From contig NZ_CP064786.1 of the NCBI RefSeq assembly GCF_017094485.1, positions 2,608,788 to 2,672,787 of the forward strand: a DNA stretch of 64,000 nucleotides. The letters run 5' to 3'. The notes under the pieces were generated by a model, which was not told the origin of the DNA, made no database searches, and was given only the letters and a program-made list of their open reading frames with translations. Below are positions 1-64,000 of this stretch, piece after piece; positions within the stretch are counted from its first letter, which is position 1, and each line of letters begins with the position of its first letter. Position numbers and translations under genes: made by a program. Source of the DNA: Natranaeroarchaeum sulfidigenes. GTDB taxonomy: Archaea > Halobacteriota > Halobacteria > Halobacteriales > Natronoarchaeaceae.

Positions 1-446
1 GCACCAAGGGTGAGGCGGGAACCGGCGACGTGAATCAGGCGGTCCACCACCAGCGCAACATCAAGAGCGCGATCCGAACGCTCACGGGCATGAACCACGA
101 GGAACGCGAGGAGTGGGCTCGCGCGAACGAGGCACCGCTTGACCTGGTCCACGAGACCGCAGAGCAGGGCCGACTGCCGGTCGTCAACTTCGCGGCAGGG
201 GGCATCGCGACGCCAGCAGACGCCGCGCTGATGATGCATCACGGCTGTGACGGCATCTTCGTCGGGTCGGGCATCTTCGGGGCGGAAGATCCCGAGGAGA
301 TGGGTGCGGCTATCGTCGAGGCCGTCAACAACTGGGACGATCCGGACGCCCTCGCGGAGATCAGCAAGGACATCGGCTCGGGCATGCGCGGCGACGCCAA
401 CGCCGACTTGCCCGAGGACGAACAGCTCCAGCATCGCGGCGTCTGA
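1..446 (+). CDS. pdxS: Pyridoxal 5'-phosphate synthase subunit PdxS (3' part, cut by window start)
   Basis: This is the C-terminal half of PdxS, the lyase subunit that makes pyridoxal phosphate from ribose 5-phosphate, glyceraldehyde 3-phosphate and ammonia supplied by PdxT. The reading frame is open from base 3 and opens with KGEAGTGDV, the phosphate-binding glycine loop that also carries a conserved lysine of the family. The later GSGIF segment is the second phosphate-binding motif. About 147 residues are visible, so roughly the first half lies outside the window. A GTG at base 30 lies inside the conserved motif and is not the real start. The family assignment is certain; the N-terminus is not seen. 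Confidence 0.95.
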   Translation, partial: TKGEAGTGDVNQAVHHQRNIKSAIRTLTGMNHEEREEWARANEAPLDLVHETAEQGRLPVVNFAAGGIATPADAALMMHHGCDGIFVGSGIFGAEDPEEMGAAIVEAVNNWDDPDALAEISKDIGSGMRGDANADLPEDEQLQHRGV

Positions 447-464
447 TCCACGACGTAGGCTCCG

Positions 465-469
465 TTTTT
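465..469 (+). terminator. T-run after pdxS
   Basis: A run of five T residues lies 18 bases after the pdxS stop codon. Archaeal RNA polymerase commonly stops at short U-tracts without a hairpin. The assignment rests on position only. Confidence 0.35.
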
Positions 470-542
470 GCAGCCACCGAGAGGCATCGTCGCGCTGATA
501 TTACCTTTCGGTCATTTTCAAGTGTTAACAATTGCCGGTAAG

Positions 543-549
543 TTAAATA
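543..549 (+). promoter_or_regulatory. TATA box of the CBS/hibernation-factor gene
   Basis: TTAAATA lies 24-30 bases before the in-frame GTG at 573, the spacing expected for a leaderless haloarchaeal transcript. It supports starting the downstream gene at 573 or at the ATG at 582 rather than at the upstream in-frame ATG at 468, which lies before the TATA box. Confidence 0.55.
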
Positions 550-572
550 GCCGGGACAGCAAAGTCCCTAGT

Positions 573-1739
573 GTGAGTACTATGGATATTTCTGAAATCG
601 CGTCACAGGAGTACGTCGAAGTCGATGTTGGGACGAGGCTCGGGAAGGTGCGCTCGTTGTTCGACGAGGAGAACCCGAAAGGGATCATCGTCACCCGTGA
701 CGGCGAGTACGCCGGTGTGCTCGGGGAGCAAGACGTGCTCCAGTCTCACGTTGAGGACGACGCGAAGGCGGGGGCGCTGATCAAACCCAGTCGGAACGAT
801 CCCGCGCCGAAGATCGACCGAACAGAAGGCATCCGGGACGTTGCTCGCCAGCTCGTCGAGGGCGGTACCAAGGTCGCTCCGGTGTTCGAGGGCGAGCAGC
901 GCTACGGGATAATCACGGCCGACGCAATTCTCACGGATGTCCTCGACAATCTCGACGCGCTGACTGTCGAGCAGATCTACACGGACAACGTGATTTCGAT
1001 CGAGGAGACTGCAGGCGTCGGAAAAGCGATCAACTACCTGCGCGAGAACGGCATCTCCCGGCTCCCGGTCGTCAACGAAAACGGCCACCTGTCTGGAGTC
1101 ATCACGACCCACGATATCAGCGACATCGCGATCCGTCGGATGCACAAACAGACGACCGGCGACCGGAAAGGTGACGTCGAGCGGGTGCTCGATATGCCCG
1201 TCTACGATGCGATGAACAGCCCGGTGACGACGACGACGACCACTGCATCGGTCGAGGACGCCGTACGGACAATGCTCGACCACGACTACGGCGGACTGGT
1301 CGTGACGCCGGAAGAGGACGACAGGCTGGTGCAGGGAATCCTGACCAAGACTGACGTTCTCCGTGCCCTCTCCTACACCGAGGAGGAGCGACTCGACGTC
1401 CAGATCACGAACATCCGGTTGCTCGATACGATCACTCGTGAGGACATCCGGGAACAGATCCAGGGGATCGCTGACAAGTACCGGAAGATGCAGGTGCAAC
1501 ATGCACACGTCCGCTTCCACAAGCACAAGGAGAAACTGCGCGGCACGCCGCTGATCCAGTGTCAGATCCGGCTGCGGACGAACAAGGGGCAGGTCGCCGG
1601 CAGCGGTGAGGGCTACGGTGCTGACAACGCGTTCCGTGTCGCCAGCGACAAACTCGAACGGAACGTCCTCGAACTGAAAGGCGTCATTAGCGACGAGGAG
1701 TACAGGGGACAGGTACTCCGAAAGCTCGGCGAGATGTGA
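573..1739 (+). CDS. Four CBS domains fused to a ribosome-hibernation-factor-like (S30AE) domain
   Basis: The product is a predicted adenine-nucleotide sensor of about 388 residues. Four CBS repeats fill roughly residues 5-275 as two Bateman pairs, recognisable by repeats such as NGISRLPVVNENGHLSGVIT. The last 110 residues differ: HVRFHKHKE, a strand ending IRLRTNKG, then EGYGADNAF and DKLER match the pattern of the HPF/YfiA (S30AE) ribosome-dimerisation fold. The combination suggests that AMP/ATP binding controls ribosome inactivation, which is inference. The stop is one base from the convergent radB stop. The start could be GTG 573 or ATG 582; the TATA box at 543 suits both. The CBS assignment is secure and the C-terminal domain is likely. 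Confidence 0.85.
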   Translation: MSTMDISEIASQEYVEVDVGTRLGKVRSLFDEENPKGIIVTRDGEYAGVLGEQDVLQSHVEDDAKAGALIKPSRNDPAPKIDRTEGIRDVARQLVEGGTKVAPVFEGEQRYGIITADAILTDVLDNLDALTVEQIYTDNVISIEETAGVGKAINYLRENGISRLPVVNENGHLSGVITTHDISDIAIRRMHKQTTGDRKGDVERVLDMPVYDAMNSPVTTTTTTASVEDAVRTMLDHDYGGLVVTPEEDDRLVQGILTKTDVLRALSYTEEERLDVQITNIRLLDTITREDIREQIQGIADKYRKMQVQHAHVRFHKHKEKLRGTPLIQCQIRLRTNKGQVAGSGEGYGADNAFRVASDKLERNVLELKGVISDEEYRGQVLRKLGEM

Positions 1740-1740
1740 G

Positions 1741-2472
1741 CTAGGGCGTCCGTCCGTCCGCCGATTTCAGTCCGGATTCGGTGATCCGAAATTGCGCCGT
1801 TTCGCCTGCGGCTTTTGCCCGATGTTTTTCCAGTGTTGCGCGTCTGTTTCCGCCCCTGTAGCGATCCAGTCTGAGCACCGTCCCCGTCCAGTGTTCGAGC
1901 GTGTTCCCGCCCAGCGCTCGCGTCTGGTCGCTGTCGGGGTCGGCGAACACCTGATTCGTAACGATCACTGCAAGGTCGTGTTTCCGCGCCAGTGAGAGCA
2001 GATGGGTCACCTGTTTGGCGACCTGCCGGAGTGTGTCGCCCTCGTCAGCCTCGTCACGTTCGAGCCGATAAAACCCGGTTGCGCTGTCGAGGACGATCAG
2101 GTCGGCCCGGTCGGCGAACTCCGCGGCGTCCCGGACGGCGGTCCGTTGCTCCTCGAAGTCGTGGGCACTCTCGATGACGACGTTCGAGGCGACCTCCTCG
2201 AGGCGTTCGTCGTCGACGCGGCCCGACAGTACCTGCTGGAATCGGTCTATCGACAGCCCTTCGGTGTCGATGTAGACTGCCAGCTTCCCGCTCGCGGCGA
2301 CTTCGACTGCCGCGGCCAGCGCGAGGTTCGTCTTGCCAGCCGCGGGCTGGCCGTACAGCTGCGTGACGGTGCCGCGCTCGAAGCCCTCACCGAGCAACTC
2401 GTCGACCGACTCACAGCCCGTCGGGATCGGCGTGCCTGCGTTCACACTCGATCCTTTCGCCGGTTTCCGCAA
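1741..2472 (-). CDS. radB: DNA repair and recombination protein RadB
   Basis: RadB is the archaeal RecA/RadA paralogue that acts as a recombination mediator with RadA. The 243-residue length is typical; RadB lacks the N-terminal helix-hairpin-helix domain of RadA. The Walker A motif GQPAAGKT lies at residues 41-48 and the Walker B LIVLD at 125-129, and the segment VIVTNQVF with LGGNTLEHW is characteristic of RadA/RadB. It is transcribed divergently from the RuvC-like gene starting at 2531, only 58 bases away, so the two may share a control region. The assignment is confident. The exact start is less sure, since a GTG ten codons in would also work. Confidence 0.95.
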   Translation of the reverse strand: MRKPAKGSSVNAGTPIPTGCESVDELLGEGFERGTVTQLYGQPAAGKTNLALAAAVEVAASGKLAVYIDTEGLSIDRFQQVLSGRVDDERLEEVASNVVIESAHDFEEQRTAVRDAAEFADRADLIVLDSATGFYRLERDEADEGDTLRQVAKQVTHLLSLARKHDLAVIVTNQVFADPDSDQTRALGGNTLEHWTGTVLRLDRYRGGNRRATLEKHRAKAAGETAQFRITESGLKSADGRTP

Positions 2473-2530
2473 AAAGCTCCCGGTCCGTGCGACGTGACAG
2501 TTAACTCCGGAGGGTGCGAACGGTCGACCA

Positions 2531-3256
2531 GTGATCGTCGTCGCAACGAGCGATTTCGAGGTGTATCACGGCGTCGTCAACGAGCTTCGCGACCGGGACG
2601 TCGAGTTTACAACCGTCGAGCCCACCGAGGACCTGCCCGAGACTACGTCGGTTATCATCACGGACGCCGAAACCAGACACAGCATCGACACCGAATGCGA
2701 AACAGTGACGGCAACGCCGGGAGAGCCACGTCGCACAGTCGAGGCGGCGCTGGCCCTGTTGCGAGACGCCGGTGGGCGGCTGGTCGTCGGGATCGATCCC
2801 GGCATCGAGCCGGGAATCGCGGTCCTCGCAGGCGAGATAATCGTAAGTGCGTATCACGTCCCACTGAGTGAGGCTGCCGAGACGGTTCACGGGGAGATTG
2901 AGGGTGTGACTGACCCGATCGTCCGAATCGGTGACGGTGCGCGTATAGAGGCCGCCCGGATCGTCGACGAACTCGACGTATCCGTCGAACTGGTCGATGA
3001 AACGGGAACGACGCCCTATGTCGGAACCGGTGCACGAGGAATGGGTGACGTGCTCGCCGCCGTAAATATCGCCCGGATAGAGGGCGAGCAGATCGACGGG
3101 CGGGAGTTCGAACCGACAGACGGGGAGTTGCAGGTGATCAAGAACCGTTCACGCGAGCGCTCCGAACAGAACCGGACGATCGACGAGGCCCTGGCGCGAC
3201 GGGTCGCTTCGGGGGAACTGACGCTCGACGAAGCGCTCGAAGAACACCGAAAATAG
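2531..3256 (+). CDS. RuvC/RNase H-fold-like protein of unknown function
   Basis: This is a 241-residue acidic protein. The central segment VVGIDPGIEPGIAVL (residues 85-99) closely resembles the first strand and aspartate (D89) of RuvC-type Holliday-junction resolvases. Later acidic residues near 153-157 (VELVDE) and D173 in the helix MGDVLAAVNIA fall roughly where the other metal ligands would be. The first 80 residues form a separate small domain I cannot name. The C-terminal 40 residues are charged and end in a short helical motif. It starts at GTG 2531, back to back with radB, so a role in recombination or repair is plausible. Nuclease activity is inferred only from the motif. Confidence 0.7.
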   Translation: MIVVATSDFEVYHGVVNELRDRDVEFTTVEPTEDLPETTSVIITDAETRHSIDTECETVTATPGEPRRTVEAALALLRDAGGRLVVGIDPGIEPGIAVLAGEIIVSAYHVPLSEAAETVHGEIEGVTDPIVRIGDGARIEAARIVDELDVSVELVDETGTTPYVGTGARGMGDVLAAVNIARIEGEQIDGREFEPTDGELQVIKNRSRERSEQNRTIDEALARRVASGELTLDEALEEHRK

Positions 3257-3260
3257 CGGA

Positions 3261-3413
3261 TCAGGCGACGTCAGGACTGCCCTGTCGAAGCGACTGGCTG
3301 CCCGTCCTGTGCTCTACCTCGCGCGTGTGACAGACAGTGCAGCGATATTCGACGAGCTTCGTGGTCTCGTCGTCCATGCTCATCCGCGTTCCACACCGCG
3401 GGCAATCAGGCAT
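3261..3413 (-). CDS. Small zinc-finger protein (50 residues)
   Basis: The frame reads from ATG 3413 to TGA 3261 and begins MPDCPRCGTRM, with a second pair YRCTVCHT. Two CxxC knuckles separated by about 20 residues make a zinc ribbon. The tail (about 15 residues) is polar. A TATA box sits 28-34 bases before the start, so the gene is likely expressed as a leaderless mRNA. Such minimal zinc-finger proteins are common in haloarchaea and mostly uncharacterised; nucleic-acid binding or protein contacts are possible. It lies tail to tail with the RuvC-like gene, 4 bases apart. The coding call rests on the cysteine pattern and promoter. Confidence 0.8.
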   Translation of the reverse strand: MPDCPRCGTRMSMDDETTKLVEYRCTVCHTREVEHRTGSQSLRQGSPDVA

Positions 3414-3440
3414 CATAATTCCTTATATTCTTTGGTCGGC

Positions 3441-3447
3441 TTTATAG
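3441..3447 (-). promoter_or_regulatory. TATA box of the small zinc-finger gene
   Basis: On the minus strand this reads CTATAAA, about 28-34 bases upstream of the ATG at 3413. It fits leaderless transcription of the 50-residue zinc-finger gene and supports that gene being real. Confidence 0.55.
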
Positions 3448-3562
3448 TTTGTGTCAATCGGAAGGTGGTGTTCAGCTACGGAGTGAACGGCAAAGCGTGA
3501 CGTTCTCGAAGTGGTTCATACCCGGACACTCACGTCGTAACGGTATCATCAACCAGTTTGAG

Positions 3563-4624
3563 TTAGCGTAGAATACCGTACTGCTTCCGAAGCTCTCGGT
3601 ACAGGTCCAGATACTGTTCTAAGACTATCCCACGATCGAAGCCTGCGAACTCCTCGTCGATGGTCTTCGAATCCATCTCCCCTGCCTCGCGGATGGCGTC
3701 GGCGAGTTCGCTCTCCGAGGTGGTCCGGAACCCGCGTTCACGCCCCTCAACGAGTTCATGAGCGCTCGAATCGACGTGATACTCGACGATACCGACACAG
3801 CCACAGGCCAGTCCCCACAGTAGTTCAGTCGGGAACCGACACTGTCGTGCAGTCTGGACGAAGACGTGTGCGTTCCGGTAGATGGCGACTCGTTCCTCGC
3901 GGTCGAGTTCGCCCGCGAAGGTGATCCGGTCATCGATACGCAGGTCACGGGCTTGCTGTTCGTACTCGTTGCGTCGGGGACCGTCGCCGATAACCGTCGC
4001 CGACCAGTCGAATTCTCGGAGTTCTGCCAGCCCGAGCAGGAGGCTTTCAAGGTTCGCACCCTCGTCGAGCCCCCGTGCGTAGACGATGTGGCGTTCGTCG
4101 GCAGGCTCCGTTTCGCGGATTAACTCGAAGTCGACGCTGTTCGGGACGACGCCGGTCCGGTCGGCCGCTGCGCCTTGCTCGCGTAGTCGGGTCCGGACGA
4201 GTCGCGACGGCGTGACGATTCGGTCGGGTGCTGATAGCCCGCGCCGGGCAAGAAATCCGTCGCCGACCGTCGGATCGTACCAGTCTGTGAGCAACGGAAC
4301 GCGGGCAAGCGTTGCACCAACGCTTGCGGCGGCGATCGCGGGCGGATACGTCGCTCCGGCATGGACCACGTCGGGATCACAACTGTTGATCGCGAGCGGT
4401 AGCCCAAGGAGGAACCCGCGCGTCGATTCGGCCGACCTGACGACTCCATGATAGGTAATCCCCTCGCGCTCGAACGTATCGATCTTTTTGTCCCACCACT
4501 GCGCACAGAACACGTGAACGTCGTGACCTCGTTCGACTAGCGACCCCGCAATCCGATCGAGTCTGCGCTGTGGCGCTGCGTCGCGCTGGTGGACCGTCTC
4601 CAACGTGACCATCGCGACGCGCAT
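3563..4624 (-). CDS. Glycosyltransferase family 4 protein
   Basis: This is a 353-residue GT-B fold glycosyltransferase. The N-terminal Rossmann half opens MRVAMVTLETVHQRDAAPQ with a glycine/asparagine-poor loop, and DVVHAGATYPP marks the acceptor side. The C-terminal half starts near VVPNSVDF and includes IGDGPRRNEYE and a sugar-nucleotide pocket around FPTELLWGLACGC. The expected role is transfer of a sugar from a nucleotide donor to a lipid, polysaccharide or protein glycan at the cytoplasmic face; the substrate cannot be read from sequence. It stands alone, divergent from the DUF309 gene, with no glycosylation cluster around it. The family is certain and the specificity unknown. Confidence 0.9.
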   Translation of the reverse strand: MRVAMVTLETVHQRDAAPQRRLDRIAGSLVERGHDVHVFCAQWWDKKIDTFEREGITYHGVVRSAESTRGFLLGLPLAINSCDPDVVHAGATYPPAIAAASVGATLARVPLLTDWYDPTVGDGFLARRGLSAPDRIVTPSRLVRTRLREQGAAADRTGVVPNSVDFELIRETEPADERHIVYARGLDEGANLESLLLGLAELREFDWSATVIGDGPRRNEYEQQARDLRIDDRITFAGELDREERVAIYRNAHVFVQTARQCRFPTELLWGLACGCVGIVEYHVDSSAHELVEGRERGFRTTSESELADAIREAGEMDSKTIDEEFAGFDRGIVLEQYLDLYRELRKQYGILR

Positions 4625-4717
4625 ACTCGGGTCGGAAGCAGTCCCTCGTTAAAAATCCCGCCGATTCCGTGCAGCTCCGTCGAGACGTTTACACGGGTTC
4701 GCGCGAATCCATCACAT

Positions 4718-5332
4718 ATGGACGCGGAGTTGCGGGCCGGGGTCGCGATCTACAACGCGGGGGAGTACCACGCCGCCCACGACGCGTGGGAGGAGCGCTG
4801 GCTCGAACTGGAGGACGGCACCGACGACGAGCGGTTCCTGCACGGCCTGATCCAGTTCACTGCCGCGATCTATCATGCACACAATCGAAATTGGGCGGGC
4901 GCGACGGGACTGGCAGAGAGTGCGCTTGGCTATCTCGATGGACTACCCGATCCCTATCGTGATGTCCGTCTCGACGGTGTCCGAACGTATCTCGACGTGC
5001 TTGCCGATGACCCCGAGGTGATCGAACGACGTGATCCCCCGGAGCTTATGTGGAATGGTACTGCGCTCGGTCTTCCAGAGCTTGAGGTGGACGCAGCGTT
5101 CCTCGTGGCGTCCGTACTGGCCGAGGAAGATGACCGCTGGGACGAGTCCCTCGTCGAGGACGCCGTGAGCTACGCCCGCGAAGAACTCGACGCGGCGGAG
5201 ACGACCTTCCTGACGCTCGTACTCGATTTCGTCGGCGATCACGAGAACAGAGGGCTCATCTATCAACGTCTTGTCGAGCACGTCGAACGGCGGAAGCACC
5301 GCGAGGAGGACGTCGACGGGCTCTTCGAATAG
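4718..5332 (+). CDS. DUF309 family protein
   Basis: This is a 204-residue protein starting MDAELRAGVAIYNAGEYHAAHDAWEE. The signature H-x2-H-x4-W-E-E, followed by RFLHGLIQFTAAIYHAHNRNW, is diagnostic of the helical DUF309 family, whose conserved histidines and acids form a possible metal site. No function is established. The frame stays open further upstream to 4589, but the ATG at 4718 fits the family start and the upstream stretch overlaps the promoter zone of the divergent glycosyltransferase. It abuts the azf stop codon without a gap. The family is sure and the role unknown. Confidence 0.9.
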   Translation: MDAELRAGVAIYNAGEYHAAHDAWEERWLELEDGTDDERFLHGLIQFTAAIYHAHNRNWAGATGLAESALGYLDGLPDPYRDVRLDGVRTYLDVLADDPEVIERRDPPELMWNGTALGLPELEVDAAFLVASVLAEEDDRWDESLVEDAVSYAREELDAAETTFLTLVLDFVGDHENRGLIYQRLVEHVERRKHREEDVDGLFE

Positions 5333-6094
5333 CTACTTGACGCGCTGTTTGCCGTCGAACTCGGCGGAGTTGTCGCGTGGTTCGTAGCCCAGTGCTTCCT
5401 TCGCGCGTTCGAGGGAGTAATACTTCCGGTCGTTGTCAGAAATCCCATAGACGATCTCGTAGTCGTAGTCGGCTTCGAGCGACCGTTCGGCAAGGTGTGC
5501 ACAGTCACGATGGGAGAGCCACATCGCCTGGCCGCGCTCGTAGTCGATCGGTGGGTGGTTCTTGGTGAGGTTACCGATTCGCAGACAGACGACATCGAGA
5601 TCATACTGGTCGTGATAGTATCGACAGAGCGTCTCGCCCGCTGCCTTGCTGACACCGTAGAAGTTCCCCGGGCGGGGGAGTTCGGTGCCATCGAGCCGGA
5701 ACTCATCGTGTGTCCGATACATTTCGGGTGTGCGCTCGTCGGTCTCGAATGCGCCAACAGCGTGGTTCGAGGACGCGAAGACGAACTTCTCGACGCCCTC
5801 ATCGACAGCGGCCTGCAGAATCGTTTTCGTCCCATCGATGTTGTTTTCCAGTACGCTGCTCCATGGGGCTTCCGGGCGGGGATCGCCGGCGAGGTGAATA
5901 ACTGCGCCGATGCCCTCCATCGCGTCGCGCATTGCGTCTTCGTCGGTGATATCCGCGGCAACGAACTCGCCAGGGAGCTCTTTCTCGGGTGGGCTTCGTG
6001 CGAGACATCGCCACTCGTAGTCGTCGCCGATGCCGTCGAGGATCGCGGTACCGACCCGTCCCGTCGCGCCGGTGAGTAGTACGGGGTCGTCCAT
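5333..6094 (-). CDS. azf: NAD-dependent glucose-6-phosphate dehydrogenase (Azf type)
   Basis: This is an extended short-chain dehydrogenase of 253 residues. TGATGRVG (residues 8-15) is the NAD-binding glycine motif, and Y146-x3-K150 in FYGVSKAAGE is the catalytic pair. The stretches HLAGDPRPEAPW, FASSNHAVGA, EFRLDGTELPRP and YEIVYGISDNDRKYYS closely match, from memory, the Haloferax volcanii Azf enzyme, which oxidises glucose 6-phosphate with NAD+ in the haloarchaeal oxidative pentose phosphate pathway. Uronate dehydrogenases are the nearest alternative in this superfamily. It is convergent with the DUF309 gene. Start ATG 6094. Confidence 0.87.
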   Translation of the reverse strand: MDDPVLLTGATGRVGTAILDGIGDDYEWRCLARSPPEKELPGEFVAADITDEDAMRDAMEGIGAVIHLAGDPRPEAPWSSVLENNIDGTKTILQAAVDEGVEKFVFASSNHAVGAFETDERTPEMYRTHDEFRLDGTELPRPGNFYGVSKAAGETLCRYYHDQYDLDVVCLRIGNLTKNHPPIDYERGQAMWLSHRDCAHLAERSLEADYDYEIVYGISDNDRKYYSLERAKEALGYEPRDNSAEFDGKQRVK

Positions 6095-6220
6095 TCATGT
6101 GACCAGTGGTATAGCCCAGTAAAGTACCATGCGGTTTCTCCCGATGAACGAGTCGCTCGGCTTACGGGGTCTGAGACGTGGTTTCGGGATCCTTTAGTCC
6201 ACGCCGCCGCGAGTGGTCGT

Positions 6221-6565
6221 ATGGAACCAACCGTCGGAGAGCGCGCGTGTTTCGAGGCCGGAATCAAGTTCGGCACGCTGTATCACCAGTTCGCCGGAAC
6301 GCCGGTAAGCCCCGACAGCGCGGCCAGTCTGGAACGCGCCATGGAGGAGGCGATCGAGAACCAACCCCACGCCAGCACGGTCACAGTCGATATCCTCGAA
6401 GAGGAACTCGATGCAGCGATCGATCACGGTTACACCGAATTGACTGGCGAGTTTATGGAGGTCGAGATCGTCATCGAGTACGAGGACAACGAGGTGGTCA
6501 CGAGTATGGCGATGGAAGACGGGTATCCGTTGATGCGAGTCAACGATATTCGCCGCGGAGAGTAG
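6221..6565 (+). CDS. mptD: Archaeal dihydroneopterin aldolase MptD
   Basis: This is a 114-residue member of the archaeal MptD (DUF372) family, which cleaves 7,8-dihydroneopterin to 6-hydroxymethyl-7,8-dihydropterin and glycolaldehyde in folate/pterin synthesis. The diagnostic block ACFEAGIKFGTLYHQFAGTPVS lies at residues 9-30, and Q-P-H-A-S-T-V-T-V follows. The protein ends VNDIRRGE; these final codons and the stop are the first unit of a 36-bp tandem repeat that continues for 260 bases beyond the gene. The repeat does not alter the encoded protein because each unit carries the TAG stop. The family call is strong. Confidence 0.9.
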   Translation: MEPTVGERACFEAGIKFGTLYHQFAGTPVSPDSAASLERAMEEAIENQPHASTVTVDILEEELDAAIDHGYTELTGEFMEVEIVIEYEDNEVVTSMAMEDGYPLMRVNDIRRGE

Positions 6566-6826
6566 GCGAGCCGCGTCGACGATATTCGCCGCGGAGAGTA
6601 GGCGAGCCGCGTCGACGATATTCGCCGCGGAGAGTAGGCGAGCCGCGTCGACGATATTCGCCGCGGAGAGTAGGCGAGCCGCGTCGACGATATTCGCCGC
6701 GGAGAGTAGGCGAGCCGCGTCGACGATATTCGCCGCGGAGAGTAGGCGAGCCGCGTCGACGATATTCGCCGCGGAGAGTAGGCGAGCCGCGTCGACGATA
6801 TTCGCCGCGGAGAGTAGGCGAGCCGC
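6539..6826 (+). repeat. Eight tandem 36-bp repeats copying the 3' end of mptD
   Basis: Eight units of exactly 36 bp begin at 6539, 6575, 6611, 6647, 6683, 6719, 6755 and 6791. The first unit lies inside mptD and has CAAC where the others have CGAC; the remaining seven appear identical. Each contains GATATTCGCCGCGGAGAG followed by TAG, that is the last codons and stop of mptD. There are no unique spacers, so it is not a CRISPR. Because 36 is a multiple of three, several frames are open on both strands, giving misleading open frames. Near-identity of the units points to recent expansion or ongoing homogenisation. Confidence 0.97.
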
Positions 6827-6885
6827 CACGATCAGCGCGGCGCTCTCCAACAGCGTATTTTACCCTGGATCTGTAAGGTCTTTCT

Positions 6886-7941
6886 ATGAGTCTCTCTGCC
6901 GTCAGCTCCGCGGGCGACGCGATCGATCTCACACGGGAGTTCATGACGCCGTTTTCGCCCGGTCGAATCCTCAAGCTCTCGGTCGTTGTCTTCCTACTTA
7001 GCGGCGGTGGGATCAGCCTCTCGGCGAACGTCCCACCGATCCCGCCGACGCTCGATCCGACCTATAGCGGGCCGACCGCAGAGGATGCCACGGTAGAGGA
7101 ACTGTTCGCCGAAGCGGAAGTTACAGACGCCGGGCTCGGTGCGATCCCCGAAGAGCTGTTGGTGGCGCTGCTCATCGCAGCCGCAGTCCTCGGACTGCTC
7201 GCCATCGCGTTCGCGGCGATCGCATCGATCGCCGAGTTCGTTTTCATCGAGTCGCTCCGCAGCGGCGACGTGACGATCAGAAAGTACACCTCACGGCGCT
7301 GGAAACAGGGCCTTTCCCTGCTCGTGTTCCGGATCGCTCTTGGGGTGCTTTCGACGGCGTTCGTACTCCTGACAGCGCTGTTCGTGCTGGAACTCGGAGT
7401 CGTCGACTCGCTCACTCGTGCGCTCGTGTACGCCGGAACCGCGGGTGCACTGGTCGTTCTGACGATGACGGTGATCAGTAGTCTAACGACCTATTTCGTC
7501 GTCCCGGCGATGATACAGGAAGACAGGGGAATTCTATCGGGCTGGAAACGAGTGTGGACAGCGTTACGGTCCCAACCCGTCGAGTTCGTAGTTTTCGTGA
7601 TCGTACAGTACGTGCTGGGGCTGGTCCTCGCCGCGGTGGTTGCGACCGTCCTCGTCTTCTCGGGCGGGCTGATCGCGCTCGCGCTCGCCGTCGTGTTTGG
7701 GACGATCATCATCGTGGGGGGGCTCGGGGTTACTTCGGGAGCAGGACTGGCACTTGTCGGGGCCGCCGTGGTGATCGGTCTGACACTGCTGGCGATCATC
7801 GCCGCAGTCCTGCAGGTTCCAGTCCAGAGCTATCTTCGATACTACGCGTTGCTCGTGCTCGGTGACGTCGATGATCGACTGGATCTGGTACCAGACCAGC
7901 GCGAGCGTGCTCGCGAGAGTCAGCTTGGGCTCGGGACGTGA
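6886..7941 (+). CDS. Multi-pass membrane protein (haloarchaeal, unknown function)
   Basis: This is a 351-residue integral membrane protein. After a short cytoplasmic start (LTREFMTPFSPGRILKLS) hydrophobic segments appear near residues 27-45, 85-115, 148-168, 180-205 and a long block around 235-315. The order resembles the large family of haloarchaeal membrane proteins with a glycerophosphodiester-phosphodiesterase-type membrane domain: a pairing of helices around a loop reading RSGDVTIRKYTSRRWKQG and a later GWKRVW repeat. No catalytic motif is visible. It begins 60 bases after the 36-bp repeat array. Membrane nature is certain and function unknown. Confidence 0.8.
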   Translation: MSLSAVSSAGDAIDLTREFMTPFSPGRILKLSVVVFLLSGGGISLSANVPPIPPTLDPTYSGPTAEDATVEELFAEAEVTDAGLGAIPEELLVALLIAAAVLGLLAIAFAAIASIAEFVFIESLRSGDVTIRKYTSRRWKQGLSLLVFRIALGVLSTAFVLLTALFVLELGVVDSLTRALVYAGTAGALVVLTMTVISSLTTYFVVPAMIQEDRGILSGWKRVWTALRSQPVEFVVFVIVQYVLGLVLAAVVATVLVFSGGLIALALAVVFGTIIIVGGLGVTSGAGLALVGAAVVIGLTLLAIIAAVLQVPVQSYLRYYALLVLGDVDDRLDLVPDQRERARESQLGLGT

Positions 7942-8024
7942 TAGACCGTTCGTAACTCGGCTGCCCACGGGATCCGACGAATAACGACCCATACTGACTG
8001 ATTTCACTTTCACTTTCGGGCGAC

Positions 8025-8032
8025 TTTTTAAC
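8025..8032 (+). promoter_or_regulatory. TATA box for the gene at 8056
   Basis: TTTTTAAC lies 24-31 bases before the ATG at 8056, which is consistent with a leaderless or nearly leaderless mRNA. Confidence 0.5.
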
Positions 8033-8055
8033 AGCAGTCGCGTTGAAGTAGTGAT

Positions 8056-8466
8056 ATGAGCCAGTCAACGCTCGACAACGACGAACTGTTCGGCGAAGCG
8101 GCCTCGGAGATGCGTGACGATGTCGAGGCCTCGCTTGCAGACGCGCGTGCAGAACTTCCCGACAGCGAGTCGGTCTGGGAGGCGCAGGGCGACAACGTAC
8201 TCGGGGTGCTAAACGGGTTGCGCTCGGCGCTGGATGTCGGTGCGGCGGCCGACCACCTCCGCGACGCCAAAAAGTGGTTCACGATGGGCCAGCGCGCCGA
8301 CGCCTTTGACGACGCCGAGGATCTCGAAGCGTCGATCGAGGAGGTCGAGGAGCTGATCGGGACGATCGAGGATGCCAGCGAGCAGGTCGGCGATCTCACC
8401 GCAACGATTCCGGATCTCAAAAGCACGCTCGAAGACGCCGCGAGCGAAGACGACGAGGAAGAGTAA
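8056..8466 (+). CDS. Acidic haloarchaeal protein of unknown function
   Basis: This is a 136-residue, very acidic, all-helical protein starting MSQSTLDNDELFGEAASEMRD and ending in a run of Asp/Glu. Heptad-like hydrophobic spacing around residues 85-125 (IEEVEELIGTIEDASEQVGDL) suggests a coiled coil. I recall similar uncharacterised proteins from other haloarchaea (possibly DUF5790) but no function. A good TATA box upstream and strong haloarchaeal codon use support it being real. It is convergent with the creatininase-family gene. Confidence 0.75.
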   Translation: MSQSTLDNDELFGEAASEMRDDVEASLADARAELPDSESVWEAQGDNVLGVLNGLRSALDVGAAADHLRDAKKWFTMGQRADAFDDAEDLEASIEEVEELIGTIEDASEQVGDLTATIPDLKSTLEDAASEDDEEE

Positions 8467-8526
8467 GCTCCTGTCGACCACCATTCGGCCGGACAGTCAG
8501 TCAGTCGAGCAGCAGCCGTCGATCCG

Positions 8527-9264
8527 TCATCTGTCTTCTGGTCGTTCTACGTCCCGAGTTACCACCGCATCCAGCAGATCCGCGAGTGCGGCCGCCGCGA
8601 GACCCAGTAGCACTTCGCCGCGCTCGGCGTCGCCTGCGGTGGGATCTCCGACGACGCCGTTCTCGGTGAACTCCGCAGAGTCGTAGGCGAGGTTGACCCC
8701 GCTTTGCCACTCGCCCCAACCGTCGCTGGCACCCTCTCGGGCGTCCGCGATTCGATCCTCATCGACGTGGGCCGGGCTGACGTGACGCAGTAGCGCGGTT
8801 TCGAGCGGGCCGCCGTGACCCATCTCGGAGCTGTGCTCACCGACTGCCTCGAACCAGGTAAACGGGACCGCGTAAGCGTCATCGTGGCGTGTGATCCGCC
8901 CGGTAACCTCACGGAGTGCGTCGACGTTCCCCCCGTGTCCGTTTACGAGGACGACCCGGTCCCAGCCGTGATAGGCGAGGCTCCCGACAGTCTCGCGGAC
9001 GTACGAGCGAAACGTCTCCTCGCTCACCCAGAGGGTCCCGGGGAACTGGCGATGTTCCTCGGCGACGCCGACGGGAATCGAGGGGGCGATGACTACCTCG
9101 CCGTCGTACTCCTCCGCCCCGGCCTCAGCGACCGCCTCGGCGGTAAAGACATCCGTTCCCAGTGGCGCGTGTGGGCCGTGCTGTTCCGTACTTCCGACCG
9201 GCACGATGGCGACATCGGCGTCACTCGTAGCGGCGTCCGTCCAGGTAGCGTCGCTCAGTTGCAC
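8527..9264 (-). CDS. Creatininase-family amidohydrolase (possible ArfB deformylase)
   Basis: This is a 245-residue metal-dependent amidohydrolase. E27-Q-H29 with D38 (STEQHGPHAPLGTD), the NGHGGN motif at 108-113 and the H150/E155 pair in SSEMGHGGPLE are the metal ligands of the creatininase fold. In archaea this family includes ArfB, which deformylates the formylaminopyrimidine made by ArfA in riboflavin and F420 synthesis, and that is the most likely role. Creatininase activity itself is improbable here. The gene is monocistronic between a small acidic protein gene and the ABC exporter. The family is sure and the specific reaction inferred. Confidence 0.85.
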   Translation of the reverse strand: MQLSDATWTDAATSDADVAIVPVGSTEQHGPHAPLGTDVFTAEAVAEAGAEEYDGEVVIAPSIPVGVAEEHRQFPGTLWVSEETFRSYVRETVGSLAYHGWDRVVLVNGHGGNVDALREVTGRITRHDDAYAVPFTWFEAVGEHSSEMGHGGPLETALLRHVSPAHVDEDRIADAREGASDGWGEWQSGVNLAYDSAEFTENGVVGDPTAGDAERGEVLLGLAAAALADLLDAVVTRDVERPEDR

Positions 9265-9295
9265 GCCGGTAGGTTGTGTGGGCGAGGGTAAATAA

Positions 9296-11230
9296 TCAGT
9301 CGTCGTCGGTCTCGGTGCGGGCCTGACGTTTTGCCGCCCGTTCGATGAACTCCTGTGGTAGCTGGTCTATTTCGCCTGCCTGTACGCCCCAGAGGTGGGC
9401 GTAAAGCCCGTCGTTATCCAGCAGGTCCCCGTGGGTCCCTCGCTCGACGATCCGTCCACCTTCGAGAACGAGGATCGTCTCGGCGTCCTTGATCGTCGAG
9501 AGCCGGTGGGCAATCGAGAACGTCGTTCGATCCTCGGTGAGCCGGTCCAGACTGCGCTGGATGAGCATCTCCGTCTCGGTGTCGACGTCGCTGGTCGCCT
9601 CGTCGAGGATCAGGATCTCGGGGTCCTTGAGGATCGCGCGAGCGATCGAGAGTCGCTGGCGCTGACCCCCGGAGAGCTTGACTCCTCGCTCACCGACTTC
9701 GGTGTCGTAGCCGTCGGGCAAGTTCTGAATAAACTCGTGAGCTTCGGCCATCTTTGCGGCCTCGATCACGTCCTCTCGGTCGACGTCAAAGGTGCCGTAA
9801 CGGATGTTCTCCTCGACCGTTCCATAGAAGAGGAACGTATCCTGGCTGACGTAACCGATAGATCTCCGGAGGCTATCGAGCGTGACGTTCCGGAGATCCT
9901 GACCGTCGATCCGAACCGCACCCTCGTCGACGTCGTACATCCGCAATAGGAGTTTGAGAACCGTCGATTTGCCAGCGCCAGTCGGTCCGACGAGCGCAAG
10001 CGTCTCGCCTCCCTCGACAGTGAAGTCGATATCGTCGATGATAGTCTCCTCGTCGTAGCCGAAGGTGACGTCGTCGTACTCGACGCGTCCCTCTGAAATA
10101 GTCAGGTCGGTTGCGTTCGGATCTTCTTCGACCCGGCTTGGCTCGTCCATCAATCCAAATATCCGTGCCGAGGACGCCCGAGCGCGCTGGTACATGTTGA
10201 TTATCTGCCCGAACTGGGCCATCGGCCAGATAAAGCGCTGGGTGTAGAGGATGAAGACGACGAAGGTTCCGGTCCGGAGTTCGCCTGTAAACGGTCCCGG
10301 CGCGCCCTGAAAGACCCACAGTCCCCCCACGATGAAGGTGATCACGAAACCGAGTCCGGCGATGACTCGCAGGCCAGGGAAGAACTTGATCCGGGTCTCG
10401 ATCGCGTCCCAGTTGGCGTCGAAGTAGTCCATCGAGACATCGTCGACGCGGTCGGACTCGTAGTCCTCGGTCGTGCTCGACTTGATCACCTGGATCCCAC
10501 CGAGGTTGTTTTCGAGTCTGGAGTTGACGTTCCCGACCGTCGATCGGACCACTGCGTACTTGGGCTGGATGATCTTGATGAAGACGTAGGTAAAAACCAT
10601 GATCAGCGGGACGGGCAACATCGCGACCAGGGCGAGCTGCCAGTTGTACGCAAAGAGCAAGAATCCGATCCCGAACACCATCACGACGAGCCGAAACAGC
10701 GAGTTCATCCCGTCGTTGAGGAACCGTTCGAGGCGATTGACATCGTTCGAGAGGATCGACATCATCTCGCCGGTCTGCTTGTCGGCGAAAAACTCCATGT
10801 TCAGCCGCTGCATCTTGTCGTAGGTGTCGGTGCGGACGTCGTGCTGGATATTCTGTGCAAAGGAGTTGAATCCCCAGTTGCGCGTCCAGTGGAAGGCGGC
10901 ACCGAACAGAAACGCTCCGGCGATAATGGCGATAGTCAGCCAGAACTGCCCCTCCTGCGACGCCGGAACGATCGGTGCGATGAGACTCCCTCCGACCGGG
11001 AATGCCTCGGCATACCCCACATCCTCGAAAAAGACGGCGTCGATCGCGACGCCGAGCATGATCGGCGGGAGCAGATCCAGAATCCGCGCGAAGACGCTCG
11101 CGATAATGCCGACGACCGCCTGAAACCGGTACTGGCTACCGTAGGCACTGAACAACCGCTTCATCGGGTTCTCGATCTTGTCCCGCTGCTCCTCGAAGGG
11201 ATCGTCCTCGTCCCAGTCGACGCCGCTCAT
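9296..11230 (-). CDS. ABC exporter: fused permease and ATPase
   Basis: This is a 644-residue half-transporter of the MsbA/MdlB type. Six membrane helices lie between about residues 36 and 335. The nucleotide-binding domain follows, with Walker A GPTGAGKS at 415-422, the signature LSGGQRQR, Walker B LILDEATSDVD and the switch histidine in FSIAHRLST. It should work as a homodimer in the membrane, exporting a lipid or drug-like substrate; the substrate is not predictable. The C-terminal tail has a charged QARTETDDD end. It is not next to a second half-transporter gene, favouring a homodimer. The call is strong at family level. Confidence 0.93.
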   Translation of the reverse strand: MSGVDWDEDDPFEEQRDKIENPMKRLFSAYGSQYRFQAVVGIIASVFARILDLLPPIMLGVAIDAVFFEDVGYAEAFPVGGSLIAPIVPASQEGQFWLTIAIIAGAFLFGAAFHWTRNWGFNSFAQNIQHDVRTDTYDKMQRLNMEFFADKQTGEMMSILSNDVNRLERFLNDGMNSLFRLVVMVFGIGFLLFAYNWQLALVAMLPVPLIMVFTYVFIKIIQPKYAVVRSTVGNVNSRLENNLGGIQVIKSSTTEDYESDRVDDVSMDYFDANWDAIETRIKFFPGLRVIAGLGFVITFIVGGLWVFQGAPGPFTGELRTGTFVVFILYTQRFIWPMAQFGQIINMYQRARASSARIFGLMDEPSRVEEDPNATDLTISEGRVEYDDVTFGYDEETIIDDIDFTVEGGETLALVGPTGAGKSTVLKLLLRMYDVDEGAVRIDGQDLRNVTLDSLRRSIGYVSQDTFLFYGTVEENIRYGTFDVDREDVIEAAKMAEAHEFIQNLPDGYDTEVGERGVKLSGGQRQRLSIARAILKDPEILILDEATSDVDTETEMLIQRSLDRLTEDRTTFSIAHRLSTIKDAETILVLEGGRIVERGTHGDLLDNDGLYAHLWGVQAGEIDQLPQEFIERAAKRQARTETDDD

Positions 11231-11291
11231 TCGAGCGGACTAGCAGACACCGGTTAAAAAGGGTTTGTCAGCACGGGAGATTGGCCGCTTT

Positions 11292-11561
11292 CTAGAGAGT
11301 TCGCGCCTCGACATCGGGATCGATCCCTGCGGCATCGAGATCCAGCCGGATCCGCTCGCGAAGCGGTGCCGGGACCGTTTCGCGCCCGACGGGAACTGCG
11401 GTCTCGCCGTCGCCTTTCACCTTCCAGTAGAGCACGCAGTCGCTCGGTTCGTAGTACTCGATGCTGTAGTACTCGCCCGCGCCCTCGTAGTGGACCCGCG
11501 CGGCGAAGCCCTCGCGCTGCCAGCCGTCCGCCTCGGTGAGCGCGTCCAGCGTCTCGGTCAT
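11292..11561 (-). CDS. Small haloarchaeal protein of unknown function (89 residues)
   Basis: The frame starts MTETLDALTEADGWQREGF and has predicted beta strands with conserved-looking aromatic residues (HYEGAGEYYSIEYYEPSDC). The composition is acidic and globular, without signal peptide or membrane segment. I recognise the type from other haloarchaeal genomes, always unannotated. It sits between the ABC exporter and the DUF192 gene in the same direction, 61 and 42 bases apart, so co-transcription is possible but not required. No function is assigned. Confidence 0.7.
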   Translation of the reverse strand: MTETLDALTEADGWQREGFAARVHYEGAGEYYSIEYYEPSDCVLYWKVKGDGETAVPVGRETVPAPLRERIRLDLDAAGIDPDVEARTL

Positions 11562-11603
11562 ACGGGTTCTTCACGTCACACAGTGCCTATGAGTTTCGGT
11601 CCG

Positions 11604-12107
11604 TTACTTCTGGTACTCGATCTCGACCCGATCACCGACGCTTGCCCCCTGCTCGGTCATGTATCCTTCCGGCACTTCGAGGACGTATTTTCCTCGCCCG
11701 CTGTACTCCTGGTCCTCGCCGTCCTCGTCGGGCCCCGGTTCGGGCGCGCTGTGGATCGTCGTGATCTCGCCGTCGGTGTCGACGAAAACGATGTCGATGC
11801 CGAAGGACATGTTCCGCATGACGTAGGTTCGCTCGTCCTCGTCGTCGTGGACGAACAACATCCCCTCACCCGCATCGAGGGAGTCGTGTTCGCTCAGCCC
11901 GGTGAGTCGCTCGGAGCGAGTGTCCGCGACTTCGGCATCGACGACTGCGAGCGTCTCGTCGTCCTCGCCGATGATCTCGACCGTCGCTTCGGAGTGCTCG
12001 CTCGACCACGGGAACAGACCCATCTGGCTGGCGTACAGGCCCAGCCCTGCGAACGCGAGCACAATAAGCGTCAGCGAGAACGCGACCCGGAGAGGGCTGT
12101 CGACCAT
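11604..12107 (-). CDS. DUF192 family membrane-anchored protein
   Basis: From ATG 12107 (or GTG 12128, seven codons longer) the protein has an N-terminal hydrophobic anchor and then an extracytoplasmic DUF192 domain. Diagnostic pieces are RSERLTGLSEHDSL, GMLFVHDDEDERTYVMRNM and GIDIVFVDTDGEI, ending VLEVPEGYMTEQGASVGDRVEI. DUF192 proteins are small beta-barrels whose biochemical function is not established. The anchor marks it as cell-surface facing. It lies head to head with the tRNA-Val gene. The family is sure and the exact start uncertain. Confidence 0.88.
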   Translation of the reverse strand: MVDSPLRVAFSLTLIVLAFAGLGLYASQMGLFPWSSEHSEATVEIIGEDDETLAVVDAEVADTRSERLTGLSEHDSLDAGEGMLFVHDDEDERTYVMRNMSFGIDIVFVDTDGEITTIHSAPEPGPDEDGEDQEYSGRGKYVLEVPEGYMTEQGASVGDRVEIEYQK

Positions 12108-12192
12108 AAACGTGGTATCGGTCGGCACGAGGGTAAGCGTACCGACCGAGAAAGAAAGCGTTATTCCGGTGGGTCGTCTTCGTTTCGGTGTC

Positions 12193-12266
12193 GGGTTCGT
12201 GGTCTAGCTGGTTATGACGTGGCCTTTACAAGGCCGAGGTCGGCGGTTCGAACCCGCCCGAACCCA
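12193..12266 (+). tRNA. tRNA-Val (anticodon TAC)
   Basis: The 74-base cloverleaf is complete. Acceptor GGGTTCG pairs with CGAACCC, discriminator A. The anticodon stem TGGCC/GGCCG encloses loop TTTACAA, anticodon TAC. The T-arm is GGCGG-TTCGAAC-CCGCC. No intron is visible and CCA is not encoded. The 3' end is followed by partial copies of its own T-arm and acceptor strand. Confidence 0.95.
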
Positions 12267-12540
12267 TCCTTGCTGTCGCGAACAGCTCCGTGAGCGACAG
12301 CAAGATCATAGAGGGCGGTTCGAACCATGGAGTGCGAGGTGAGCGAGCGACTGCGAGCGAACGGGAACGACAGCGGTTCGATTTTACGACGAACGGACGT
12401 GAGGAGTAAATCTCACCACGTGAGCGGTGGGTTCGAACCCTGCCAGTCTCGCGCAGCGGAGCGAGCACGTCTGGGTCTGGTTCGAACCCGCCCGAACACA
12501 GTCGTCACTACTCGCTGTCGATCCCTCTCAAAAAATCCGG
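12267..12540 (+). repeat. Tail of tRNA-Val: hairpin and three copies of the T-arm region
   Basis: Directly after the tRNA a perfect 11-bp stem (12269-12279 with 12294-12304) forms a hairpin. Three T-arm-like copies follow at 12313-12326, 12430-12440 and 12479-12498; the last repeats 18 bases of the tRNA 3' end including the acceptor strand. Before the last copy CCAG and CTGG can pair across a stretch containing GCGGAGCGAGC. No open frame looks coding. This resembles the tails of the other three tRNAs in the window. Confidence 0.8.
12531..12536 (-). terminator. T-run after the small membrane protein gene
   Basis: On the minus strand six T residues lie just beyond the stop codon at 12547. A U-tract in this position is the usual haloarchaeal terminator. 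Confidence 0.4.
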
Positions 12541-12546
12541 TTTCGC

Positions 12547-12780
12547 TTACGTGTCGTCTTCGGGCGTCGCGAACCCGGCTCCGCCAGCGACGATTGCCGC
12601 GGAGGCGATCAGTGTAGCCCCGAGCACGACGTAGTCGTCACTCGGCGAGAGACCACCGATTGCGGCGGCGGCGTCGACGATGAAGACGGTCACGAAGACG
12701 CTCAGGATTGCGAACACGAGCATCACTGCGGCAGCGATCAGCCCGCTTACCAGTGCGCCAAAGGAGTTGAGTACACTCAC
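12547..12780 (-). CDS. Small membrane protein with two helices (77 residues)
   Basis: The protein starts at GTG (MSVLNSFGALVSGLI) and has a long hydrophobic stretch over residues 8-45, probably one bent or two helices, and a second helix over 50-70, ending in the acidic tail TPEDDT. A strong TATATAT sequence lies about 25-32 bases upstream on the minus strand, fitting a leaderless message. There is no recognised family. It lies divergent from the lipoprotein gene at 12924, with 143 bases between. Confidence 0.72.
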   Translation of the reverse strand: MSVLNSFGALVSGLIAAAVMLVFAILSVFVTVFIVDAAAAIGGLSPSDDYVVLGATLIASAAIVAGGAGFATPEDDT

Positions 12781-12923
12781 AGCAGGACAGTATCTGTATC
12801 AGACATATATATTCAGTGGATACCAGTCGTGGGCACTGCATCGTACTTCACTCGGAAAGGTTGTACTCTTCGAGACAGTAACTGGCAAATACGTTGATTC
12901 GCTGATACTCCATACCGTGGAAC

Positions 12924-14294
12924 GTGTCTACTACTCCGACGGACCGGCGGGCAATACTCGCCGTCCCCGTCACCTTTCTGGCGGGCTGTCTCGGTGGCGA
13001 GGACGACGAGCCATCGGAGGTGGCGGAAACCGATTCGCACGACGGGTACGTCAGCGTCCCCGATCAGACGGGAGACGGTCGATCGGTGACGGTGACGGCG
13101 ATGTCCGCGTCGACGGAGTACTATCTCGAACTCCGGTACGATGGTGGATCGACGACCACGGACGCGTTCGCCGCCAACGAGGTCGGGGAAGACCTCGAAC
13201 TGGAGCTCGATCCACCGCTCGAATCGGATACGGCTATCACTGCGTTGCTCCGGACGACGGGCGACGACGAAACAGTGCTCCGCCACCAGTTCGAGTACGA
13301 GGTCGAGGTGCCCGGAGGGGCGCTCACGGTGCGCGAACAACGGGGGACGGGCGAGCAGTTTGTCGTCGACGAGATGAGCGCTGACGCTCCGTATACTCTC
13401 GTCGTCGACTACGGATCGGGCCGCGTCGAAACCAACGAGTTCGAGGCCGACCGCACGGTCGACAACCTCGTCCTCGACCTCGACCCACCGATCAGGGAGG
13501 ATCACGATGTCGAGGCGGTGCTCCGGACGGCGGACGGCGAGTGGGAACTAGCCGACGAAACGGTGGCGTACGTCTTCGAGCGGACGGCCTCACTTCGCGT
13601 CGTAGACCAGAGTGGAGACGGACGGACCCTCGATATCGCCGAGGCGAGCGCGAACGTCGAGTACGAACTCGTCGCTGTGTACGACGGAACCACCATCGAG
13701 ACCGACGCGTTCGCGACCGAAACACGGGTCGCACCAGAGCTGGAGCTCGACCCGCGAATCGTCGAGGAGACGACCGTCGAAGTCACCGTCCGGGCGGCCG
13801 AAGACGCCACACCGCTCCAGCGAGAGGAGCTAACCTTCACTCCCAACTCGCCCGAGGGACCAGTGCTGACCGAAGACGAGGCGATCCGCATCGCGGAGGA
13901 CACGTTCCCGCTGATCGGCTCGCCGTCCGTCTTCGAGCGCTGGCTGGACGACCCGGTCGAGGTCGAGGCTCACCCCGACGGCTATCGGGTGCGACTGGGC
14001 TATCTGGCGGCTCGCCAGCGGGCCGTCTTCTCGTCGGCTGCGGACCGGACGGAGGCGGCGACCGCCGAATTCGCGATCGACGTCTTCGAGGCCCTGTTCA
14101 CCAGCGACTACCGCGTCCTCGACGTCGAGATAGCGTCCTGGCTGACCTCGGGGACCAATGATATGGAACAGATGGGGACCACACGACTTCATCGGGATGC
14201 TGTCTCGGGAGTTAACTGGAACGATCTCCGGGACGATCCGACGGAGACCCTGCCCTCCGTCGCCGAGAGCTACGAATTCGAGTACTTCGACTGA
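12924..14294 (+). CDS. Secreted lipoprotein with repeated beta domains
   Basis: The 456-residue protein begins MSTTPTDRRAILAVPVTFLAGCLGG: a twin-arginine-like pair, hydrophobic core and lipobox LAGC, so it is probably exported by Tat and lipid-anchored at Cys22. The mature part has three repeats of about 85 residues, each starting with a strand such as SVPDQTGDGRSVTVT, LTVREQRGTGEQFVV or LRVVDQSGDGRTLDI and ending with LELELDPP-like strands. The last 120 residues form a different alpha/beta domain (DEAIRIAEDTFPLIGSP). The function is unknown. It starts with GTG; no conserved partner is adjacent. Confidence 0.82.
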   Translation: MSTTPTDRRAILAVPVTFLAGCLGGEDDEPSEVAETDSHDGYVSVPDQTGDGRSVTVTAMSASTEYYLELRYDGGSTTTDAFAANEVGEDLELELDPPLESDTAITALLRTTGDDETVLRHQFEYEVEVPGGALTVREQRGTGEQFVVDEMSADAPYTLVVDYGSGRVETNEFEADRTVDNLVLDLDPPIREDHDVEAVLRTADGEWELADETVAYVFERTASLRVVDQSGDGRTLDIAEASANVEYELVAVYDGTTIETDAFATETRVAPELELDPRIVEETTVEVTVRAAEDATPLQREELTFTPNSPEGPVLTEDEAIRIAEDTFPLIGSPSVFERWLDDPVEVEAHPDGYRVRLGYLAARQRAVFSSAADRTEAATAEFAIDVFEALFTSDYRVLDVEIASWLTSGTNDMEQMGTTRLHRDAVSGVNWNDLRDDPTETLPSVAESYEFEYFD

Positions 14295-14388
14295 TCGACG
14301 GCAAGCCGTGGGGTGTGGTAGCCAACCAGCCGTGATTCGAAATCCTTTTTCCTTCCATCGATAGAGTTAGTGATACACCGCACGGTGG

Positions 14389-14462
14389 GCCGCCTTAGCT
14401 CAGACTGGGAGAGCACTCGACTGAAGATCGAGCTGTCCCCGGTTCAAATCCGGGAGGCGGCA
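14389..14462 (+). tRNA. tRNA-Phe (anticodon GAA)
   Basis: This is a 74-base cloverleaf. Acceptor GCCGCCT pairs with AGGCGGC, discriminator A. The anticodon loop CTGAAGA gives GAA, and the T-arm is CCCGG-TTCAAAT-CCGGG. No intron is visible. Downstream lie two further partial copies of the region from the anticodon arm to the 3' end. Confidence 0.96.
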
Positions 14463-14744
14463 TGGCTTTTTCGCTCGATCCGCATTCGAAAAGCGATCGC
14501 TTCGATTGAAGATCGAGTTGTCCCCGTCCCCGCGAGCGAAGTGAGCGGGGGCTCGGAAGACGAGCGCAGAGAAGTCTTCCGGTGGTTCAAATCCGGGAGG
14601 CGGCATGGCTTTTTCGCTCGATCCGCATTCGAAAAGCGATCGCTTCGATTGAAGATCGATTTGAACTAGACTGAGGTTCTGCGAGCGAAGCGAGCAGGTT
14701 CTCGGGCGGAGTTCACAATCCGGGAGGCGGCACCCTTACTCCGC
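14463..14744 (+). repeat. Tail of tRNA-Phe: two partial tRNA copies with hairpin insertions
   Basis: A 76-bp perfect direct repeat (14441-14516 equals 14584-14659) covers the T-arm, acceptor strand and downstream flank. An anticodon-arm copy at 14502-14525 is separated from the T-arm copy at 14584-14605 by about 58 bases holding CGCGAGCGAAGTGAGCG and a GGAAGAC/GTCTTCC hairpin. A second, more decayed copy has its anticodon arm at 14645-14666 and its T-arm at 14711-14732, again separated by GCGAGCGAAGCGAGC. No protein gene lies here. Confidence 0.92.
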
Positions 14745-16511
14745 CTAGTACGACGCGACACCCCAGACCCATTCGACGGGCTGGACCTCGACACCATCTG
14801 GCCGGTCGACGGTATGATCATCCCAGTCCTCGAACTCGACGTGTGTCCGGACTGCATCGAGATCATCGTCCTCTCTGATGAGCTCCTGAGATATTTCGAC
14901 GACGTACCCGGTCTCCCGGTCGAGTGTCACTTCGACATCCGCGGTTTCGACCGATCCATACCCCTGCCTGTTAACTGGAACGGGATCGGGCCCACTGGCG
15001 GCAATCGTAATCGTGTCGTGGGATTCGTCGACGACCGCCCATTCCTGATCGAAGAACTCGGGGGTGGTGGTGATCGATTCGGTCGGCTGGTCGATTATTT
15101 CGTACCCGGCGACAGAATAGACGGTCCAGTTTCCGGCCGTCCGTTCGTGCCAGGCGTGGTCGGCAGGCTCGGACGGTGGCTGTGGATCCTGAGGATCGGT
15201 CCACTGCATGGCGAACTGTTTCGTACTGAAATAGGCCGTGGTTGAACTCGTCGGCGTATCGTTGTGATCGAATGTGGTAAAGGAAACGAGATGGCGGCGC
15301 TGCTGATGATCAGTTTCGTACTGGAACTGCACCGGTTTTTCCCACCGCTCCTGTGTCTCGTTGTACGCGTACGTGGTATCGACGGCACGGTGATTTGCTT
15401 CGGTCTGTGGCATCGCAGCGTCATCTATGAGTGCTGTGGCGTCATCGAATTCGTCGACTGGTCCGGGTTCCTCGACGGCGTCGACCGGTTGGACATCCAG
15501 TGCGCGGACTGACCCGCTCCCGACCAGCAACGCCGTCACCAGCAGGAGTGCCAGTACAAGAGCGACCGGATTGGCGACGAGTGGTCGGTTCCGAACGGTA
15601 TACGAGAGCGACTGTGAGTCGGCTTTGTCTCCGGAGCTGTGTTGCTCTGACAGGGCCGTTCCACAGCAGACCGGGAGCAGATGACGGTAACACACCCGCG
15701 CGTGGAAGGTGGCGTACACTGCGACGCAAGCGCTCGTGAGGAGTACAAAGACGCCGATCGCGAGCGGCTCGTGTAATGGTGCCACCAGATAGGTAACCAC
15801 GCTCGGAATCGTAAACAGGACGGTGGTGACGAGCGCGTATCCGAGCACAGTGAGCGGTCGCGTTCTGGCGAACCGGAGGCTCTCGCGGACAGCACTGACT
15901 GGTCCCGCATCGGTCCAGCAGACCACGCAGTCGAAGAACCGTACCGAGAGCACACCGACAGACAGTCCCAGTCCAACGAGCACGCCGCTGAGGTGGAACA
16001 TCCTGACTGCAGAGACCAGTTGTCCGTAGCCGAGTGCGTACGATATGTAGCCAGCAATCGTCAGGATGGTGAGCACGACCGCGTGGAGAACGAGTGTAGC
16101 GAGGATGCCGACCAGAAGGCTCACGACCAGTGCAACACCGAGTCCGGCCACCAGCACACGGCCTCGACGCCGGAGCGTGTCGAGAGTGAGCCGGGCCGTC
16201 TCCCGAAGCTGGCCGTCGGGAATTCCGGCGATTCGGGTCGTCTCGGGGTCGACGCCGCTTTCGTCTTCGTCCCGGCCGACCCTCGCGTAGATACCGACCA
16301 GTACCGGGATACTGATGAAGTTAGCGAGCAACGCGCCGAGGCCAACGACAGCTGTTCTCTCCAGCGGCATGGTTCTGCCCGCGGCGATCGTTCCGGCCCC
16401 GAGCAGGACCGCGATAGCGAGACATGTCGCCAGGACGCCCACGAGCAGATCGCCACCTGGCGTGCGACGATACGCCCGCTCTATGGCCGTTTGCATACCG
16501 ACCGCTTTCAC
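14745..16511 (-). CDS. Large membrane protein with extracytoplasmic C-terminal domain
   Basis: This is a 588-residue protein; an internal ATG at 16496 (MQTAIERAYRR) is an equally good start. Residues 1-290 carry about seven hydrophobic segments arranged like the haloarchaeal multi-pass family seen also at 6886. A further helix near 315-340 (VALVLALLLVTALLVG) anchors a C-terminal region of 240 residues that is hydrophilic, acidic and rich in Tyr/Trp strands, resembling the outer domains of haloarchaeal lipoproteins. The function is unknown; a sensor or envelope-maintenance role is a guess. The start overlaps nothing, and the stop lies just beyond the tRNA-Phe tail repeats. Confidence 0.78.
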   Translation of the reverse strand: MKAVGMQTAIERAYRRTPGGDLLVGVLATCLAIAVLLGAGTIAAGRTMPLERTAVVGLGALLANFISIPVLVGIYARVGRDEDESGVDPETTRIAGIPDGQLRETARLTLDTLRRRGRVLVAGLGVALVVSLLVGILATLVLHAVVLTILTIAGYISYALGYGQLVSAVRMFHLSGVLVGLGLSVGVLSVRFFDCVVCWTDAGPVSAVRESLRFARTRPLTVLGYALVTTVLFTIPSVVTYLVAPLHEPLAIGVFVLLTSACVAVYATFHARVCYRHLLPVCCGTALSEQHSSGDKADSQSLSYTVRNRPLVANPVALVLALLLVTALLVGSGSVRALDVQPVDAVEEPGPVDEFDDATALIDDAAMPQTEANHRAVDTTYAYNETQERWEKPVQFQYETDHQQRRHLVSFTTFDHNDTPTSSTTAYFSTKQFAMQWTDPQDPQPPSEPADHAWHERTAGNWTVYSVAGYEIIDQPTESITTTPEFFDQEWAVVDESHDTITIAASGPDPVPVNRQGYGSVETADVEVTLDRETGYVVEISQELIREDDDLDAVRTHVEFEDWDDHTVDRPDGVEVQPVEWVWGVASY

Positions 16512-16647
16512 AGCTTCAGCTTATGAATCTACTGCTAGATCCTGGAAGTAAACCCGGATGTCGGCATGTTGCTCTCCGCAAACGTCTCTCGACTGGGTGT
16601 CCGCTGGGAGACGGTGAGAGCACTCACCGATCACACCCACTCGTTGC

Positions 16648-17280
16648 TCAGAACGGAACGGCATCGGGCAGCGGGAGCATCGGGACAACGAACATCCCCA
16701 GAATCGTCATCGCACCGATCAGCATCGGGAAGGCGATGATGGCAAGGTTGGTCTCACTGACCAGTCGTTTGAGATCCGGGTACATGGTCGAGAGTGACGG
16801 CGTCGAGCTCTTGCTGAGGATCGCCAGTTCAAGCCCGAACAGGATAACTGTCGCGCTCGCCGAAACCATACAGAACGGGCAGATTTCACCGATCGGCACT
16901 AGCTGCAGGTAGACGAAGTACGCGGAGAACGCGACGCCGCTTGCCGTGATCGGTGTGAGAATCTTGATGATAAGCGGGTGACGGGTGTCGAACCACCAGA
17001 GCGTCAGGCCGAGCGTACCCAGATAGTACACCGCGCCGAGGGTGGCCAGTGGAATGCCGAAGACGTAGGCCCACGGGCTGGTAATGACCTCGATGCTGCC
17101 CTGCACCGGAGCATCAGCGGGTATTGCGGGAAGTGCGAACATATGGATAGCCGTCAGCATGATGCTAACGAGCCAGCCGACGACCGCGACGACTCCGAAT
17201 ATGCCGAATAGAACCGACACACGTGAAGAGTATTCCCAGTCGTAGTCGAATGCCTGAATCGTGCGAGTGTGCGTTGCCAT
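16648..17280 (-). CDS. VKOR-like membrane protein with a single CxxC pair
   Basis: This is a 210-residue integral membrane protein starting MATHTRTIQAFDYDWE. Four to five helices cover residues 22-50, 68-98, 103-130, 134-158 and 180-203. The CPFC motif (C134, C137) at a helix start and the SPWAYVFGIPLATLGAVYY segment match the vitamin K epoxide reductase family, which re-oxidises disulfide carriers using a quinone. The second, loop cysteine pair found in typical VKORs is missing and there is no fused thioredoxin domain. Upstream in-frame codons to 17376 are less likely because a TTTAATA-like box lies just before 17280. It is divergent from the MFS gene. Confidence 0.82.
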   Translation of the reverse strand: MATHTRTIQAFDYDWEYSSRVSVLFGIFGVVAVVGWLVSIMLTAIHMFALPAIPADAPVQGSIEVITSPWAYVFGIPLATLGAVYYLGTLGLTLWWFDTRHPLIIKILTPITASGVAFSAYFVYLQLVPIGEICPFCMVSASATVILFGLELAILSKSSTPSLSTMYPDLKRLVSETNLAIIAFPMLIGAMTILGMFVVPMLPLPDAVPF

Positions 17281-17563
17281 ACACGAGATAGTACGTCTAC
17301 GGAGTATTAAAGAATTGTGCTTTATTCCCAATATAGTGTACCACAGCACAGACTGTTTTACAGCCAATCGTCCCATTAGCGTTTTGAGGTCTCTAAACCA
17401 CTATATACGCCACCTCACGTCCCTCGACACCAGGTGTTGTGCAGAGAAAGAACAACACCGGTTACAGAGCCCGGTATCCAAACACCCATGTCGCATCCGT
17501 CCATCGTTTCGATCAAGACGGAATGTTGCCTTCCAAGAGTACCGCGGCAGAGTACCCAGATCG

Positions 17564-18874
17564 ATGAGGAACCTGCTCGGCGTCAATCCGCAGGTGCTTG
17601 CACTCGCGCTCGCGCGGATGTCCGAGTCCGTCGGGAACTCGTTTCTCATCGTCGTTCTGCCGCTGTTCATTGCCAGCGAGTTCGTCACCGGCGCGACGTT
17701 CGGGCTGACCGAGGTGTTCATTACCGGGCTGGTGCTCTCGATTTTTGGGTTCGTCAACAGTCCGCTCCAGCCGTTTACAGGACGCCTGTCCGATCGAACC
17801 GGCAGGCGGAAGATCTACGTTCTGTTCGGGCTAGTCCTGATCGCAGTCGCGAGCTTCGCGTACTCGCTGGCCTCCACCTACTGGCATCTGATCGTGTTGC
17901 GGGTCTTCCAGGGCGTCGCGGGCGCATTCATCATCCCGACGACCGTCGCGCTGGTCAACGACCTCGCGACCGACGAGAACCGCGGCGGGAACATGGGGAC
18001 GTACAACACGTTCCGACTGGTCGGGTTTGGCGTCGGTCCGATCGCCGCCGGTGGTGTCGTCGCGGCGGGGCCGTACTCGATCCCGCTCGGCGCGACGACG
18101 CTCTCGATCACCGGCTTCGACGCCGCTTTTTACTTCGCGGCGTCGACGGCGACGCTCGCGTTCGTTCTCGTGCTCGGACTGATCCGGGACCCGGACATCG
18201 AGCCCAGTGAACCCGAGGGGTCAGCACTCGACAGCTTTCAGGTGTTCGACCGGACCGGCACACAGCTGTTCGATCCGGTGTTTGCCCTCGGTATCGTCTC
18301 CTTCTTCATGGCCGTCGGGATCGCAGTCTTTGCGACACTCGGGGATATCGTGAACACCGAGCTAAATCAGGGTCCCGAGATGTTCGGCCTGCAGTTTGCC
18401 GCGTTCGTCCTCGCCCAGATCTTCCTGCAGGCACCGATCGGACGCGCGACGGACTTCTACGGCCGGAAGGCGTTTATCGTGGCCGGGACAATCCTGCTCG
18501 TTCCGACGACGCTGGTACAGGGGCTTGTCCCCGACCTTGCGCTGGCAGGAATGTCGGATTCGTGGGTGATGTTCGCCGCTCGATTCCTGCAGGGTGTTGC
18601 AGGGGCGATGGTCTTTGCCCCCGCACTTGCACTCGCAGGTGATATCGCTCCCGACGGCGAGTCCGGATCAACACTCTCGGTGCTCACGATGGCCTTCGGG
18701 TTCGGCGTCGCCGCCGGACCGCTACTGTCGGGCATCCTCGTCGCGTGGGGATTCGTCGTCCCCTTTGCCTTTGCCGCCGCGCTCGCCGGGATCGGTGTCG
18801 TGGTCGTCCTGACACAGGTTGACGAGGTCAACGCGCCCCGCCGAGCAGTCCCGCTGGTCGGCAAGGTGACGTGA
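17564..18874 (+). CDS. Major facilitator superfamily transporter
   Basis: The protein has 436 residues from ATG 17564 (MRNLLGVNPQVLALALARM), with 12 predicted helices. GRLSDRTGRRKIYV between helices 2 and 3 is the MFS signature loop, and GRATDFYGRKAFIV is its counterpart in the second half. The type is a proton-driven efflux permease, possibly for drugs; the substrate is unknown. The frame is open a further 100 codons upstream, but that part is not hydrophobic or MFS-like and overlaps the divergent VKOR promoter region. It ends 53 bases before the ubiquitin-like gene, which has its own TATA box. Confidence 0.9.
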   Translation: MRNLLGVNPQVLALALARMSESVGNSFLIVVLPLFIASEFVTGATFGLTEVFITGLVLSIFGFVNSPLQPFTGRLSDRTGRRKIYVLFGLVLIAVASFAYSLASTYWHLIVLRVFQGVAGAFIIPTTVALVNDLATDENRGGNMGTYNTFRLVGFGVGPIAAGGVVAAGPYSIPLGATTLSITGFDAAFYFAASTATLAFVLVLGLIRDPDIEPSEPEGSALDSFQVFDRTGTQLFDPVFALGIVSFFMAVGIAVFATLGDIVNTELNQGPEMFGLQFAAFVLAQIFLQAPIGRATDFYGRKAFIVAGTILLVPTTLVQGLVPDLALAGMSDSWVMFAARFLQGVAGAMVFAPALALAGDIAPDGESGSTLSVLTMAFGFGVAAGPLLSGILVAWGFVVPFAFAAALAGIGVVVVLTQVDEVNAPRRAVPLVGKVT

Positions 18875-18897
18875 CGCCACGACGTCCGCGCGATTCG

Positions 18898-18905
18898 TTT
18901 TATAT
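18898..18905 (+). promoter_or_regulatory. TATA box of the ubiquitin-like (MoaD/SAMP) gene
   Basis: TTTTATAT sits 23-30 bases ahead of the ATG at 18928, as for a leaderless transcript. Confidence 0.55.
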
Positions 18906-18927
18906 CTCTGCAGTGCCAGCATTGCGT

Positions 18928-19203
18928 ATGGAGATCGAGATCCGTTCGTTCGCCAGTTTCCGCGAGGCACTCGGCCAGAAAACGCTCAACCGGACGGCTC
19001 CCGACGGCGCGACCGTCGGCGATGTCCTCCGCGAGCTCGCCGAGGAGTACCCGGATCTGGAAGTGTTCGAGGCGGACGGCACACCGCGGGAGTACATCAC
19101 GGTGATGAAAAACGGGAAAGACGTCGTACACATGGACGGGATGGAGACGGCGCTCGACGACGGCGATACGATCAGCGCGTTCCCGCCGGTCGCTGGCGGC
19201 TGA
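18928..19203 (+). CDS. MoaD/ubiquitin-like small modifier protein ending in GG
   Basis: This is a 91-residue beta-grasp protein (MEIEIRSFASFREALGQKT) with the C-terminus FPPVAGG. The terminal diglycine is the site that an E1-like enzyme adenylates, for thiocarboxylation (MoaD, sulfur donor to molybdopterin) or for conjugation to lysines (SAMP). It resembles haloarchaeal SAMP1/MoaD proteins. Its position six genes from a tungsten-pterin enzyme suits a molybdopterin role; a protein-tagging role is equally possible. A TATA box 23 bases upstream supports the ATG. It faces a second beta-grasp gene, 6 bases apart. Confidence 0.88.
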   Translation: MEIEIRSFASFREALGQKTLNRTAPDGATVGDVLRELAEEYPDLEVFEADGTPREYITVMKNGKDVVHMDGMETALDDGDTISAFPPVAGG

Positions 19204-19209
19204 GCCAAT

Positions 19210-19584
19210 TCAACAGCAGTAGATAAACGGGTAGACGAGCGCGACGCGGTCACCATCCGAGAGTTCCGTATCCAGGCCGTCGAGATGTTCGTTGAACGTT
19301 CCGTTAACGACGACCCGGGCGTACCGTCTGGTCTGCTCTCCTTCGGGGTTTTTGGCGTACTTCCCCGGAAGCTCGTCGAGCTGTGGTGCCCACCCCCGTG
19401 TGGTCGCCTCGTCTTCGGTGTCGGCGATCAGCATCTCTCGCACGTCGTACTCCGCGAAGAACGCATCGAGGAACTCGCGAAGCGTCTGTCCCTCGAACCG
19501 ATACTCCAGTCGGCCGGTACCAACTTTCGACCGGACGTGACCGGTACAGCGAACCTGTACGGTGGTTTCTACTGCTCTGGACAT
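19210..19584 (-). CDS. MoaD/ThiS-like beta-grasp protein ending in Cys-Cys
   Basis: From ATG 19584 (MSRAVETTVQVRCTGHVRSK) the protein has about 124 residues. The pattern FEGQTLREFLDAFFAEYDV, then RYARVVVNGTF, then LSDGDRVALVYPF is that of the ubiquitin/MoaD fold: a strand, a helix, and a late strand leading to the C-terminus. The usual GG tail is replaced by YPFIYCC, so normal E1 chemistry is not expected. An insertion of about 30 residues (TEDEATTRGWAPQLDELPGKY) is also unusual. Longer starts up to 19656 are possible. It lies tail to tail with the SAMP/MoaD gene and upstream of the tungsto-enzyme neighbourhood. Confidence 0.75.
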   Translation of the reverse strand: MSRAVETTVQVRCTGHVRSKVGTGRLEYRFEGQTLREFLDAFFAEYDVREMLIADTEDEATTRGWAPQLDELPGKYAKNPEGEQTRRYARVVVNGTFNEHLDGLDTELSDGDRVALVYPFIYCC

Positions 19585-19735
19585 CTCCGTGGAGCGCTCG
19601 TTCGATCGCCGGGCGCGCTGTCGTGTCTCCCCCATACATCGTTCTACGACGTACACCTGAAAGCAGCTAGTGCCGAAGATGTTCGGTCACTCGGGCGGCG
19701 GTATCTTTTCTTTCCAAGGAGCCCACAGTAGCCGT

Positions 19736-20113
19736 ATGGACGAGATCGAGCTGTACATCCCCGAGGGAATCGTCGACGCGCTGCCGGCGGACGGCGAAGA
19801 GACGAAACAGGATATGGGCCGAGCAATCGAGGGCTGGGAACGCGAGCTCAACGCCGCGCTCGCCGACGACGAGATGGGGGCGGTGGTGGACATAATCGAC
19901 CACTTCGAGGAGCGCTGGGAGGCCTACGACGAGTACGTCGTCGAGTTGCGCGCGTGGGGCCAGTCGCCGATCTACGCGATGGGATGGCGGGATCTTCACG
20001 CCGCCGTCATCCACCAGCTCTACGATCACGACGAGCTCGCAAAGCGAATCGACCGCGAGCGCAACGCTCGCATCGTCGACGACGGGATCAGGCACGGCGG
20101 CGGGCCCTCGTGA
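19736..20113 (+). CDS. Haloarchaeal protein of unknown function (125 residues)
   Basis: The protein starts MDEIELYIPEGIVDALPADGEETKQDMG and is mostly helical and acidic, with a Trp/Tyr-rich centre (FEERWEAYDEYVVELRAWGQSP) and a basic-acidic tail. No domain is recognised. It is the first of three short same-strand genes (next start 44 bases on) that end convergent with the AOR-side genes. The shared spacing suggests a small operon. The ATG at 19736 follows a GTATCTTTTC stretch that could be part of a promoter. Function unknown. Confidence 0.72.
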   Translation: MDEIELYIPEGIVDALPADGEETKQDMGRAIEGWERELNAALADDEMGAVVDIIDHFEERWEAYDEYVVELRAWGQSPIYAMGWRDLHAAVIHQLYDHDELAKRIDRERNARIVDDGIRHGGGPS

Positions 20114-20156
20114 TGGCTGGACCGCTCCTCCCGTGGCTTGCACAGGTGGCTCCGCA

Positions 20157-20417
20157 ATGATCGAGCGCGAACGCAGCTATCGCGGTGTATCCGCCAGAGC
20201 CCTCGTTGGCTATCTGGATAACCTCGGCGGCGAGCGGGTCGACGATCGAACCGTCGAGGGCGAGGACTGGCGCGCCTCCGTCTCGGAATCGAAAGTGAGC
20301 GTTGGCCCCTCGATGACGCTCACCGAAACAACGGTCACGTTCGAGGGCGAGCGCGCGGAGACGCTGGACTCGCTGATCGAGAAGTTCTCACAGAAGGCGA
20401 TCCGCGCCGGGGGGTAG
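20157..20417 (+). CDS. Haloarchaeal protein of unknown function (86 residues)
   Basis: The protein starts MIERERSYRGVSARALVGYLDNLGGE and has a helix followed by beta strands with alternating hydrophobics (SVSESKVSVGPSMTLTETTVTFEGE), ending IRAGG. The fold cannot be named with confidence. It is the second gene in the 19736-20797 set, with only 8 bases to the next start, so translation is probably linked. Its terminal GG is worth noting beside two MoaD-like genes, but the preceding region is not beta-grasp-like. Confidence 0.7.
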   Translation: MIERERSYRGVSARALVGYLDNLGGERVDDRTVEGEDWRASVSESKVSVGPSMTLTETTVTFEGERAETLDSLIEKFSQKAIRAGG

Positions 20418-20425
20418 CTCCGGGA

Positions 20426-20797
20426 ATGGCCGATTCCGAGCGCACGCATCCGATCGAGGGCCAGACCGTACTACTCGCCGGAGCGCGTGCCAGCGTTACC
20501 CTCACCCGGCTTTCGGCGCTCCTCGAACGGGCCCAGCAACAGCTCGTCGGTCGGTACGCCGAGTATGAAAGACGCTTCGAGCGCGTCGACGGTGCAGAGG
20601 GCCGAAACTACTTTCTCGCACCGGAGGGCCACTGGGCAGAGGTGGGTGAGGACCTCGATCTCACAGACCGCGAGGCCGACGCGCTCAGACGCGCTCACGA
20701 AGCGCAGTTCCTCCGGGACGGCCGGACCGTCGGTCGACGTGAGGAGTTCGAGACGAGCGTCGAGATCAGGGAACCAGTCGCTATCGCCCCGCCGTGA
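20426..20797 (+). CDS. Haloarchaeal protein of unknown function (123 residues)
   Basis: The protein starts MADSERTHPIEGQTVLLAGARASVTLTR. A long helix (LLERAQQQLVGRYAEYERRFERVDG) is followed by the segment NYFLAPEGHWAEVGEDL and another charged helix. There is no membrane segment or metal motif. It is the last of three tightly spaced genes and converges with the gene at 20807. I do not recognise a family; its conservation next to AOR could be checked in related genomes. Confidence 0.7.
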   Translation: MADSERTHPIEGQTVLLAGARASVTLTRLSALLERAQQQLVGRYAEYERRFERVDGAEGRNYFLAPEGHWAEVGEDLDLTDREADALRRAHEAQFLRDGRTVGRREEFETSVEIREPVAIAPP

Positions 20798-20806
20798 CGC
20801 GGTTGC

Positions 20807-21163
20807 TCAGGGGGTCGTGATCGTGTCGACGACCCGCTCGGAGAACTCTAGTTCGGTCAACTCCCCGTTGTGTAGCTCGTCGATCCATTCGGCCTCTACG
20901 TACCAGCGGCCCTTTTTGTTGCCCTCGAAGTCGGTAACGAGCGCGTCGATATCCGCACCCGACCAGTCCTCGGCGTGCAGGTCGCGAAAGACGTTGATCA
21001 CCCGGCCGACCTCACGATGGGGAACGACGCTTTCGGAGTCGGCAGCAATGGACTCGTAGCTGAGCTCGTAGCCGTCGGCCGTTTCGGTCACCTCGTCGAC
21101 GTAGACGCCGTGGCTGGTGAGGCGTGATTCTACTCGAAACTCGAAATCGTCCGTGTCGTTCAT
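20807..21163 (-). CDS. Haloarchaeal protein of unknown function (118 residues)
   Basis: From ATG 21163 the protein starts MNDTDDFEFRVESRLTSHGVYVDEV and contains VVPHREVGRVINVFRDLH and a late GNKKGRWYVEAEWIDEL segment, consistent with an alpha/beta fold. It lies 14 bases downstream of the AOR stop in the same direction, so it is probably co-transcribed with the oxidoreductase. Longer in-frame starts upstream overlap AOR and give an arginine-rich leader unlike a haloarchaeal protein. No function is assigned. Confidence 0.72.
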   Translation of the reverse strand: MNDTDDFEFRVESRLTSHGVYVDEVTETADGYELSYESIAADSESVVPHREVGRVINVFRDLHAEDWSGADIDALVTDFEGNKKGRWYVEAEWIDELHNGELTELEFSERVVDTITTP

Positions 21164-21177
21164 ACATAGGGGGGCGG

Positions 21178-23112
21178 TCAGTCGTCGGCCGGTGCCGCCG
21201 AGTCTCCCGCGGAGACGCCAGTGCCCGGGCCGATGTCGATGCCGAGGTCGTCGAGCTTTTCGTCCGGTACGACGCCGTCGACCCACTCTCGAACCTCGTA
21301 GTACTCGTCTTTGAGCTGGTCGAGTTCGGCCAGTTGGCCCTCACTACCGCCCTGTGCGGGGATGGCGTCCTCGTGGCCCTCGACGAACCGGCCGGGCAGG
21401 TCGTCGTCCGCGCCGTCGAAGCCGGCGAGGTTGTTGTAGTAGCGTTCGAGGTTGTAGATGCGCTCGCCCGCCTCCATCAGCTCCTCTTCGGTGACGTCAC
21501 GGCCGGTCATGCCGTTGTACTGGAGGACGTACTCCTCGATCCCCTCGGCGAAGGCGTTGAACTTGCAGATGTCGAACGAATCCGAGATGGCGTGCAGATC
21601 CTGAAAGAGCGCACAGAGTTCGCCTTTCCCCTCCGGGTCATGTGGGTCGACTTGCTCGGGAATGCCGAGAATCTCCGCGGCGGGCGTGTAGCCCCGAAGG
21701 TGGCAGGCCCCGCGGTTCGAGGTGGCGTAGCCGATCGCCATCCCTTTCATGCAGCGCGGGTCGTAGGCGGCCATCGTCTGGCCTTTCACCGCCAGCGAGT
21801 TCCCTTCGGCGTCGAACTCGTCTTCCAGGTGTGCCGGGCCGCCAGCGAGGTGGTCGCCGAGATCGTCCGACCGGTGGGCGATCCGACCGAGCATGTCGAT
21901 CATCGTCTCGGTGTCGCCCCAATCCAGGCCATCTCCTATGTCGTCGAACTTCCCCTCGTCGGTCATCTCCATGGCCATCGCCATGGTGTTGCCCGCGTCG
22001 ATGGTGTCGATGCCGAGGTCGTTACAGCGATCGATCATCACTGTGGTCGCCTCGGCGTCGGTCTGTCCGGAGTTCGGGCCAAGCGCCCAGCCGGACTCGT
22101 ACTCGAAGGACTCCATCCGGACGTTCAGCTCCTCGCCTTTGTGCTGGGTCTGGACCTCGACTTCCTTCTTGCAGGCGACCGGACAGGAGTGACAGGTCGG
22201 CTCGTCGACCAGAATGTTCTCCCGGACGTGCTCGCCCGAGACCAGTTCGGCGTCGAGGTCGCCGCCCTCGGACTCGCGCATCGACCGGGTCGACGTGTAC
22301 TTCGCGTTCTTGGTCGGCAGACCGTCCATCTCCTCGGTGAGGTTCATCAGGACGTTGGTACCGTACACCGACAGCCCCCCCTTGTTGGGGCCGGTCACGT
22401 CGGACTCCTGGATGAGCTGCATCGCCTGCTTGTGTCCCTCGCGGAACGTCTCCTGATCGGCGGGCTTTGGCATCCGAGTCTGGGATTTGACGACGACCGC
22501 CTTGAGGTTCTTCGAGCCCATCACCGCGCCAGTGCCGCCACGGCCCGAGGCCCGGTCGTCCTCGTTGACGATACAGGCGTACCGGACCTGATTCTCGCCG
22601 CCCGGCCCGATCGCCATGATCGAGAGGTTCTTGCCGTACTGGCCGTCGATCTCGTCTTCGACCGTCTCGACGGTCTCGTGGACGCCGCTTCCCCACAGAT
22701 GCGAGGCATCGCGGAGCTCGACCTCGCCGTCCTCGACGTAGGCATACACCGGCTCCTCGGCTTTGCCCTCGAACAGCAGGCCGTCGAAGCCAGCCCACTT
22801 CAGGCGCGCGCCCGACCAGCCGCCGTGGTGGGAGTCGGTTACCTGCCCTCTGATCGGTGACTTCGTACAGACCGCGATCCGTCCACTCATCGTCGTCTGG
22901 GTTCCCGTCAGGGGCCCGTTCATGAACGCGATCAGGTTATCGGGGCCCAGCGGATCGACGTCCGGCCCCTGCTCGAAGACGTACTTGACGCCCAGCCCAC
23001 GGGCCCCAATGTACTTTTTTGCGTCTTCGTCATCGATCCCCTCGTAGTTCACCTCGCCCTCGCTGAGGTCGATCCGTGCCACGTGATCGTGGAATCCGCC
23101 CAAATCTGTCAT
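21178..23112 (-). CDS. Aldehyde ferredoxin oxidoreductase family tungsto-enzyme
   Basis: This is a 644-residue AOR-family enzyme, expected to oxidise aldehydes (or a related substrate) with ferredoxin, using a tungsten-bispterin cofactor and one 4Fe-4S cluster. The cluster ligands are C307, C310 and C314 (TCHSCPVAC) plus C516 in SFDICKF. The N-terminal domain contains GARGLGVKYV and GPLTG, and RGGTGAVMGSKNLKA (191-205) is a pterin-contact motif. The C-terminus is a glycine/alanine-rich disordered tail. A 2Fe-2S ferredoxin gene lies just upstream (23197-23523) and a small gene follows 14 bases after. The substrate is not predictable among AOR, FOR and GAPOR classes. Confidence 0.93.
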   Translation of the reverse strand: MTDLGGFHDHVARIDLSEGEVNYEGIDDEDAKKYIGARGLGVKYVFEQGPDVDPLGPDNLIAFMNGPLTGTQTTMSGRIAVCTKSPIRGQVTDSHHGGWSGARLKWAGFDGLLFEGKAEEPVYAYVEDGEVELRDASHLWGSGVHETVETVEDEIDGQYGKNLSIMAIGPGGENQVRYACIVNEDDRASGRGGTGAVMGSKNLKAVVVKSQTRMPKPADQETFREGHKQAMQLIQESDVTGPNKGGLSVYGTNVLMNLTEEMDGLPTKNAKYTSTRSMRESEGGDLDAELVSGEHVRENILVDEPTCHSCPVACKKEVEVQTQHKGEELNVRMESFEYESGWALGPNSGQTDAEATTVMIDRCNDLGIDTIDAGNTMAMAMEMTDEGKFDDIGDGLDWGDTETMIDMLGRIAHRSDDLGDHLAGGPAHLEDEFDAEGNSLAVKGQTMAAYDPRCMKGMAIGYATSNRGACHLRGYTPAAEILGIPEQVDPHDPEGKGELCALFQDLHAISDSFDICKFNAFAEGIEEYVLQYNGMTGRDVTEEELMEAGERIYNLERYYNNLAGFDGADDDLPGRFVEGHEDAIPAQGGSEGQLAELDQLKDEYYEVREWVDGVVPDEKLDDLGIDIGPGTGVSAGDSAAPADD

Positions 23113-23196
23113 GATTATCTATGTTTTATAACTCGGAGGACGACCTACTTAATCGTTCGGTAGTAATTCGCAGGGACGTTTCGCACAAGCAGCGGT

Positions 23197-23523
23197 TTAC
23201 TCCGCGTCGTCGACGTTTTGCCCCCAGAATCCGGGATGTTTTGTCACTGTGAGGTCGCCGTCGACTATCGTCTGACAGGCTAGCCGCAATCCATCATCGC
23301 GGTCGTGGGGCGGGAACGAGAGCCGGCGAAGTTCGCCGTCGGTTGGCTCCCCGGCTGAGCCCTCGACCTCGACCGCACAGGTTCCACATGTCGCCATCCC
23401 GTGGCAGTTCAGGCGGTCGGACAGGCCGTTGTGGGGGCTCTCATTCGCCCGGAGCAGGACGTCGCGGAGGATCTCACCGGCCTCACAGTGTATCTCTCGG
23501 CCGTGGAACCGTACTGTCGGCAT
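23197..23523 (-). CDS. 2Fe-2S plant-type ferredoxin
   Basis: This is a 108-residue ferredoxin starting MPTVRFHGREIHCEAGE. The cluster ligands are C40, C46 and C49 (NCHGMATCGTC) and C83 (ACQ), the plant-type C-x5-C-x2-C...C arrangement. It lies immediately upstream of the AOR gene in the same orientation with an 84-base gap, so it is a candidate electron acceptor for that enzyme. It is shorter than the main haloarchaeal ferredoxin, which carries an acidic N-terminal insertion, so this is a specialised form. Confidence 0.9.
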   Translation of the reverse strand: MPTVRFHGREIHCEAGEILRDVLLRANESPHNGLSDRLNCHGMATCGTCAVEVEGSAGEPTDGELRRLSFPPHDRDDGLRLACQTIVDGDLTVTKHPGFWGQNVDDAE

Positions 23524-23586
23524 GAGGGCGTGTACGACTCCAGAACCCGTATATTTTGGCGTCGCTGTCCCCGTTGCCAGCGATAC

Positions 23587-23754
23587 CTACTCTTCGCCGA
23601 CGTACACCGTCGCGAGTCGTTCCTTGCAGTGCGGACAGTTCAGCGTCTGCCACTTCGTCGGATCGAGGTCGCCGTACGTCTCCGACCGGATCGCGTCCTC
23701 AACTGGGACCGACGTGTCGCAGGTATCACACTCGTAGATGTCCTGAGTAGGCAT
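23587..23754 (-). CDS. Small zinc-ribbon protein (55 residues)
   Basis: The frame from ATG 23754 to TAG 23587 reads MPTQDIYECDTCDTSV near the start and LNCPHCKERLATVYV near the end. Two CxxC pairs about 30 residues apart form a zinc ribbon. It shows the acidic haloarchaeal composition and lies in line with the ferredoxin gene, 63 bases upstream of it, so it may belong to the same transcript. Its role is unknown; zinc-ribbon mini-proteins often bind RNA, DNA or partner enzymes. Confidence 0.8.
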   Translation of the reverse strand: MPTQDIYECDTCDTSVPVEDAIRSETYGDLDPTKWQTLNCPHCKERLATVYVGEE

Positions 23755-23842
23755 GGCGAATCGTTGTCCTCGCGACGGCTTAATTCCCGACGACTACTCG
23801 ACCGACCGGTAGATAAAAACAGCCTCGCATCGCACCCATCGT

Positions 23843-24535
23843 ATGGCGGAGACATCACTCACAGAGCTCCTCGAACGCAACGCCCGTCACGTCGAATCGC
23901 TCGACAGCGACCACTTCGCGGGCGTCGAGGACACACAGGCGCCCGTTGCGGTGTCGATTTGCTGTTCTGACTCGCGGGTTCCTCACGACGGAATGTGGGA
24001 TGTGACGCATCCGGGCTGGCTGTTCACGCCCAGTACGATCGGTAATCAGGTCTGGGACATCCATGACGGCGAGCGCGTCGTCGACGGAAGCCTGTTGTAT
24101 CCGATGATCAACACCAGAACGAACGTCACGCTCGTCGTCGGCCATACCGGCTGCGGGGCCGTGTCCGCCGCGCTCGACGCCGTCCAGAACGGGCCCGGGA
24201 TGGTTCCGGCTGGCATCGAGAAGTGGGTCGATCTGATCGTCCCCGTCGTCGAGGCCGGCCTGAACGACGAGCGGATCGACGCGGACCGGGACGTGAGCCT
24301 GGTCGACCAGCTCGTGGAGTACAACGTCGACCGACAGATCGAGTTCTTGCTGGAGAGCGATGACGTCCCCGAGACGGAGACCGTCTACGGCTTCGTGTAT
24401 GACTTTCAGGGCGTCTACAGCGACGAACGTGGACGTGCGTATCTGGTCAACGCGGACGGCGAAACCGACGTGGCCGCGCTTCGGGAGCTTGCACCCACGA
24501 AGTATCACGACGCGGTCGACCGGCTACTACAGTAG
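23843..24535 (+). CDS. Beta-type carbonic anhydrase
   Basis: This is a 230-residue zinc enzyme interconverting CO2 and bicarbonate. The metal ligands are C41 with D43 and R45 (CCSDSR), H101 and C104 (GHTGCGAV), the classic beta-CA set. The region after residue 120 is helical and supports dimer formation. No signal peptide is present, so it is cytoplasmic. It is monocistronic, divergent from the zinc-ribbon gene. The start ATG 23843 follows a short AT-rich stretch (GATAAAAAC) suited to a leaderless promoter. Confidence 0.93.
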   Translation: MAETSLTELLERNARHVESLDSDHFAGVEDTQAPVAVSICCSDSRVPHDGMWDVTHPGWLFTPSTIGNQVWDIHDGERVVDGSLLYPMINTRTNVTLVVGHTGCGAVSAALDAVQNGPGMVPAGIEKWVDLIVPVVEAGLNDERIDADRDVSLVDQLVEYNVDRQIEFLLESDDVPETETVYGFVYDFQGVYSDERGRAYLVNADGETDVAALRELAPTKYHDAVDRLLQ

Positions 24536-24731
24536 TTCGACCCACACGGACCGGAGGACCGTCCGACCGGTCGCTCGTCATCGTTGATAGCTCGGTGTGT
24601 TACACACCACAGGGCGAATAAACAAATGTTCATAGTATTCTACCCGGAGTAAGACAATGTTTCAAAATATTTGAAGATGCTAAACACGTATCACAACCCT
24701 TATCCGTGTAACCGGCGTCGGTTTGGTTGCA

Positions 24732-24926
24732 ATGGCGAAAGGAAACGTTGATTTCTTCAACGACACAGGCGGCTACGGTTTCATTTCGACGGACGACGCG
24801 GACGATGACGTATTCTTCCACATGGAAGACGTTGGCGGTCCGGACCTCGAAGAAGGCACAGACATCGAATTCGATATCGAACAGGCCCCCAAGGGCCCCC
24901 GGGCGACCAACGTCACCCGACTCTAA
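24732..24926 (+). CDS. cspA: Cold-shock-domain protein
   Basis: This is a 64-residue single cold-shock domain: MAKGNVDFFNDTGGYGFIST holds the RNP1-like motif and DDVFFHMEDV the RNP2-like motif. Such OB-fold proteins bind single-stranded RNA/DNA and act as RNA chaperones. The start at ATG 24732 is preferred over a GTG three codons upstream, which would add only VA. The 196-base upstream region is AT-rich and contains the inverted element TTTCAAAATATTTGAAG (24661-24677); a weak TATA-like CTTATCC lies near 24700. The family is certain. Confidence 0.95.
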   Translation: MAKGNVDFFNDTGGYGFISTDDADDDVFFHMEDVGGPDLEEGTDIEFDIEQAPKGPRATNVTRL

Positions 24927-25107
24927 TTCGGTTCTCCGTTTTCCGACGGCGAATACGAACGATATTTTATTTCGGACTCACCCCGAACAGTGACGACGCT
25001 GTCGGAGCGGCCAAACAAGTAGGACCGACGCTATATTGCTCTCTCGGTAGCGGTCGCTCACCACCGTGACCGTGCCTATGAAGTTCGTTCTGTCCGTAGT
25101 ATACACG

Positions 25108-26334
25108 ATGCACAGTACGGAAGTACTCGTCGTCGGTGGAGGGGGAACAGGGATCGGAATCGCACGGGACCTGGCGATGCGCGGCGTTGACGTAACGCTC
25201 GTCGACCGTGGGGGACTCGGCATCGGGACGACCGGGCGATCACACGGGCTGTTACACAGCGGCGCGCGCTATGCGGAGGCTGACGCGGCTGGCGCACGCG
25301 AGTGTATCGTCGAAAACGAGATCCTGCGCGACATTGCTGGTGCGTGTATCCGCGACACTGGTGGCTACTTCATCAGACTCGAAGACGATGATCCCGAGTA
25401 CTTCGAGGAGAAGTACGAGGCGTGTCTGGACCACGATATCCCGGCAGAGCGGCTCTCACCGGAGCAGGCCCGCGAGGACGTGCCGGACCTGTCCGAGGAT
25501 GTCACCGAAGTGATGGCCGTCCCAGACGGCGTGATCTACCCGTCACGACTCGTCGCGGCGACGGCCGCCGATGCCCGCGATCACGGTGCGACGATCCTTC
25601 CAGACGCCCCCGTGACTGACCTGTTCAAAGACGACGGTCGAGTGATCGGTGCGGCGGTCGATCACGACGTCGGGAAGATCCACGCCGACCACGTGGTCAA
25701 CGCGACCGGAGCGTGGGCCGGACAGCTGGGCGACATGGCTGGCGTCGACGTCGAGATGAAACCGACACGCGGCGTCATGATCTGCCAGGAGTACGAGGGA
25801 CTCGACAGGGTTCTCAACCGGGCCCGGGATCCCGACGACGGCGACATAGTCATCCCGCACGCCGACGAGGTGGTTCTTGGGACAACGAGTGTCGAGGTCG
25901 ACGATCCGGACGAGTACGAGACCGAAGAGTGGGAGGTCGAACGCACCATCGAGGAGTGTGCAGCGATGTTCCCACCTGCGGCCAACGCACACGAAACGCG
26001 AACCTACTGGGGCGTCCGCCCGCTGTACGCACCCGAGGAAGCCGAAACCGGCGGTGCACGTGGGATCTCCCGTGGGTTCTTCGTTCTCGATCACGACGAG
26101 CGCGACGAAGTCGACGGCTTTACCAGCGTCGTCGGCGGAAAGCTCACGACCCACCGCATGATGGCCGAGGCTGCGGCCGACGCGATTGCCGACCGGCTCG
26201 ACGTCGAGGAGCCGTCTAGAACTGCCGAGGAGCCGCTGTACGCCAGCGATGATCCCGACACACTCGATGCGCTCGTCGACGAGTTCGACATCGACGGCCC
26301 CGCCGACGCCGACGTGATCGGCAGTGGCCAGTAG
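25108..26334 (+). CDS. FAD-dependent oxidoreductase, GlpA-like
   Basis: The protein has 408 residues from ATG 25108 (MHSTEVLVVGGGGTGIGIARDL), with the FAD-binding GxGxxG at the N-terminus, RGGLGIGTTGRSHGLLHSG as the next flavin contact and TYWGVRPLYAPEE plus FTSVVGGKLTTHR near the end, as in glycerol-3-phosphate dehydrogenase subunit A (GlpA/GlpD). It lacks the C-terminal 2Fe-2S-binding part of full GlpA and no glpB or glpC follows. GTG 25066 and ATG 25078 are alternative starts. The neighbouring etfBA genes, although convergent, suggest ETF could take its electrons. Substrate: glycerol phosphate or a similar hydroxy acid. Confidence 0.82.
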   Translation: MHSTEVLVVGGGGTGIGIARDLAMRGVDVTLVDRGGLGIGTTGRSHGLLHSGARYAEADAAGARECIVENEILRDIAGACIRDTGGYFIRLEDDDPEYFEEKYEACLDHDIPAERLSPEQAREDVPDLSEDVTEVMAVPDGVIYPSRLVAATAADARDHGATILPDAPVTDLFKDDGRVIGAAVDHDVGKIHADHVVNATGAWAGQLGDMAGVDVEMKPTRGVMICQEYEGLDRVLNRARDPDDGDIVIPHADEVVLGTTSVEVDDPDEYETEEWEVERTIEECAAMFPPAANAHETRTYWGVRPLYAPEEAETGGARGISRGFFVLDHDERDEVDGFTSVVGGKLTTHRMMAEAAADAIADRLDVEEPSRTAEEPLYASDDPDTLDALVDEFDIDGPADADVIGSGQ

Positions 26335-26403
26335 AACAGGAGCGGAGGACTGAGAACTCCAGTAGCTGTTGATACCGGTCGCTGTCGCCGGGTAATCCCT
26401 ATA

Positions 26404-26505
26404 CTACAATTCTCGAAGCCCTAACTACAGCTTTCGAGGTATATCGCTACAGTTACCGAACTGGAGTACTACAGCTCTCGAATCGTATTACTACAAATAT
26501 TGAAG
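26404..26505. promoter_or_regulatory. Phased array of five 15-bp imperfect palindromes
   Basis: Five 15-mers fitting CTACA-N5-YGARN start at 26404, 26425, 26447, 26469 and 26491: CTACAATTCTCGAAG, CTACAGCTTTCGAGG, CTACAGTTACCGAAC, CTACAGCTCTCGAAT and CTACAAATATTGAAG. Starts are 21, 22, 22 and 22 bp apart, two helical turns, so all lie on one DNA face. The units are imperfect palindromes (CTWCR...YGWAG), as for a dimeric DNA-binding protein. The array lies between two convergent genes, 70 bases after the GlpA-like stop and 27 bases after the etfA stop, with no gene of its own. Confidence 0.75.
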
Positions 26506-26531
26506 TGAAGCGATCGGCGCGGGCAGTACCG

Positions 26532-27494
26532 CTATTCGTCGAACTCCTCGATCAACGCTGGGACGACATCGAAGAGATCACCGACGATCCCGTAATCCGC
26601 GAGATCGAAGATCGGCGCGTTCGGGTCGGTGTTGATCGCAATGATCGTCTCCGCACCCTTCATTCCGGCGACGTGCTGGACGGCCCCGGAGATGCCAATG
26701 GCGAGGTAAACGTCGGGCGTGACAACTTTCCCCGACTGGCCGACCTGCCGGTTCTTCGGCAGCCAGCCGTTGTCGATGATCGGTCGAGACGCCGAGACAG
26801 TTGCACCGAGCGTCTCAGCGAGTTCCTCGATCAGTTCGAGGTTCTCCTCCTCCTCGATCCCGCGACCGACCGAAACCAGCAAGTCGGCCTCGCTGATATC
26901 GATGTCGCCCGCACCGACCTCCTCGAAGCCTTTCACGGTCGAGCGGATCGTACTCTCGTCGATCTCGACATCGACCGATTCGATCACGGCGTCACCCGCC
27001 GCTTCGGTCGTCGGCCATTCGGCGTCCCGGATCGTCACCGCAACGCCACCGCTCGCGTCGACCTCGTTGGTCGTCGCAACCTTCGAGCCGTACATTTCAC
27101 GGGTTGCTACGAGGCGATCGCCGTCGACGTCGAGTTCAACCGCATCGGGGACGTAGGGCAGGTCGAGCCGTGTCGCCACGGCGGGGGCGTAGTCGAGGCC
27201 GTTGACCGTGTTGGGCAACAGAAGGAACTGCGGCGCGACCTCGTCGTACAGCGCCTCGACGGCCTGCGTGTAGATGCCGTGGTTGAACTCCTCGCCCTCG
27301 GCGACGGTGAGCACTCGATCGACACCCTCGCGATTTAGCTCGTCGGCGAACGCGTCGACGTCCCCGCCGATCAGAGCGACATGCAGGCCGCCGCCGGTTC
27401 CGTCGGCGAGTTCGCGGCCCGCCGTGATCAGTTCGAGACTCACGTCCCGGAGGTCGCCGCGGCGGTGCTCCGCGACGGCGAGTACGTCGCTCAT
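26532..27494 (-). CDS. etfA: Electron transfer flavoprotein alpha subunit
   Basis: EtfA (FixB) pairs with EtfB to carry electrons from acyl-CoA or other dehydrogenases to the quinone pool. The protein is 320 residues. The C-terminal FAD-binding domain shows VGRGIEEEENLELIEELAETLGA, then SRPIIDNGWLP, RQVGQSGKVV, AIGISGAVQHVAGM and INTDPNAPIFDLADYGIVGD, all diagnostic. The start overlaps the etfB stop by four bases (ATGA-type), so the pair is translationally coupled. The phased palindrome array lies just past its stop. Confidence 0.96.
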   Translation of the reverse strand: MSDVLAVAEHRRGDLRDVSLELITAGRELADGTGGGLHVALIGGDVDAFADELNREGVDRVLTVAEGEEFNHGIYTQAVEALYDEVAPQFLLLPNTVNGLDYAPAVATRLDLPYVPDAVELDVDGDRLVATREMYGSKVATTNEVDASGGVAVTIRDAEWPTTEAAGDAVIESVDVEIDESTIRSTVKGFEEVGAGDIDISEADLLVSVGRGIEEEENLELIEELAETLGATVSASRPIIDNGWLPKNRQVGQSGKVVTPDVYLAIGISGAVQHVAGMKGAETIIAINTDPNAPIFDLADYGIVGDLFDVVPALIEEFDE

Positions 27495-28282
27495 TCTGCC
27501 ACCCCCTTCTCGCGAAGGACCTCAGCCAACCGCCCGGCGCTTTCGTCTGCTCCGCCCTCGATCAGCTCGACATCGCTCTCGGTTTCAGGGACGTACATCT
27601 CCGTGACGTCGAGTGCGCTATCGGTTACCGCGGCGTCGACGTCGAGATCGGCCAGTGTCCGGACGTCGAGGGGTTTGGACTGCGCCTGCCGGATCCCGCG
27701 AAGACTGGCGTACCGTGGCTCGTTGATACCAGTCTGGATCGTCAGTACGGCAGGGAGGTCGACGTCGGTCAGCTCCTCGACGCCGCCTTCGAGTTCGCGG
27801 CGAACCGATGCTACCCCCGCCTCGGCGTCGAAATCTAGATCGTTGACGACCGCCGCCCATTCGTAGCCGACGCGCTCTGCGAGCGCGACACCGGTCCCAC
27901 CGAAGGCGTCGTCTTCGGCCTGGACGCCGGTCAGGACGAGATCCGGTTCTTCGGCGTCAACGACCGCCGAGAGGATCTCGGCTTTCGCCTCGACATCGAG
28001 GGTGTCGGCCGCGTCGAGGTTGTCATCCCAGATCCGGAGCGCGCGATCCGCACCTTTCGCCAGCGCCATGCGGATCGTCTCGTCGCTGCGTTCCGGTCCG
28101 ATCGTCGCCGTGACAACCTCAACGTCGCCTTCAGCTTCGCTGATCTGGACGGCCTCCTCGACCGCGTAGTCGTCCCATTCGTTGAGATCGTACTCACGGT
28201 ACTGCTCGCCGATTTCGGTGCCGCTGATCTCGAACTCGTCGCCGACCGTTACCACTTCTTTGACGGTCACCAGAACCTTCAT
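27491..28282 (-). CDS. etfB: Electron transfer flavoprotein beta subunit
   Basis: EtfB (FixA) from ATG 28282 (MKVLVTVKEVVTVGDEFEI) has about 263 residues. Recognisable segments are LNEWDDYAVEEAVQ, ALAKGADRALRIWDD, DLVLTGVQAEDDAFGGTGVALAERVG and INEPRYASLRGIRQA, the ADP/AMP-binding half of the ETF dimer. A longer start five codons upstream is unlikely. It is the first gene of the etfBA pair; the upstream segment TAATTATCCATTGCACG could hold its promoter. Beyond it lies the tnpB element. Confidence 0.95.
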   Translation of the reverse strand: MKVLVTVKEVVTVGDEFEISGTEIGEQYREYDLNEWDDYAVEEAVQISEAEGDVEVVTATIGPERSDETIRMALAKGADRALRIWDDNLDAADTLDVEAKAEILSAVVDAEEPDLVLTGVQAEDDAFGGTGVALAERVGYEWAAVVNDLDFDAEAGVASVRRELEGGVEELTDVDLPAVLTIQTGINEPRYASLRGIRQAQSKPLDVRTLADLDVDAAVTDSALDVTEMYVPETESDVELIEGGADESAGRLAEVLREKGVAE

Positions 28283-28361
28283 AATTATCCATTGCACGCG
28301 GCAGTCGCTAAACCTTTTTGAAACCTGAAATCCGTCGCTTCCGGTTGATTAGCTGAATGCA

Positions 28362-28486
28362 GGCGGTAAGCCCCCTTCCTCAAGGAGCAACGCAGCGAAG
28401 CGAGTAGCGTTAACGAGAGCAAGCTCTCGTTCGCACATCAGAAATCTTCGATTTCTGAGGACGCAGTAGGGAGGGGATACACCGCC
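28362..28486 (+). ncRNA. Second omega-RNA-like scaffold upstream of tnpB (possible relic end)
   Basis: CCCTTCCTCAAGGAGC at 28373-28388 matches 15 of 16 bases of the element's right end at 29921-29936. Outer pairing is GGCGGT (28362-28367) with ACCGCC (28481-28486), then CCCCTTCC with GGGAGGGG (28469-28476). Inside are three hairpins: AACGC/GCGTT (28389-28411), a 9-bp perfect stem (28412-28431) and an 8-bp stem (28439-28457). It reads like an enlarged version of the tnpB end structure, in the same direction. Confidence 0.6.
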
Positions 28487-28542
28487 GTCATCGCTTTTCA
28501 TACACGTGATTATTCTGGCCCACAGGCCCACGTAATCCGAAC

Positions 28543-28550
28543 ATATATTA
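28543..28550 (+). promoter_or_regulatory. TATA box of the RHH-tnpB pair
   Basis: ATATATTA lies 18-25 bases ahead of the ATG at 28568. It would drive both the RHH mini-gene and tnpB, which follow with a 3-base gap. Confidence 0.5.
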
Positions 28551-28567
28551 AGTATCGAACGTATAGT

Positions 28568-28699
28568 ATGCATACAGTGAAACGGAAGACAATCACCATC
28601 CGAGAAGACCAAGAAGAATGGATTCAGGAGAACCACCTGAATCTCTCCTCGTTCGTCCAAGAACAACTGGATGAACTTATCGAAGAACGCGACTCATAG
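28568..28699 (+). CDS. Ribbon-helix-helix-like mini-protein upstream of tnpB (43 residues)
   Basis: The frame from ATG 28568 to TAG 28699 encodes a 43-residue protein: a basic strand (MHTVKRKTITIREDQ) followed by two short helices (EEWIQENHLNLSSFVQEQL and a terminal acidic helix). This is the ribbon-helix-helix plan of small dimeric repressors. It ends 3 bases before tnpB, so the two are an operon and it may repress the element's own promoter. Similar short genes precede tnpB in other haloarchaeal elements as far as I recall. It is easily missed because of its size. Confidence 0.8.
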   Translation: MHTVKRKTITIREDQEEWIQENHLNLSSFVQEQLDELIEERDS

Positions 28700-28702
28700 C
28701 CC

Positions 28703-29965
28703 ATGAACTACAACTACAGGTATCGCCTCACGCCGACCAAAAGCCAGCGTGAGACACTGGACTACCACCGCGATACCTGTAGGCAACTCTACAACCACGC
28801 TCTGTACCGCTTCAACCAAATTCCCGAAAACGAGGGCACCGTCAAACAGCGTGTTCGCAAAATCCGTGACGAACTTCCCGACCTCAAAGACTGGTGGGAC
28901 GCACTCACCGACATTTATTCGAAAGTGCTCCAGCCCACCGTCATGCGGATTGCCAAGAATATCAAACGACTTGGCAAACTCAAAGAGAAGGGCTACAAGG
29001 TTGGTGAACTCCGGTGGAAGTCACCACGCGAGTTTCGCAGTTTCACCTACAACCAGTCTGGCTTCGAACTCGACAATAAGAGTGGTCAGACCGTGTTGTC
29101 ACTCTCGAAACTCGCAGATATTCCCATCGAACTTCACCGACCACTGCCTGACGACGCAACGGTCAAGGAAGTCACTCTCAAAAAGGAGAAAACCGGCGAG
29201 TGGTTCGCTATCTTCGGCATCGAGATGGATACGGAACCGCCAGCCAAGCCCCCGCTAGGAGATATTGACACTGACGAGATGGTCGGAATCGACGTGGGGA
29301 TTCTCACGTATGCCCACGATACAGACGGCACAGCGGTCGAATCACTCGACCTCTCAGAGGAACGCGAAAGGCTCGAACGAGAGCAACGAAACCTCTCGCG
29401 CAAAGAGCATGGATCGAACAACTGGGAGGAACAACGTCGGCGTGTCGCTGAGTGTCACCTACAAATCAAGTTCAAGCGGCGTGATTTCCTGCATAAACTC
29501 TCGAACTACTACGCTCGGGAGTACGAGGTGGTGGCTGTCGAAGACCTCAACGTGAAAGGGATGCTGGAATCGCCGCGAAACAGCCGAAACACGGCGTCGG
29601 CGGCATGGAGCACCTTCACCGATATGCTCGAAACGAAGTGTGAGCGGGAAGGTACGCACTTCGTGGAAGTTGACCCCGAAGGGACCACCAAAGAGTGCGC
29701 TCAGTGTGGTGTCGAAACCGACAAACCGCTCTGGGTGCGGGAACACTCCTGTCCTGCCTGTGGGTTCAAAGCAGACAGAGACGCAAACGCAGCGTGGAAT
29801 GTTCTTTCTCGCGGACTCACCAAACTAGGAGTGGGTCACTCCGAATCAACGCCTGTGGAGACTGCACTCCCTGCGGGAACTGCCGTTGTTCCTGCAAAGC
29901 GCGTCGTGGAAGCAGGAAGCCCCTGCCTCAAGGAGCCGCCAACGGCGGCGAGTAGGCAGGGGTAG
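28703..29965 (+). CDS. tnpB: TnpB RNA-guided endonuclease of IS200/IS605 type
   Basis: This is a 420-residue TnpB. The N-terminal wedge/REC part starts MNYNYRYRLTPTKSQRETLDYH. The RuvC catalytic residues are D197 (GIDVG), E280 (VVAVEDLN) and D360 (KADRDANAAWN), and the zinc ribbon has C332, C335, C350 and C353. All are intact, so the nuclease is probably active. TnpB proteins cut DNA beside a short target motif, guided by the omega RNA made from the element's right end. The last 40 codons overlap that RNA. Codon use is less extreme in GC than the neighbours, consistent with mobility. No tnpA is present. Confidence 0.94.
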   Translation: MNYNYRYRLTPTKSQRETLDYHRDTCRQLYNHALYRFNQIPENEGTVKQRVRKIRDELPDLKDWWDALTDIYSKVLQPTVMRIAKNIKRLGKLKEKGYKVGELRWKSPREFRSFTYNQSGFELDNKSGQTVLSLSKLADIPIELHRPLPDDATVKEVTLKKEKTGEWFAIFGIEMDTEPPAKPPLGDIDTDEMVGIDVGILTYAHDTDGTAVESLDLSEERERLEREQRNLSRKEHGSNNWEEQRRRVAECHLQIKFKRRDFLHKLSNYYAREYEVVAVEDLNVKGMLESPRNSRNTASAAWSTFTDMLETKCEREGTHFVEVDPEGTTKECAQCGVETDKPLWVREHSCPACGFKADRDANAAWNVLSRGLTKLGVGHSESTPVETALPAGTAVVPAKRVVEAGSPCLKEPPTAASRQG

Positions 29966-29970
29966 TTCAC
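29912..29970 (+). ncRNA. Omega RNA / sense overlapping transcript scaffold at the tnpB 3' end
   Basis: CCCCTGCC (29920-29927) pairs with GGCAGGGG (29955-29962), enclosing TCAAGGAGC and the hairpin GCCGCC/GGCGGC (29935-29949), then TAGTTCAC closes the element. In TnpB systems this right-end RNA is the guide scaffold and the guide is the flanking host sequence, here starting at 29971 inside the end of the neighbouring gene. Haloarchaeal tnpB genes are known to produce such 3' sense overlapping RNAs. The 5' end is not determined. Confidence 0.7.
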
Positions 29971-31226
29971 TGTTCGGAGTCAGCAGGATCCATGTCCGGA
30001 AGGCTGATCAGGTTCTCTCGACCGATTCGGAGCTTGTTGATCCGGTCTTCCTCGTCCATCGCCGACAACAACTGTGAGACTTTTGCGTTCGACCAGCCGG
30101 TTTCGGTTACGATGTTTGCCTGTTTCATCCGCCCGCCGTTCTGTTCGATAAGCCGGAGCACGCGCTCCTCGTCGCTGAGGAGGTCGGGGTCTACCTCCTC
30201 CTCTTCCCCGGTTGTGTCATCAGTGTTCTCGGTTGCGACCGGGGGTTCATCCCTTTGCACCCTCGCCTCATCGGGTGGTGAATCAGCGACACCCTCGTCG
30301 TCCGTTTCACCGACTCCAGTGATCACGCCCGGAAGCAGATTCTCGACCTGGTCCCGTTTCTCCGGTCGATTGACCAGTACCACTGCGGCAACGAGCACTA
30401 CCAGCACCAACAGGCCGATGCCACCACCGATCAGCGCCATCGATGAGAGACCGTTATCGCCGGTAGCCGGCGTCTGTGGCCCACCAGTCTGGACGTAGGA
30501 TATCTGGATATCGTTTGGCTCGAACGACACCGGACCAGTCCACTGAGCGCTCCGGTCCTCGAATCCGTCATCGGGCGGCGCATCGAGGCTAAATCCATCC
30601 ACTGCGTACCCATCCGGTGCGACGATAACGAGTCGCTGTTCGTCGTTCAGATCCGGGAGCCACGTTTCGTCGTCCGGAGTCTGGAAGACATCACCCAGCT
30701 CGGTCCTGTCACCGTCGACCGCAGCGAAGTTCGTCCACGTAAACGACAGACGGAGCGTTCCGGTATCATCTTCGACCGTCCCATCCCACGCTTCGTCACG
30801 GATCTCCATGTCGCGACCGGTCGCCGTGGACGCCTCGGCAGCGTACGGACGGAACGTGTCCGCCGAATAGCCGACATCATCGTCCGCTCCATCCTGGAGG
30901 TCCTCGACCAGTTGCTCGAACGACTCCCGATCATCGTCGTCTTCGAGTTCGTATTCGGTCGTCACCGTCCACTCCGCGTGACCATCACCGGTAAGCTGGA
31001 TCTGAAGGGTCTGTCGGACAGACTCGTTAACCTCTTCGGTCTCCTGAACTGTCTGGAGGCTCTCCGATGCCGGACTCCCATCGAAATCTACGGATTGGTC
31101 GCCGGGCGCGGCCACGACACCGCCAGCTGCGACTGCGAGGAGGGCACACGTGAGGGAAACGACCAGCAGGGCGGCAGGTACCCGCATATAGATTCCTGTT
31201 ATCTCCCGGTAGAAAACGCTTTTCAT
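29967..31226 (-). CDS. Membrane-anchored protein with outer domain and cytoplasmic winged helix
   Basis: The start at ATG 31226 (MKSVFYREITGIYMRVPAA) lies about 21-30 bases after a TATA box; it gives a signal peptide or first helix, an outer domain of about 220 residues with acidic, aromatic strands, a transmembrane helix (LIGGGIGLLVLVVLVAAVVL), a disordered acidic linker and a C-terminal winged helix (EERVLRLIEQNGGRMKQANIVTETGW, SNAKVSQLLSAMDEEDRI). The plan is that of a one-component transmembrane regulator. Its TGA stop lies in the terminal TTCAC of the tnpB element. It is divergent from the secreted protein gene at 31355. Confidence 0.8.
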   Translation of the reverse strand: MKSVFYREITGIYMRVPAALLVVSLTCALLAVAAGGVVAAPGDQSVDFDGSPASESLQTVQETEEVNESVRQTLQIQLTGDGHAEWTVTTEYELEDDDDRESFEQLVEDLQDGADDDVGYSADTFRPYAAEASTATGRDMEIRDEAWDGTVEDDTGTLRLSFTWTNFAAVDGDRTELGDVFQTPDDETWLPDLNDEQRLVIVAPDGYAVDGFSLDAPPDDGFEDRSAQWTGPVSFEPNDIQISYVQTGGPQTPATGDNGLSSMALIGGGIGLLVLVVLVAAVVLVNRPEKRDQVENLLPGVITGVGETDDEGVADSPPDEARVQRDEPPVATENTDDTTGEEEEVDPDLLSDEERVLRLIEQNGGRMKQANIVTETGWSNAKVSQLLSAMDEEDRINKLRIGRENLISLPDMDPADSEQ

Positions 31227-31246
31227 AAATAAAACGTCTCCACGGG

Positions 31247-31256
31247 TTATAAATGA
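31247..31256 (-). promoter_or_regulatory. TATA box of the membrane winged-helix gene
   Basis: On the minus strand CATTTATAAC lies 21-30 bases before the ATG at 31226. The spacing decides in favour of that start over ATG 31187 or the longer 31262. Confidence 0.5.
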
Positions 31257-31323
31257 TCTCACGGCCGCTCGTGGTGTTTCCCACGGTCCGTTCTGTGCTT
31301 GATTACCGCGGTGATCCGCGAAC

Positions 31324-31332
31324 TTTTATATA
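31324..31332 (+). promoter_or_regulatory. TATA box of the secreted protein gene
   Basis: TTTTATATA lies 23-31 bases before the ATG at 31355. It and the divergent box at 31247 share a 128-base intergenic region, so both genes could be controlled together. Confidence 0.55.
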
Positions 31333-31354
31333 GGAGACGCGTACATCACCGGTA

Positions 31355-32548
31355 ATGACGCGTATCCTCGCGACCGTGTTCGTCGCCCTCCTCGTCGTCA
31401 CGGCCCCGGTGACGGCAGCGGTCGGCCCAACACCGACCGGCGGCACGGCGTCCTCCCTCGACAGCGCGGAGCAGGAAACGCCGGACGAGATCTCCTGGGT
31501 AACGACTGGCGCTGATTCGACTGCTGAGACGACGACGAAGGGCCCCGATCTCGGAAGCGCACTTGCGATGGGTGATGAGCAATTCGAGAACCGGATCGAA
31601 CTGGGCGCGCTCGAACGCGAGTTCCAGAACGCCGACTCGACCGAAGAAAAAGAGTCACTGCTCGACGCGTACCGGGAGGAAGTCGGCGAGCGGACGATCG
31701 CACTGCACGAGCGCGAGGCGGCGATCACTGAGGAGTACAGAGCCGGCGAAATCGACAGCGATACACTGCTACGCGACCTCGCCGAGTTGAGTGAGGAAGC
31801 TCGAACGCTCAGCAATACAGCCGACACGATCGAAGAACTCAGTGCGACCGACCCCCGAATCTCAGTGAGCGTTCGGAATGTCCGCGGTGAACTCGATCGG
31901 TTCGATAGCCCGATCCGTCAGGAAGCACTCGACGCGACGTACGGCGATGCGGACCGGACGGAACCGATACTGCTGTCCGCAGCGGAAGAGCGGCTGGTTC
32001 TAAGCACCCTTGAGGACGGAACATACGTGCGTGAAGGAGTCCAGTTCGATCGGTTCGCCCCCGACGAGCCGGGGACGTTCGATGGCCTCACCGAGCTCGA
32101 CGACCGCGGGCCCGAACTGTACCCGTGGATCTACGCGAACCTGTTCGAGTTCGGGATCAGCGGCTACGACTGGCTGATCGGACTCAGCCTCGACCATCCA
32201 CGCGGGCAGTCGATGTCGTATATCGACGCGACCACGCAGGACGTCGTGATGGAGTATCACACGCTCGACGTCGAATCGCTCCCGACCACGAGCACGGTCA
32301 GCCGGACGAACGAGAACGTGACGATTTCCAGCAACCGCGTCACGGACGGCGGTCCCGTCTGGGTCGAAGTAACCGACCCCGACTCCGGGGACCCGATGGA
32401 TGCGAGTATCAGTGTCGAGGGTCAACACTCGGTCGAGACCGACGAGGACGGTACCGCGTGGGTGCTCGCACCCGAAGGTGACGTCGACGTGACGGCGACG
32501 ACCGACGAAGGCGAGGTCTCGATTACGGTCCGGGATCCGAGTTCCTGA
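31355..32548 (+). CDS. Secreted haloarchaeal protein (DUF7096-like)
   Basis: The protein has 397 residues with a Sec-type signal peptide (MTRILATVFVALLVVTAPVTAAV). Residues 75-160 form a coiled-coil-like helical region rich in Glu and Arg (ENRIELGALEREFQNADSTEEKESLLDAYREE is its start). The rest alternates strands and acidic loops, ending with an Ig-like carboxypeptidase-regulatory type domain (PVWVEVTDPDSGDPMDASISVEG...). It is probably anchored in or released to the envelope. The divergent winged-helix membrane protein and the downstream pilin suggest a surface-function cluster. No activity is inferable. Confidence 0.8.
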   Translation: MTRILATVFVALLVVTAPVTAAVGPTPTGGTASSLDSAEQETPDEISWVTTGADSTAETTTKGPDLGSALAMGDEQFENRIELGALEREFQNADSTEEKESLLDAYREEVGERTIALHEREAAITEEYRAGEIDSDTLLRDLAELSEEARTLSNTADTIEELSATDPRISVSVRNVRGELDRFDSPIRQEALDATYGDADRTEPILLSAAEERLVLSTLEDGTYVREGVQFDRFAPDEPGTFDGLTELDDRGPELYPWIYANLFEFGISGYDWLIGLSLDHPRGQSMSYIDATTQDVVMEYHTLDVESLPTTSTVSRTNENVTISSNRVTDGGPVWVEVTDPDSGDPMDASISVEGQHSVETDEDGTAWVLAPEGDVDVTATTDEGEVSITVRDPSS

Positions 32549-32561
32549 ACGGACCCACACA

Positions 32562-32569
32562 TTTATACC
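32562..32569 (+). promoter_or_regulatory. TATA box of the pilin gene
   Basis: TTTATACC lies 24-31 bases before the ATG at 32593, and only 13 bases after the previous stop codon, giving the pilin its own promoter. Confidence 0.5.
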
Positions 32570-32592
32570 GGGGACCGCGGCGATGAGTCGAC

Positions 32593-33081
32593 ATGGTTCG
32601 TATCGGGGGACGAGCGACTGGCCGTGGCGTGTCGCCGGTCATCGGCGTCGTGTTACTGGTTGGGCTCACGATACTACTCGCTGGCGTCGCTGCTGGCGGA
32701 CTGCTCGCCGCTGACTCCCCCGATCCCCGACCGACTGTCGCCGTCGACGCGAGTGCTGATCCGACAACAAACACAGTCACCCTGCGTCACGTCCGAGGGG
32801 ACGCGCTCGATCCATCAGCGCTCTCCCTGCAGATCGCTGTTAACGGCACCGAGCTGGAAAAACAGCCGCCGATCCCGTTCTTTTCTGCTCACGGATTCGT
32901 GCCAGGTCCGACGGGACCGTTCAACCCCGAGACTGACAGCGAGTGGACGGCAGGCGAGACTGGGACAGTCCGGATCGCATCGACGAACGAACCAGCAGGG
33001 ATCGAGGCCGGCGGTCGCGTCGAGCTGACGCTCTCCCACGGCGACCATGTGCTCGTAGAAACGACGGTAACCGCCCAGTGA
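32593..33081 (+). CDS. Archaeal type IV pilin-like protein
   Basis: The 162-residue protein begins MVRIGGRATGRGVSPVIGVVLLVGLTILLAG. The basic leader, a G-R-G/VSPVIG processing site at residues 11-13 and the following hydrophobic helix are the class III signal peptide of archaeal pilins, cleaved by PibD, with the SPVIGVVLL motif (old DUF1628). The mature globular part is a beta-rich domain with few distinctive features. It probably assembles into or tunes adhesion pili. It stands next to a secreted protein gene rather than in a pil operon. Confidence 0.88.
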   Translation: MVRIGGRATGRGVSPVIGVVLLVGLTILLAGVAAGGLLAADSPDPRPTVAVDASADPTTNTVTLRHVRGDALDPSALSLQIAVNGTELEKQPPIPFFSAHGFVPGPTGPFNPETDSEWTAGETGTVRIASTNEPAGIEAGGRVELTLSHGDHVLVETTVTAQ

Positions 33082-33088
33082 GTCGTTT

Positions 33089-33715
33089 TTAACTGTCGTC
33101 GGGGACCGTCGCGACGGTTGTAATCGCAATATCGGGCTTGTGGGAGGGACCCATCAGATAATGGTCGAACTCCTCGTAGCCCGCGCGTTCGAACATTTCG
33201 TCGGCCTCGTCGGCATCGTAAAACAGCATGATCGCATCGGCAACCCGCTGCATCACCGAGTTTCGGGGATTGTTGGGCCCCACCACGAGCACCTGTCCAC
33301 CCGGTTTTGTAACGCGGCGGAACTCTCTCAGAGCGTTGACCGGGTTCGGCCAGTACTCGATGGAGCCAGACGACCAGAGCACGTCGAAACTGTTCGTCCT
33401 GTATGGAAGTCGTTCGGCATCGCCACGGGAGAACTGGACCGGATCGTGTTTCCCGAGTTTGGCCCACGCCTTCTCTAGCTGGTGGACGCTCTGGTCGATA
33501 CCGTAGACGTCGTCCGTCTCTTCGAGCAGTCCTTCGGTGGCGAAGCCGGTGCCACAACCGACATCGAGGACGCGATCGTCTTCGTCGATATCGAGGAGGT
33601 CGATCGCCTCGGTTCGCATCGCTTCGTTCCAGATAAACGGGTTGATCTGATCGTATACCTGCGAGAGGTACTTGTAGAATACCCGTGCACGTCGCTTGTC
33701 TTCGAGAACACCCAT
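33089..33715 (-). CDS. SAM-dependent methyltransferase (UbiE/MPBQ type)
   Basis: From ATG 33715 the protein has about 208 residues (MGVLEDKRRARVFYKYLSQVYDQINPF). Motif I VLDVGCGTG is at residues 49-57, GDAERLPY and FDVLWSSGSIEYW are motifs II-III, and RRVTKPGGQVLVVGPN is the post-motif. The N-terminus and the QINPFIWN segment resemble quinone-ring methyltransferases (MPBQ/MSBQ and UbiE), so a role in menaquinone or a related isoprenoid quinone is likely but not proven. A TTG eight codons upstream is less probable. It converges with the pilin gene, 7 bases apart. Confidence 0.85.
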   Translation of the reverse strand: MGVLEDKRRARVFYKYLSQVYDQINPFIWNEAMRTEAIDLLDIDEDDRVLDVGCGTGFATEGLLEETDDVYGIDQSVHQLEKAWAKLGKHDPVQFSRGDAERLPYRTNSFDVLWSSGSIEYWPNPVNALREFRRVTKPGGQVLVVGPNNPRNSVMQRVADAIMLFYDADEADEMFERAGYEEFDHYLMGPSHKPDIAITTVATVPDDS

Positions 33716-33842
33716 TGGGCCGGGGTTAGAACTGGACAATCATAATCCTGACCGTTCCACGCCCGCTCGTCCACCGTGGCTTCGGGTCGAATTGGACGAT
33801 ATCAATCTCCGACAAATGAGCGGATTCAGTTTCGCAACTACC

Positions 33843-33848
33843 TTATAG
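33843..33848 (+). promoter_or_regulatory. TATA element of the atp operon
   Basis: TTATAG lies 33-38 bases before the atpH ATG at 33881. With transcription starting about 25-28 bases downstream, a short 5' untranslated region of roughly 10 bases is predicted. Confidence 0.45.
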
Positions 33849-33880
33849 GCTCCTTCGTAAACATCCGCCTGCCAAAAGAT

Positions 33881-34213
33881 ATGCCGAGGCCAGAGGTCCT
33901 TGACCAAATTCAGACGGCTGAAGACGAAGCTGACGAGATCGTTGCCGAGGCCGAGGCGGAGCGGGACGACCGTATCGCCGAGGCCCGTGAGCGTGCCGCG
34001 GAGATCCGTGAGGAGGCGGAGGCCGAGGCACGAGAGCTGAAAGAACAGCGCCTTGCGGACGCCCGCGAGGAAATAGAGGACGAACGCGAGACGATCCTCG
34101 AGGAGGGTCGTCAGAAACGAGAGGAACTCGTCGATCAAGCGAGCGAGCGCGAAGACGACGCTGTCGAGTTCGTCCTCGAGCTTTTCGAGGAGGCGGTGCA
34201 TGCTCAGACCTGA
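33881..34213 (+). CDS. atpH: A-type ATP synthase subunit H
   Basis: This is a 110-residue all-helical protein starting MPRPEVLDQIQTAEDEADEIVAEAEAER. Continuous heptads rich in Glu/Arg/Ala predict a long coiled coil. In the archaeal A1Ao ATP synthase, subunit H pairs with E to form the peripheral stalks linking the catalytic head to subunit I. It is the first gene of the atp operon and its stop overlaps the atpI start by 14 bases. The assignment follows from the sequence type and operon position. Confidence 0.92.
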   Translation: MPRPEVLDQIQTAEDEADEIVAEAEAERDDRIAEARERAAEIREEAEAEARELKEQRLADAREEIEDERETILEEGRQKREELVDQASEREDDAVEFVLELFEEAVHAQT

Positions 34214-36434
34214 GCAGATGAGCAAGGTGTCGGTGGCAGGCTCCCGCTCGGTAATGGAGCCGGTCATCGAAACCGTCCACGGGATGAATCTGGTGCACCT
34301 GAGTGATTACGACGGCTCCTGGGAAGGCTTCGACAACGGCGACCCGATCGAGGGCGCCGAAGAGGCCTCCGAGACGCTCGTCACAATCCGTGCGCTCGAG
34401 AGCATCCTCGACATCGAAAACGGCGAAGCCGGCCCGAACCGGATCGTCACACGGGATGAGATCGACGACGAACTCCCGGGGATCCGGGAGACGGTGAACG
34501 ATCTCGACGACCGACGTGACGAGATCCGAGACGAGATCCGAACCGTCGACGAACGGATCGCGGCGATCGAGCCGTTCGTCGACCTCGGAATCGATCTGGA
34601 TCTCCTCGGAGGCTATGACTCCCTGGAGGTACAGATCGGCCGTGGGAACGTCAACGAGATCGAGGCGGCGCTTTCCGACGAGGAGAGCGTCGACGCCTAC
34701 GAGACGTTCACTGGCGACGACGTCGTCGCGGTGTTCGCCTACCCGGCTGACGACGCCGAGCACGTTATCGACGACGCGCTGGTCGGCGTCGAGTTCACGA
34801 CCTACGAGGTGCCTGACAGCGCTCGTGCACCCGAAGAGTTCCTCGCGGAGCTTCGCGAACAAAAACGAGAGCTGCAGGCCCAGCGCGATCAGATCCAGAC
34901 CGAGATTGACGAGCTTCGCGACGAGGTCGGCGGCTTCCTGCTGGCGGCCGAAGAGAAGCTCTCGATCGACGTCCAGCGGGCGGAAGCGCCGCTGCAATTC
35001 GCGACGTCCAAGCGGGCGTTTATTGCCGAGGGATGGATCCCCACGGAGCGATATGATGAACTGGAATCGAAGCTCCGTGACGCGGTCGGTGATAGCCTCG
35101 AAATCGAGGAGCTCGTCGTCGCGGAGTACGACGATCACGGTCACGCGGTCCACGCCGAGAACGTCGAACACGAGGACTCCGATGAGGAAGCAACAGCAGA
35201 GGAGAAAGAGCCAGCAGAGGATGATACGCCCCAGAAGGCGGTGACCGACGGCGGTCACTCCACTGGCAGCGCCGCTACTGCTGGTGGTGGCGTCGCGATG
35301 ATGCGGGACTCGCCACCCGTCGTACAGGATAATCCCGATATCACCGAGCCGTTCGAGTTGCTGGTTAACACGGTCAACCGACCGAGCTACAACGAACTCG
35401 ATCCGACGGTGCTCGTTTTCCTGACGTTCCCGTTCGCATTCGGGTTCATGATCGGCGACATCGGCTACGGGATCCTCTATGCGGCGATGGGATACCCGAT
35501 GCTCAAATCGAACTCGAAAGCGACCCAGGCGATGGGCGCAATCGCCATTTGGGCTGGTATCTTCACGTTCATCTTCGGCTATCTGTACGACGACCTGTTC
35601 GGCGTGTATCTGAGCGATCTCGGCATTGATCTTCCGCTTGCGGGGATCATATCCAAAGGGATCACGTCGCCAGCGTATCTCGATCTCTGGCTCGTCGTCG
35701 CCGTCCTGTTCGGCGTCGCGATGTTGAGTGCTGGCTGGATCGTCGGCTTCGTCAACGATCTCGACCACGGGATCAAGGAGGCTGCACTGGAGAACCTCTC
35801 GTGGGTTGTCGGTATCACCGGCTTCTTCATGTGGGTGTTCTCACACCACGTCGGTGATCTCAAACCGGACTTCATCGTCGGGCCTGATGCAGCACTTGCA
35901 AACGAAGAGATCGCGAGTTTCCTCACGTTCACCGGATTCCCCGAAGAGATTGGCCTTCTCGGGATTGGCTTGCTTGTCGTCGGTCTGATCGGGATCTATC
36001 TCGGTGAAGGAGGTGTGGGGCTCGTTGAAACACCCGCGTACCTGTTCGGACACAGCCTCTCGTTCCTGCGGATCCCCGCCGTGTTGCTCGCGAAAGGGGG
36101 CATGGCCTTCGCAGTGAACGTGATCGTCTTCGGCCAGTACGTCGCCGATGATGGCTCCGAAGTGTTCGGACTCCCGACCAAAGACATCGCGGCGATGGAT
36201 CCGAACTTCGCTGGCCTGTTACACATCGATGGAGTACCGTTCATACTCCTCGTGTTGGCTGCAATAGTCGTGTTCGCTATCGGACACTTCATTGTATTGA
36301 TGCTGGGCATTACGGCTGCAGGCATCCAGATGGTCCGGCTTGAGTACGTCGAATTCTTTCAGAAGTTTTATGAAGGCGGCGGGGAGAAATACGATCCGTT
36401 CGGTTACGATCGCAACTACACCACACAGGATTAA
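34200..36434 (+). CDS. atpI: A-type ATP synthase subunit I (a)
   Basis: This is a 744-residue membrane subunit. The cytoplasmic N-terminal half (MLRPEQMSKVSVAGSRSVMEP) includes two coiled-coil stretches that bind peripheral stalks. From about residue 395 seven to eight helices follow, beginning VLVFLTFPFAFGFMIGDIGYGILYA. The arginine-bearing helix near HSLSFLRIPAVLLAKGGMAF is the ion half-channel contacting the K ring. An acidic insertion at about 315-370 (EDSDEEATAEEKEPAEDD) is typical of haloarchaea. It overlaps atpH; atpK follows 8 bases later. Confidence 0.96.
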   Translation: MLRPEQMSKVSVAGSRSVMEPVIETVHGMNLVHLSDYDGSWEGFDNGDPIEGAEEASETLVTIRALESILDIENGEAGPNRIVTRDEIDDELPGIRETVNDLDDRRDEIRDEIRTVDERIAAIEPFVDLGIDLDLLGGYDSLEVQIGRGNVNEIEAALSDEESVDAYETFTGDDVVAVFAYPADDAEHVIDDALVGVEFTTYEVPDSARAPEEFLAELREQKRELQAQRDQIQTEIDELRDEVGGFLLAAEEKLSIDVQRAEAPLQFATSKRAFIAEGWIPTERYDELESKLRDAVGDSLEIEELVVAEYDDHGHAVHAENVEHEDSDEEATAEEKEPAEDDTPQKAVTDGGHSTGSAATAGGGVAMMRDSPPVVQDNPDITEPFELLVNTVNRPSYNELDPTVLVFLTFPFAFGFMIGDIGYGILYAAMGYPMLKSNSKATQAMGAIAIWAGIFTFIFGYLYDDLFGVYLSDLGIDLPLAGIISKGITSPAYLDLWLVVAVLFGVAMLSAGWIVGFVNDLDHGIKEAALENLSWVVGITGFFMWVFSHHVGDLKPDFIVGPDAALANEEIASFLTFTGFPEEIGLLGIGLLVVGLIGIYLGEGGVGLVETPAYLFGHSLSFLRIPAVLLAKGGMAFAVNVIVFGQYVADDGSEVFGLPTKDIAAMDPNFAGLLHIDGVPFILLVLAAIVVFAIGHFIVLMLGITAAGIQMVRLEYVEFFQKFYEGGGEKYDPFGYDRNYTTQD

Positions 36435-36442
36435 TTACAGAC

Positions 36443-36727
36443 ATGGAAACTGAACTACTGACAACACTGGCAGAAAGCGCAACGATTCTCGAAGCAATGA
36501 GCCCGGAAGCTGCGGAAGCACTGGCGACCGGCTACGCACAGGTGGCTGCCGCCATCGCGGTCGCTGTCTCGGCGCTCGCCGCAGGATATGCAGAGCGGGG
36601 TATCGGATCCGCTGCGATCGGTGCGATATCAGAAGACGAAGACCTGTTCGGTAAGTCGCTGGTCATCACTGTTCTACCGGAGACGCTGGTGATCTTCGCA
36701 CTGGTTGTCTTCATCCTGACGCTGTAG
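36443..36727 (+). CDS. atpK: A-type ATP synthase proteolipid subunit K (c)
   Basis: This is a 94-residue protein with two hydrophobic helices, GYAQVAAAIAVAVSALAAGYAE and LVITVLPETLVIFALVVFIL. The glutamate in the second helix (LPETLVIF) is the ion-binding carboxylate of the rotor ring. The first 25 residues are an N-terminal extension (METELLTTLAESATILEAM) that may be cleaved or amphipathic. It lies between atpI and atpE in the standard order. Confidence 0.95.
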   Translation: METELLTTLAESATILEAMSPEAAEALATGYAQVAAAIAVAVSALAAGYAERGIGSAAIGAISEDEDLFGKSLVITVLPETLVIFALVVFILTL

Positions 36728-36752
36728 ACGCGACCACCCTCTATTTCCAACC

Positions 36753-37334
36753 ATGAGTTTAGAAACGGTAGTTGAGGACATTCGAGACGAGGCCCGCGCG
36801 CGTGCGGAGGAGATAATCTCCGACGCCGACGAGCGTGCCGAGGAGATCGTCGCCGAGGCCGAAGCCGACAAAGAGGACACTCTCGCGGAGGCCGAAGCGG
36901 AGATCGAAAAGCAGATCGAACAGGAGCAGGAACAGCGCCTCTCCAGCGCCAAGCTCGAAGCGAAACAAGAGCGTCTCGAAGCGCGTCGTGATGCACTCGA
37001 ACGTGTCTACGACGCGGTGAAGACGGAACTCACGGAGCTCGACGAGGAGCGGCGACGGGAGCTGACCACGGCACTGCTCGATTCGGCTGCGGCCGAGTTC
37101 GAGGACGGCGCCGAGATCGATGTCTACGGTCGTCCGGGCGACGAGGAGTTGCTCGCGTCGATCCTCGATTCGTACGATGGCTTCGAGCTCGCGGGCGAAC
37201 ACGACTGTCTCGGCGGCGTGGTGCTCGAAAGTGACAGCTCGAACGTACGGGTGAACAACACCTTCGATGCCGTTCTCGAAGAGGTGTGGGAAGACAACCT
37301 GCGAGACATCAGCACACGGTTGTTCGACCAATGA
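36753..37334 (+). CDS. atpE: A-type ATP synthase subunit E
   Basis: This is a 193-residue peripheral stalk subunit. The N-terminal 100 residues are a Glu/Ala/Arg-rich coiled coil (MSLETVVEDIRDEARARAEEI) that pairs with subunit H. The C-terminal half is globular, with GRPGDEELLASILDSYDGFEL and DCLGGVVLESDSSNVRVNNTFD, which docks on the A/B head. Its stop overlaps the atpC start (ATGA). Confidence 0.94.
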   Translation: MSLETVVEDIRDEARARAEEIISDADERAEEIVAEAEADKEDTLAEAEAEIEKQIEQEQEQRLSSAKLEAKQERLEARRDALERVYDAVKTELTELDEERRRELTTALLDSAAAEFEDGAEIDVYGRPGDEELLASILDSYDGFELAGEHDCLGGVVLESDSSNVRVNNTFDAVLEEVWEDNLRDISTRLFDQ

Positions 37335-38389
37335 GGTACTTCGACGCATCGAACCCCGAGTACGTCAACGCTCGTATTCGCGCCAGAAAGTCGGCGTTGC
37401 TCGCCGACGAGGACTATCGGAAACTGGTCCGAATGGGTCCCGGCGGCATCGCTCGGTTCATGGAGGAGACCGAGTACGAGACGGAGATCAACGCGCTCGG
37501 TGCCCGGTACAGCGGAACCGACCTGATAGAGTACGCACTGAACCGGAACCTCTCGAAGCACTTTCAGGACCTGCTCGACTGGTCACAGGGGCGTCTACGG
37601 GATCTGATCGCCCGGTATCTGCGCAAATACGACGCGTGGAATCTCAAGACGATTATTCGCGGCGTCTACTCGGGTGCATCGGCCGAAGCGATCCAGTCGG
37701 ACCTGATCCGAGCTGGCGAGCTCGACGAAGCGCTTCTCGACCGGCTCAGCGAGGCCGACTCGATCGAGACCGTCGTAGAAGAGCTGGAGGACACGATGTA
37801 CGGCGAGCCCCTCGAGGCGGCACTCGAGGAGTTCGAGACGGACAATGTTCTCGTCCCGCTGGAAAACGCGATCGACAGGGAGTTCTACACGCACCTGCTC
37901 GACAACCTCTCGACCGATCGACGCCGTGACGGGCCGACGACACAGTACGTCGAGTTCCTGCAGGCAGAGATCGACTTCCGGAACGCACAGAACGCGCTTC
38001 GGCTCGGTCGAAGCGGTGCCGACCTAGACCCGACCGAGTACTTCATCGAGGGTGGGAAGCTGTTCGAGCAGAGCGAGCTTCGGACCCTGGTTTCGGATAC
38101 CGACCAGTTGATCGACCACATCCGGAACAGCGAGTACGGCGACGACCTGTCGCGCGCACTCGACGAGTTAGCGGACGCGGACAGCCTGATCCAGTTCGAG
38201 CACGCACTCGACGCGGCGCTGCTTGAGTACACGGATCAGCTGTCGACCATCTACCCGGTATCGATCACCGCAGTGATGTCGTACATTCTCGCCAAGGAGC
38301 GAGAGGTAGAGAACATTCGCGCGATCGCGCGCGGTCGGGAAGTCGGCCTCGATGAGGCGGAGATCGAAAACGAGCTGGTGATACTATGA
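37331..38389 (+). CDS. atpC: A-type ATP synthase subunit C
   Basis: This is a 352-residue subunit, d-like in V-ATPase terms, starting [23 protein letters not shown]. It is helical throughout, with the repeated helical hairpins of the funnel-shaped socket that joins the central stalk to the K ring. The start ATG 37331 overlaps the atpE stop by four bases; a longer frame upstream lies inside atpE and is not used. Its stop overlaps the atpF start (ATGA). Confidence 0.94.
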
Positions 38390-38718
38390 GCCAGGAGATC
38401 GCAGTCGTCGGCAGTCCCGAGTTCACGACCGGCTTTCGGCTCGCCGGCGTTCGCGAGTTCCACAACGTCGCGGACGAGGACAAAGACGACGAGCTCGACG
38501 ACGCGGTGACCGCGGTGCTCAACGACGAGAACATCGGCATCGTCGTCATGCACGACGACGACCTCGAGCACCTGTCGCGGGCCGTGCGACAGGACGTCGA
38601 GACGAGCGTCGAACCGGTCGTCGTCACGCTCGGCGGCGGTGCCGGGAGCGGCGGGCTGCGCGACCAGATCAAACGAGCCATCGGGATCGACCTGATGGAG
38701 GAGGAAGACCAATCATGA
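38386..38718 (+). CDS. atpF: A-type ATP synthase subunit F
   Basis: This is a 110-residue alpha/beta protein starting [25 protein letters not shown], with [20 protein letters not shown] and a late [13 protein letters not shown] helix. Subunit F is the central-stalk component that contacts B and D. The acidic insertion [10 protein letters not shown] is a haloarchaeal feature. Four-base overlaps with atpC and atpA indicate translational coupling. Confidence 0.94.
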
Positions 38719-40475
38719 GCAAAGCAACAGACACGGACACTGTGCAGGAGGACGGTGTCATCGACAGCGTGAGCGGTCCTGTCGTGACGGCGACCGACCT
38801 CGATGCCCGGATGAACGACGTTGTGTACGTTGGCGAAGAAGGGCTGATGGGCGAGGTCATCGAGATCGAAGGTAACGTCACGACGATTCAGGTGTACGAG
38901 GAAACGTCGGGTGTCGGACCCGGCGAACCCGTCGAAAACACGGGCGAACCACTGAGCGTGGATCTCGGCCCCGGCATGCTGGACTCCATCTACGACGGCG
39001 TCCAGCGCCCCCTCGACGTGCTGGAGGGGAAGATGGGCGCGTTCCTCGACCGTGGGGTCGACGCCCCCGGGATCGACCTGGACAAAGAGTGGGAGTTCAC
39101 GCCGACCGTCGAGGAGGGCGACGAGGTTAGCCCGAACGACATCATCGGTACCGTCCCCGAGACCGAGAGTATCGAACATAAAGTAATGGTGCCCCCCGAT
39201 TCCGAGGGTGGCGAGGTCGTCGCCATCGAGGGCGGCGAGTTCACCGTCGAGGAGACGGTCGCCGAACTCGATTCCGGCGAGGAGATCCAGATGCATCAGG
39301 AGTGGCCGGTCCGCAAGCAGCGTCCGGCCGACGAGAAGCAGACGCCGACGACCCCGCTGGTTTCGGGCCAGCGCATCCTCGATGGGCTCTTCCCGATCGC
39401 GAAAGGTGGGACAGCGGCGATTCCCGGGCCGTTCGGGTCTGGGAAGACCGTGACCCAGCACCAGCTCGCCAAGTGGGCCGACGCCGACATCGTCGTCTAC
39501 GTCGGCTGTGGCGAACGCGGAAACGAGATGACCGAAGTGATCGAGGACTTCCCGGAACTGGAAGACCCAGTTACCGGGAAGCCGCTGATGAGCCGAACCT
39601 GTCTCATCGCGAACACCTCGAACATGCCCGTCGCAGCGCGTGAATCCTGTATTTACACCGGGATCACGATCGCGGAGTTCTTCCGTGACATGGGCTATGA
39701 CGTCGCGCTGATGGCCGACTCCACCTCCCGGTGGGCAGAGGCCATGCGCGAGATCTCCTCGCGACTGGAGGAGATGCCCGGCGAGGAGGGGTATCCCGCC
39801 TATCTCGCCGCGCGGCTCGCACAGTTCTACGAGCGAGCCGGCTACTTCGAGAACATCAACGGGACCGAGGGATCGGTGTCGGCGATCGGTGCAGTTAGCC
39901 CACCCGGCGGTGACTTCTCCGAGCCGGTTACTCAGAACACGCTCCGGATCGTCAAGACGTTCTGGGCGCTGGACGCCGACCTCGCGGAACGACGTCACTT
40001 CCCCTCGATCAACTGGAACGAGTCGTACTCGCTCTATCGTGACCAGCTCGATCCCTGGTACCGGGAGAACGTTGCCGAGGACTATCCGGAGATCCGCCAG
40101 TGGGCGATCGACGTCCTCGACGAGGAGACCGAGCTCCAGGAGATCGTCCAGCTGGTCGGGAAGGACGCCCTGCCGGAGGACCAGCAGTTGACGCTGGAGG
40201 TCGCACGGTATCTGCGTGAATCGTGGCTCCAGCAGAACGCGTTCCACGACGTTGATACCTACTGCGAACCGAACAAGACCTACCGAATGCTTCAGGCGAT
40301 CAAGACGTTCAACGACGAAGCGTTCGACGCGCTTGACGCTGGGGTGCCGGTCGAAGAGATCCAGGACATCGACGCCGCGCCGCAGCTGAACCGGATGGGC
40401 GTCGCCGAGGAGTACGAACAGTTCATCGGCGACCTGGAAGACGACATCACAACAGAGCTGCGGGAGCTGTACTAA
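38715..40475 (+). CDS. atpA: A-type ATP synthase catalytic subunit A
   Basis: This is the 586-residue catalytic subunit. The beta-barrel start [16 protein letters not shown] is followed by the family-specific 90-residue insertion, then the P-loop GPFGSGKT at residues 238-245, the catalytic-carboxylate region [12 protein letters not shown], and [11 protein letters not shown]. The C-terminal helical domain completes it. No intein is present. Length and order match haloarchaeal AtpA. It is followed after 2 bases by atpB. Confidence 0.97.
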
Positions 40476-40477
40476 CC

Positions 40478-41893
40478 ATGAAAGAGTATCAGACAATCAC
40501 AGAGATCAGCGGTCCGCTGGTGTTTGCCGAGGTGGACGAGCCGATCGGCTACGACGAGATCGTCGAGATCGAGACACCAGACGGCGACGTCAAACGCGGA
40601 CAGATTCTGGAATCGAGCCAGGGGCTCGTCGCGATTCAGGTTTTCGAGGGAACCGAGGGAATCGACCGCCAGTCCTCCGTTCGGTTCCTCGGCGAGACCA
40701 TGAAGATGCCCGTCACCGAGGATCTGCTCGGCCGGGTGCTCGACGGTTCCGGGAACCCCATCGACGGCGGTCCCGAGATCGTTCCGGACGAGCGCATCGA
40801 CATCGTCGGCGAGGCGATCAACCCCTACGCCCGCGAGTACCCCGAGGAGTTCATCCAGACCGGCGTTTCGGCCATCGACGGCATGAACACGCTGGTTCGC
40901 GGGCAGAAGCTACCGATCTTCTCCGGTTCAGGCCTGCCTCACAGCGATCTCGCCCTGCAGATCGCCCGACAGGCGTCCGTTCCGGAAGAGGAAGAGGGCG
41001 ACGGTGAGGGCTCGGAGTTCGCGGTGATCTTCGGCGCGATGGGGATCACCCAGGAGGAGGCAAACGAGTTCATGGACGACTTCGAGCGCACCGGCGCACT
41101 GGAACGCTCGGTCGTCTTCATGAACCTCGCGGACGACCCCGCAGTCGAGCGGACAGTCACGCCGCGACTTGCCCTGACGACCGCCGAGTATCTCGCCTTC
41201 GAGAAGGATTACCACGTACTGGTGATCCTCACCGACATGACCAACTACTGTGAGGCACTGCGCGAGATCGGTGCCGCACGTGAGGAGGTCCCGGGTCGGC
41301 GTGGCTACCCCGGATACATGTACACCGACCTGGCCCAGCTCTACGAGCGTGCGGGTCGGATCGAAGGTCGTGAGGGATCGGTTACCCAGATCCCGATCCT
41401 CACGATGCCCGGCGACGACGACACCCACCCGATCCCGGACCTGACCGGGTACATTACCGAGGGCCAGATCTACATCGATCGGGACCTCAACAGCCAGGGC
41501 GTCAAGCCCCCGATCAACGTCCTGCCGAGCCTCTCGCGACTCATGGACGACGGGATCGGCGAGGGACTGACCCGTGGCGACCACGGCGACGTCTCCGACC
41601 AGATGTACGCCGCCTACGCCGAGGGTGAGGACCTGCGCGATCTGGTGAACATCGTCGGGCGCGAGGCGCTCTCCGAACGGGACAACAAGTTCCTCGATTT
41701 CGCTGACCGGTTCGAAGAGGAGTTCGTCCAGCAGGGCTACGACAACAGCCGATCGATCGAGGAGACGCTGGAACTCGGCTGGGATCTGCTCTCGATGCTG
41801 CCGAAAGAGGCCCTGAACCGCATCGACGAGGACCTCATCGAGGAGCACTACCGCGAGGACGACTCCGAGCTCGTCGAGACGACCGCCGACTGA
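40478..41893 (+). CDS. atpB: A-type ATP synthase subunit B
   Basis: This is the 471-residue non-catalytic regulatory subunit: the barrel domain [20 protein letters not shown], the degenerate nucleotide site around [13 protein letters not shown] (no Walker A lysine), then [28 protein letters not shown] and [13 protein letters not shown]. It is the last subunit gene here; the expected atpD does not follow, and a convergent pus10 begins after 81 bases. A six-T run 12 bases past the stop probably ends the operon. Confidence 0.97.
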
Positions 41894-41904
41894 CCGGAAT
41901 CGAC

Positions 41905-41910
41905 TTTTTT
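41905..41910 (+). terminator. T-run ending the atp operon
   Basis: Six T residues lie 12 bases after the atpB stop, inside the 81-base gap to the convergent pus10 stop. It fits U-tract termination and argues that the operon ends at atpB. Confidence 0.5.
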
Positions 41911-41974
41911 GATCGTGTGAACCGGCCGGAGCTACTGCTCTGTCACTACCGGCGCCCGTAAAATGGCCCGTGGC

Positions 41975-43276
41975 TCAGCCGTCTCTGAAAAACTCGTCCT
42001 GCTCGAACGCCTCTTCCTCCCCCTCTACGTCCAGCACGTCCAACGCCGTCACTTCGGCGTCGACGCCGAGCAGTCCAGCGAGACTGGGCTCCGTCCGACC
42101 GTTGTCACTGCTTACCAGCTCCTTGACGTAGAGCCCGCCAGCCCCGTGGAGCTCGATGTCGGCGTGGTGGTCGTCTTCGAGGGCCCCCTCGATCTCGTAG
42201 ACCTCTCGCGTGCGCGTGAGACTCGCGCGGCGGTGGTCGACGCGCTCGGGCGTGTACTGCTCGATCGTCGCGCCCTCTAGCTCGGCGAGTGCAGCCTCGA
42301 ACGCGCCGTTCTCGACCGGCTCCGCGAACTCGACGTCCATCCGGTAGGTCTTGCTCGCTTCGAGTTCCTTGACGCGCTCGACCATTTCGTGGGTGGCGAG
42401 TCGAAGGCCCTCGACTTCGACCGAACCGTCGGCTTCCTCGTTGATCTGTGCTTCCAGCGCCTCGACGTCCGGGCTCCGGAAGCCCGGCTCTTTGACTTCG
42501 GTGACGAAGGGCCGGCCGCGTTCGAGCATCAGCGCGTCGACGTCCTCGCGGCCAGCGCCGTGGAAGACGGCCTCCTCGCCCTCCATCGCCTCGCGGACGT
42601 GTGGCGCGACGTAGCCCTCGACGCTATCGTCGTAGAGGTAGCCGCTCCCGCCGCAGTGATCGCAGTCGATCTCGCCGTCGGGTCCGAGGTCCTTGCCGCT
42701 GCCGCCACACTCCCGGCAGGGCCACTCGGTCTGGGGGATATCGCGTTCGAGCTTTCGGTATCGGCCGTAGACGAAGGCCGGATTGACTTGAATCTCCACG
42801 TCGCCCTCGCGTTCGAGGTTGAGCAGGGCCAGCACGTCGGGGCGCTCAAAGTCGACCATGGTGTCGGTCTTCTGTCCAACGCGCTTGCCGACTTCGCGGT
42901 TGAACTCGGATTTGAACAGTTCGCCCGCGTCCTCGTCGAGTCCGGCGTCTTCCCGCAGCAGGACGTCGTTTTCCTCGATCAGGGGCGGGGTGCGCGTCCC
43001 GACCTGATACGTCTCGAAGTGGATGTCTCCGACCGCCTCGGCGACGCGCTCGGCCCACTCGTCGTACTCGCCACAGAAACCCTCACAGACCCAGCAATCC
43101 TCGGATGGTGTGGGATCGTAGTCAGTATCGTCTTCCAGCGCGATCGTCGTCCGGAGTGCCCGGCCGCGCTCGTCGTTGGTCAGCCCGAAACTCCGATCCG
43201 AGAAGGGCCGCCCGAGACACGCGTCACAGAGCGGTCCCGTCTCCAGGAGCGCGCGAGCGTCGTCAAGTACCGTCAT
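41975..43276 (-). CDS. pus10: tRNA pseudouridine(54/55) synthase Pus10
   Basis: This is a 433-residue Pus10, making pseudouridine 54 and 55 in the tRNA T-loop. The N-terminal zinc/THUMP-like part has C17, C20, C61 and C64 (CDACLGRPF, CWVCEGFC). The catalytic motif GAGREDVDALM places the nucleophile Asp at D245, and GRPFVTEVKEP follows. A DnaJ-like CxxCxGxG pair lies at 187-208, seen in archaeal Pus10. Together with TrmY, 1.7 kb away, it accounts for 1-methylpseudouridine at position 54. Its stop converges on the atp operon. Confidence 0.95.
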   Translation of the reverse strand: MTVLDDARALLETGPLCDACLGRPFSDRSFGLTNDERGRALRTTIALEDDTDYDPTPSEDCWVCEGFCGEYDEWAERVAEAVGDIHFETYQVGTRTPPLIEENDVLLREDAGLDEDAGELFKSEFNREVGKRVGQKTDTMVDFERPDVLALLNLEREGDVEIQVNPAFVYGRYRKLERDIPQTEWPCRECGGSGKDLGPDGEIDCDHCGGSGYLYDDSVEGYVAPHVREAMEGEEAVFHGAGREDVDALMLERGRPFVTEVKEPGFRSPDVEALEAQINEEADGSVEVEGLRLATHEMVERVKELEASKTYRMDVEFAEPVENGAFEAALAELEGATIEQYTPERVDHRRASLTRTREVYEIEGALEDDHHADIELHGAGGLYVKELVSSDNGRTEPSLAGLLGVDAEVTALDVLDVEGEEEAFEQDEFFRDG

Positions 43277-43331
43277 ACCCGTATCCAGTCGGAGCGCGTG
43301 TAACTAGCTTGTGGAAGCCGGTCGTTTCGGC

Positions 43332-44525
43332 TCACTCCAGCCCGGTCACCTCCCGGACGCCGGCGTAGACGCCGTAGCCGATCACAAGCGAGAAAATCAG
43401 GGAACCGATCCACGCGAGCGCGGTGTAGAGAAACTTCTCTCGGCTAACCCCGGCACCGCCCGCGGCGAGTCCCATCCCACCGATCGCACTGATGAATATC
43501 TGATTGAATGACATGGGAATGCCATAGAAGATCCCGATCTGAGCAATGACGAAGGACGGCACGAGGATCGCGACAGAGCGTCTCGGGCCAAGGTCGGCGT
43601 AGTCCTGTGAGAGCGCCTTGATCATACGCGAGGAGACCATCCAGGAACCGAATAGGATTCCGATTCCGCCGAAGATCAGCACGGGCGTGATCGCGACATC
43701 GCCGAGCACTTCGCCAAGCAGCGGGACGAGCGGGCCGACAGCGAGACCGACCTTCCCGCCGCCTGCGGTGAACGCGACCAGTGCGCCAAGAGACAACAGT
43801 AGCCAGCGCTGGGCCCGAATCGGGTCGTAGCGGACGGCCCGGACCGATAGCGCAGAGAGGCCACCGGCGATGACAGCCGTGATACCAAGCACACCGCCGA
43901 TCTGTGGCCCCGGAATCTGCGCCCCGAGCACGGCCGCAATCGACATCTGCTCGTCGGGCGGCCCAAGCAGGAGAAACTCCATGTTGGCGATGACTACCCC
44001 GACGATCACAACGAGCAATGCCGTTGCGATCGTCTCTTTGACGTCGCTTCGGAGGAACTTGGTCGTCGCATACGCGGCAGGCACACCGACAACCGGCGTC
44101 AATAGCCAGTAGAGTCCGATCTCGCCGTACTCCTGCCAGGCCGGTTCTCCACCCATTGCGAGACCAACACCGACAACGCTGCCAGTGATCGCGAACGCAG
44201 TGGCTATCGGATACCCCTTGAAGACCCCCGCAGCGATGTAGATTGCCGCGATGGTGAGTGCAACCGCCGCTGCCAGCGGTGAGAGAGTAACACCACGGAT
44301 CAACCCCTCGCCGACGGTTTCGGTGACCGCCGCACCCTGTAACACCGCGCCGGCGAAGCCGAGGATACCCACGATGAAGGTGGCACGCATCGTGGTGATC
44401 GCGTTCGCGCCGACCGCGGGTGCAAAGGGTGTGGCACCGGTCGATCCCGCGCCAATCGTCCACGCGGCAAAAAGGCTCGCGGCAGCGGCAACGACGAACA
44501 GGAGTCCAGTCGTCAGGTCTACCAT
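43332..44525 (-). CDS. Inorganic phosphate transporter, PiT family
   Basis: This is a 397-residue membrane protein with 10-11 helices. The two PiT repeats are visible as GANAITTMRATFIVGILGFAGAVLQG near the N-terminus and SRMIKALSQDYADLGPRRSVAIL with PMSFNQIFISAIGGMGLAAG in the C-terminal half. PiT carriers co-transport phosphate with protons or sodium. The divergent gene is trmY, across a 413-base region with hairpins. There is no adjacent phoU-like gene, so regulation is not visible. Confidence 0.92.
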   Translation of the reverse strand: MVDLTTGLLFVVAAAASLFAAWTIGAGSTGATPFAPAVGANAITTMRATFIVGILGFAGAVLQGAAVTETVGEGLIRGVTLSPLAAAVALTIAAIYIAAGVFKGYPIATAFAITGSVVGVGLAMGGEPAWQEYGEIGLYWLLTPVVGVPAAYATTKFLRSDVKETIATALLVVIVGVVIANMEFLLLGPPDEQMSIAAVLGAQIPGPQIGGVLGITAVIAGGLSALSVRAVRYDPIRAQRWLLLSLGALVAFTAGGGKVGLAVGPLVPLLGEVLGDVAITPVLIFGGIGILFGSWMVSSRMIKALSQDYADLGPRRSVAILVPSFVIAQIGIFYGIPMSFNQIFISAIGGMGLAAGGAGVSREKFLYTALAWIGSLIFSLVIGYGVYAGVREVTGLE

Positions 44526-44744
44526 CAGTATTTACGTCGGATACACACGGCTCGCCCACACACCCTGTCGGTAGTCGATCGTTCGTTCGACTGTCTACGG
44601 TGGTACCGTCATCTCGGTGGAATATATTCTTTGTCCCGGTGCAGCGAGCCGGCCCTACAGACGGTCCCGTCCCAGCTACCTGTACAGGAACCCGGAGCGA
44701 GTGCTGTTCTACAGGCTGAGCAGGCCGAGTGCCTCGGGGTCGTC

Positions 44745-44862
44745 CGGAAGACTTCGTCTTCCGTGATGACGAGACACTCTGCGTCTCGAACCACTTGACC
44801 CGGAGGCGGTTCACTGTGTGTCGGAATACGCCCATACGATGAGGCAGGGTGGAGCCTTAGCG
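44745..44862 (+). repeat. Stem-loops in the pit-trmY intergenic region
   Basis: The 413-base gap 44526-44938 holds no convincing gene. Within it are a perfect 8-bp stem-loop CGGAAGAC-TTC-GTCTTCCG (44745-44763), a GAGAC/GTCTC stem (44770-44786) and a GAGGC/GCCTC pairing (about 44840-44865). GGCGGTTCAC occurs twice, at 44805-44814 and 44886-44895. The GGAAGAC/GTCTTCC stem also occurs in the tRNA-Phe tail. The role is unknown. Confidence 0.5.
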
Positions 44863-44938
44863 CCTCAATTCAGGTACGGTTCTTGGGCGGTTCACGCCAA
44901 GTCGACGCACATTTTTGTGCCCCCATCGAACCCCGCCT

Positions 44939-45529
44939 ATGCGCCAGTTCATCGTGCACGGTCACGACGCGCCCGTCGAATCGGATTTCGCGCTTTCGGA
45001 TCTCGCGGGCGGGGCGGGTCGCCTCGACGTGCTCTGTCGGTGTGTCAACTCCGCGTTCTTTCTCTCCCACGACATTCGCGAGGACGTCCGCGTCCATCTC
45101 GTCTTGCAGGACGAGTTTACAGTGACGTTCGAGGGGAGCGAGCTCCGCCGGCTGAATCCCGACGAGCGCTCGACTGCGGCGCTCGTCCGCAATGCCCTCG
45201 AAGAGCGCGAGGAGGCGATCGGACACATCCCCGTCGAGACCTCGCCCGGCGTCTCGCTCAGACGGATGGGGTTCGAGGACCTCCTCAACGATATCGAGGG
45301 GACGGTCGTCCAGCTCCACGAGGACGGCGATTCGATCGTCGAGGTTGATGCACCGAGCGATCCCGTGTTCGTTCTCTCGGATCACCACGATTTCGAGCCG
45401 TGGGAGGCCGATCTACTGGTTGAGTACTCCGACCTGCGCGTCCGGCTCGGCCCGGAGCGGCTACACGCCGACCACGCGATCACCGTCGCGCAACACTACC
45501 TCGATACCGACGGTTACACGCGCTTTTGA
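44939..45529 (+). CDS. trmY: tRNA (pseudouridine(54)-N1)-methyltransferase TrmY
   Basis: This is a 196-residue SPOUT methyltransferase starting MRQFIVHGHDAPVESDFALSDL; the block GRLDVLCRCVNSAFFLSHDIREDVRVHLVL is diagnostic. It methylates N1 of pseudouridine 54, the base made by Pus10, using SAM; the knotted C-terminal site includes FVLSDHHDFEPWE. The start ATG 44939 is the family start. It precedes tRNA-Pro by 47 bases on the same strand. The assignment is firm. Confidence 0.95.
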   Translation: MRQFIVHGHDAPVESDFALSDLAGGAGRLDVLCRCVNSAFFLSHDIREDVRVHLVLQDEFTVTFEGSELRRLNPDERSTAALVRNALEEREEAIGHIPVETSPGVSLRRMGFEDLLNDIEGTVVQLHEDGDSIVEVDAPSDPVFVLSDHHDFEPWEADLLVEYSDLRVRLGPERLHADHAITVAQHYLDTDGYTRF

Positions 45530-45576
45530 TACCAGTCCGGAAGCGTTAAAAACGACAGCAGCCAATTCTTGGGTGC

Positions 45577-45649
45577 GGGCCGGTGGGGTAGCTTGGTATC
45601 CTTCGGCCTTCGGGTGGCCGTAACCGCGATTCGAATTCGCGCCGGCCCA
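45577..45649 (+). tRNA. tRNA-Pro (anticodon CGG)
   Basis: This is a 73-base cloverleaf. Acceptor GGGCCGG pairs with CCGGCCC, discriminator A. The anticodon stem CGGCC/GGCCG has loop TTCGGGT, anticodon CGG. The T-arm is CGCGA-TTCGAAT-TCGCG. No intron is visible. Partial copies follow directly downstream. Confidence 0.95.
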
Positions 45650-45929
45650 CTTCTCCCGCATTCCCAACAGGTGAGCTACCGCCTTCGGGTGGCCGTAACC
45701 GCGTCCTCGTGAGCGAAGCGAACGAGGGCAAGCGAGACCGAAGGTCTCGCGTGATTCGAATTCGCGCCGGCCCACTTCTCCCGCATTCCAATACCGCGAG
45801 CGGAGCGAGCGGTCCGGAATGCGGGGAAGTTCATCTAAGGGAATTCGAATAAGACCAGTCGCGCGCAACACAGTGAGCACGTCCGGACGTAATTCGAGAT
45901 TCGCGCCGGTCCTCATTCAGTCCAATCCA
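45650..45929 (+). repeat. Tail of tRNA-Pro: partial tRNA copy with two inserted hairpins, plus a decayed copy
   Basis: The anticodon-arm segment 45606-45628 is repeated at 45681-45703 and the T-arm, acceptor and flank 45628-45664 at 45753-45789 (37 bp identical). Between the two copied halves lie about 50 bases containing the stem CCTCGT/ACGAGG with GAGCGAAGCGA in its loop and the hairpin GCGAGACC-GAA-GGTCTCGC. After an 8-bp GCGAGCGGAGCGAGC-type sequence, a decayed T-arm remains at 45891-45913. There is no gene here. Confidence 0.92.
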
Positions 45930-46862
45930 CTACTTCGGCAACGCATCCCGGATCGCCACACGTTTCACGATCGCAAACCCCGCACAGATGAGCAGAAAGC
46001 CACCGATAGTCGTCAGCGTGAGCCCCTCGTCCAGGACGAGCCAGCCCGACAGCGCGGCAAAGACGGGCGCGACGTAGGAGACGAGGTTGATCTCGATCGG
46101 GCCGAGCCGATCCAGCAGGTCGAAGTAGATGAGAAAGCCGAGCCCGCTTGCGACGATTGCGAGGTAGCCAAGCGCCAGCACGGCCTCGGTCGTCCAGACG
46201 ATCGCGCCCATCGACTCGCCTAGTGCAACGGCGATCAGGTGGGTCAGCGCCGCGCCGACGAGCATCGACCAGGCCTCCATCGTCTCGATCCGCAGCCCGC
46301 TGTCAAGTGCCCGTGTCAGGACCGATCCCAGCGCGAACGACGCCGCAGCCAGGAAGACGAGGAACTTTGCGGTCGTCCCGCTACCGGTCAAGTTTCCGGG
46401 GTCGGGAGCGGCAAGAACGACTACCCCGAGTAGGCCGACAAGCAGTCCCAGTACACCGATCAGTGTCAGTCGTTCCGAGGGGAGAAAGACGCGGGCAAAG
46501 ACTGTCGTCAGGACGGGCGAGAGCCCGACGATGACGGCGGCAATGGCGCTGGTCACCGCGGGGTCGCTCTCGCCGATGAAGAGAAAGGCGTGATAGCCAG
46601 CGATAATCAGTGTCGCGCCGATGGCGACGTCGGCCCACTCGCGCCGACCGCGGGGAATTGGATCGTCGACGGTGTAGACGGCGTATCCCAGCATGACGAC
46701 GCCAGCCACGTCAAACCGGAGCGCGGCAAAGAGGACGGGCGGGAAGTACGCCAGCCCCGCGTTGATCGCCATAAACGCGGACCCCCAGATTGCGGCGAGG
46801 GCGAGAAACAACAGGGTGGTGCGGTATCGGCTCACAGCAAAGCTGGTTGCTGTGGTGGTCAA
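45930..46862 (-). CDS. EamA/DMT family transporter
   Basis: This is a 310-residue protein with ten predicted helices arranged as two five-helix EamA repeats. The first begins LLFLALAAIWGSAFMAINAGLAYFPPVLFAALRF, split by loops, and the second near KFLVFLAAASFALGSVLTRAL. SYVAPVFAALSGWLVLDEGLT is the signature of the last repeat. It is probably an exporter of metabolites or amino acids; the substrate is unknown. It is followed 21 bases upstream by the SDR gene in the same direction, so they may be co-transcribed. Confidence 0.9.
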   Translation of the reverse strand: MTTTATSFAVSRYRTTLLFLALAAIWGSAFMAINAGLAYFPPVLFAALRFDVAGVVMLGYAVYTVDDPIPRGRREWADVAIGATLIIAGYHAFLFIGESDPAVTSAIAAVIVGLSPVLTTVFARVFLPSERLTLIGVLGLLVGLLGVVVLAAPDPGNLTGSGTTAKFLVFLAAASFALGSVLTRALDSGLRIETMEAWSMLVGAALTHLIAVALGESMGAIVWTTEAVLALGYLAIVASGLGFLIYFDLLDRLGPIEINLVSYVAPVFAALSGWLVLDEGLTLTTIGGFLLICAGFAIVKRVAIRDALPK

Positions 46863-46883
46863 AAGCTTGCGAAACCGATCAGT

Positions 46884-47783
46884 TCAGTACCCCGAAAGCG
46901 GCTCTTCCACGTCGAGCCACTCGGCGCTTCGCTCCCAGAGCCGCTGTGCGCCATCCCGGTTTCTCGCTGCACTCGATGGCGTCGTGACGTCCCGCCCTGA
47001 AAAATATCGCCCGGACGTCCCGTCGAGACGGGGCGACACAGCGAGATTGACCAGCGCCGCTGCGCCGTCCTCGACAGACGTGATCCCCGGTACTGCGTCG
47101 AGCTTTGCGAACAGATCCGGTAGTGGGCCGGGGAGAAACCTGCTGAAGCCGCTGCCCGGGATCGCACCCGGATGGAAGCTATTGGCGGTCACGTCGTGGC
47201 CGGCGGCATCGAGCCGGCGGGCGAGCTCCGCCGAAAACAGGATGTTCGCGAGCTTCGAGTGACTGTATGCACCCATTCCGCCGTCGGCTTCGGTCACACG
47301 TTCGAGATCCAACGACGCCCCCTTGTGGGCTGCTGATGCCGTCGTGATGACGCGAGCCTCGGGTGCGAGATGGTCGAGCAGTTCGGCGGTCAGCAGGTAC
47401 GGGGAGAGATGGTTAACGTGGAAGGTGTACTCCACGCCGAGACCCGTCAATCGGTCGTTTCGGAAGAACCCACCCGCGTTGTTCGCGAGGATGTCGAGGC
47501 TCTCTGTCTGCGCCCGGACAGTGGCCGCAAGCTCCCGGACAGAGTCGGTGTTGACAAAGTCAGCCTCAACGAACTGGCCGTCCACGCCGAGTGCGATGAG
47601 TTCGTCGACGACGGCCTCACCTGCCCGTCGATTGCGTCCATGCACGATCACGTCCGCACCGAGGCGACCGAGCGCAAGGGCGGCGTGACGACCGATGCCG
47701 CTCGTCGAGCCGGTAACGAGTGCCTGCGTTCCGGTGCAATCGATATCCGCGAGGCCAGCGATCCGTTCGGGGAGGTTACTCAT
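46884..47783 (-). CDS. Short-chain dehydrogenase/reductase
   Basis: From ATG 47783 (MSNLPERIAGLADIDCTG) the protein has about 299 residues. TGSTSGIGRHAA is the TGxxxGxG cofactor motif, NNAGGFF the structural motif, and S-x12-Y-x3-K appears as TTASAAHKG with YSHSKLAN. The length and the FHPGAIPGSGFSRF segment resemble retinol-dehydrogenase/WW-oxidoreductase-type SDRs acting on lipophilic alcohols or ketones with NADP. Adjacent carotenoid genes make an isoprenoid substrate conceivable, but that is speculation. A start nine codons upstream is less likely. Confidence 0.88.
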   Translation of the reverse strand: MSNLPERIAGLADIDCTGTQALVTGSTSGIGRHAALALGRLGADVIVHGRNRRAGEAVVDELIALGVDGQFVEADFVNTDSVRELAATVRAQTESLDILANNAGGFFRNDRLTGLGVEYTFHVNHLSPYLLTAELLDHLAPEARVITTASAAHKGASLDLERVTEADGGMGAYSHSKLANILFSAELARRLDAAGHDVTANSFHPGAIPGSGFSRFLPGPLPDLFAKLDAVPGITSVEDGAAALVNLAVSPRLDGTSGRYFSGRDVTTPSSAARNRDGAQRLWERSAEWLDVEEPLSGY

Positions 47784-47834
47784 CAGTCGTGTCAGGGACC
47801 GGACGAACAAGAGCCTGCGGTCCTGTCGTCGGGA

Positions 47835-49388
47835 TCAGATCGCGTCAAGCAGGCCCTGCTCGGCGACATCGTCCCGGACCACCTCCGCGACGTGCTCGCC
47901 GCTCAGCAGACACATCGGGACGCCGATTCCCGGGTTCACGTCCCCGCCGACGTAGTAGGTGCGCTCGACGCCCGGCACTTTGAACCCGGGGCGTAGCGGA
48001 CCGGTCTGTTCGAGGGTGTGGGCCAGGCCGAGTGCCGTCCCGCCGAGCTTGTTGAACTGGACTTTGTAGTCGGTGACACAGGCGCTGTGTTCGACCCGGA
48101 TCCGGTCGCGCAGGTCGACGCCGGCGTGTTCCGCGAGACTGTCGAGGACGTCCTCGCGGTACCGCTCGCGTGCCTCCGGACCGTCCGCCAGCTCCGCGGC
48201 GATCGGGACGAGCACGACCATCGTCTCGGCGTCGTCGGGAGCGACGGAGGGATCGGTTCTGGACGGGACGTTGACGTAGTACGCCGGGTCATCGGGCCAG
48301 CCTGGCTCGTCGAAGATCGAGTCGAAGTGTCCGGACCAGTCGGTCGGCAGGACCAGCGTGTGATGTTCGAACTCCGGCAGGTCGCCGTCGATACCGAGAT
48401 AGAGCATAAAGGCCGAGGGGGCGAGGGTTCGGCCGTCCCAGTACTCGTTGCTGTCGCCCATCAGCCTGCCGATCGGCCGGGAGCCGGCCGCGCCGTCGGG
48501 CAGCAGGTCACGCTCGACATGTGCGGGTGGCGCGTTGTTGACCACGCGGTCGTGACTCGTGGGGCCACCACGGTGTTCGACCGTGACGCCGCTCCCGTAC
48601 GGTTTCAGTCCGGTCACTGGCGTATCGGTCCGGATCTCGACGCCCTGTTCGCGGGCGACCGATTCCATCGCCTCGATGAACGACCACATCCCACCCTGCG
48701 GATAGTAGACGCCCAGCCCGTAATCGACGTGGCTCATCAGTGTGTACAGCGCGGGCGTGTTGTACGGCGACCCACCGAGGAACACGAGCGTGTACTGGAC
48801 GAGCTGCTGGAGTTTGGGATGGTCGAAGTACTGGGCGACGTGCTCGTCCATGTTACCGAGGAAGCTCAATCCCTTGCCCGACCGAGCAACGTCGGCGGAC
48901 ACGTAGTCGCGGAACCGCCAGCGGTTGGCCAGCACGAACCGGTTCATCCCGATCTCGTAGGCCTCCTCGGCCTGATCGAGATAGCGCTCGAAGGCTTCCC
49001 CGCCGCCGGGCTCGTAGGACTCGAACAGCTCGGCGGCCTGATTCGGGTCCGCGGGCACGTCGACGCTATCGCCGTCCTTCCAGTACACCCGGTAGTTCGG
49101 GTCGAGCCGTTCGAGTTCGTAGAAATCCGAGGGCTCGTGGCCGAAGTCCTCGAAGAAGCGATCGAACAGCTCCGGCATCAGATACCACGATGGCCCGGTG
49201 TCGAACTGGAACTCCCCGTCGACAAGTTTTCCGGCGACGCCGCCGACCTGCGAGCGCTGTTCGTACACTGTGACGTCGGCCCCATCGCGGGCGAGATACG
49301 CCGCCGCGGAGAGGCCGCCGATCCCGGCACCGACGATACCGATCGAGGTGCCAGCAAGCGAAGTTGTCGTGGATGGTGTCATGGTCAT
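47835..49388 (-). CDS. CrtI-type carotenoid/phytoene desaturase
   Basis: This is a 517-residue FAD-dependent desaturase. The dinucleotide fold VGAGIGGLSAAAYLARDGADVTVYE split over the first 50 residues, SQVGGVAGKLVDGEFQFDTGPSWYLMPELF, and the C-terminal VPGVERTYYVGGDVNPGIGVPMCLLSGEHVAE are CrtI hallmarks. It introduces double bonds into phytoene or a later carotenoid; phytoene desaturase and 3,4-desaturase (CrtD) cannot be separated by eye. The Brp-family gene lies 48 bases upstream on the same strand, so the two probably form an operon for retinal or carotenoid synthesis. Confidence 0.92.
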   Translation of the reverse strand: MTMTPSTTTSLAGTSIGIVGAGIGGLSAAAYLARDGADVTVYEQRSQVGGVAGKLVDGEFQFDTGPSWYLMPELFDRFFEDFGHEPSDFYELERLDPNYRVYWKDGDSVDVPADPNQAAELFESYEPGGGEAFERYLDQAEEAYEIGMNRFVLANRWRFRDYVSADVARSGKGLSFLGNMDEHVAQYFDHPKLQQLVQYTLVFLGGSPYNTPALYTLMSHVDYGLGVYYPQGGMWSFIEAMESVAREQGVEIRTDTPVTGLKPYGSGVTVEHRGGPTSHDRVVNNAPPAHVERDLLPDGAAGSRPIGRLMGDSNEYWDGRTLAPSAFMLYLGIDGDLPEFEHHTLVLPTDWSGHFDSIFDEPGWPDDPAYYVNVPSRTDPSVAPDDAETMVVLVPIAAELADGPEARERYREDVLDSLAEHAGVDLRDRIRVEHSACVTDYKVQFNKLGGTALGLAHTLEQTGPLRPGFKVPGVERTYYVGGDVNPGIGVPMCLLSGEHVAEVVRDDVAEQGLLDAI

Positions 49389-49436
49389 GGCTGTGTAACG
49401 GAGTTCGGGAACTGCAAACCGATCGATGGCGGTCGA

Positions 49437-50477
49437 TCAGGGAACGTACCAGATGCCGCGCTTGAAGTCGAGCCACTCGCCGACGACGACGTGTGGCAGG
49501 GCCACGATACAGATGAAGATCGTGTAGAACGCGACCAGTCCGGGAAGGAGGCCCTGTGTCCCGAGCGGGTTCGGCGCGACGAGCCAGAGCGTCGCCGCGA
49601 CGAGGCCGGTTGCCAGCGCGCCGACGATCAGAACGCCCCAGACGATCGGTACAGGGAGCCCCTGACTCTCATCTGCAGGCTCCTTCCGGTGGGCGGCAAA
49701 GGTCCGGCCGGACTGGCGCATCGAGTACCACAGCGGGAAGTACAGTCCGATCGAGACAACGACCGGGACGGCGGCGAAGTAGCCCACGAGCAGGGAGGTT
49801 TCACCGAGATCCGCGAGCCAGGCCGTCGAGCCCCCGCTGGTGGCGTAGCCCCAGACGAGGTGGGCGACGAGGGCGAGCCCGTACGCGCCCCCGAGGATCG
49901 GGGTCATCAGCTCCATACGGGTATGGAGCGCGCCTACGGCACCCGGGTCGAACATCGAGATCATGTAGGAAGCGAAGCCGTAGAACGTCTCGGGCCAGAA
50001 GACGAGCGGGACGATCATCACCGCGCCACCACGGACGAACGCGGCGAGTCCACGCTGTAGATCGCTTTGTAGGTGATCGCTCCCGACCAGTGCGTCCATC
50101 ACCCGGAGGTCGCCGTGGCCGCCTTTCGCGACCGCCGTGGCGAACGCCAGCGAGAGCGCGATCAGGGGTGTGATGAAAAACAGCGCGATGAACCCGGCGA
50201 CGAAGGTCACGTACATCGCGACGTACTTCGCACCCATGGGGAGCCCGCGCCGCCGAAGGTTCTCGAAGTGCTCGTAGCCGCCGTGTGGGAGGTTCAGGCC
50301 GACCATCCCGACGAGGTAGATGATCATCTGCACTTCCAGAGAGGGGATCGATCCCGTCAGTCCTGCGGCGGCGAAGACGACAAACAGCGCCAGCAACGCC
50401 CCACGGGACGCCTGGATCGTCCAGTTCTCGATCCGTCTCGTCCGTCTTTCGGCGAGTTGCCACGTTCCCGTTCCCAT
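49437..50477 (-). CDS. brp: Brp/Blh family protein (beta-carotene to retinal conversion)
   Basis: This is a 346-residue membrane protein starting MGTGTWQLAERRTRRIENW, with about eight helices. LNLPHGGYEHFENLR and AVAKGGHGDLRV carry the conserved histidines of the Brp/Blh family, which cleaves beta-carotene to retinal, and LPHVVVGEWL supplies the last one. In Halobacterium, Brp supports bacteriorhodopsin assembly. The family aspartate in the usual H-G-x2-D-H motif reads E here (GGYEH), a detail to check. GTG 50486 is an alternative start. It is followed by the CrtI gene. Confidence 0.87.
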   Translation of the reverse strand: MGTGTWQLAERRTRRIENWTIQASRGALLALFVVFAAAGLTGSIPSLEVQMIIYLVGMVGLNLPHGGYEHFENLRRRGLPMGAKYVAMYVTFVAGFIALFFITPLIALSLAFATAVAKGGHGDLRVMDALVGSDHLQSDLQRGLAAFVRGGAVMIVPLVFWPETFYGFASYMISMFDPGAVGALHTRMELMTPILGGAYGLALVAHLVWGYATSGGSTAWLADLGETSLLVGYFAAVPVVVSIGLYFPLWYSMRQSGRTFAAHRKEPADESQGLPVPIVWGVLIVGALATGLVAATLWLVAPNPLGTQGLLPGLVAFYTIFICIVALPHVVVGEWLDFKRGIWYVP

Positions 50478-50542
50478 ACCCCTCACTTAGGAGTGGTATC
50501 GGTTGTTCGGCTGGCTACATTCTGTGGTATTTTATATGCAGT

Positions 50543-51583
50543 TCACTCACGGCGCGCGCCAGTCCCCGGCCGGTCGGCCGCGCCGAGATCCAGCAGTCCA
50601 TCCGGCATCGGGACTCCCTCGAACGGATCGTCCGCAAGTAACAGTGGGCTATCGAGGTCGGCGTAATCGAGCAGCGGCGCGAGCTGTGCCGCGGCGGCAA
50701 TCGAGGCGTTGGACTCGTACATACAGCCACACATGACTTCCAGGCCGTGTGCGTGGGCTGTCTCGATGATCCGCCGCGCTTCACGGAGTCCACCGCATTT
50801 CATCAGCTTCAGCACAGCGATGTCACAGCGATCGGCGACTCGCGTGACGTCTACCGCGGTTTCGATCGACTCGTCGGCAGCGACGGGCAGCGGGGAGTGC
50901 TCGAAGACGTAGCGCAGTCCCTCGGGATCCTCGGCGGGAACCGGCTGTTCGACGAACTCGACGTCGTACTTGGCGATCCGCTCGATCGTCCGGACTGCCT
51001 CCTTGGGCGTCCACGCTTCGTTGGCGTCGACGCGGACCGTCGCATCGGGTGCGGCCTCCCGGATCGTTCGCACGATCTCCTCGTCGCGGTCGGTGCCGAG
51101 CTTGACTTTCAGGACCTCGTACCCTCTCGATGTCGCCGTCTCGACTTTCTCGCGCATCGTCTCGGTGTCGTCGATGCCGATCGTGTAGGACGTCCGGACG
51201 CTCTCGGTCGGGTCGAGCCCCCAGTACCGGTACAGCGGCAGATCGAGACGCTTGCCCACGAGGTCGTGGAGTGCAACACTCACTGCGGCGCGTGCAGCCG
51301 GGTTTCGCCGCACCGTCTCCTGCAGTCGACGTTCGATCCGTGCGAGCTGGTGGGGGTCGCCCACATCCTCGACGATCTCCAGGAGATCGGGCAGGACGGC
51401 TTCGACGGTATCGACGGTCTCGCCGTAATGGGGTGAGGGTGCAGCCCCGCCGATTCCGACCCGTCCCTCGTCGTCCTCGATCCGAACGAGCACGTTCTCG
51501 GCGCTGGTCGTCGTCCCGCGCGCGATGGTAAACGGGAACTCGAAGGGAAGTTCCACCCGCTCGACGGACGTACTCAGGCTCAT
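50543..51583 (-). CDS. dgcA: Enolase-superfamily racemase, DgcA / dipeptide epimerase type
   Basis: This is a 346-residue member of the muconate-lactonising/dipeptide-epimerase group. The capping domain spans 1-120 and the barrel follows. Catalytic features are the KxK pair in VLKVKLG, metal ligands in VRVDANEAW, FVEQPV and ADESIE, and the second lysine in AVLKLMKCGG. Next to a DUF1611 gene it matches the DgcN-DgcA pair, in which DgcA racemises N-acetyl-D-glutamate after DgcN acetylates D-glutamate; L-Ala-D/L-Glu epimerase is the alternative. Its ATG overlaps the upstream stop by four bases. Confidence 0.82.
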   Translation of the reverse strand: MSLSTSVERVELPFEFPFTIARGTTTSAENVLVRIEDDEGRVGIGGAAPSPHYGETVDTVEAVLPDLLEIVEDVGDPHQLARIERRLQETVRRNPAARAAVSVALHDLVGKRLDLPLYRYWGLDPTESVRTSYTIGIDDTETMREKVETATSRGYEVLKVKLGTDRDEEIVRTIREAAPDATVRVDANEAWTPKEAVRTIERIAKYDVEFVEQPVPAEDPEGLRYVFEHSPLPVAADESIETAVDVTRVADRCDIAVLKLMKCGGLREARRIIETAHAHGLEVMCGCMYESNASIAAAAQLAPLLDYADLDSPLLLADDPFEGVPMPDGLLDLGAADRPGTGARRE

Positions 51584-52593
51584 AATATTGCCTCCAGTAC
51601 GTCGTCGGTGTCGTACCGTAACACGTCAGTTGCCGGTACATCGATCGCGGACTCGTACTCGGTGAGAGCCTGTCGAGCAGCCGCATCGTCGAGATCGCTG
51701 GTGTCGAGCGCCCCAGCCACGACCGGTGTGTCACTCACTGGGGCCGCGAGGCCCTCGTAGAGGTCGACGTACTCCTCGATCGGGGGGAGCGGGAATGACT
51801 CATAGCCGTGAATCACCTCGCGGCCCGCCTCGTGACAGAGCACCAGCGCGTCGGGCATCGCGCCGTGAAGAATGCCACAGGTGACCGCGGAGTACGCCGG
51901 ATGGACGATACTACCCTGTCCCTCGACGAAGAGGTAGTCGTGGTTGTCACCCACTTCGCGGATCATCTCCTCGACCGCGCCGGCGGTAAAGTCACTCACC
52001 ACGCGGTCGATCGGCGTCCCCCACCCCTCGATCATGATCCCGGTCTGTCCGGTCGGGATCACGGCGGCGTCGTAGCCGGCCTTTCGCGCGTCCTGCGCGA
52101 GTTCCATCGTCGTCGTCATCTTTCCGACCGAGCAGTCGGTACCGACGGTCAGGATCACTTCGGCGTCGACCCCATCCGCGAGGCCCTCGCTTACGGAAAG
52201 GTCGTCGGGAGGTCGTCGGACGTCCTGCAGTTCGCAGTCGTTCTCGGCAGCGAGGCGAGCGAACTCCTCGTCGTCGGTGAGAAAGTAATGAAGACCGGAG
52301 ATCACGTCACACCCGCGCGTGAGGGCGGCGATGACGTCCGGTCGCCACGACTCCTCGAAGCCGCCGCCGATCGGCGCGATACCGATCAGGAGGGCGTCGA
52401 CCGGTTCCGGCACCTCGCCGAACCCGGCGACAATGGGGGCGTCCTGGACAGCTGGGACGTGGTCGGTGACTCGGGAGCCCGCGCGCTCCCGGTCGAGGAC
52501 GGCGACGACATCGTAGTCGGCGTATCTGAGAACACCTACCGCAGTCTTTGCCCGGTCGGGGAACTTCCCGTGAGCGAGTACGGCGACGCGCAT
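51580..52593 (-). CDS. dgcN: DUF1611 protein, D-glutamate N-acetyltransferase DgcN-like
   Basis: This is a 337-residue protein with an N-terminal Rossmann-like domain (MRVAVLAHGKFPDRAKTAVG) and a P-loop-like C-terminal domain: GTDCSVGKMTTTMELAQDA, PTGQTGIMIEGWGTPIDRV, VEGQGSIVHPAYSAVT. These are the signatures of DUF1611, now linked to DgcN, which acetylates D-glutamate with acetyl-CoA in a D-amino-acid catabolic route. Four-base overlap with the racemase gene supports a coupled pathway. Function in haloarchaea is inferred from the family and from the pairing. Confidence 0.82.
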   Translation of the reverse strand: MRVAVLAHGKFPDRAKTAVGVLRYADYDVVAVLDRERAGSRVTDHVPAVQDAPIVAGFGEVPEPVDALLIGIAPIGGGFEESWRPDVIAALTRGCDVISGLHYFLTDDEEFARLAAENDCELQDVRRPPDDLSVSEGLADGVDAEVILTVGTDCSVGKMTTTMELAQDARKAGYDAAVIPTGQTGIMIEGWGTPIDRVVSDFTAGAVEEMIREVGDNHDYLFVEGQGSIVHPAYSAVTCGILHGAMPDALVLCHEAGREVIHGYESFPLPPIEEYVDLYEGLAAPVSDTPVVAGALDTSDLDDAAARQALTEYESAIDVPATDVLRYDTDDVLEAIL

Positions 52594-52632
52594 GGACGTG
52601 TCATCGCAGACCGGGAACTTAAGAACTGCCGC

Positions 52633-53028
52633 TCAGTTTCCGACCGGACCGTGATACTCGGGCTGGCGGACGTACAGCGCGACGTAGCCACCCAGGAACG
52701 TCGCTCCCGCAGCAATCCCGTAGACGGCAATCTGGCTGCCGGTCACCGCACTCGTCGCGACGACACCGAGAACGCCCACGAGGACCGCCCCGATGGCGAT
52801 GACGACCATATCGCTCACCGTCTCGCCCGTCGAGTGATCGGCCAGATACTGCTCCCGGTCGAACGTGTCGCCTGCACCGTACAGTAAGAGAATCGGCATC
52901 GCGAGGCCAAGTCCGGCGGCGACCGCTTCCGGGCCGTCGATTACGAGACCGACGACGGCCGTATTTGCACCGGCGAGCAGCGCACCAAGCAGGATGCCAA
53001 TCCAGGGGTGGAGTCCATCGTCGCTCAT
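52633..53028 (-). CDS. Small integral membrane protein (131 residues)
   Basis: The protein starts MSDDGLHPWIGILLGALLAGANTAV; four hydrophobic segments appear near residues 9-28, 33-52, 72-92 and 97-118, with a hydrophilic loop between the second and third (FDREQYLADHSTGETVSD). No family is recognised. It lies 39 bases downstream of nothing functional on its strand but upstream (by 39 bases) of dgcN in the same direction. Its promoter region contains the second phased palindrome array, 68-125 bases before the start. Confidence 0.75.
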   Translation of the reverse strand: MSDDGLHPWIGILLGALLAGANTAVVGLVIDGPEAVAAGLGLAMPILLLYGAGDTFDREQYLADHSTGETVSDMVVIAIGAVLVGVLGVVATSAVTGSQIAVYGIAAGATFLGGYVALYVRQPEYHGPVGN

Positions 53029-53095
53029 ACAGGGCGCACGTCGGACGCTCCCTTAGATGTGCTGGTCGACCCTTGCTGTCGACGAAAGCCTTTGA

Positions 53096-53153
53096 CTTCG
53101 GATATTGAAGTGTTTTACTACAGTAATCGAAGTTACTACTTCGAAAGCTGTAG
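53096..53153. promoter_or_regulatory. Phased array of three 15-bp imperfect palindromes
   Basis: CTTCGGATATTGAAG (53096), CTACAGTAATCGAAG (53118) and CTTCGAAAGCTGTAG (53139, reverse of CTACAGCTTTCGAAG) have starts 22 and 21 bp apart, the same unit and phase as the five-copy array at 26404. It lies between divergent genes, about 60 bases before the TATA box of the DUF2892 gene and 68 bases before the other start, where an activator or repressor would bind. Confidence 0.7.
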
Positions 53154-53213
53154 CATCGCCGAAGCGGTCGATCTCTGTTCAAAATAGTATGTTGTAACCA
53201 GCCCAATACGAAC

Positions 53214-53222
53214 CATTATACT
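53214..53222 (+). promoter_or_regulatory. TATA box of the DUF2892 gene
   Basis: CATTATACT ends 21 bases before the ATG at 53244, giving a leaderless transcript. The phased array ends about 60 bases further upstream. Confidence 0.5.
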
Positions 53223-53243
53223 GATCAGAGCCTTACGGAGAAT

Positions 53244-53477
53244 ATGAACACGAACGTCGGTACGACGGATCGACAGCTCAGGACGGGCGTCGGTGCGATC
53301 ACTGGACTACTCTCGATCGCGATCCTTGGTGGCATCCTTGCCCTTCCGGAAATGCTCGCAGCGGTACTCGGCATCGTCGCGATTGTGATGTTCGGAACGG
53401 CGGCAACGGGAACCTGCGGGCTCTATTCGGTGCTCGGCGTCGACACGTGCTCGCTGGACTCGGACGCCGCGAAGTAG
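53244..53477 (+). CDS. DUF2892 family small membrane protein
   Basis: The 77-residue protein begins MNTNVGTTDRQLRTGVGAITGLLSI. Two helices span residues 15-34 and 39-58, followed by GTAATGTCGLYSVLGVDTC, the hallmark of DUF2892 (membrane part of YgaP-like proteins) with its C-x-C-like cysteine pair. In bacteria the domain is often linked to rhodanese and sulfur metabolism; here it stands alone. It has its own TATA box and an upstream regulatory array. The stem-loop array before the aEF-2 gene begins 24 bases after its stop. Confidence 0.82.
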   Translation: MNTNVGTTDRQLRTGVGAITGLLSIAILGGILALPEMLAAVLGIVAIVMFGTAATGTCGLYSVLGVDTCSLDSDAAK

Positions 53478-53500
53478 TTGTAGGAAACAACTCGTTACGA

Positions 53501-53670
53501 GCTTCGTCAGTGCTTCACACACCGCGGACTGACGAAACACTGTCACTTCCCTTCGGTCGTGACAAGCTTCGTTACTGCCTAACACGCTCGGCAGTAACGA
53601 AACACCGTCGTTCCGCTACGCTCCACGACGAGCCTCGTCAGTGCTTCACAAGCTCAGCACTGACGAAACA
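53501..53670 (+). repeat. Five alternating stem-loops upstream of the aEF-2 gene
   Basis: Three related 39-40-base units (53501-53539, 53565-53604, 53631-53670) start GC(T/C)TCGT and end ACGAAAC, with stems CGTCAGT/ACTGACG, CGTTACTGCC/GGCAGTAACG and CGTCAGTGCT/AGCACTGACG. Two different stems lie between them: TGTCAC/GTGACA (53541-53564) and CGTCGT/ACGACG (53606-53630). In the second unit both stem arms differ from the first together, preserving pairing. No open frame is evident. The array lies 36-206 bases before the fusA start. Confidence 0.85.
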
Positions 53671-53706
53671 GCACCCTTTTCACCCCGCTAACGATATGAG
53701 AGGGTA

Positions 53707-55893
53707 ATGGGTAGACGAAAGAAGATCGTCGAGGAGTGCGAGCGACTGATGGACGAGCCGGAGAACATCCGGAACATCGCCATCGCCGCACACGTCGACC
53801 ACGGCAAGACGACACTGACGGACAACCTGCTGGCCGGTGCCGGGATGATCTCTCAGGACACCGCAGGCGAGCAGCTCGCGATGGACACGGAAGAGGACGA
53901 ACAGGAACGTGGGATCACCATCGACGCGGCGAACGTGTCGATGACCCACGAGTACGAGGACACCAACCACCTCATCAACCTGATCGACACGCCGGGCCAC
54001 GTCGACTTCGGTGGCGACGTGACCCGAGCGATGCGCGCCGTCGACGGTGCGCTCGTGGTTGTCGACGCCGTCGAAGGGGCGATGCCCCAGACCGAGACGG
54101 TGCTCCGACAGGCCCTGCGTGAGGGCGTCAAACCGACGCTCTTTATCAACAAGGTCGACCGCCTGATCTCCGAACTGCAGGAGGGTCCCGAGGAGATGCA
54201 ACAGCGTCTCATGGCGGTCATCCGCGACGTCAACGAGCTGATCGAGGGGATGACCGAGGAGATGGACGACATCGACGACTGGACGGTCTCCGTCGAAGAG
54301 GGGACCGTCGGCTTCGGGTCTGCCCTGTACAAGTGGGGCGTCTCGATGCCGTCGATGCAGCGCACCGGCATGGACTTCGGCGACATCATCGACCTCGAAC
54401 GTGCCGACAAGCGCCAGGAGCTTCACGAGCGCACGCCGCTGTCGGACGTCGTGCTCGACATGGTCTGTGAGCACTTCCCGAACCCGATCGATGCCCAGCC
54501 CCGCCGTATTCCACGCGTCTGGCGTGGCGACGCCGACTCGGAACTCGCAGAATCGATGCAGCTCGTCGACGAGGACGGCGAAGTCGTGCTGATGGTCACT
54601 GACATCGGCGTCGACCCGCACGCGGGAGAAATCGCCGCCGGTCGTGTCTTCTCGGGCACACTCGAGAAAGGACAGGATCTCTACGTCTCCGGGACGGCCG
54701 GGACCAACCGCGTCCAGAGCGTCGGGATCTACATGGGTGGCGAGCGCGAGGAAGTGGACCGCGTTCCCGCAGGGAACATCGCGGCAGTCACCGGTCTGGG
54801 TGACGCCATTGCGGGATCGACGGTTTCGTCCGTGGAGATGACACCGTTCGAGTCGATCGAGCACATCTCCGAGCCCGTCATCACGAAGGCCGTCGAGGCC
54901 AAGAACATGGACGACCTGCCGAAACTCATCGAGACGCTCCGACAGGTCTCCAAGGAGGACCCGACGATCCAGATCGAGATCAACGAGGACACCGGCGAGC
55001 ACCTGATCTCCGGTCAGGGTGAGCTTCACCTCGAAGTGATCGGCCAGCGGATCGAGCGCAATCAGGGCATCCCGATCAACACCGGCGAACCGATCGTCGT
55101 CTTCCGCGAGATGCCACAGAGCGAGAGCCGCGAGGTCGAGGGGATCTCCCCGAACCGCCACAACCGTTTCTACATCTCGGTCCACCCGCTCGGCAAGGAA
55201 ATTGTCGACGTGATCAAGAAGGGCGAGGCCTCGATGGACATGCCCGAGCAGGAACGCCGTGAAGTCCTGCAGGAGGCCGGAATGGACAAGGACACCAGCC
55301 AGAACGTCGAGCACATCCACGGGACGAACGTCCTGATCGACGACACGAAGGGTATCCAGCACCTGAACGAGACGATGGAGCTGTTCATCGAGGGGCTCGA
55401 GGACGCGCTGAACGACGGCCCGCTGGCCGCAGAGCCAGTCCAGGGATCGCTCATCCGTCTCCACGACGCGCGGCTTCACGAGGACACCATCCACCGCGGT
55501 CCGGCACAGGTTATCCCCGCAGTACGTAACGCAGCCCACAATGCCCTGATCGACGCCGACATCAAACTGCTCGAACCTATCCAGGACGTCCGAATCGACG
55601 TGCCGAACGACTACATGGGCTCGGCATCCGGCGAGATCCAGGGCCGCCGTGGCCGTGTCGACGACATGTACCAGGAAGGCGATCTGATGGTCGTCGAAGG
55701 GATCGCACCGGTCGAGGAAATGATCGGTTTCGCCAGCGACATCCGCTCGGCAACCGAGGGTCGTGCCTCCTGGAACACCGAGAACGCAGGGTTCCAGGTC
55801 ATGGCCGACAACCTCCAGCGCGACCAGATCATGGAGATCCGCGAGCGCAAGGGCATGAAGCTCGAACTGCCTCAGGCCGTCGACTACCTGTAA
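53707..55893 (+). CDS. fusA: Translation elongation factor aEF-2
   Basis: This 728-residue GTPase translocates the ribosome. G1 is AHVDHGKTT (residues 28-36), DTPGHVDF is G3 and NKVDR is G4. The C-terminal domain has [15 protein letters not shown], whose histidine is the diphthamide site. The start [26 protein letters not shown] is the archaeal form. It is not in the usual str operon arrangement with S12/S7 here; EF-1A and S10 lie 2 kb further on. A five-stem-loop array precedes it. Confidence 0.97.
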
Positions 55894-55951
55894 CTGCCGT
55901 TCTTCTCTTCTGTTTTCAATAGTCCGACAGCGACTGCACTATCCCGGACGT

Positions 55952-56170
55952 TCAAACGGGGAGAAACCGGTCGTACAGATCGTCGATTCGATCGTTGATC
56001 CGGTCGCCGTCGCCCGATCCCCAGGGGTTCCGCGAGAAGTAGAACGTGGCCGCGATGAGCATCCCCAGCGACTGGGCGAGACCGGGAACCACAGGTGCGG
56101 TAACTGCGATCGTTATTGCAGACAGGACAACTGCGATCAGTGCATCGAACAGGCGACGGTAAACGGACAT
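55952..56170 (-). CDS. Small membrane protein (72 residues)
   Basis: From ATG 56170 the protein starts MSVYRRLFDALIAVVLSAITIAV and has two hydrophobic segments (about 9-30 and 33-48), then FSRNPWGSGDGDRINDRIDDLYDRF. No known domain. The frame extends to 56227 but the extra residues are not membrane-like. It converges with fusA, 58 bases apart. The basic-inside, acidic-tail layout is common in haloarchaeal membrane mini-proteins. Confidence 0.65.
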   Translation of the reverse strand: MSVYRRLFDALIAVVLSAITIAVTAPVVPGLAQSLGMLIAATFYFSRNPWGSGDGDRINDRIDDLYDRFLPV

Positions 56171-56245
56171 GCCCCGGACTTGGCCCGCCGCGCGCAAAAA
56201 CTCGCCGACTCCGTGCGAACGCGACACAGTCCGGAATGATGGTAC

Positions 56246-56254
56246 TCTTATACC
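56246..56254 (+). promoter_or_regulatory. TATA box upstream of the ACT/hom transcript
   Basis: TCTTATACC lies 22-30 bases before the ATG at 56276 and 65 bases before the main gene start at 56319. Transcription should therefore start at or near 56276, putting the short upstream frame first in the message. Confidence 0.5.
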
Positions 56255-56275
56255 TCCTTCCCCTCAGGAACGGAT

Positions 56276-56326
56276 ATGACTGATCTGTACGCACGACCCG
56301 TCGTCGGGGTGGTCCACGATGAGTGA
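56276..56326 (+). CDS. Possible leader peptide (16 residues) overlapping the ACT gene start
   Basis: The short frame encodes MTDLYARPVVGVVHDE and stops at 56324-56326, five bases after the ACT gene ATG (56319-56321), in another frame. It begins at the predicted transcription start, so ribosomes on a leaderless mRNA would translate it first and could re-initiate at 56319. No enrichment in Thr, Met or Ile is seen, so classic attenuation is not indicated. It could also be unused 5' untranslated sequence. Confidence 0.35.
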   Translation: MTDLYARPVVGVVHDE

Positions 56327-56882
56327 CGACGCCGTAGACGAGGAAACCGAGACGGACGGCGGCCAGACCGTGCAGGCGTACACTGTCCGCCTGGAACTGG
56401 TCGACGAACCGGGGGAACTGCTGAACGCGCTCCAGCCGATCTCCGATCACGGCGCGAACCTGCTCTCGATCTTCCACGAGCGAGGCAACGTCACGCCACG
56501 CGGGCATATCCCCGTTGAGGTCGATATAGAGTGCCCACCCGATCGGTTCGAGACCATCGTCGAGGCGCTCCGGGATGCGGGCATCAACGTCATCCAGGCC
56601 GGTGCGGAACGGTACAGTGAAGAGCTGACCGTGATCCTCGTCGGGCACCTGATCGACACCGATCTCTCCGATAGCCTGCGGAAGTTCCAGACGACTTCGC
56701 GGGCGGAAGTCGTCGACGTCTCGCTGTCAGCCCCCGAGGGAACGGAAGGCGTCTCCAGTGCACGGCTGCGGCTCGCAACGGAGGCCGACCGCGCCGACGA
56801 AGTGCTGGCGACGGTGCGAGAGATCGCCGAGGAAAAAGATATTCACGTTATCGAGCCCCAGATCGCGGGTGGTTCGGCATGA
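56319..56882 (+). CDS. ACT-domain amino-acid-binding regulatory protein
   Basis: This is a 187-residue protein. After an acidic N-terminus, residues 20-90 form an ACT domain (YTVRLELVDEPGELLNALQPISDHG, HERGNVTPRGHIPVEV) and the remainder a second, diverged ACT-like half with RLRLATEADRADEVLATV. ACT domains bind amino acids allosterically. Its stop overlaps the homoserine dehydrogenase start by four bases, so it most likely provides feedback control by threonine or a related product that is fused to the enzyme in bacteria but separate here. Confidence 0.87.
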   Translation: MSDDAVDEETETDGGQTVQAYTVRLELVDEPGELLNALQPISDHGANLLSIFHERGNVTPRGHIPVEVDIECPPDRFETIVEALRDAGINVIQAGAERYSEELTVILVGHLIDTDLSDSLRKFQTTSRAEVVDVSLSAPEGTEGVSSARLRLATEADRADEVLATVREIAEEKDIHVIEPQIAGGSA

Positions 56883-57832
56883 AGCTCGCCGTGCTGGGTG
56901 CCGGTGCTGTCGGGCGCTCGGTCGTCGAACTCGCCGGGCAGTACGGTCACGACGTGATCGCGCTGGCCGACTCCAGCAGCGGGGCCGTCGACGAGGACGG
57001 TATCGACACCGAGAGCGTTCTCGAACGGAAAGATCAGGAGGGAACGGTTGGCGATGGGACGCCCGAAGACGTGCTCGCCGCCGACTACGACGTACTGGTC
57101 GAGGCGACCCCTACAACGCTGGGCGACGCCCAGCCCGGGTTCGGTCACGTCGAGACGGCGCTCTCCCGCGATCGGCACGTCGTGCTGGCGAACAAAGGGC
57201 CGGTCGCCGAACGCTACGGCGAACTGATGGCGCTGGCCGAGGACAGCGCGGGCGAGGTGTTGTTCGAGGCGACCGTCGGCGGCGCAATCCCCATCCTCTC
57301 GACGATCGACGACTTCGGACCCGACCAGATCACCGCCGCTCGCGGCGTTCTGAATGGCACGGCGAACTTCATTCTCTCGCGGATGGCCGCGGACGGACTC
57401 GACTACGAGCATGTCCTCGCGGAAGCGCAGGATCTGGGCGTCGCCGAGGCGGACCCGACCTTCGACGTCGACGGAACCGACGCCGCCCTGAAGTTCGTCA
57501 TCATCTCGAACGTCCTGTCGCAGGGCGAGCGCGAGTACACGCTCTCGGATGCCACGGTCGAGGGCATCCAGAACATCCCCGGGAACGCGCTCGACCTCGC
57601 GGCCGAGGACAACCGGACGATCCGCCTGATCGGCGAGGCGACGCCCGAGGGCGTTCAGGTCGCACCCAAGCTCGTCCCACAGAACGGTGTCCTTGCTGTA
57701 ACGGGGACCCGGAACATCATCCAGTTCGAGACCGAGAACGCGGGCGAGCTGAACGTGAGCGGTCGCGGTGCGGGTGGACCCGAGACGGCGACAGCAGTGC
57801 TCGCGGACGTCGGGCGACTGCCACCGCTGTAG
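56879..57832 (+). CDS. hom: Homoserine dehydrogenase
   Basis: This is a 317-residue enzyme reducing aspartate semialdehyde to homoserine with NAD(P)H. The dinucleotide motif GAGAVGRS is at residues 7-14. EATVGGAIPILS and RGVLNGTANFILSRM with EAQDLGVAEADPTFDVDG are the substrate-binding signatures, the last containing the catalytic Asp/Lys region. It lacks the C-terminal ACT domain of many bacterial forms, which fits the separate ACT protein encoded just upstream with ATGA overlap. A T-run follows the stop. Confidence 0.95.
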   Translation: MKLAVLGAGAVGRSVVELAGQYGHDVIALADSSSGAVDEDGIDTESVLERKDQEGTVGDGTPEDVLAADYDVLVEATPTTLGDAQPGFGHVETALSRDRHVVLANKGPVAERYGELMALAEDSAGEVLFEATVGGAIPILSTIDDFGPDQITAARGVLNGTANFILSRMAADGLDYEHVLAEAQDLGVAEADPTFDVDGTDAALKFVIISNVLSQGEREYTLSDATVEGIQNIPGNALDLAAEDNRTIRLIGEATPEGVQVAPKLVPQNGVLAVTGTRNIIQFETENAGELNVSGRGAGGPETATAVLADVGRLPPL

Positions 57833-57836
57833 CCGA

Positions 57837-57842
57837 TTTTTT
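57837..57842 (+). terminator. T-run after hom
   Basis: Six T residues lie 5 bases past the hom stop codon, before the promoter region of the EF-1A gene. Confidence 0.5.
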
Positions 57843-57946
57843 GATTATAACCCCGATTTCGCCGGGCTTTCACAACCATCAGTCGTGGCAACGGTACACA
57901 AACCGCAAGAGGGCACCGGGATGGAGAACGCACTGTATCGAAATCG

Positions 57947-57953
57947 TTTTAAC
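57947..57953 (+). promoter_or_regulatory. Candidate promoter of the EF-1A/S10 operon
   Basis: CGAAATCG precedes TTTTAAC, a BRE/TATA arrangement common in strong haloarchaeal promoters, about 52 bases before the EF-1A start. A second candidate, GATATAG at 57974-57980, would give a leaderless message. Which one is used cannot be decided from sequence. Confidence 0.45.
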
Positions 57954-58004
57954 TGCTACAGGCGAAAGGATCCGATATAGCGCCTCTGCGCGTGAGACAC
58001 AACA

Positions 58005-59267
58005 ATGAGCGACCAACACCAGAACCTGGCCATTATCGGCCACGTCGACCACGGGAAGAGCACGCTCGTGGGACGCCTCCTGTACGAGACAGGCAGCGTA
58101 CCAGAGCACGTCATCGAACAGCACAAAGAAGAAGCAGAAGAGAAGGGCAAGGGTGGCTTCGAGTTCGCCTACGTCATGGACAACCTCGCCGAGGAGCGAG
58201 AGCGTGGTGTCACCATCGACATCGCCCACCAGGAGTTCAGCACGGACGCCTACGACTTTACCATCGTCGACTGTCCCGGCCACCGTGACTTCGTGAAGAA
58301 CATGATCACGGGCGCGAGCCAGGCCGACAACGCGGTTCTCGTCGTCGCGGCAGACGACGGTGTCGCACCGCAGACCCAGGAGCACGTCTTCCTCGCCCGG
58401 ACGCTGGGCATCGACGAGCTCATTATCGGCATTAACAAGATGGACCTCGTCGACTACAAGGAATCCTCCTACAAGGAGGTCGTCTCCGAGGTTACCGACC
58501 TGCTCAACCAGGTCCAGTTCAACACCGACGACGCGGAGTTCATCCCGATCTCCGCGTTCGAGGGCGACAACATCGCCGAGGAGTCCGAGAACACCGACTG
58601 GTACGACGGCAACATCCTGCTGGAAGCGCTCAACAACCTTCCGGCTCCGGAGCCACCAACGGACGCGCCGCTCCGACTCCCGATCCAGGATGTCTACACC
58701 ATCTCCGGTATCGGTACCGTCCCCGTCGGACGGATCGAGACCGGTGTCATGAACGTCGGCGACAACGTCTCCTTCCAGCCCAGCGACGTGGGCGGCGAAG
58801 TGAAGACGATCGAGATGCACCACGAAGAGGTCCCCAAGGCAGAACCCGGTGACAACGTCGGATTCAACGTCCGCGGCATCGGCAAGGACGACATCCGCCG
58901 CGGTGACGTCTGTGGCCCCGCCGACGACCCGCCAAGCGTCGCCGAGACGTTCCAGGCACAGGTCGTCGTCATGCAGCACCCCAGCGTGATCACCGCGGGC
59001 TACACCCCGGTTTTCCACGCACACACCGCACAGGTCGCGTGTACCATCGAGTCCATCGACAAGAAGATGGACCCGTCCTCGGGCGAGGTCGCCGAGGAGA
59101 ACCCGGACTTCATCCAGTCCGGCGACGCCGCGGTCGTCACCATCCGACCGCAGAAACCGCTCTCGATCGAACCCAGCAGCGAGATCCCGGAACTCGGCTC
59201 CTTCGCGATCCGAGACATGGGTCAGACCATCGCAGCTGGGAAGGTCCTGAGCGTCGACGGGAAATAA
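58005..59267 (+). CDS. tuf: Translation elongation factor EF-1 alpha (aEF-1A)
   Basis: This 420-residue GTPase delivers aminoacyl-tRNA. G1 is GHVDHGKST (residues 12-20), G3 DCPGHRDF, G4 NKMD. The archaeal/eukaryal form is shown by the effector-loop insertion [20 protein letters not shown] and the domain 2-3 motifs IPVGRIETG and [10 protein letters not shown]. It is followed without gap by the S10 gene, the classic archaeal pair. Confidence 0.97.
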
Positions 59268-59576
59268 ATGCAGCAAGCACGTGTCCGCCTCGCGGGAACG
59301 AACCCCGAGGATCTCGACGACATCACCGCGGACGTCCGTGAAATCGCGGACAAGACCGGCGTTGCGCTGTCGGGCCCGATCCCACTCCCGACCAAGACGC
59401 TGGAGATCCCCACCCGCAAGTCCCCTGACGGCGAGGGGACCGCGACGTGGGAACACTGGGAGATGCGCGTCCACAAGCGTCTGATCGATCTGGACGCCGA
59501 CGAGCGTGCGCTCCGTCAGCTCATGCGGATCCAGGTCCCCAACGACGTCAGCATCGAGATCGTTCTCGAAGACTGA
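59268..59576 (+). CDS. rpsJ: 30S ribosomal protein S10
   Basis: This is a 102-residue S10 (uS10) starting [45 protein letters not shown] and [23 protein letters not shown] are the conserved loop and helix that bind 16S rRNA near the 3' head. It starts on the base after the EF-1A stop and is surely co-transcribed. Nothing unusual is seen. Confidence 0.97.
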
Positions 59577-59686
59577 CTCGGGACGTCCGCTCGCACACTC
59601 GCGTGCACTTTCTTCGATTTATTACGAACACCAGCGTTAGCCACGGGAGTCGTATGCTTTTGTGCCTCGCCACCTTACGAAGCGGT

Positions 59687-60295
59687 ATGGACGGGTCCGC
59701 TGACGCTCGTAGCCCAACGCTGGAGATCCTGCTCGTTATCACGGTGGTGTTCATACTCCAGCAGCTGATCGCGTTCGTCAGCCAGCCGCTTGCATTCGTG
59801 CTCTTTACGCTTCAGGCACCAGTACTGGCCGATCCCTGGGCGCTCGTCACCAGCGTCTACGCCCATAGCGGTGTCGACCACCTGCTCGCGAACGCCATCG
59901 CGCTGGCCGTCGTTGGCTTCCTGCTCGAACGCCACACGACACGGGCCCGCTTTCACGTCTTCTTTCTCACGACCGGGGTCGCCGCCGGCGTCTTCCAGAT
60001 CGGGATCGCATCGCTCTTCGGCGTCGACGCCGCGCTGCTCGGTGCCAGCGGGGCCGTCTTCGGGCTGATCGGCTATCTCGTCACCGGCAACCGCCTCTCC
60101 GGGCGACTGTTCGACCGGATCGACCTCTCCGGTCGTGCGACGCTCGCGATCTTCATCCTCCTTGCCGTGCTCGTGACGCTCGTCACCGCCGCTCCCGGCG
60201 TCGCCCTCGCGGCACACTTTTTCGGCTTCTTGCTCGGGCTCGTCGCCGGACAGCTGAATCTGCTTCGACCGCCCCGAAACGCAAGCCTGAAATAG
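59687..60295 (+). CDS. Rhomboid family intramembrane serine protease
   Basis: The protein has 202 residues from ATG 59687 (MDGSADARSPTLEILLVITVVF), with six helices. HSGVDHLLANAIALAVVG is the rhomboid N-terminal loop signature, and GASGAVFGLIGYL holds the catalytic serine in the GxSG motif. The catalytic histidine is probably that of VALAAHFFGFLLGLVAG. It would cut membrane proteins within the bilayer; targets are unknown. ATG 59654 is an alternative start nearer to a TTTATTA box at 59618. It is followed by tRNA-Ala on the same strand. Confidence 0.88.
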   Translation: MDGSADARSPTLEILLVITVVFILQQLIAFVSQPLAFVLFTLQAPVLADPWALVTSVYAHSGVDHLLANAIALAVVGFLLERHTTRARFHVFFLTTGVAAGVFQIGIASLFGVDAALLGASGAVFGLIGYLVTGNRLSGRLFDRIDLSGRATLAIFILLAVLVTLVTAAPGVALAAHFFGFLLGLVAGQLNLLRPPRNASLK

Positions 60296-60321
60296 GCTTC
60301 TCCGAGTACAAACAGGTGCGC

Positions 60322-60393
60322 GGGCTCGTAGATCAGCGGTAGATCGCTTCCTTCGCAAGGAAGAGGCCTCGGGTTCAAATCCCGACGAGTCCA
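60322..60393 (+). tRNA. tRNA-Ala (anticodon CGC)
   Basis: This is a 72-base cloverleaf. Acceptor GGGCTCG pairs with CGAGTCC, one G-T pair, discriminator A. The anticodon stem CTTCC/GGAAG has loop TTCGCAA, anticodon CGC. The T-arm is CTCGGG-type with TTCAAAT and CCCGA. No intron is visible. Degenerate and inverted copies of its 3' end follow. Confidence 0.94.
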
Positions 60394-60660
60394 TTTCCTT
60401 CCTCGCTTCGCTCGTCAGTCAATGGACTCGTCGACCCTCGCAAACAAACCGCGTTTGCTCAGCCCCGACGAGTCCATCGGAGCGACTGAGTTTTACGAAG
60501 GAGCGAGAATGGTCGAGTCGGGATCTGAATTACGCGAGACGAGCGTAACGAGTCTCGCCATCGGGTTCAAATCTCGATTGACTCCGTCGATCGTAGCTCG
60601 TAAACAAACCGCGTTTGTTCACTCCTCTGGACAGCGTCGGACTCGACGACGCAGTGTGTA
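60394..60660 (+). repeat. Tail of tRNA-Ala: inverted and decayed copies of the 3' end
   Basis: ATGGACTCGTCG (60422-60433), the reverse complement of the tRNA 3' end, and its direct copy CGACGAGTCCAT (60466-60477) form a 12-bp inverted repeat that encloses a GCAAAC/GTTTGC hairpin. A decayed T-arm/acceptor copy lies at 60562-60585, preceded directly by GCGAGAC/GTCTCGC (60534-60558). AAACAAACCGCGTTTG also recurs at 60602-60617. The rest of the gap to 60785 shows no gene. Confidence 0.8.
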
Positions 60661-60785
60661 TTTGTAGCAACCAAGATAGTTCAGTGCTCCTCAATCTGGA
60701 CCGCGACAACGGGGCAGAAATACCGTGAAGCAGCGTACAATGTTTAGAATGTGTAGAACTTCTTCGGGTGGGGTCCGATACCGCC

Positions 60786-61235
60786 TCACTCCTCGGCCAG
60801 CTCCGCTCGTGCCTGCTCGGCCACGCCGTCGAGCGCGATGCCGTTCCGACGCGCGTAGACGACCGCGGCCGTCTCGATGGTCACGCCGAGATTGGACTGG
60901 AGGCGATTGATCCCCGCGACGGCGTCCTGTTTCTCGATCCCCTCGTCATCGAGCGCCGAGAGCGCCTGCTCGAAGGGCGACTGTTGCTGGATGATCTCCT
61001 CGTCGGGGACGAAGCCATCGGGGATGGTGACCGCAGTCGGGTCGAACGTGATCTCGACGTGACCCTCGGTACGGTCGAGCAGGCCCCGACCGGTTGCAAC
61101 GTCGACGAGGCGGGTCGCCTGGTCCGGCGAGAACCAGTCCCGATCCAGCGAGAGTGCGACGACGAACTCGTTTTCGGCGAGCCGTTCCGTTCCCTTCTGG
61201 CGGAACGGCGCGGCGACGGTGATCCGGAGGCTCAT
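60786..61235 (-). CDS. DUF2240 family protein
   Basis: This is a 149-residue protein starting MSLRITVAAPFRQKGTERLAENEFVV. The first two thirds read as a winged-helix-like unit (WFSPDQATRLVDVATGRGLLDRTEGHVEITFDP), followed by acidic helices. It belongs to the archaeal DUF2240 family, of unknown function. It is divergent from the S8e gene. The family recall is from pattern, not from a search. Confidence 0.78.
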   Translation of the reverse strand: MSLRITVAAPFRQKGTERLAENEFVVALSLDRDWFSPDQATRLVDVATGRGLLDRTEGHVEITFDPTAVTIPDGFVPDEEIIQQQSPFEQALSALDDEGIEKQDAVAGINRLQSNLGVTIETAAVVYARRNGIALDGVAEQARAELAEE

Positions 61236-61324
61236 ATCCTGTGGGTATCACAGGCGCTCGGTAAACCTGCCGGTTCGACCTGCAAGTCGATCCATTCAAG
61301 TGTTGCCCGCTGTTTCACCTGTGT

Positions 61325-61696
61325 ATGGTAGACCACGGACGCTCTCTGCGGAAGCGTACTGGCGGGCGACTCCGACCGAACACCGACCGAAAGAAACACC
61401 AGCTCGGCCGCGAGCCGACTGAAACCAGCGTCGGCGAGACGTCACTGCGAACCGTCGACGCACGTGGCGGCACCGTCAAGGTCCGCGCGCTCAAGATCGA
61501 CACCGCAAGCGTCGCCACGGGCGAGGAAACGGTACAGGCAGACATCGAAGACGTCGTCGAGAACGACGCCGACCCGAACTACGCCCGACGAAACATCATC
61601 ACGAAAGGCGCAGTCATCGAGACGAGCGAAGGTCGTGCCCGCGTGACCTCCCGTCCCGGCCAGACCGGTCAGGTCAACGCCGTTCTCGTCGAATAA
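61325..61696 (+). CDS. rps8e: 30S ribosomal protein S8e
   Basis: This is a 123-residue eS8 starting MVDHGRSLRKRTGGRLRPNTDRKKHQLGREP. The tail NYARRNIITKGAVIETSEGRARVTSRPGQTGQVNAVLV is the archaeal S8e signature. It is present in archaea and eukaryotes only. It stands alone, converging with a small zinc-finger gene one base past its stop. The assignment is firm. Confidence 0.95.
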   Translation: MVDHGRSLRKRTGGRLRPNTDRKKHQLGREPTETSVGETSLRTVDARGGTVKVRALKIDTASVATGEETVQADIEDVVENDADPNYARRNIITKGAVIETSEGRARVTSRPGQTGQVNAVLVE

Positions 61697-61697
61697 T

Positions 61698-61862
61698 TTA
61701 GAACTGCCGTGTCGGCCCGCCGGACTCCCCGTCGGACCCACACTCGATACAGCGGTCCGTCTTCTCGCGGTAATGGGTGTGACAGACCAGGGTGCCACAG
61801 CCGCGGCACCGCTCGATCGCAGGGCTGACCTCACAGATTCCACAGAGACCGGTGACGCTCAT
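61698..61862 (-). CDS. Small multi-cysteine zinc-finger protein (54 residues)
   Basis: From ATG 61862 the protein reads MSVTGLCGICEVSPAIERCRGCGTLVCHTHYREKTDRCIECG..., that is four CxxC-type knuckles: C7/C10, C19/C22, C27 with H29/H31, and C38/C41. The arrangement resembles cross-braced B-box or HIT-type fingers that bind two zinc ions. A TATA-like ATAATTAAG lies about 27 bases upstream. Its job is unknown; several such mini-proteins occur in haloarchaea. It converges with the S8e gene. Confidence 0.82.
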   Translation of the reverse strand: MSVTGLCGICEVSPAIERCRGCGTLVCHTHYREKTDRCIECGSDGESGGPTRQF

Positions 61863-62004
61863 ACGAGTGGTACGGTTACTCACAGGCTTAATTATCGGGG
61901 GTGACGACACACAGTAGGCTGTTCTCAATAGCTGGGAATAGGCGTGTTATTAAACCACGTACTACACTGAGATGTTGGTATACGAGCAGCGCCCGGGTGA
62001 GATA

Positions 62005-63183
62005 ATGTCAGTTAATACACAATCTGAGGAGGTCGTCGGGGAACTGTCGGGGACGAGGCAGCGGCCGGCCAACCAGTCTACCACATCCGAGACCCACAGC
62101 GACAGTCGGATCCTCGCACTCGACGGAGCGAGCAAACACTACGGGCACGAAGCCGCGGTCGACGAACTCTCGCTGTCGGTGCAGGATGGAGAGTTCGTCA
62201 CGCTGCTGGGTCCATCGGGCTGTGGCAAATCGACTACCCTCCGACTAATCGCCGGGCTCGAACGTCCCGATACCGGACGAGTGCGGATCGAGGGCGAAAC
62301 CGTCGCCGCAGCGGACGATGGGACGTTCGTCCGCCCAGAACACCGCGATGTCGGCGTCGTCTTTCAGGACTTTGCCCTGTTCCCACATATGACCGCCGCC
62401 GAGAACGTCGCCTTCGGGATCGACGACCTCCCCGACGCCGAACGCGAGGCGCGCGTCGACGAACTACTAGAACTGGTCGGCCTCTCCACGCACTGTGAGT
62501 GTCGCCCCGAGGAGCTATCAGGGGGCCAGCAACAGCGCGTCGCACTCGCCCGGGCCCTCGCGCCCGAACCGGAAATCCTTCTGCTCGACGAACCGTTCTC
62601 GAACCTCGACGTCGATCTACGCGTCGAGATGCGCGAGGAGGTCCGCCGGATCGTCAAAGAGACCGGTGTTACAGCCGTTTCTGTCACCCACGATCAGGAA
62701 GAAGCGTTGTCGATAAGCGATCGCGTCGCCGTGATGCATGACGGGAAGATCGAACAGGTTGGCCCGCCCGAAGAGGTGTTCCAGCGCCCCACCTCCCGGT
62801 TTGTCGCGACGTTTCTGGGACACGCAAGCTTTCTCCCCGGCTATGTCCAGGGTGACGAGATCGAAACCTCAGTTGACACCCTTCCCCGTGAGCAGGTCCA
62901 CGGGCTACAGTCCCAGTACGACCACACCGAACTGGACGTTCTCGTCAGACCCGACGACGTCCTCGCCTCCTGTAACTGCGATGGCGATGCCGACGGGGAG
63001 ATCACCTACCGACGGTATCTCGGTCCGACAGTACTGTACCGGGTGGAACTCGACAGCGGCGAAACGCTCCAGTGTATGCACAACCACAGCGAGAAGCTAG
63101 AACTCGGCATGCGCGTTGACGTCAGTCTCGTCGCTGACCACGAACTCGTCTGGTTCCCGATCGAGGACGACTCCGGTAGCTAG
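62005..63183 (+). CDS. ABC transporter ATP-binding protein (PotA/FbpC type)
   Basis: The protein has 392 residues from ATG 62005, which follows a GGTGA Shine-Dalgarno-like box; ATG 61972 would add 11 residues. The ATPase domain has Walker A GPSGCGKST, Q-loop VVFQDFALFPHMT, signature LSGGQQQR and Walker B ILLLDEPFSNLD. The C-terminal 120 residues hold the TOBE regulatory domain of importers for iron(III), polyamines, sulfate or similar. No binding-protein or permease genes lie within the window on its downstream side, so the transported compound is unknown. Confidence 0.88.
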   Translation: MSVNTQSEEVVGELSGTRQRPANQSTTSETHSDSRILALDGASKHYGHEAAVDELSLSVQDGEFVTLLGPSGCGKSTTLRLIAGLERPDTGRVRIEGETVAAADDGTFVRPEHRDVGVVFQDFALFPHMTAAENVAFGIDDLPDAEREARVDELLELVGLSTHCECRPEELSGGQQQRVALARALAPEPEILLLDEPFSNLDVDLRVEMREEVRRIVKETGVTAVSVTHDQEEALSISDRVAVMHDGKIEQVGPPEEVFQRPTSRFVATFLGHASFLPGYVQGDEIETSVDTLPREQVHGLQSQYDHTELDVLVRPDDVLASCNCDGDADGEITYRRYLGPTVLYRVELDSGETLQCMHNHSEKLELGMRVDVSLVADHELVWFPIEDDSGS

Positions 63184-63234
63184 CCACCCGAAACCGTCCA
63201 CACTGTTTTGTATCGGATCCCCCTAGAGTCGGGC

Positions 63235-63861
63235 ATGTACAGACGTATTTTATTGCCCACTGATGGAAGTGAGGGGAGTCATCGGGCCATCGAACACGCC
63301 GTTGCGCTCGCCGACGATGTCGGCGCGGACATTCACACTGTTTACGTGCTCAATGCGACCGAGTTCGACGAACTCGACGGGGACGCGGTCGACAAGCGAA
63401 AACACGTCGGAGAGTCCGCGCTCGATGCGGTCGAACGAGCATGCGATCGGGTCGGTATCGACGTAGATCGAGAGCTGCGGCGGGGTGTCCCCCACGAGGA
63501 GATCCTGGCAACCGCCGAGGAGTCGGGGTCGGATGCAGTGGTAATGGGAACACACGGACGAACCGGCATCGACCGCCTGCTCGTCGGAAGCGTCACCGAG
63601 CGTGTGATCAGGGAGTCACCAATACCGGTTACGACCGTACGGGTTGCCGAAGAAAACCTTGCGATCGACACTCCTGATCGTGCGCTCGAACGAGCGAAAG
63701 AAGCGGTTGCTGAGGCCGGATACGAGGAGATGGATGTTCTCGACAAGCCCTATCGGGGAACGAGTTTCTGGATCGTCCCGATGGAACTGGAGGGACAGAA
63801 AGCACGAGTCCACATCGACGGTTCGAACGGAAGCATCAGGATCGCCTCCTCGGATAGTTAA
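63235..63861 (+). CDS. UspA universal stress protein with C-terminal extension
   Basis: The protein has 208 residues from ATG 63235 (MYRRILLPTDGSEGSHRAIEHAVAL). The Usp domain fills residues 1-145, with the ATP-binding motif GTHGRTGIDRLLVGSVTERV. About 60 extra residues follow (RALERAKEAVAEAGYEEMDVLDKPYRGTSFWIVPM and on), probably a separate small alpha/beta domain that many Usp proteins lack. Such proteins bind nucleotides and respond to stress. A GTG/ATG nine codons upstream is also possible. The gene lies 51 bases after the ABC ATPase gene. Confidence 0.88.
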   Translation: MYRRILLPTDGSEGSHRAIEHAVALADDVGADIHTVYVLNATEFDELDGDAVDKRKHVGESALDAVERACDRVGIDVDRELRRGVPHEEILATAEESGSDAVVMGTHGRTGIDRLLVGSVTERVIRESPIPVTTVRVAEENLAIDTPDRALERAKEAVAEAGYEEMDVLDKPYRGTSFWIVPMELEGQKARVHIDGSNGSIRIASSDS

Positions 63862-64000
63862 GTCCCCTTTCAGCCCCGAACAAGTGGTGGATGGCGCGTT
63901 GTCAGGGCGCTCGGCGAGGAGAGTTCAAACCGCATCTGGAAGGAGGGTGCACGGCGATCTATCCGGGAGCGAGAGCCTCCAGCCTCGGCGCGCTCGAACC

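Follow-up and report, generated by a model that had tools for sequence, protein, structure and literature searches.

HxlR-family transcription regulators and the sequence-specific chromatin proteins of archaea are the closest described systems to the DNA element considered here. Within the first group, YodB has the preferred palindrome TACT-7-AGTA and senses through cysteines (PMC8063818). Cbp1 of the Sulfolobales is a sequence-specific helix-turn-helix chromatin protein that binds numerous repeats, builds regular chromatin, and keeps cryptic promoters repressed, and TrmBL2 of the Thermococcales, which takes its name from the TrmB regulators, is a nucleoid protein enriched at short chromosomal regions (PMC11894787). 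The haloarchaeal element resembles the YodB operator in its outer ACT/AGT. However, its unit is four bases wider (ACT-11-AGT) and, unlike the YodB operator, is arranged in 22-bp arrays at about 40 loci. In a search of the literature we found no description of this motif or its arrays, of a link between them and HxlR, or of an operator for a haloarchaeal HxlR protein.

The window, by which we mean the whole stretch of 64,000 nucleotides analyzed, comes from a 3.04-Mb haloarchaeal chromosome (genome G000; its sister species is G001). The initial annotation had reported five phased palindromes between the 3' ends of convergent genes, and the positions, the spacing, and the flanking genes were all confirmed. 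CTACA starts at 26404, 26425, 26447, 26469, and 26491, giving start-to-start spacings of 21, 22, 22, and 22 bp. The 15-bp unit first described, CTACA-N5-YGARN, was placed correctly, and weight-matrix refinement extends it to a 17-bp imperfect palindrome, ACTWCR-N5-YGWAGT, with an AT-rich center and linkers of 4 to 5 bp. The array thus spans 26403 to 26506 and consists of five forward-strand weight-matrix matches: ACTACAATTCTCGAAGC (26403..26419), ACTACAGCTTTCGAGGT (26424..26440, 21 bp from the first), GCTACAGTTACCGAACT (26446..26462, 22 bp further), ACTACAGCTCTCGAATC (26468..26484, 22 bp further), and ACTACAAATATTGAAGT (26490..26506, again 22 bp further). To the left, 68 bp away, ends a forward-strand gene for a FAD-dependent (DAO, GlpA-like) oxidoreductase (25078..26334; gene call, Pfam DAO at 200 bits), and to the right, 25 bp away, ends etfA on the reverse strand (26532..27494; gene call, Pfam ETF_alpha and ETF). 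A gene for an IS605-type OrfB (TnpB-like) protein of 420 amino acids (28703-29965) adjoins the etf genes.

The G+C content of the array is 40%, compared to 62% for the window. No unit pairs at 21 to 23 bp arose in third-order Markov surrogates of the window (1.92 Mb) or in AT-rich intergenic surrogates (1.44 Mb). A chance origin of the phased units can be ruled out on sequence grounds by these surrogates together with a reversed-pattern control. A CRISPR array was also ruled out, as the units are degenerate and the linkers too short.

The array belongs to a dispersed family. The genome-wide search suggested with the initial annotation shows that phased arrays recur at about 40 loci, with positions kept between species. 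The tandem-pair pattern matched 12 times in G000 and 19 times in G001, with no reversed-control match in either genome; clearly, then, the 15-mer neither occurs at random frequency nor lacks 21- to 22-bp phasing elsewhere. Weight-matrix analysis identified at least 40 multi-unit arrays in G000 (16 with two units, 20 with three, 2 with four, and 2 with five) and at least 44 in G001, counts that rest on pattern searches and the stretches around matches and may therefore miss arrays composed of weak units only. Unit spacings in the G000 stretches examined peak sharply, with 59 at 22 bp, 7 at 21 bp, and 23 at 44 bp. All 40 G000 arrays are intergenic and none lies inside a gene. They are randomly spread along the chromosome; regular spacing was tested for and not found. 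One other array lies in the window at 53095..53154, with three weight-matrix matches (at 53095, 53117, and 53138) in the divergent gap before an EF-2-like gene (53749-55893), and it is conserved in G001. Genes next to arrays, as identified from their sequences, are diverse, including those for MDH, HisS, SRP54, PEP carboxylase, GlyA, DnaG, EF-2, and acyl-CoA dehydrogenase, among others. We rejected a metabolic regulon because these neighbors are unrelated housekeeping genes with no common pathway.

Among the approximately 100 array neighbors, HxlR genes stood out. One G000 array is located between an HxlR gene and a DUF6069-like gene (Pfam match below the cut-off), and in G094, which belongs to a different family, the Natrialbaceae, an HxlR gene other than this one has an array immediately upstream. 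The association was found among many neighbors and was therefore put to the test. The candidate binder in G000 is a 137-amino-acid HxlR-family winged-helix protein encoded 91 kb to the left of the window (G000:C1:2517661-2518071), with an HxlR domain (PF01638) scoring 47.7 bits against a cut-off of 20.8. Solved structures in the PDB with similar sequences are those of HxlR, YodB, and QsrR, and both Pfam and sequence similarity place the G000 protein in the same HxlR/DUF24 family. On inspection its sequence contains no cysteine. Therefore, it lies outside the YodB/QsrR thiol-switch subgroup, from which it is also set apart by an operator spacing of 11 rather than 7.

HxlR orthologs were located in 98 haloarchaeal genomes. 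In genomes that lack genome-wide arrays, the motif occurs upstream of the HxlR gene itself, often as a pair spaced by 22 bp; examples are ACTACGGGTTCCGTAGT-N5-ACTTGCGACTTCGAAGT in G010 and ACTACGAATTTCGTAGT in G070 and G095. It is enriched upstream of the orthologs relative to shuffled sequences (combined Fisher p = 6e-15) and in 18 HxlR upstream regions relative to 57 further upstream regions, drawn from these and related loci (p = 2e-9). A held-out set comprised 8 HxlR genes on named haloarchaeal plasmids, chosen without sight of their upstream DNA. Seven of these carry the motif (combined pair p = 4e-12): six have two copies separated by exactly 22 bp, at about -121/-99, together with another site near -23 that is weak in some cases, and in the remaining one a strong site at -23 stands alone. 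The motif was lacking upstream of the eighth gene, and there was no clear motif upstream of a second HxlR copy in G094. By its enrichment upstream of orthologs and its recurrence in the held-out set, the array motif qualifies as the putative operator of this subfamily, and we consider HxlR very probably the protein that binds the arrays.

Annotated plasmid HxlR genes mostly adjoin genes for DUF6069 and for an NADPH-dependent FMN reductase or other oxidoreductase, which suggests a small, redox-type local circuit. Distant HxlR paralogs of other haloarchaea (L276-L282), which had served as a first control, have a tandem variant of the motif upstream (ACTTTGAAA... and ACTGTCGAGTCCGAAGT), with copies 22 to 23 bp, mostly 23 bp, apart. 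This suggests that paired operators may be general for haloarchaeal HxlR proteins, with the architecture extending more widely in the family.

Pair counts were compared to those of the reversed pattern across 394 genomes of the order, a control that is not clean in array-bearing genomes. Counts are clearly above the control in G000, G001, G094 (9 versus 0), and G325 (28 versus 9; this may be the MAG Tc-Br11_E2g14), and a weaker excess is seen in two species of genus g72 (5 versus 0 and 4 versus 0). The MAG Tc-Br11_E2g14 itself (G059) contains at least 7 degenerate arrays; in one of its loci (L251, 330-432), motif copies 43 bp apart are embedded in a longer imperfect repeat. The HxlR proteins of G059 and G094 are sisters, each genome has a 22-bp pair over the core promoter of its own HxlR gene, and one G059 array shares its gap, flanked by genes for a solute-binding protein and an SDR, with a G094 array. 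On the HxlR tree the array-bearing species group into two supported pairs apart from each other, which requires two gains. As the motif is found upstream of HxlR orthologs in array-free genomes, it appears that the operator of a local autoregulator came to be distributed over the genome on two seemingly independent occasions, once in this genus and once in a Natrialbaceae lineage. Orthologs about 60% identical occur in genomes without arrays, and the protein alone therefore does not bring arrays with it. The rarity of the spread among genomes with the same HxlR is a puzzle. Where Parabacteroides, Chryseobacterium, and other organisms matched the pair pattern, the repeats proved to be unrelated. 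In Parabacteroides sp. PH5-46 (L082, L086, L088, L092, and L096) there is a different dispersed array, whose 22-bp palindromes resemble TGTTCTACAATTGTTGAACA and have complementary ends on either side; it has the look of a separate Bacteroidota family of repeats or operators.

Our proposal builds on what the sequences show directly, namely the arrays with their positions and conservation, and the motif that they have in common with HxlR upstream regions. We predict with high confidence that the arrays are functional binding sites. Each 17-bp unit would be bound by an HxlR dimer. A pitch of 22 bp would place successive dimers on the same helix face, so that two to five dimers could bind cooperatively. 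The initial annotation had envisaged cooperative binding of a dimeric protein along one face. This is still how the sites are naturally read, and they now indicate a specific protein family. In most haloarchaea with this subfamily, the motif is confined to the locus of the regulator itself and presumably serves there to repress HxlR and a divergent neighbor (DUF6069 or an oxidoreductase); the sites there overlap or approach core promoters and look autorepressive. In this genus and the separate Natrialbaceae lineage, sites appear to have become fixed in dozens of the gaps that separate transcription units. At these places the bound protein would serve chiefly as a boundary or chromatin block with sequence specificity, rather than as a repressor that occludes promoters, and would limit read-through and spurious transcription or shape the nucleoid.

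This last step is suggested by the placement of the arrays relative to promoters. Upstream regions have an AT peak (TATA) at positions -26 to -30 relative to the start codon, where leaderless genes would be expected to have it, and arrays upstream of genes mostly end 55 to 85 bp before the start codon. The closest, at 34 bp, precedes the DUF6069-like gene divergent from hxlR, and all others are at least 42 bp away. Core promoters are thus free of array overlap, with the exception of HxlR's own divergent promoters. We favor a boundary or chromatin role because the arrays away from hxlR avoid promoters and include convergent gaps, and we hold it to be the main role only tentatively, at a little under an even chance. 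Of the options raised in the initial annotation, a nucleoid or boundary element is probably the best, and a terminator roadblock is possible. Nothing specific favors a partition site (parS/SegB type), which would be expected to cluster near the origin, and the arrays are randomly spread. The full explanation, in which the arrays are clusters of HxlR operators, are bound cooperatively, and serve a boundary or chromatin function at dispersed sites, has in our estimation a probability of roughly one in two. More speculative still is that a local HxlR autoregulator was turned twice independently into a sequence-specific chromatin or insulator protein marking the borders of transcription units, with phased arrays at fixed positions across species.

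A serious rival, in our judgment possible yet rather unlikely, is an ordinary expanded regulon, in which HxlR acts from upstream arrays on adjacent promoters by activation or mild repression, and convergent arrays either govern antisense or unannotated transcripts or persist as tolerated by-products. HxlR proteins are, after all, known transcription regulators. The 40 G000 arrays are found in 9 convergent, 20 tandem, and 11 divergent gaps, so that 31 lie in gaps of the latter two types, and many on the promoter side are at the similar distance from start codons given above. However, the neighboring genes have no common function, the 9 convergent arrays are conserved, and outside the HxlR locus there is neither core-promoter overlap nor helical phasing of the arrays with the start codon, for which array-to-start distances were tested. 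The same gap counts bear on the convergent location that had first seemed odd. The location itself is correct, but it has no special status, as convergent gaps carry arrays about as often as others (9/40; no enrichment relative to array-free gaps of at least 100 bp, Fisher p = 0.45).

The arrays could alternatively act as terminators or polymerase roadblocks, stopping read-through at gene 3' ends when bound. At least one 3' end faces the array in 29 of the 40 gaps (the convergent and tandem ones), often within 60 bp. Nevertheless, the divergent gaps with arrays offer no 3' end, and we regard this explanation as improbable.

Comparison between species bears on the mode of spread. Arrays occur in the orthologous gap of G001 for 37 of the 40 in G000. 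In aligned array pairs from these genomes, identity is 80% in half-sites, 66% in unit centers, 68% in flanks, and 54% in linkers, and in several pairs the unit number differs by insertion of one or two 21- to 22-bp unit lengths. The etfA array has five units in G000 and four in G001 at the same place. In G003, from a related genus of the same family, the identical convergent gene pair lacks an array and is separated by about 100 bp; the G000 gap (26335-26531, 197 bp) is about 100 bp longer, and the etfA array may have come with this added DNA. The longer gap, and the many copies scattered in one genus, would suit a dispersed mobile or selfish repeat (MITE- or REP-like) carrying the HxlR motif. 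However, only the units are common to the arrays, with linkers and flanks that differ between copies and diverge between species, and positions are fixed at the 37 shared loci. We therefore rejected assignment to the MITE/REP class and consider such an origin very unlikely. Least probable of all is a role as titration (decoy) sites that buffer free HxlR levels. It would account for arrays at promoter-free places, but sites that count only in total should not be conserved locus by locus.

One feature is odd for a homodimer. The units are asymmetric, with one ACTAC half and one ACTTC half in 89 of 114 units from the G000 and G001 arrays, and neighboring units within an array tend to have the same orientation (33 versus 13). 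This asymmetry with shared orientation is a puzzle. Polarity of the asymmetric units toward the downstream gene was not significant (27 versus 18, p = 0.23).

In archaea, insulators and boundary elements are ill defined, and roughly one in four conserved arrays is located where promoter control is unexpected. The system offers a naturally occurring example, seemingly in two instances, of the site of a local regulator spreading over a chromosome. Related genomes with and without the spread are available for comparison, as are a precise motif and a candidate protein. The boundary or chromatin role proposed for HxlR may be likened, by analogy, to that of Cbp1. The two proteins are unrelated, and Cbp1 binds mainly CRISPR repeats, in contrast to the short intergenic, non-CRISPR arrays described here. 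The basis of TrmBL2 recruitment is poorly understood, whereas the HxlR-motif sites are defined by a strict motif and a 22-bp pitch.
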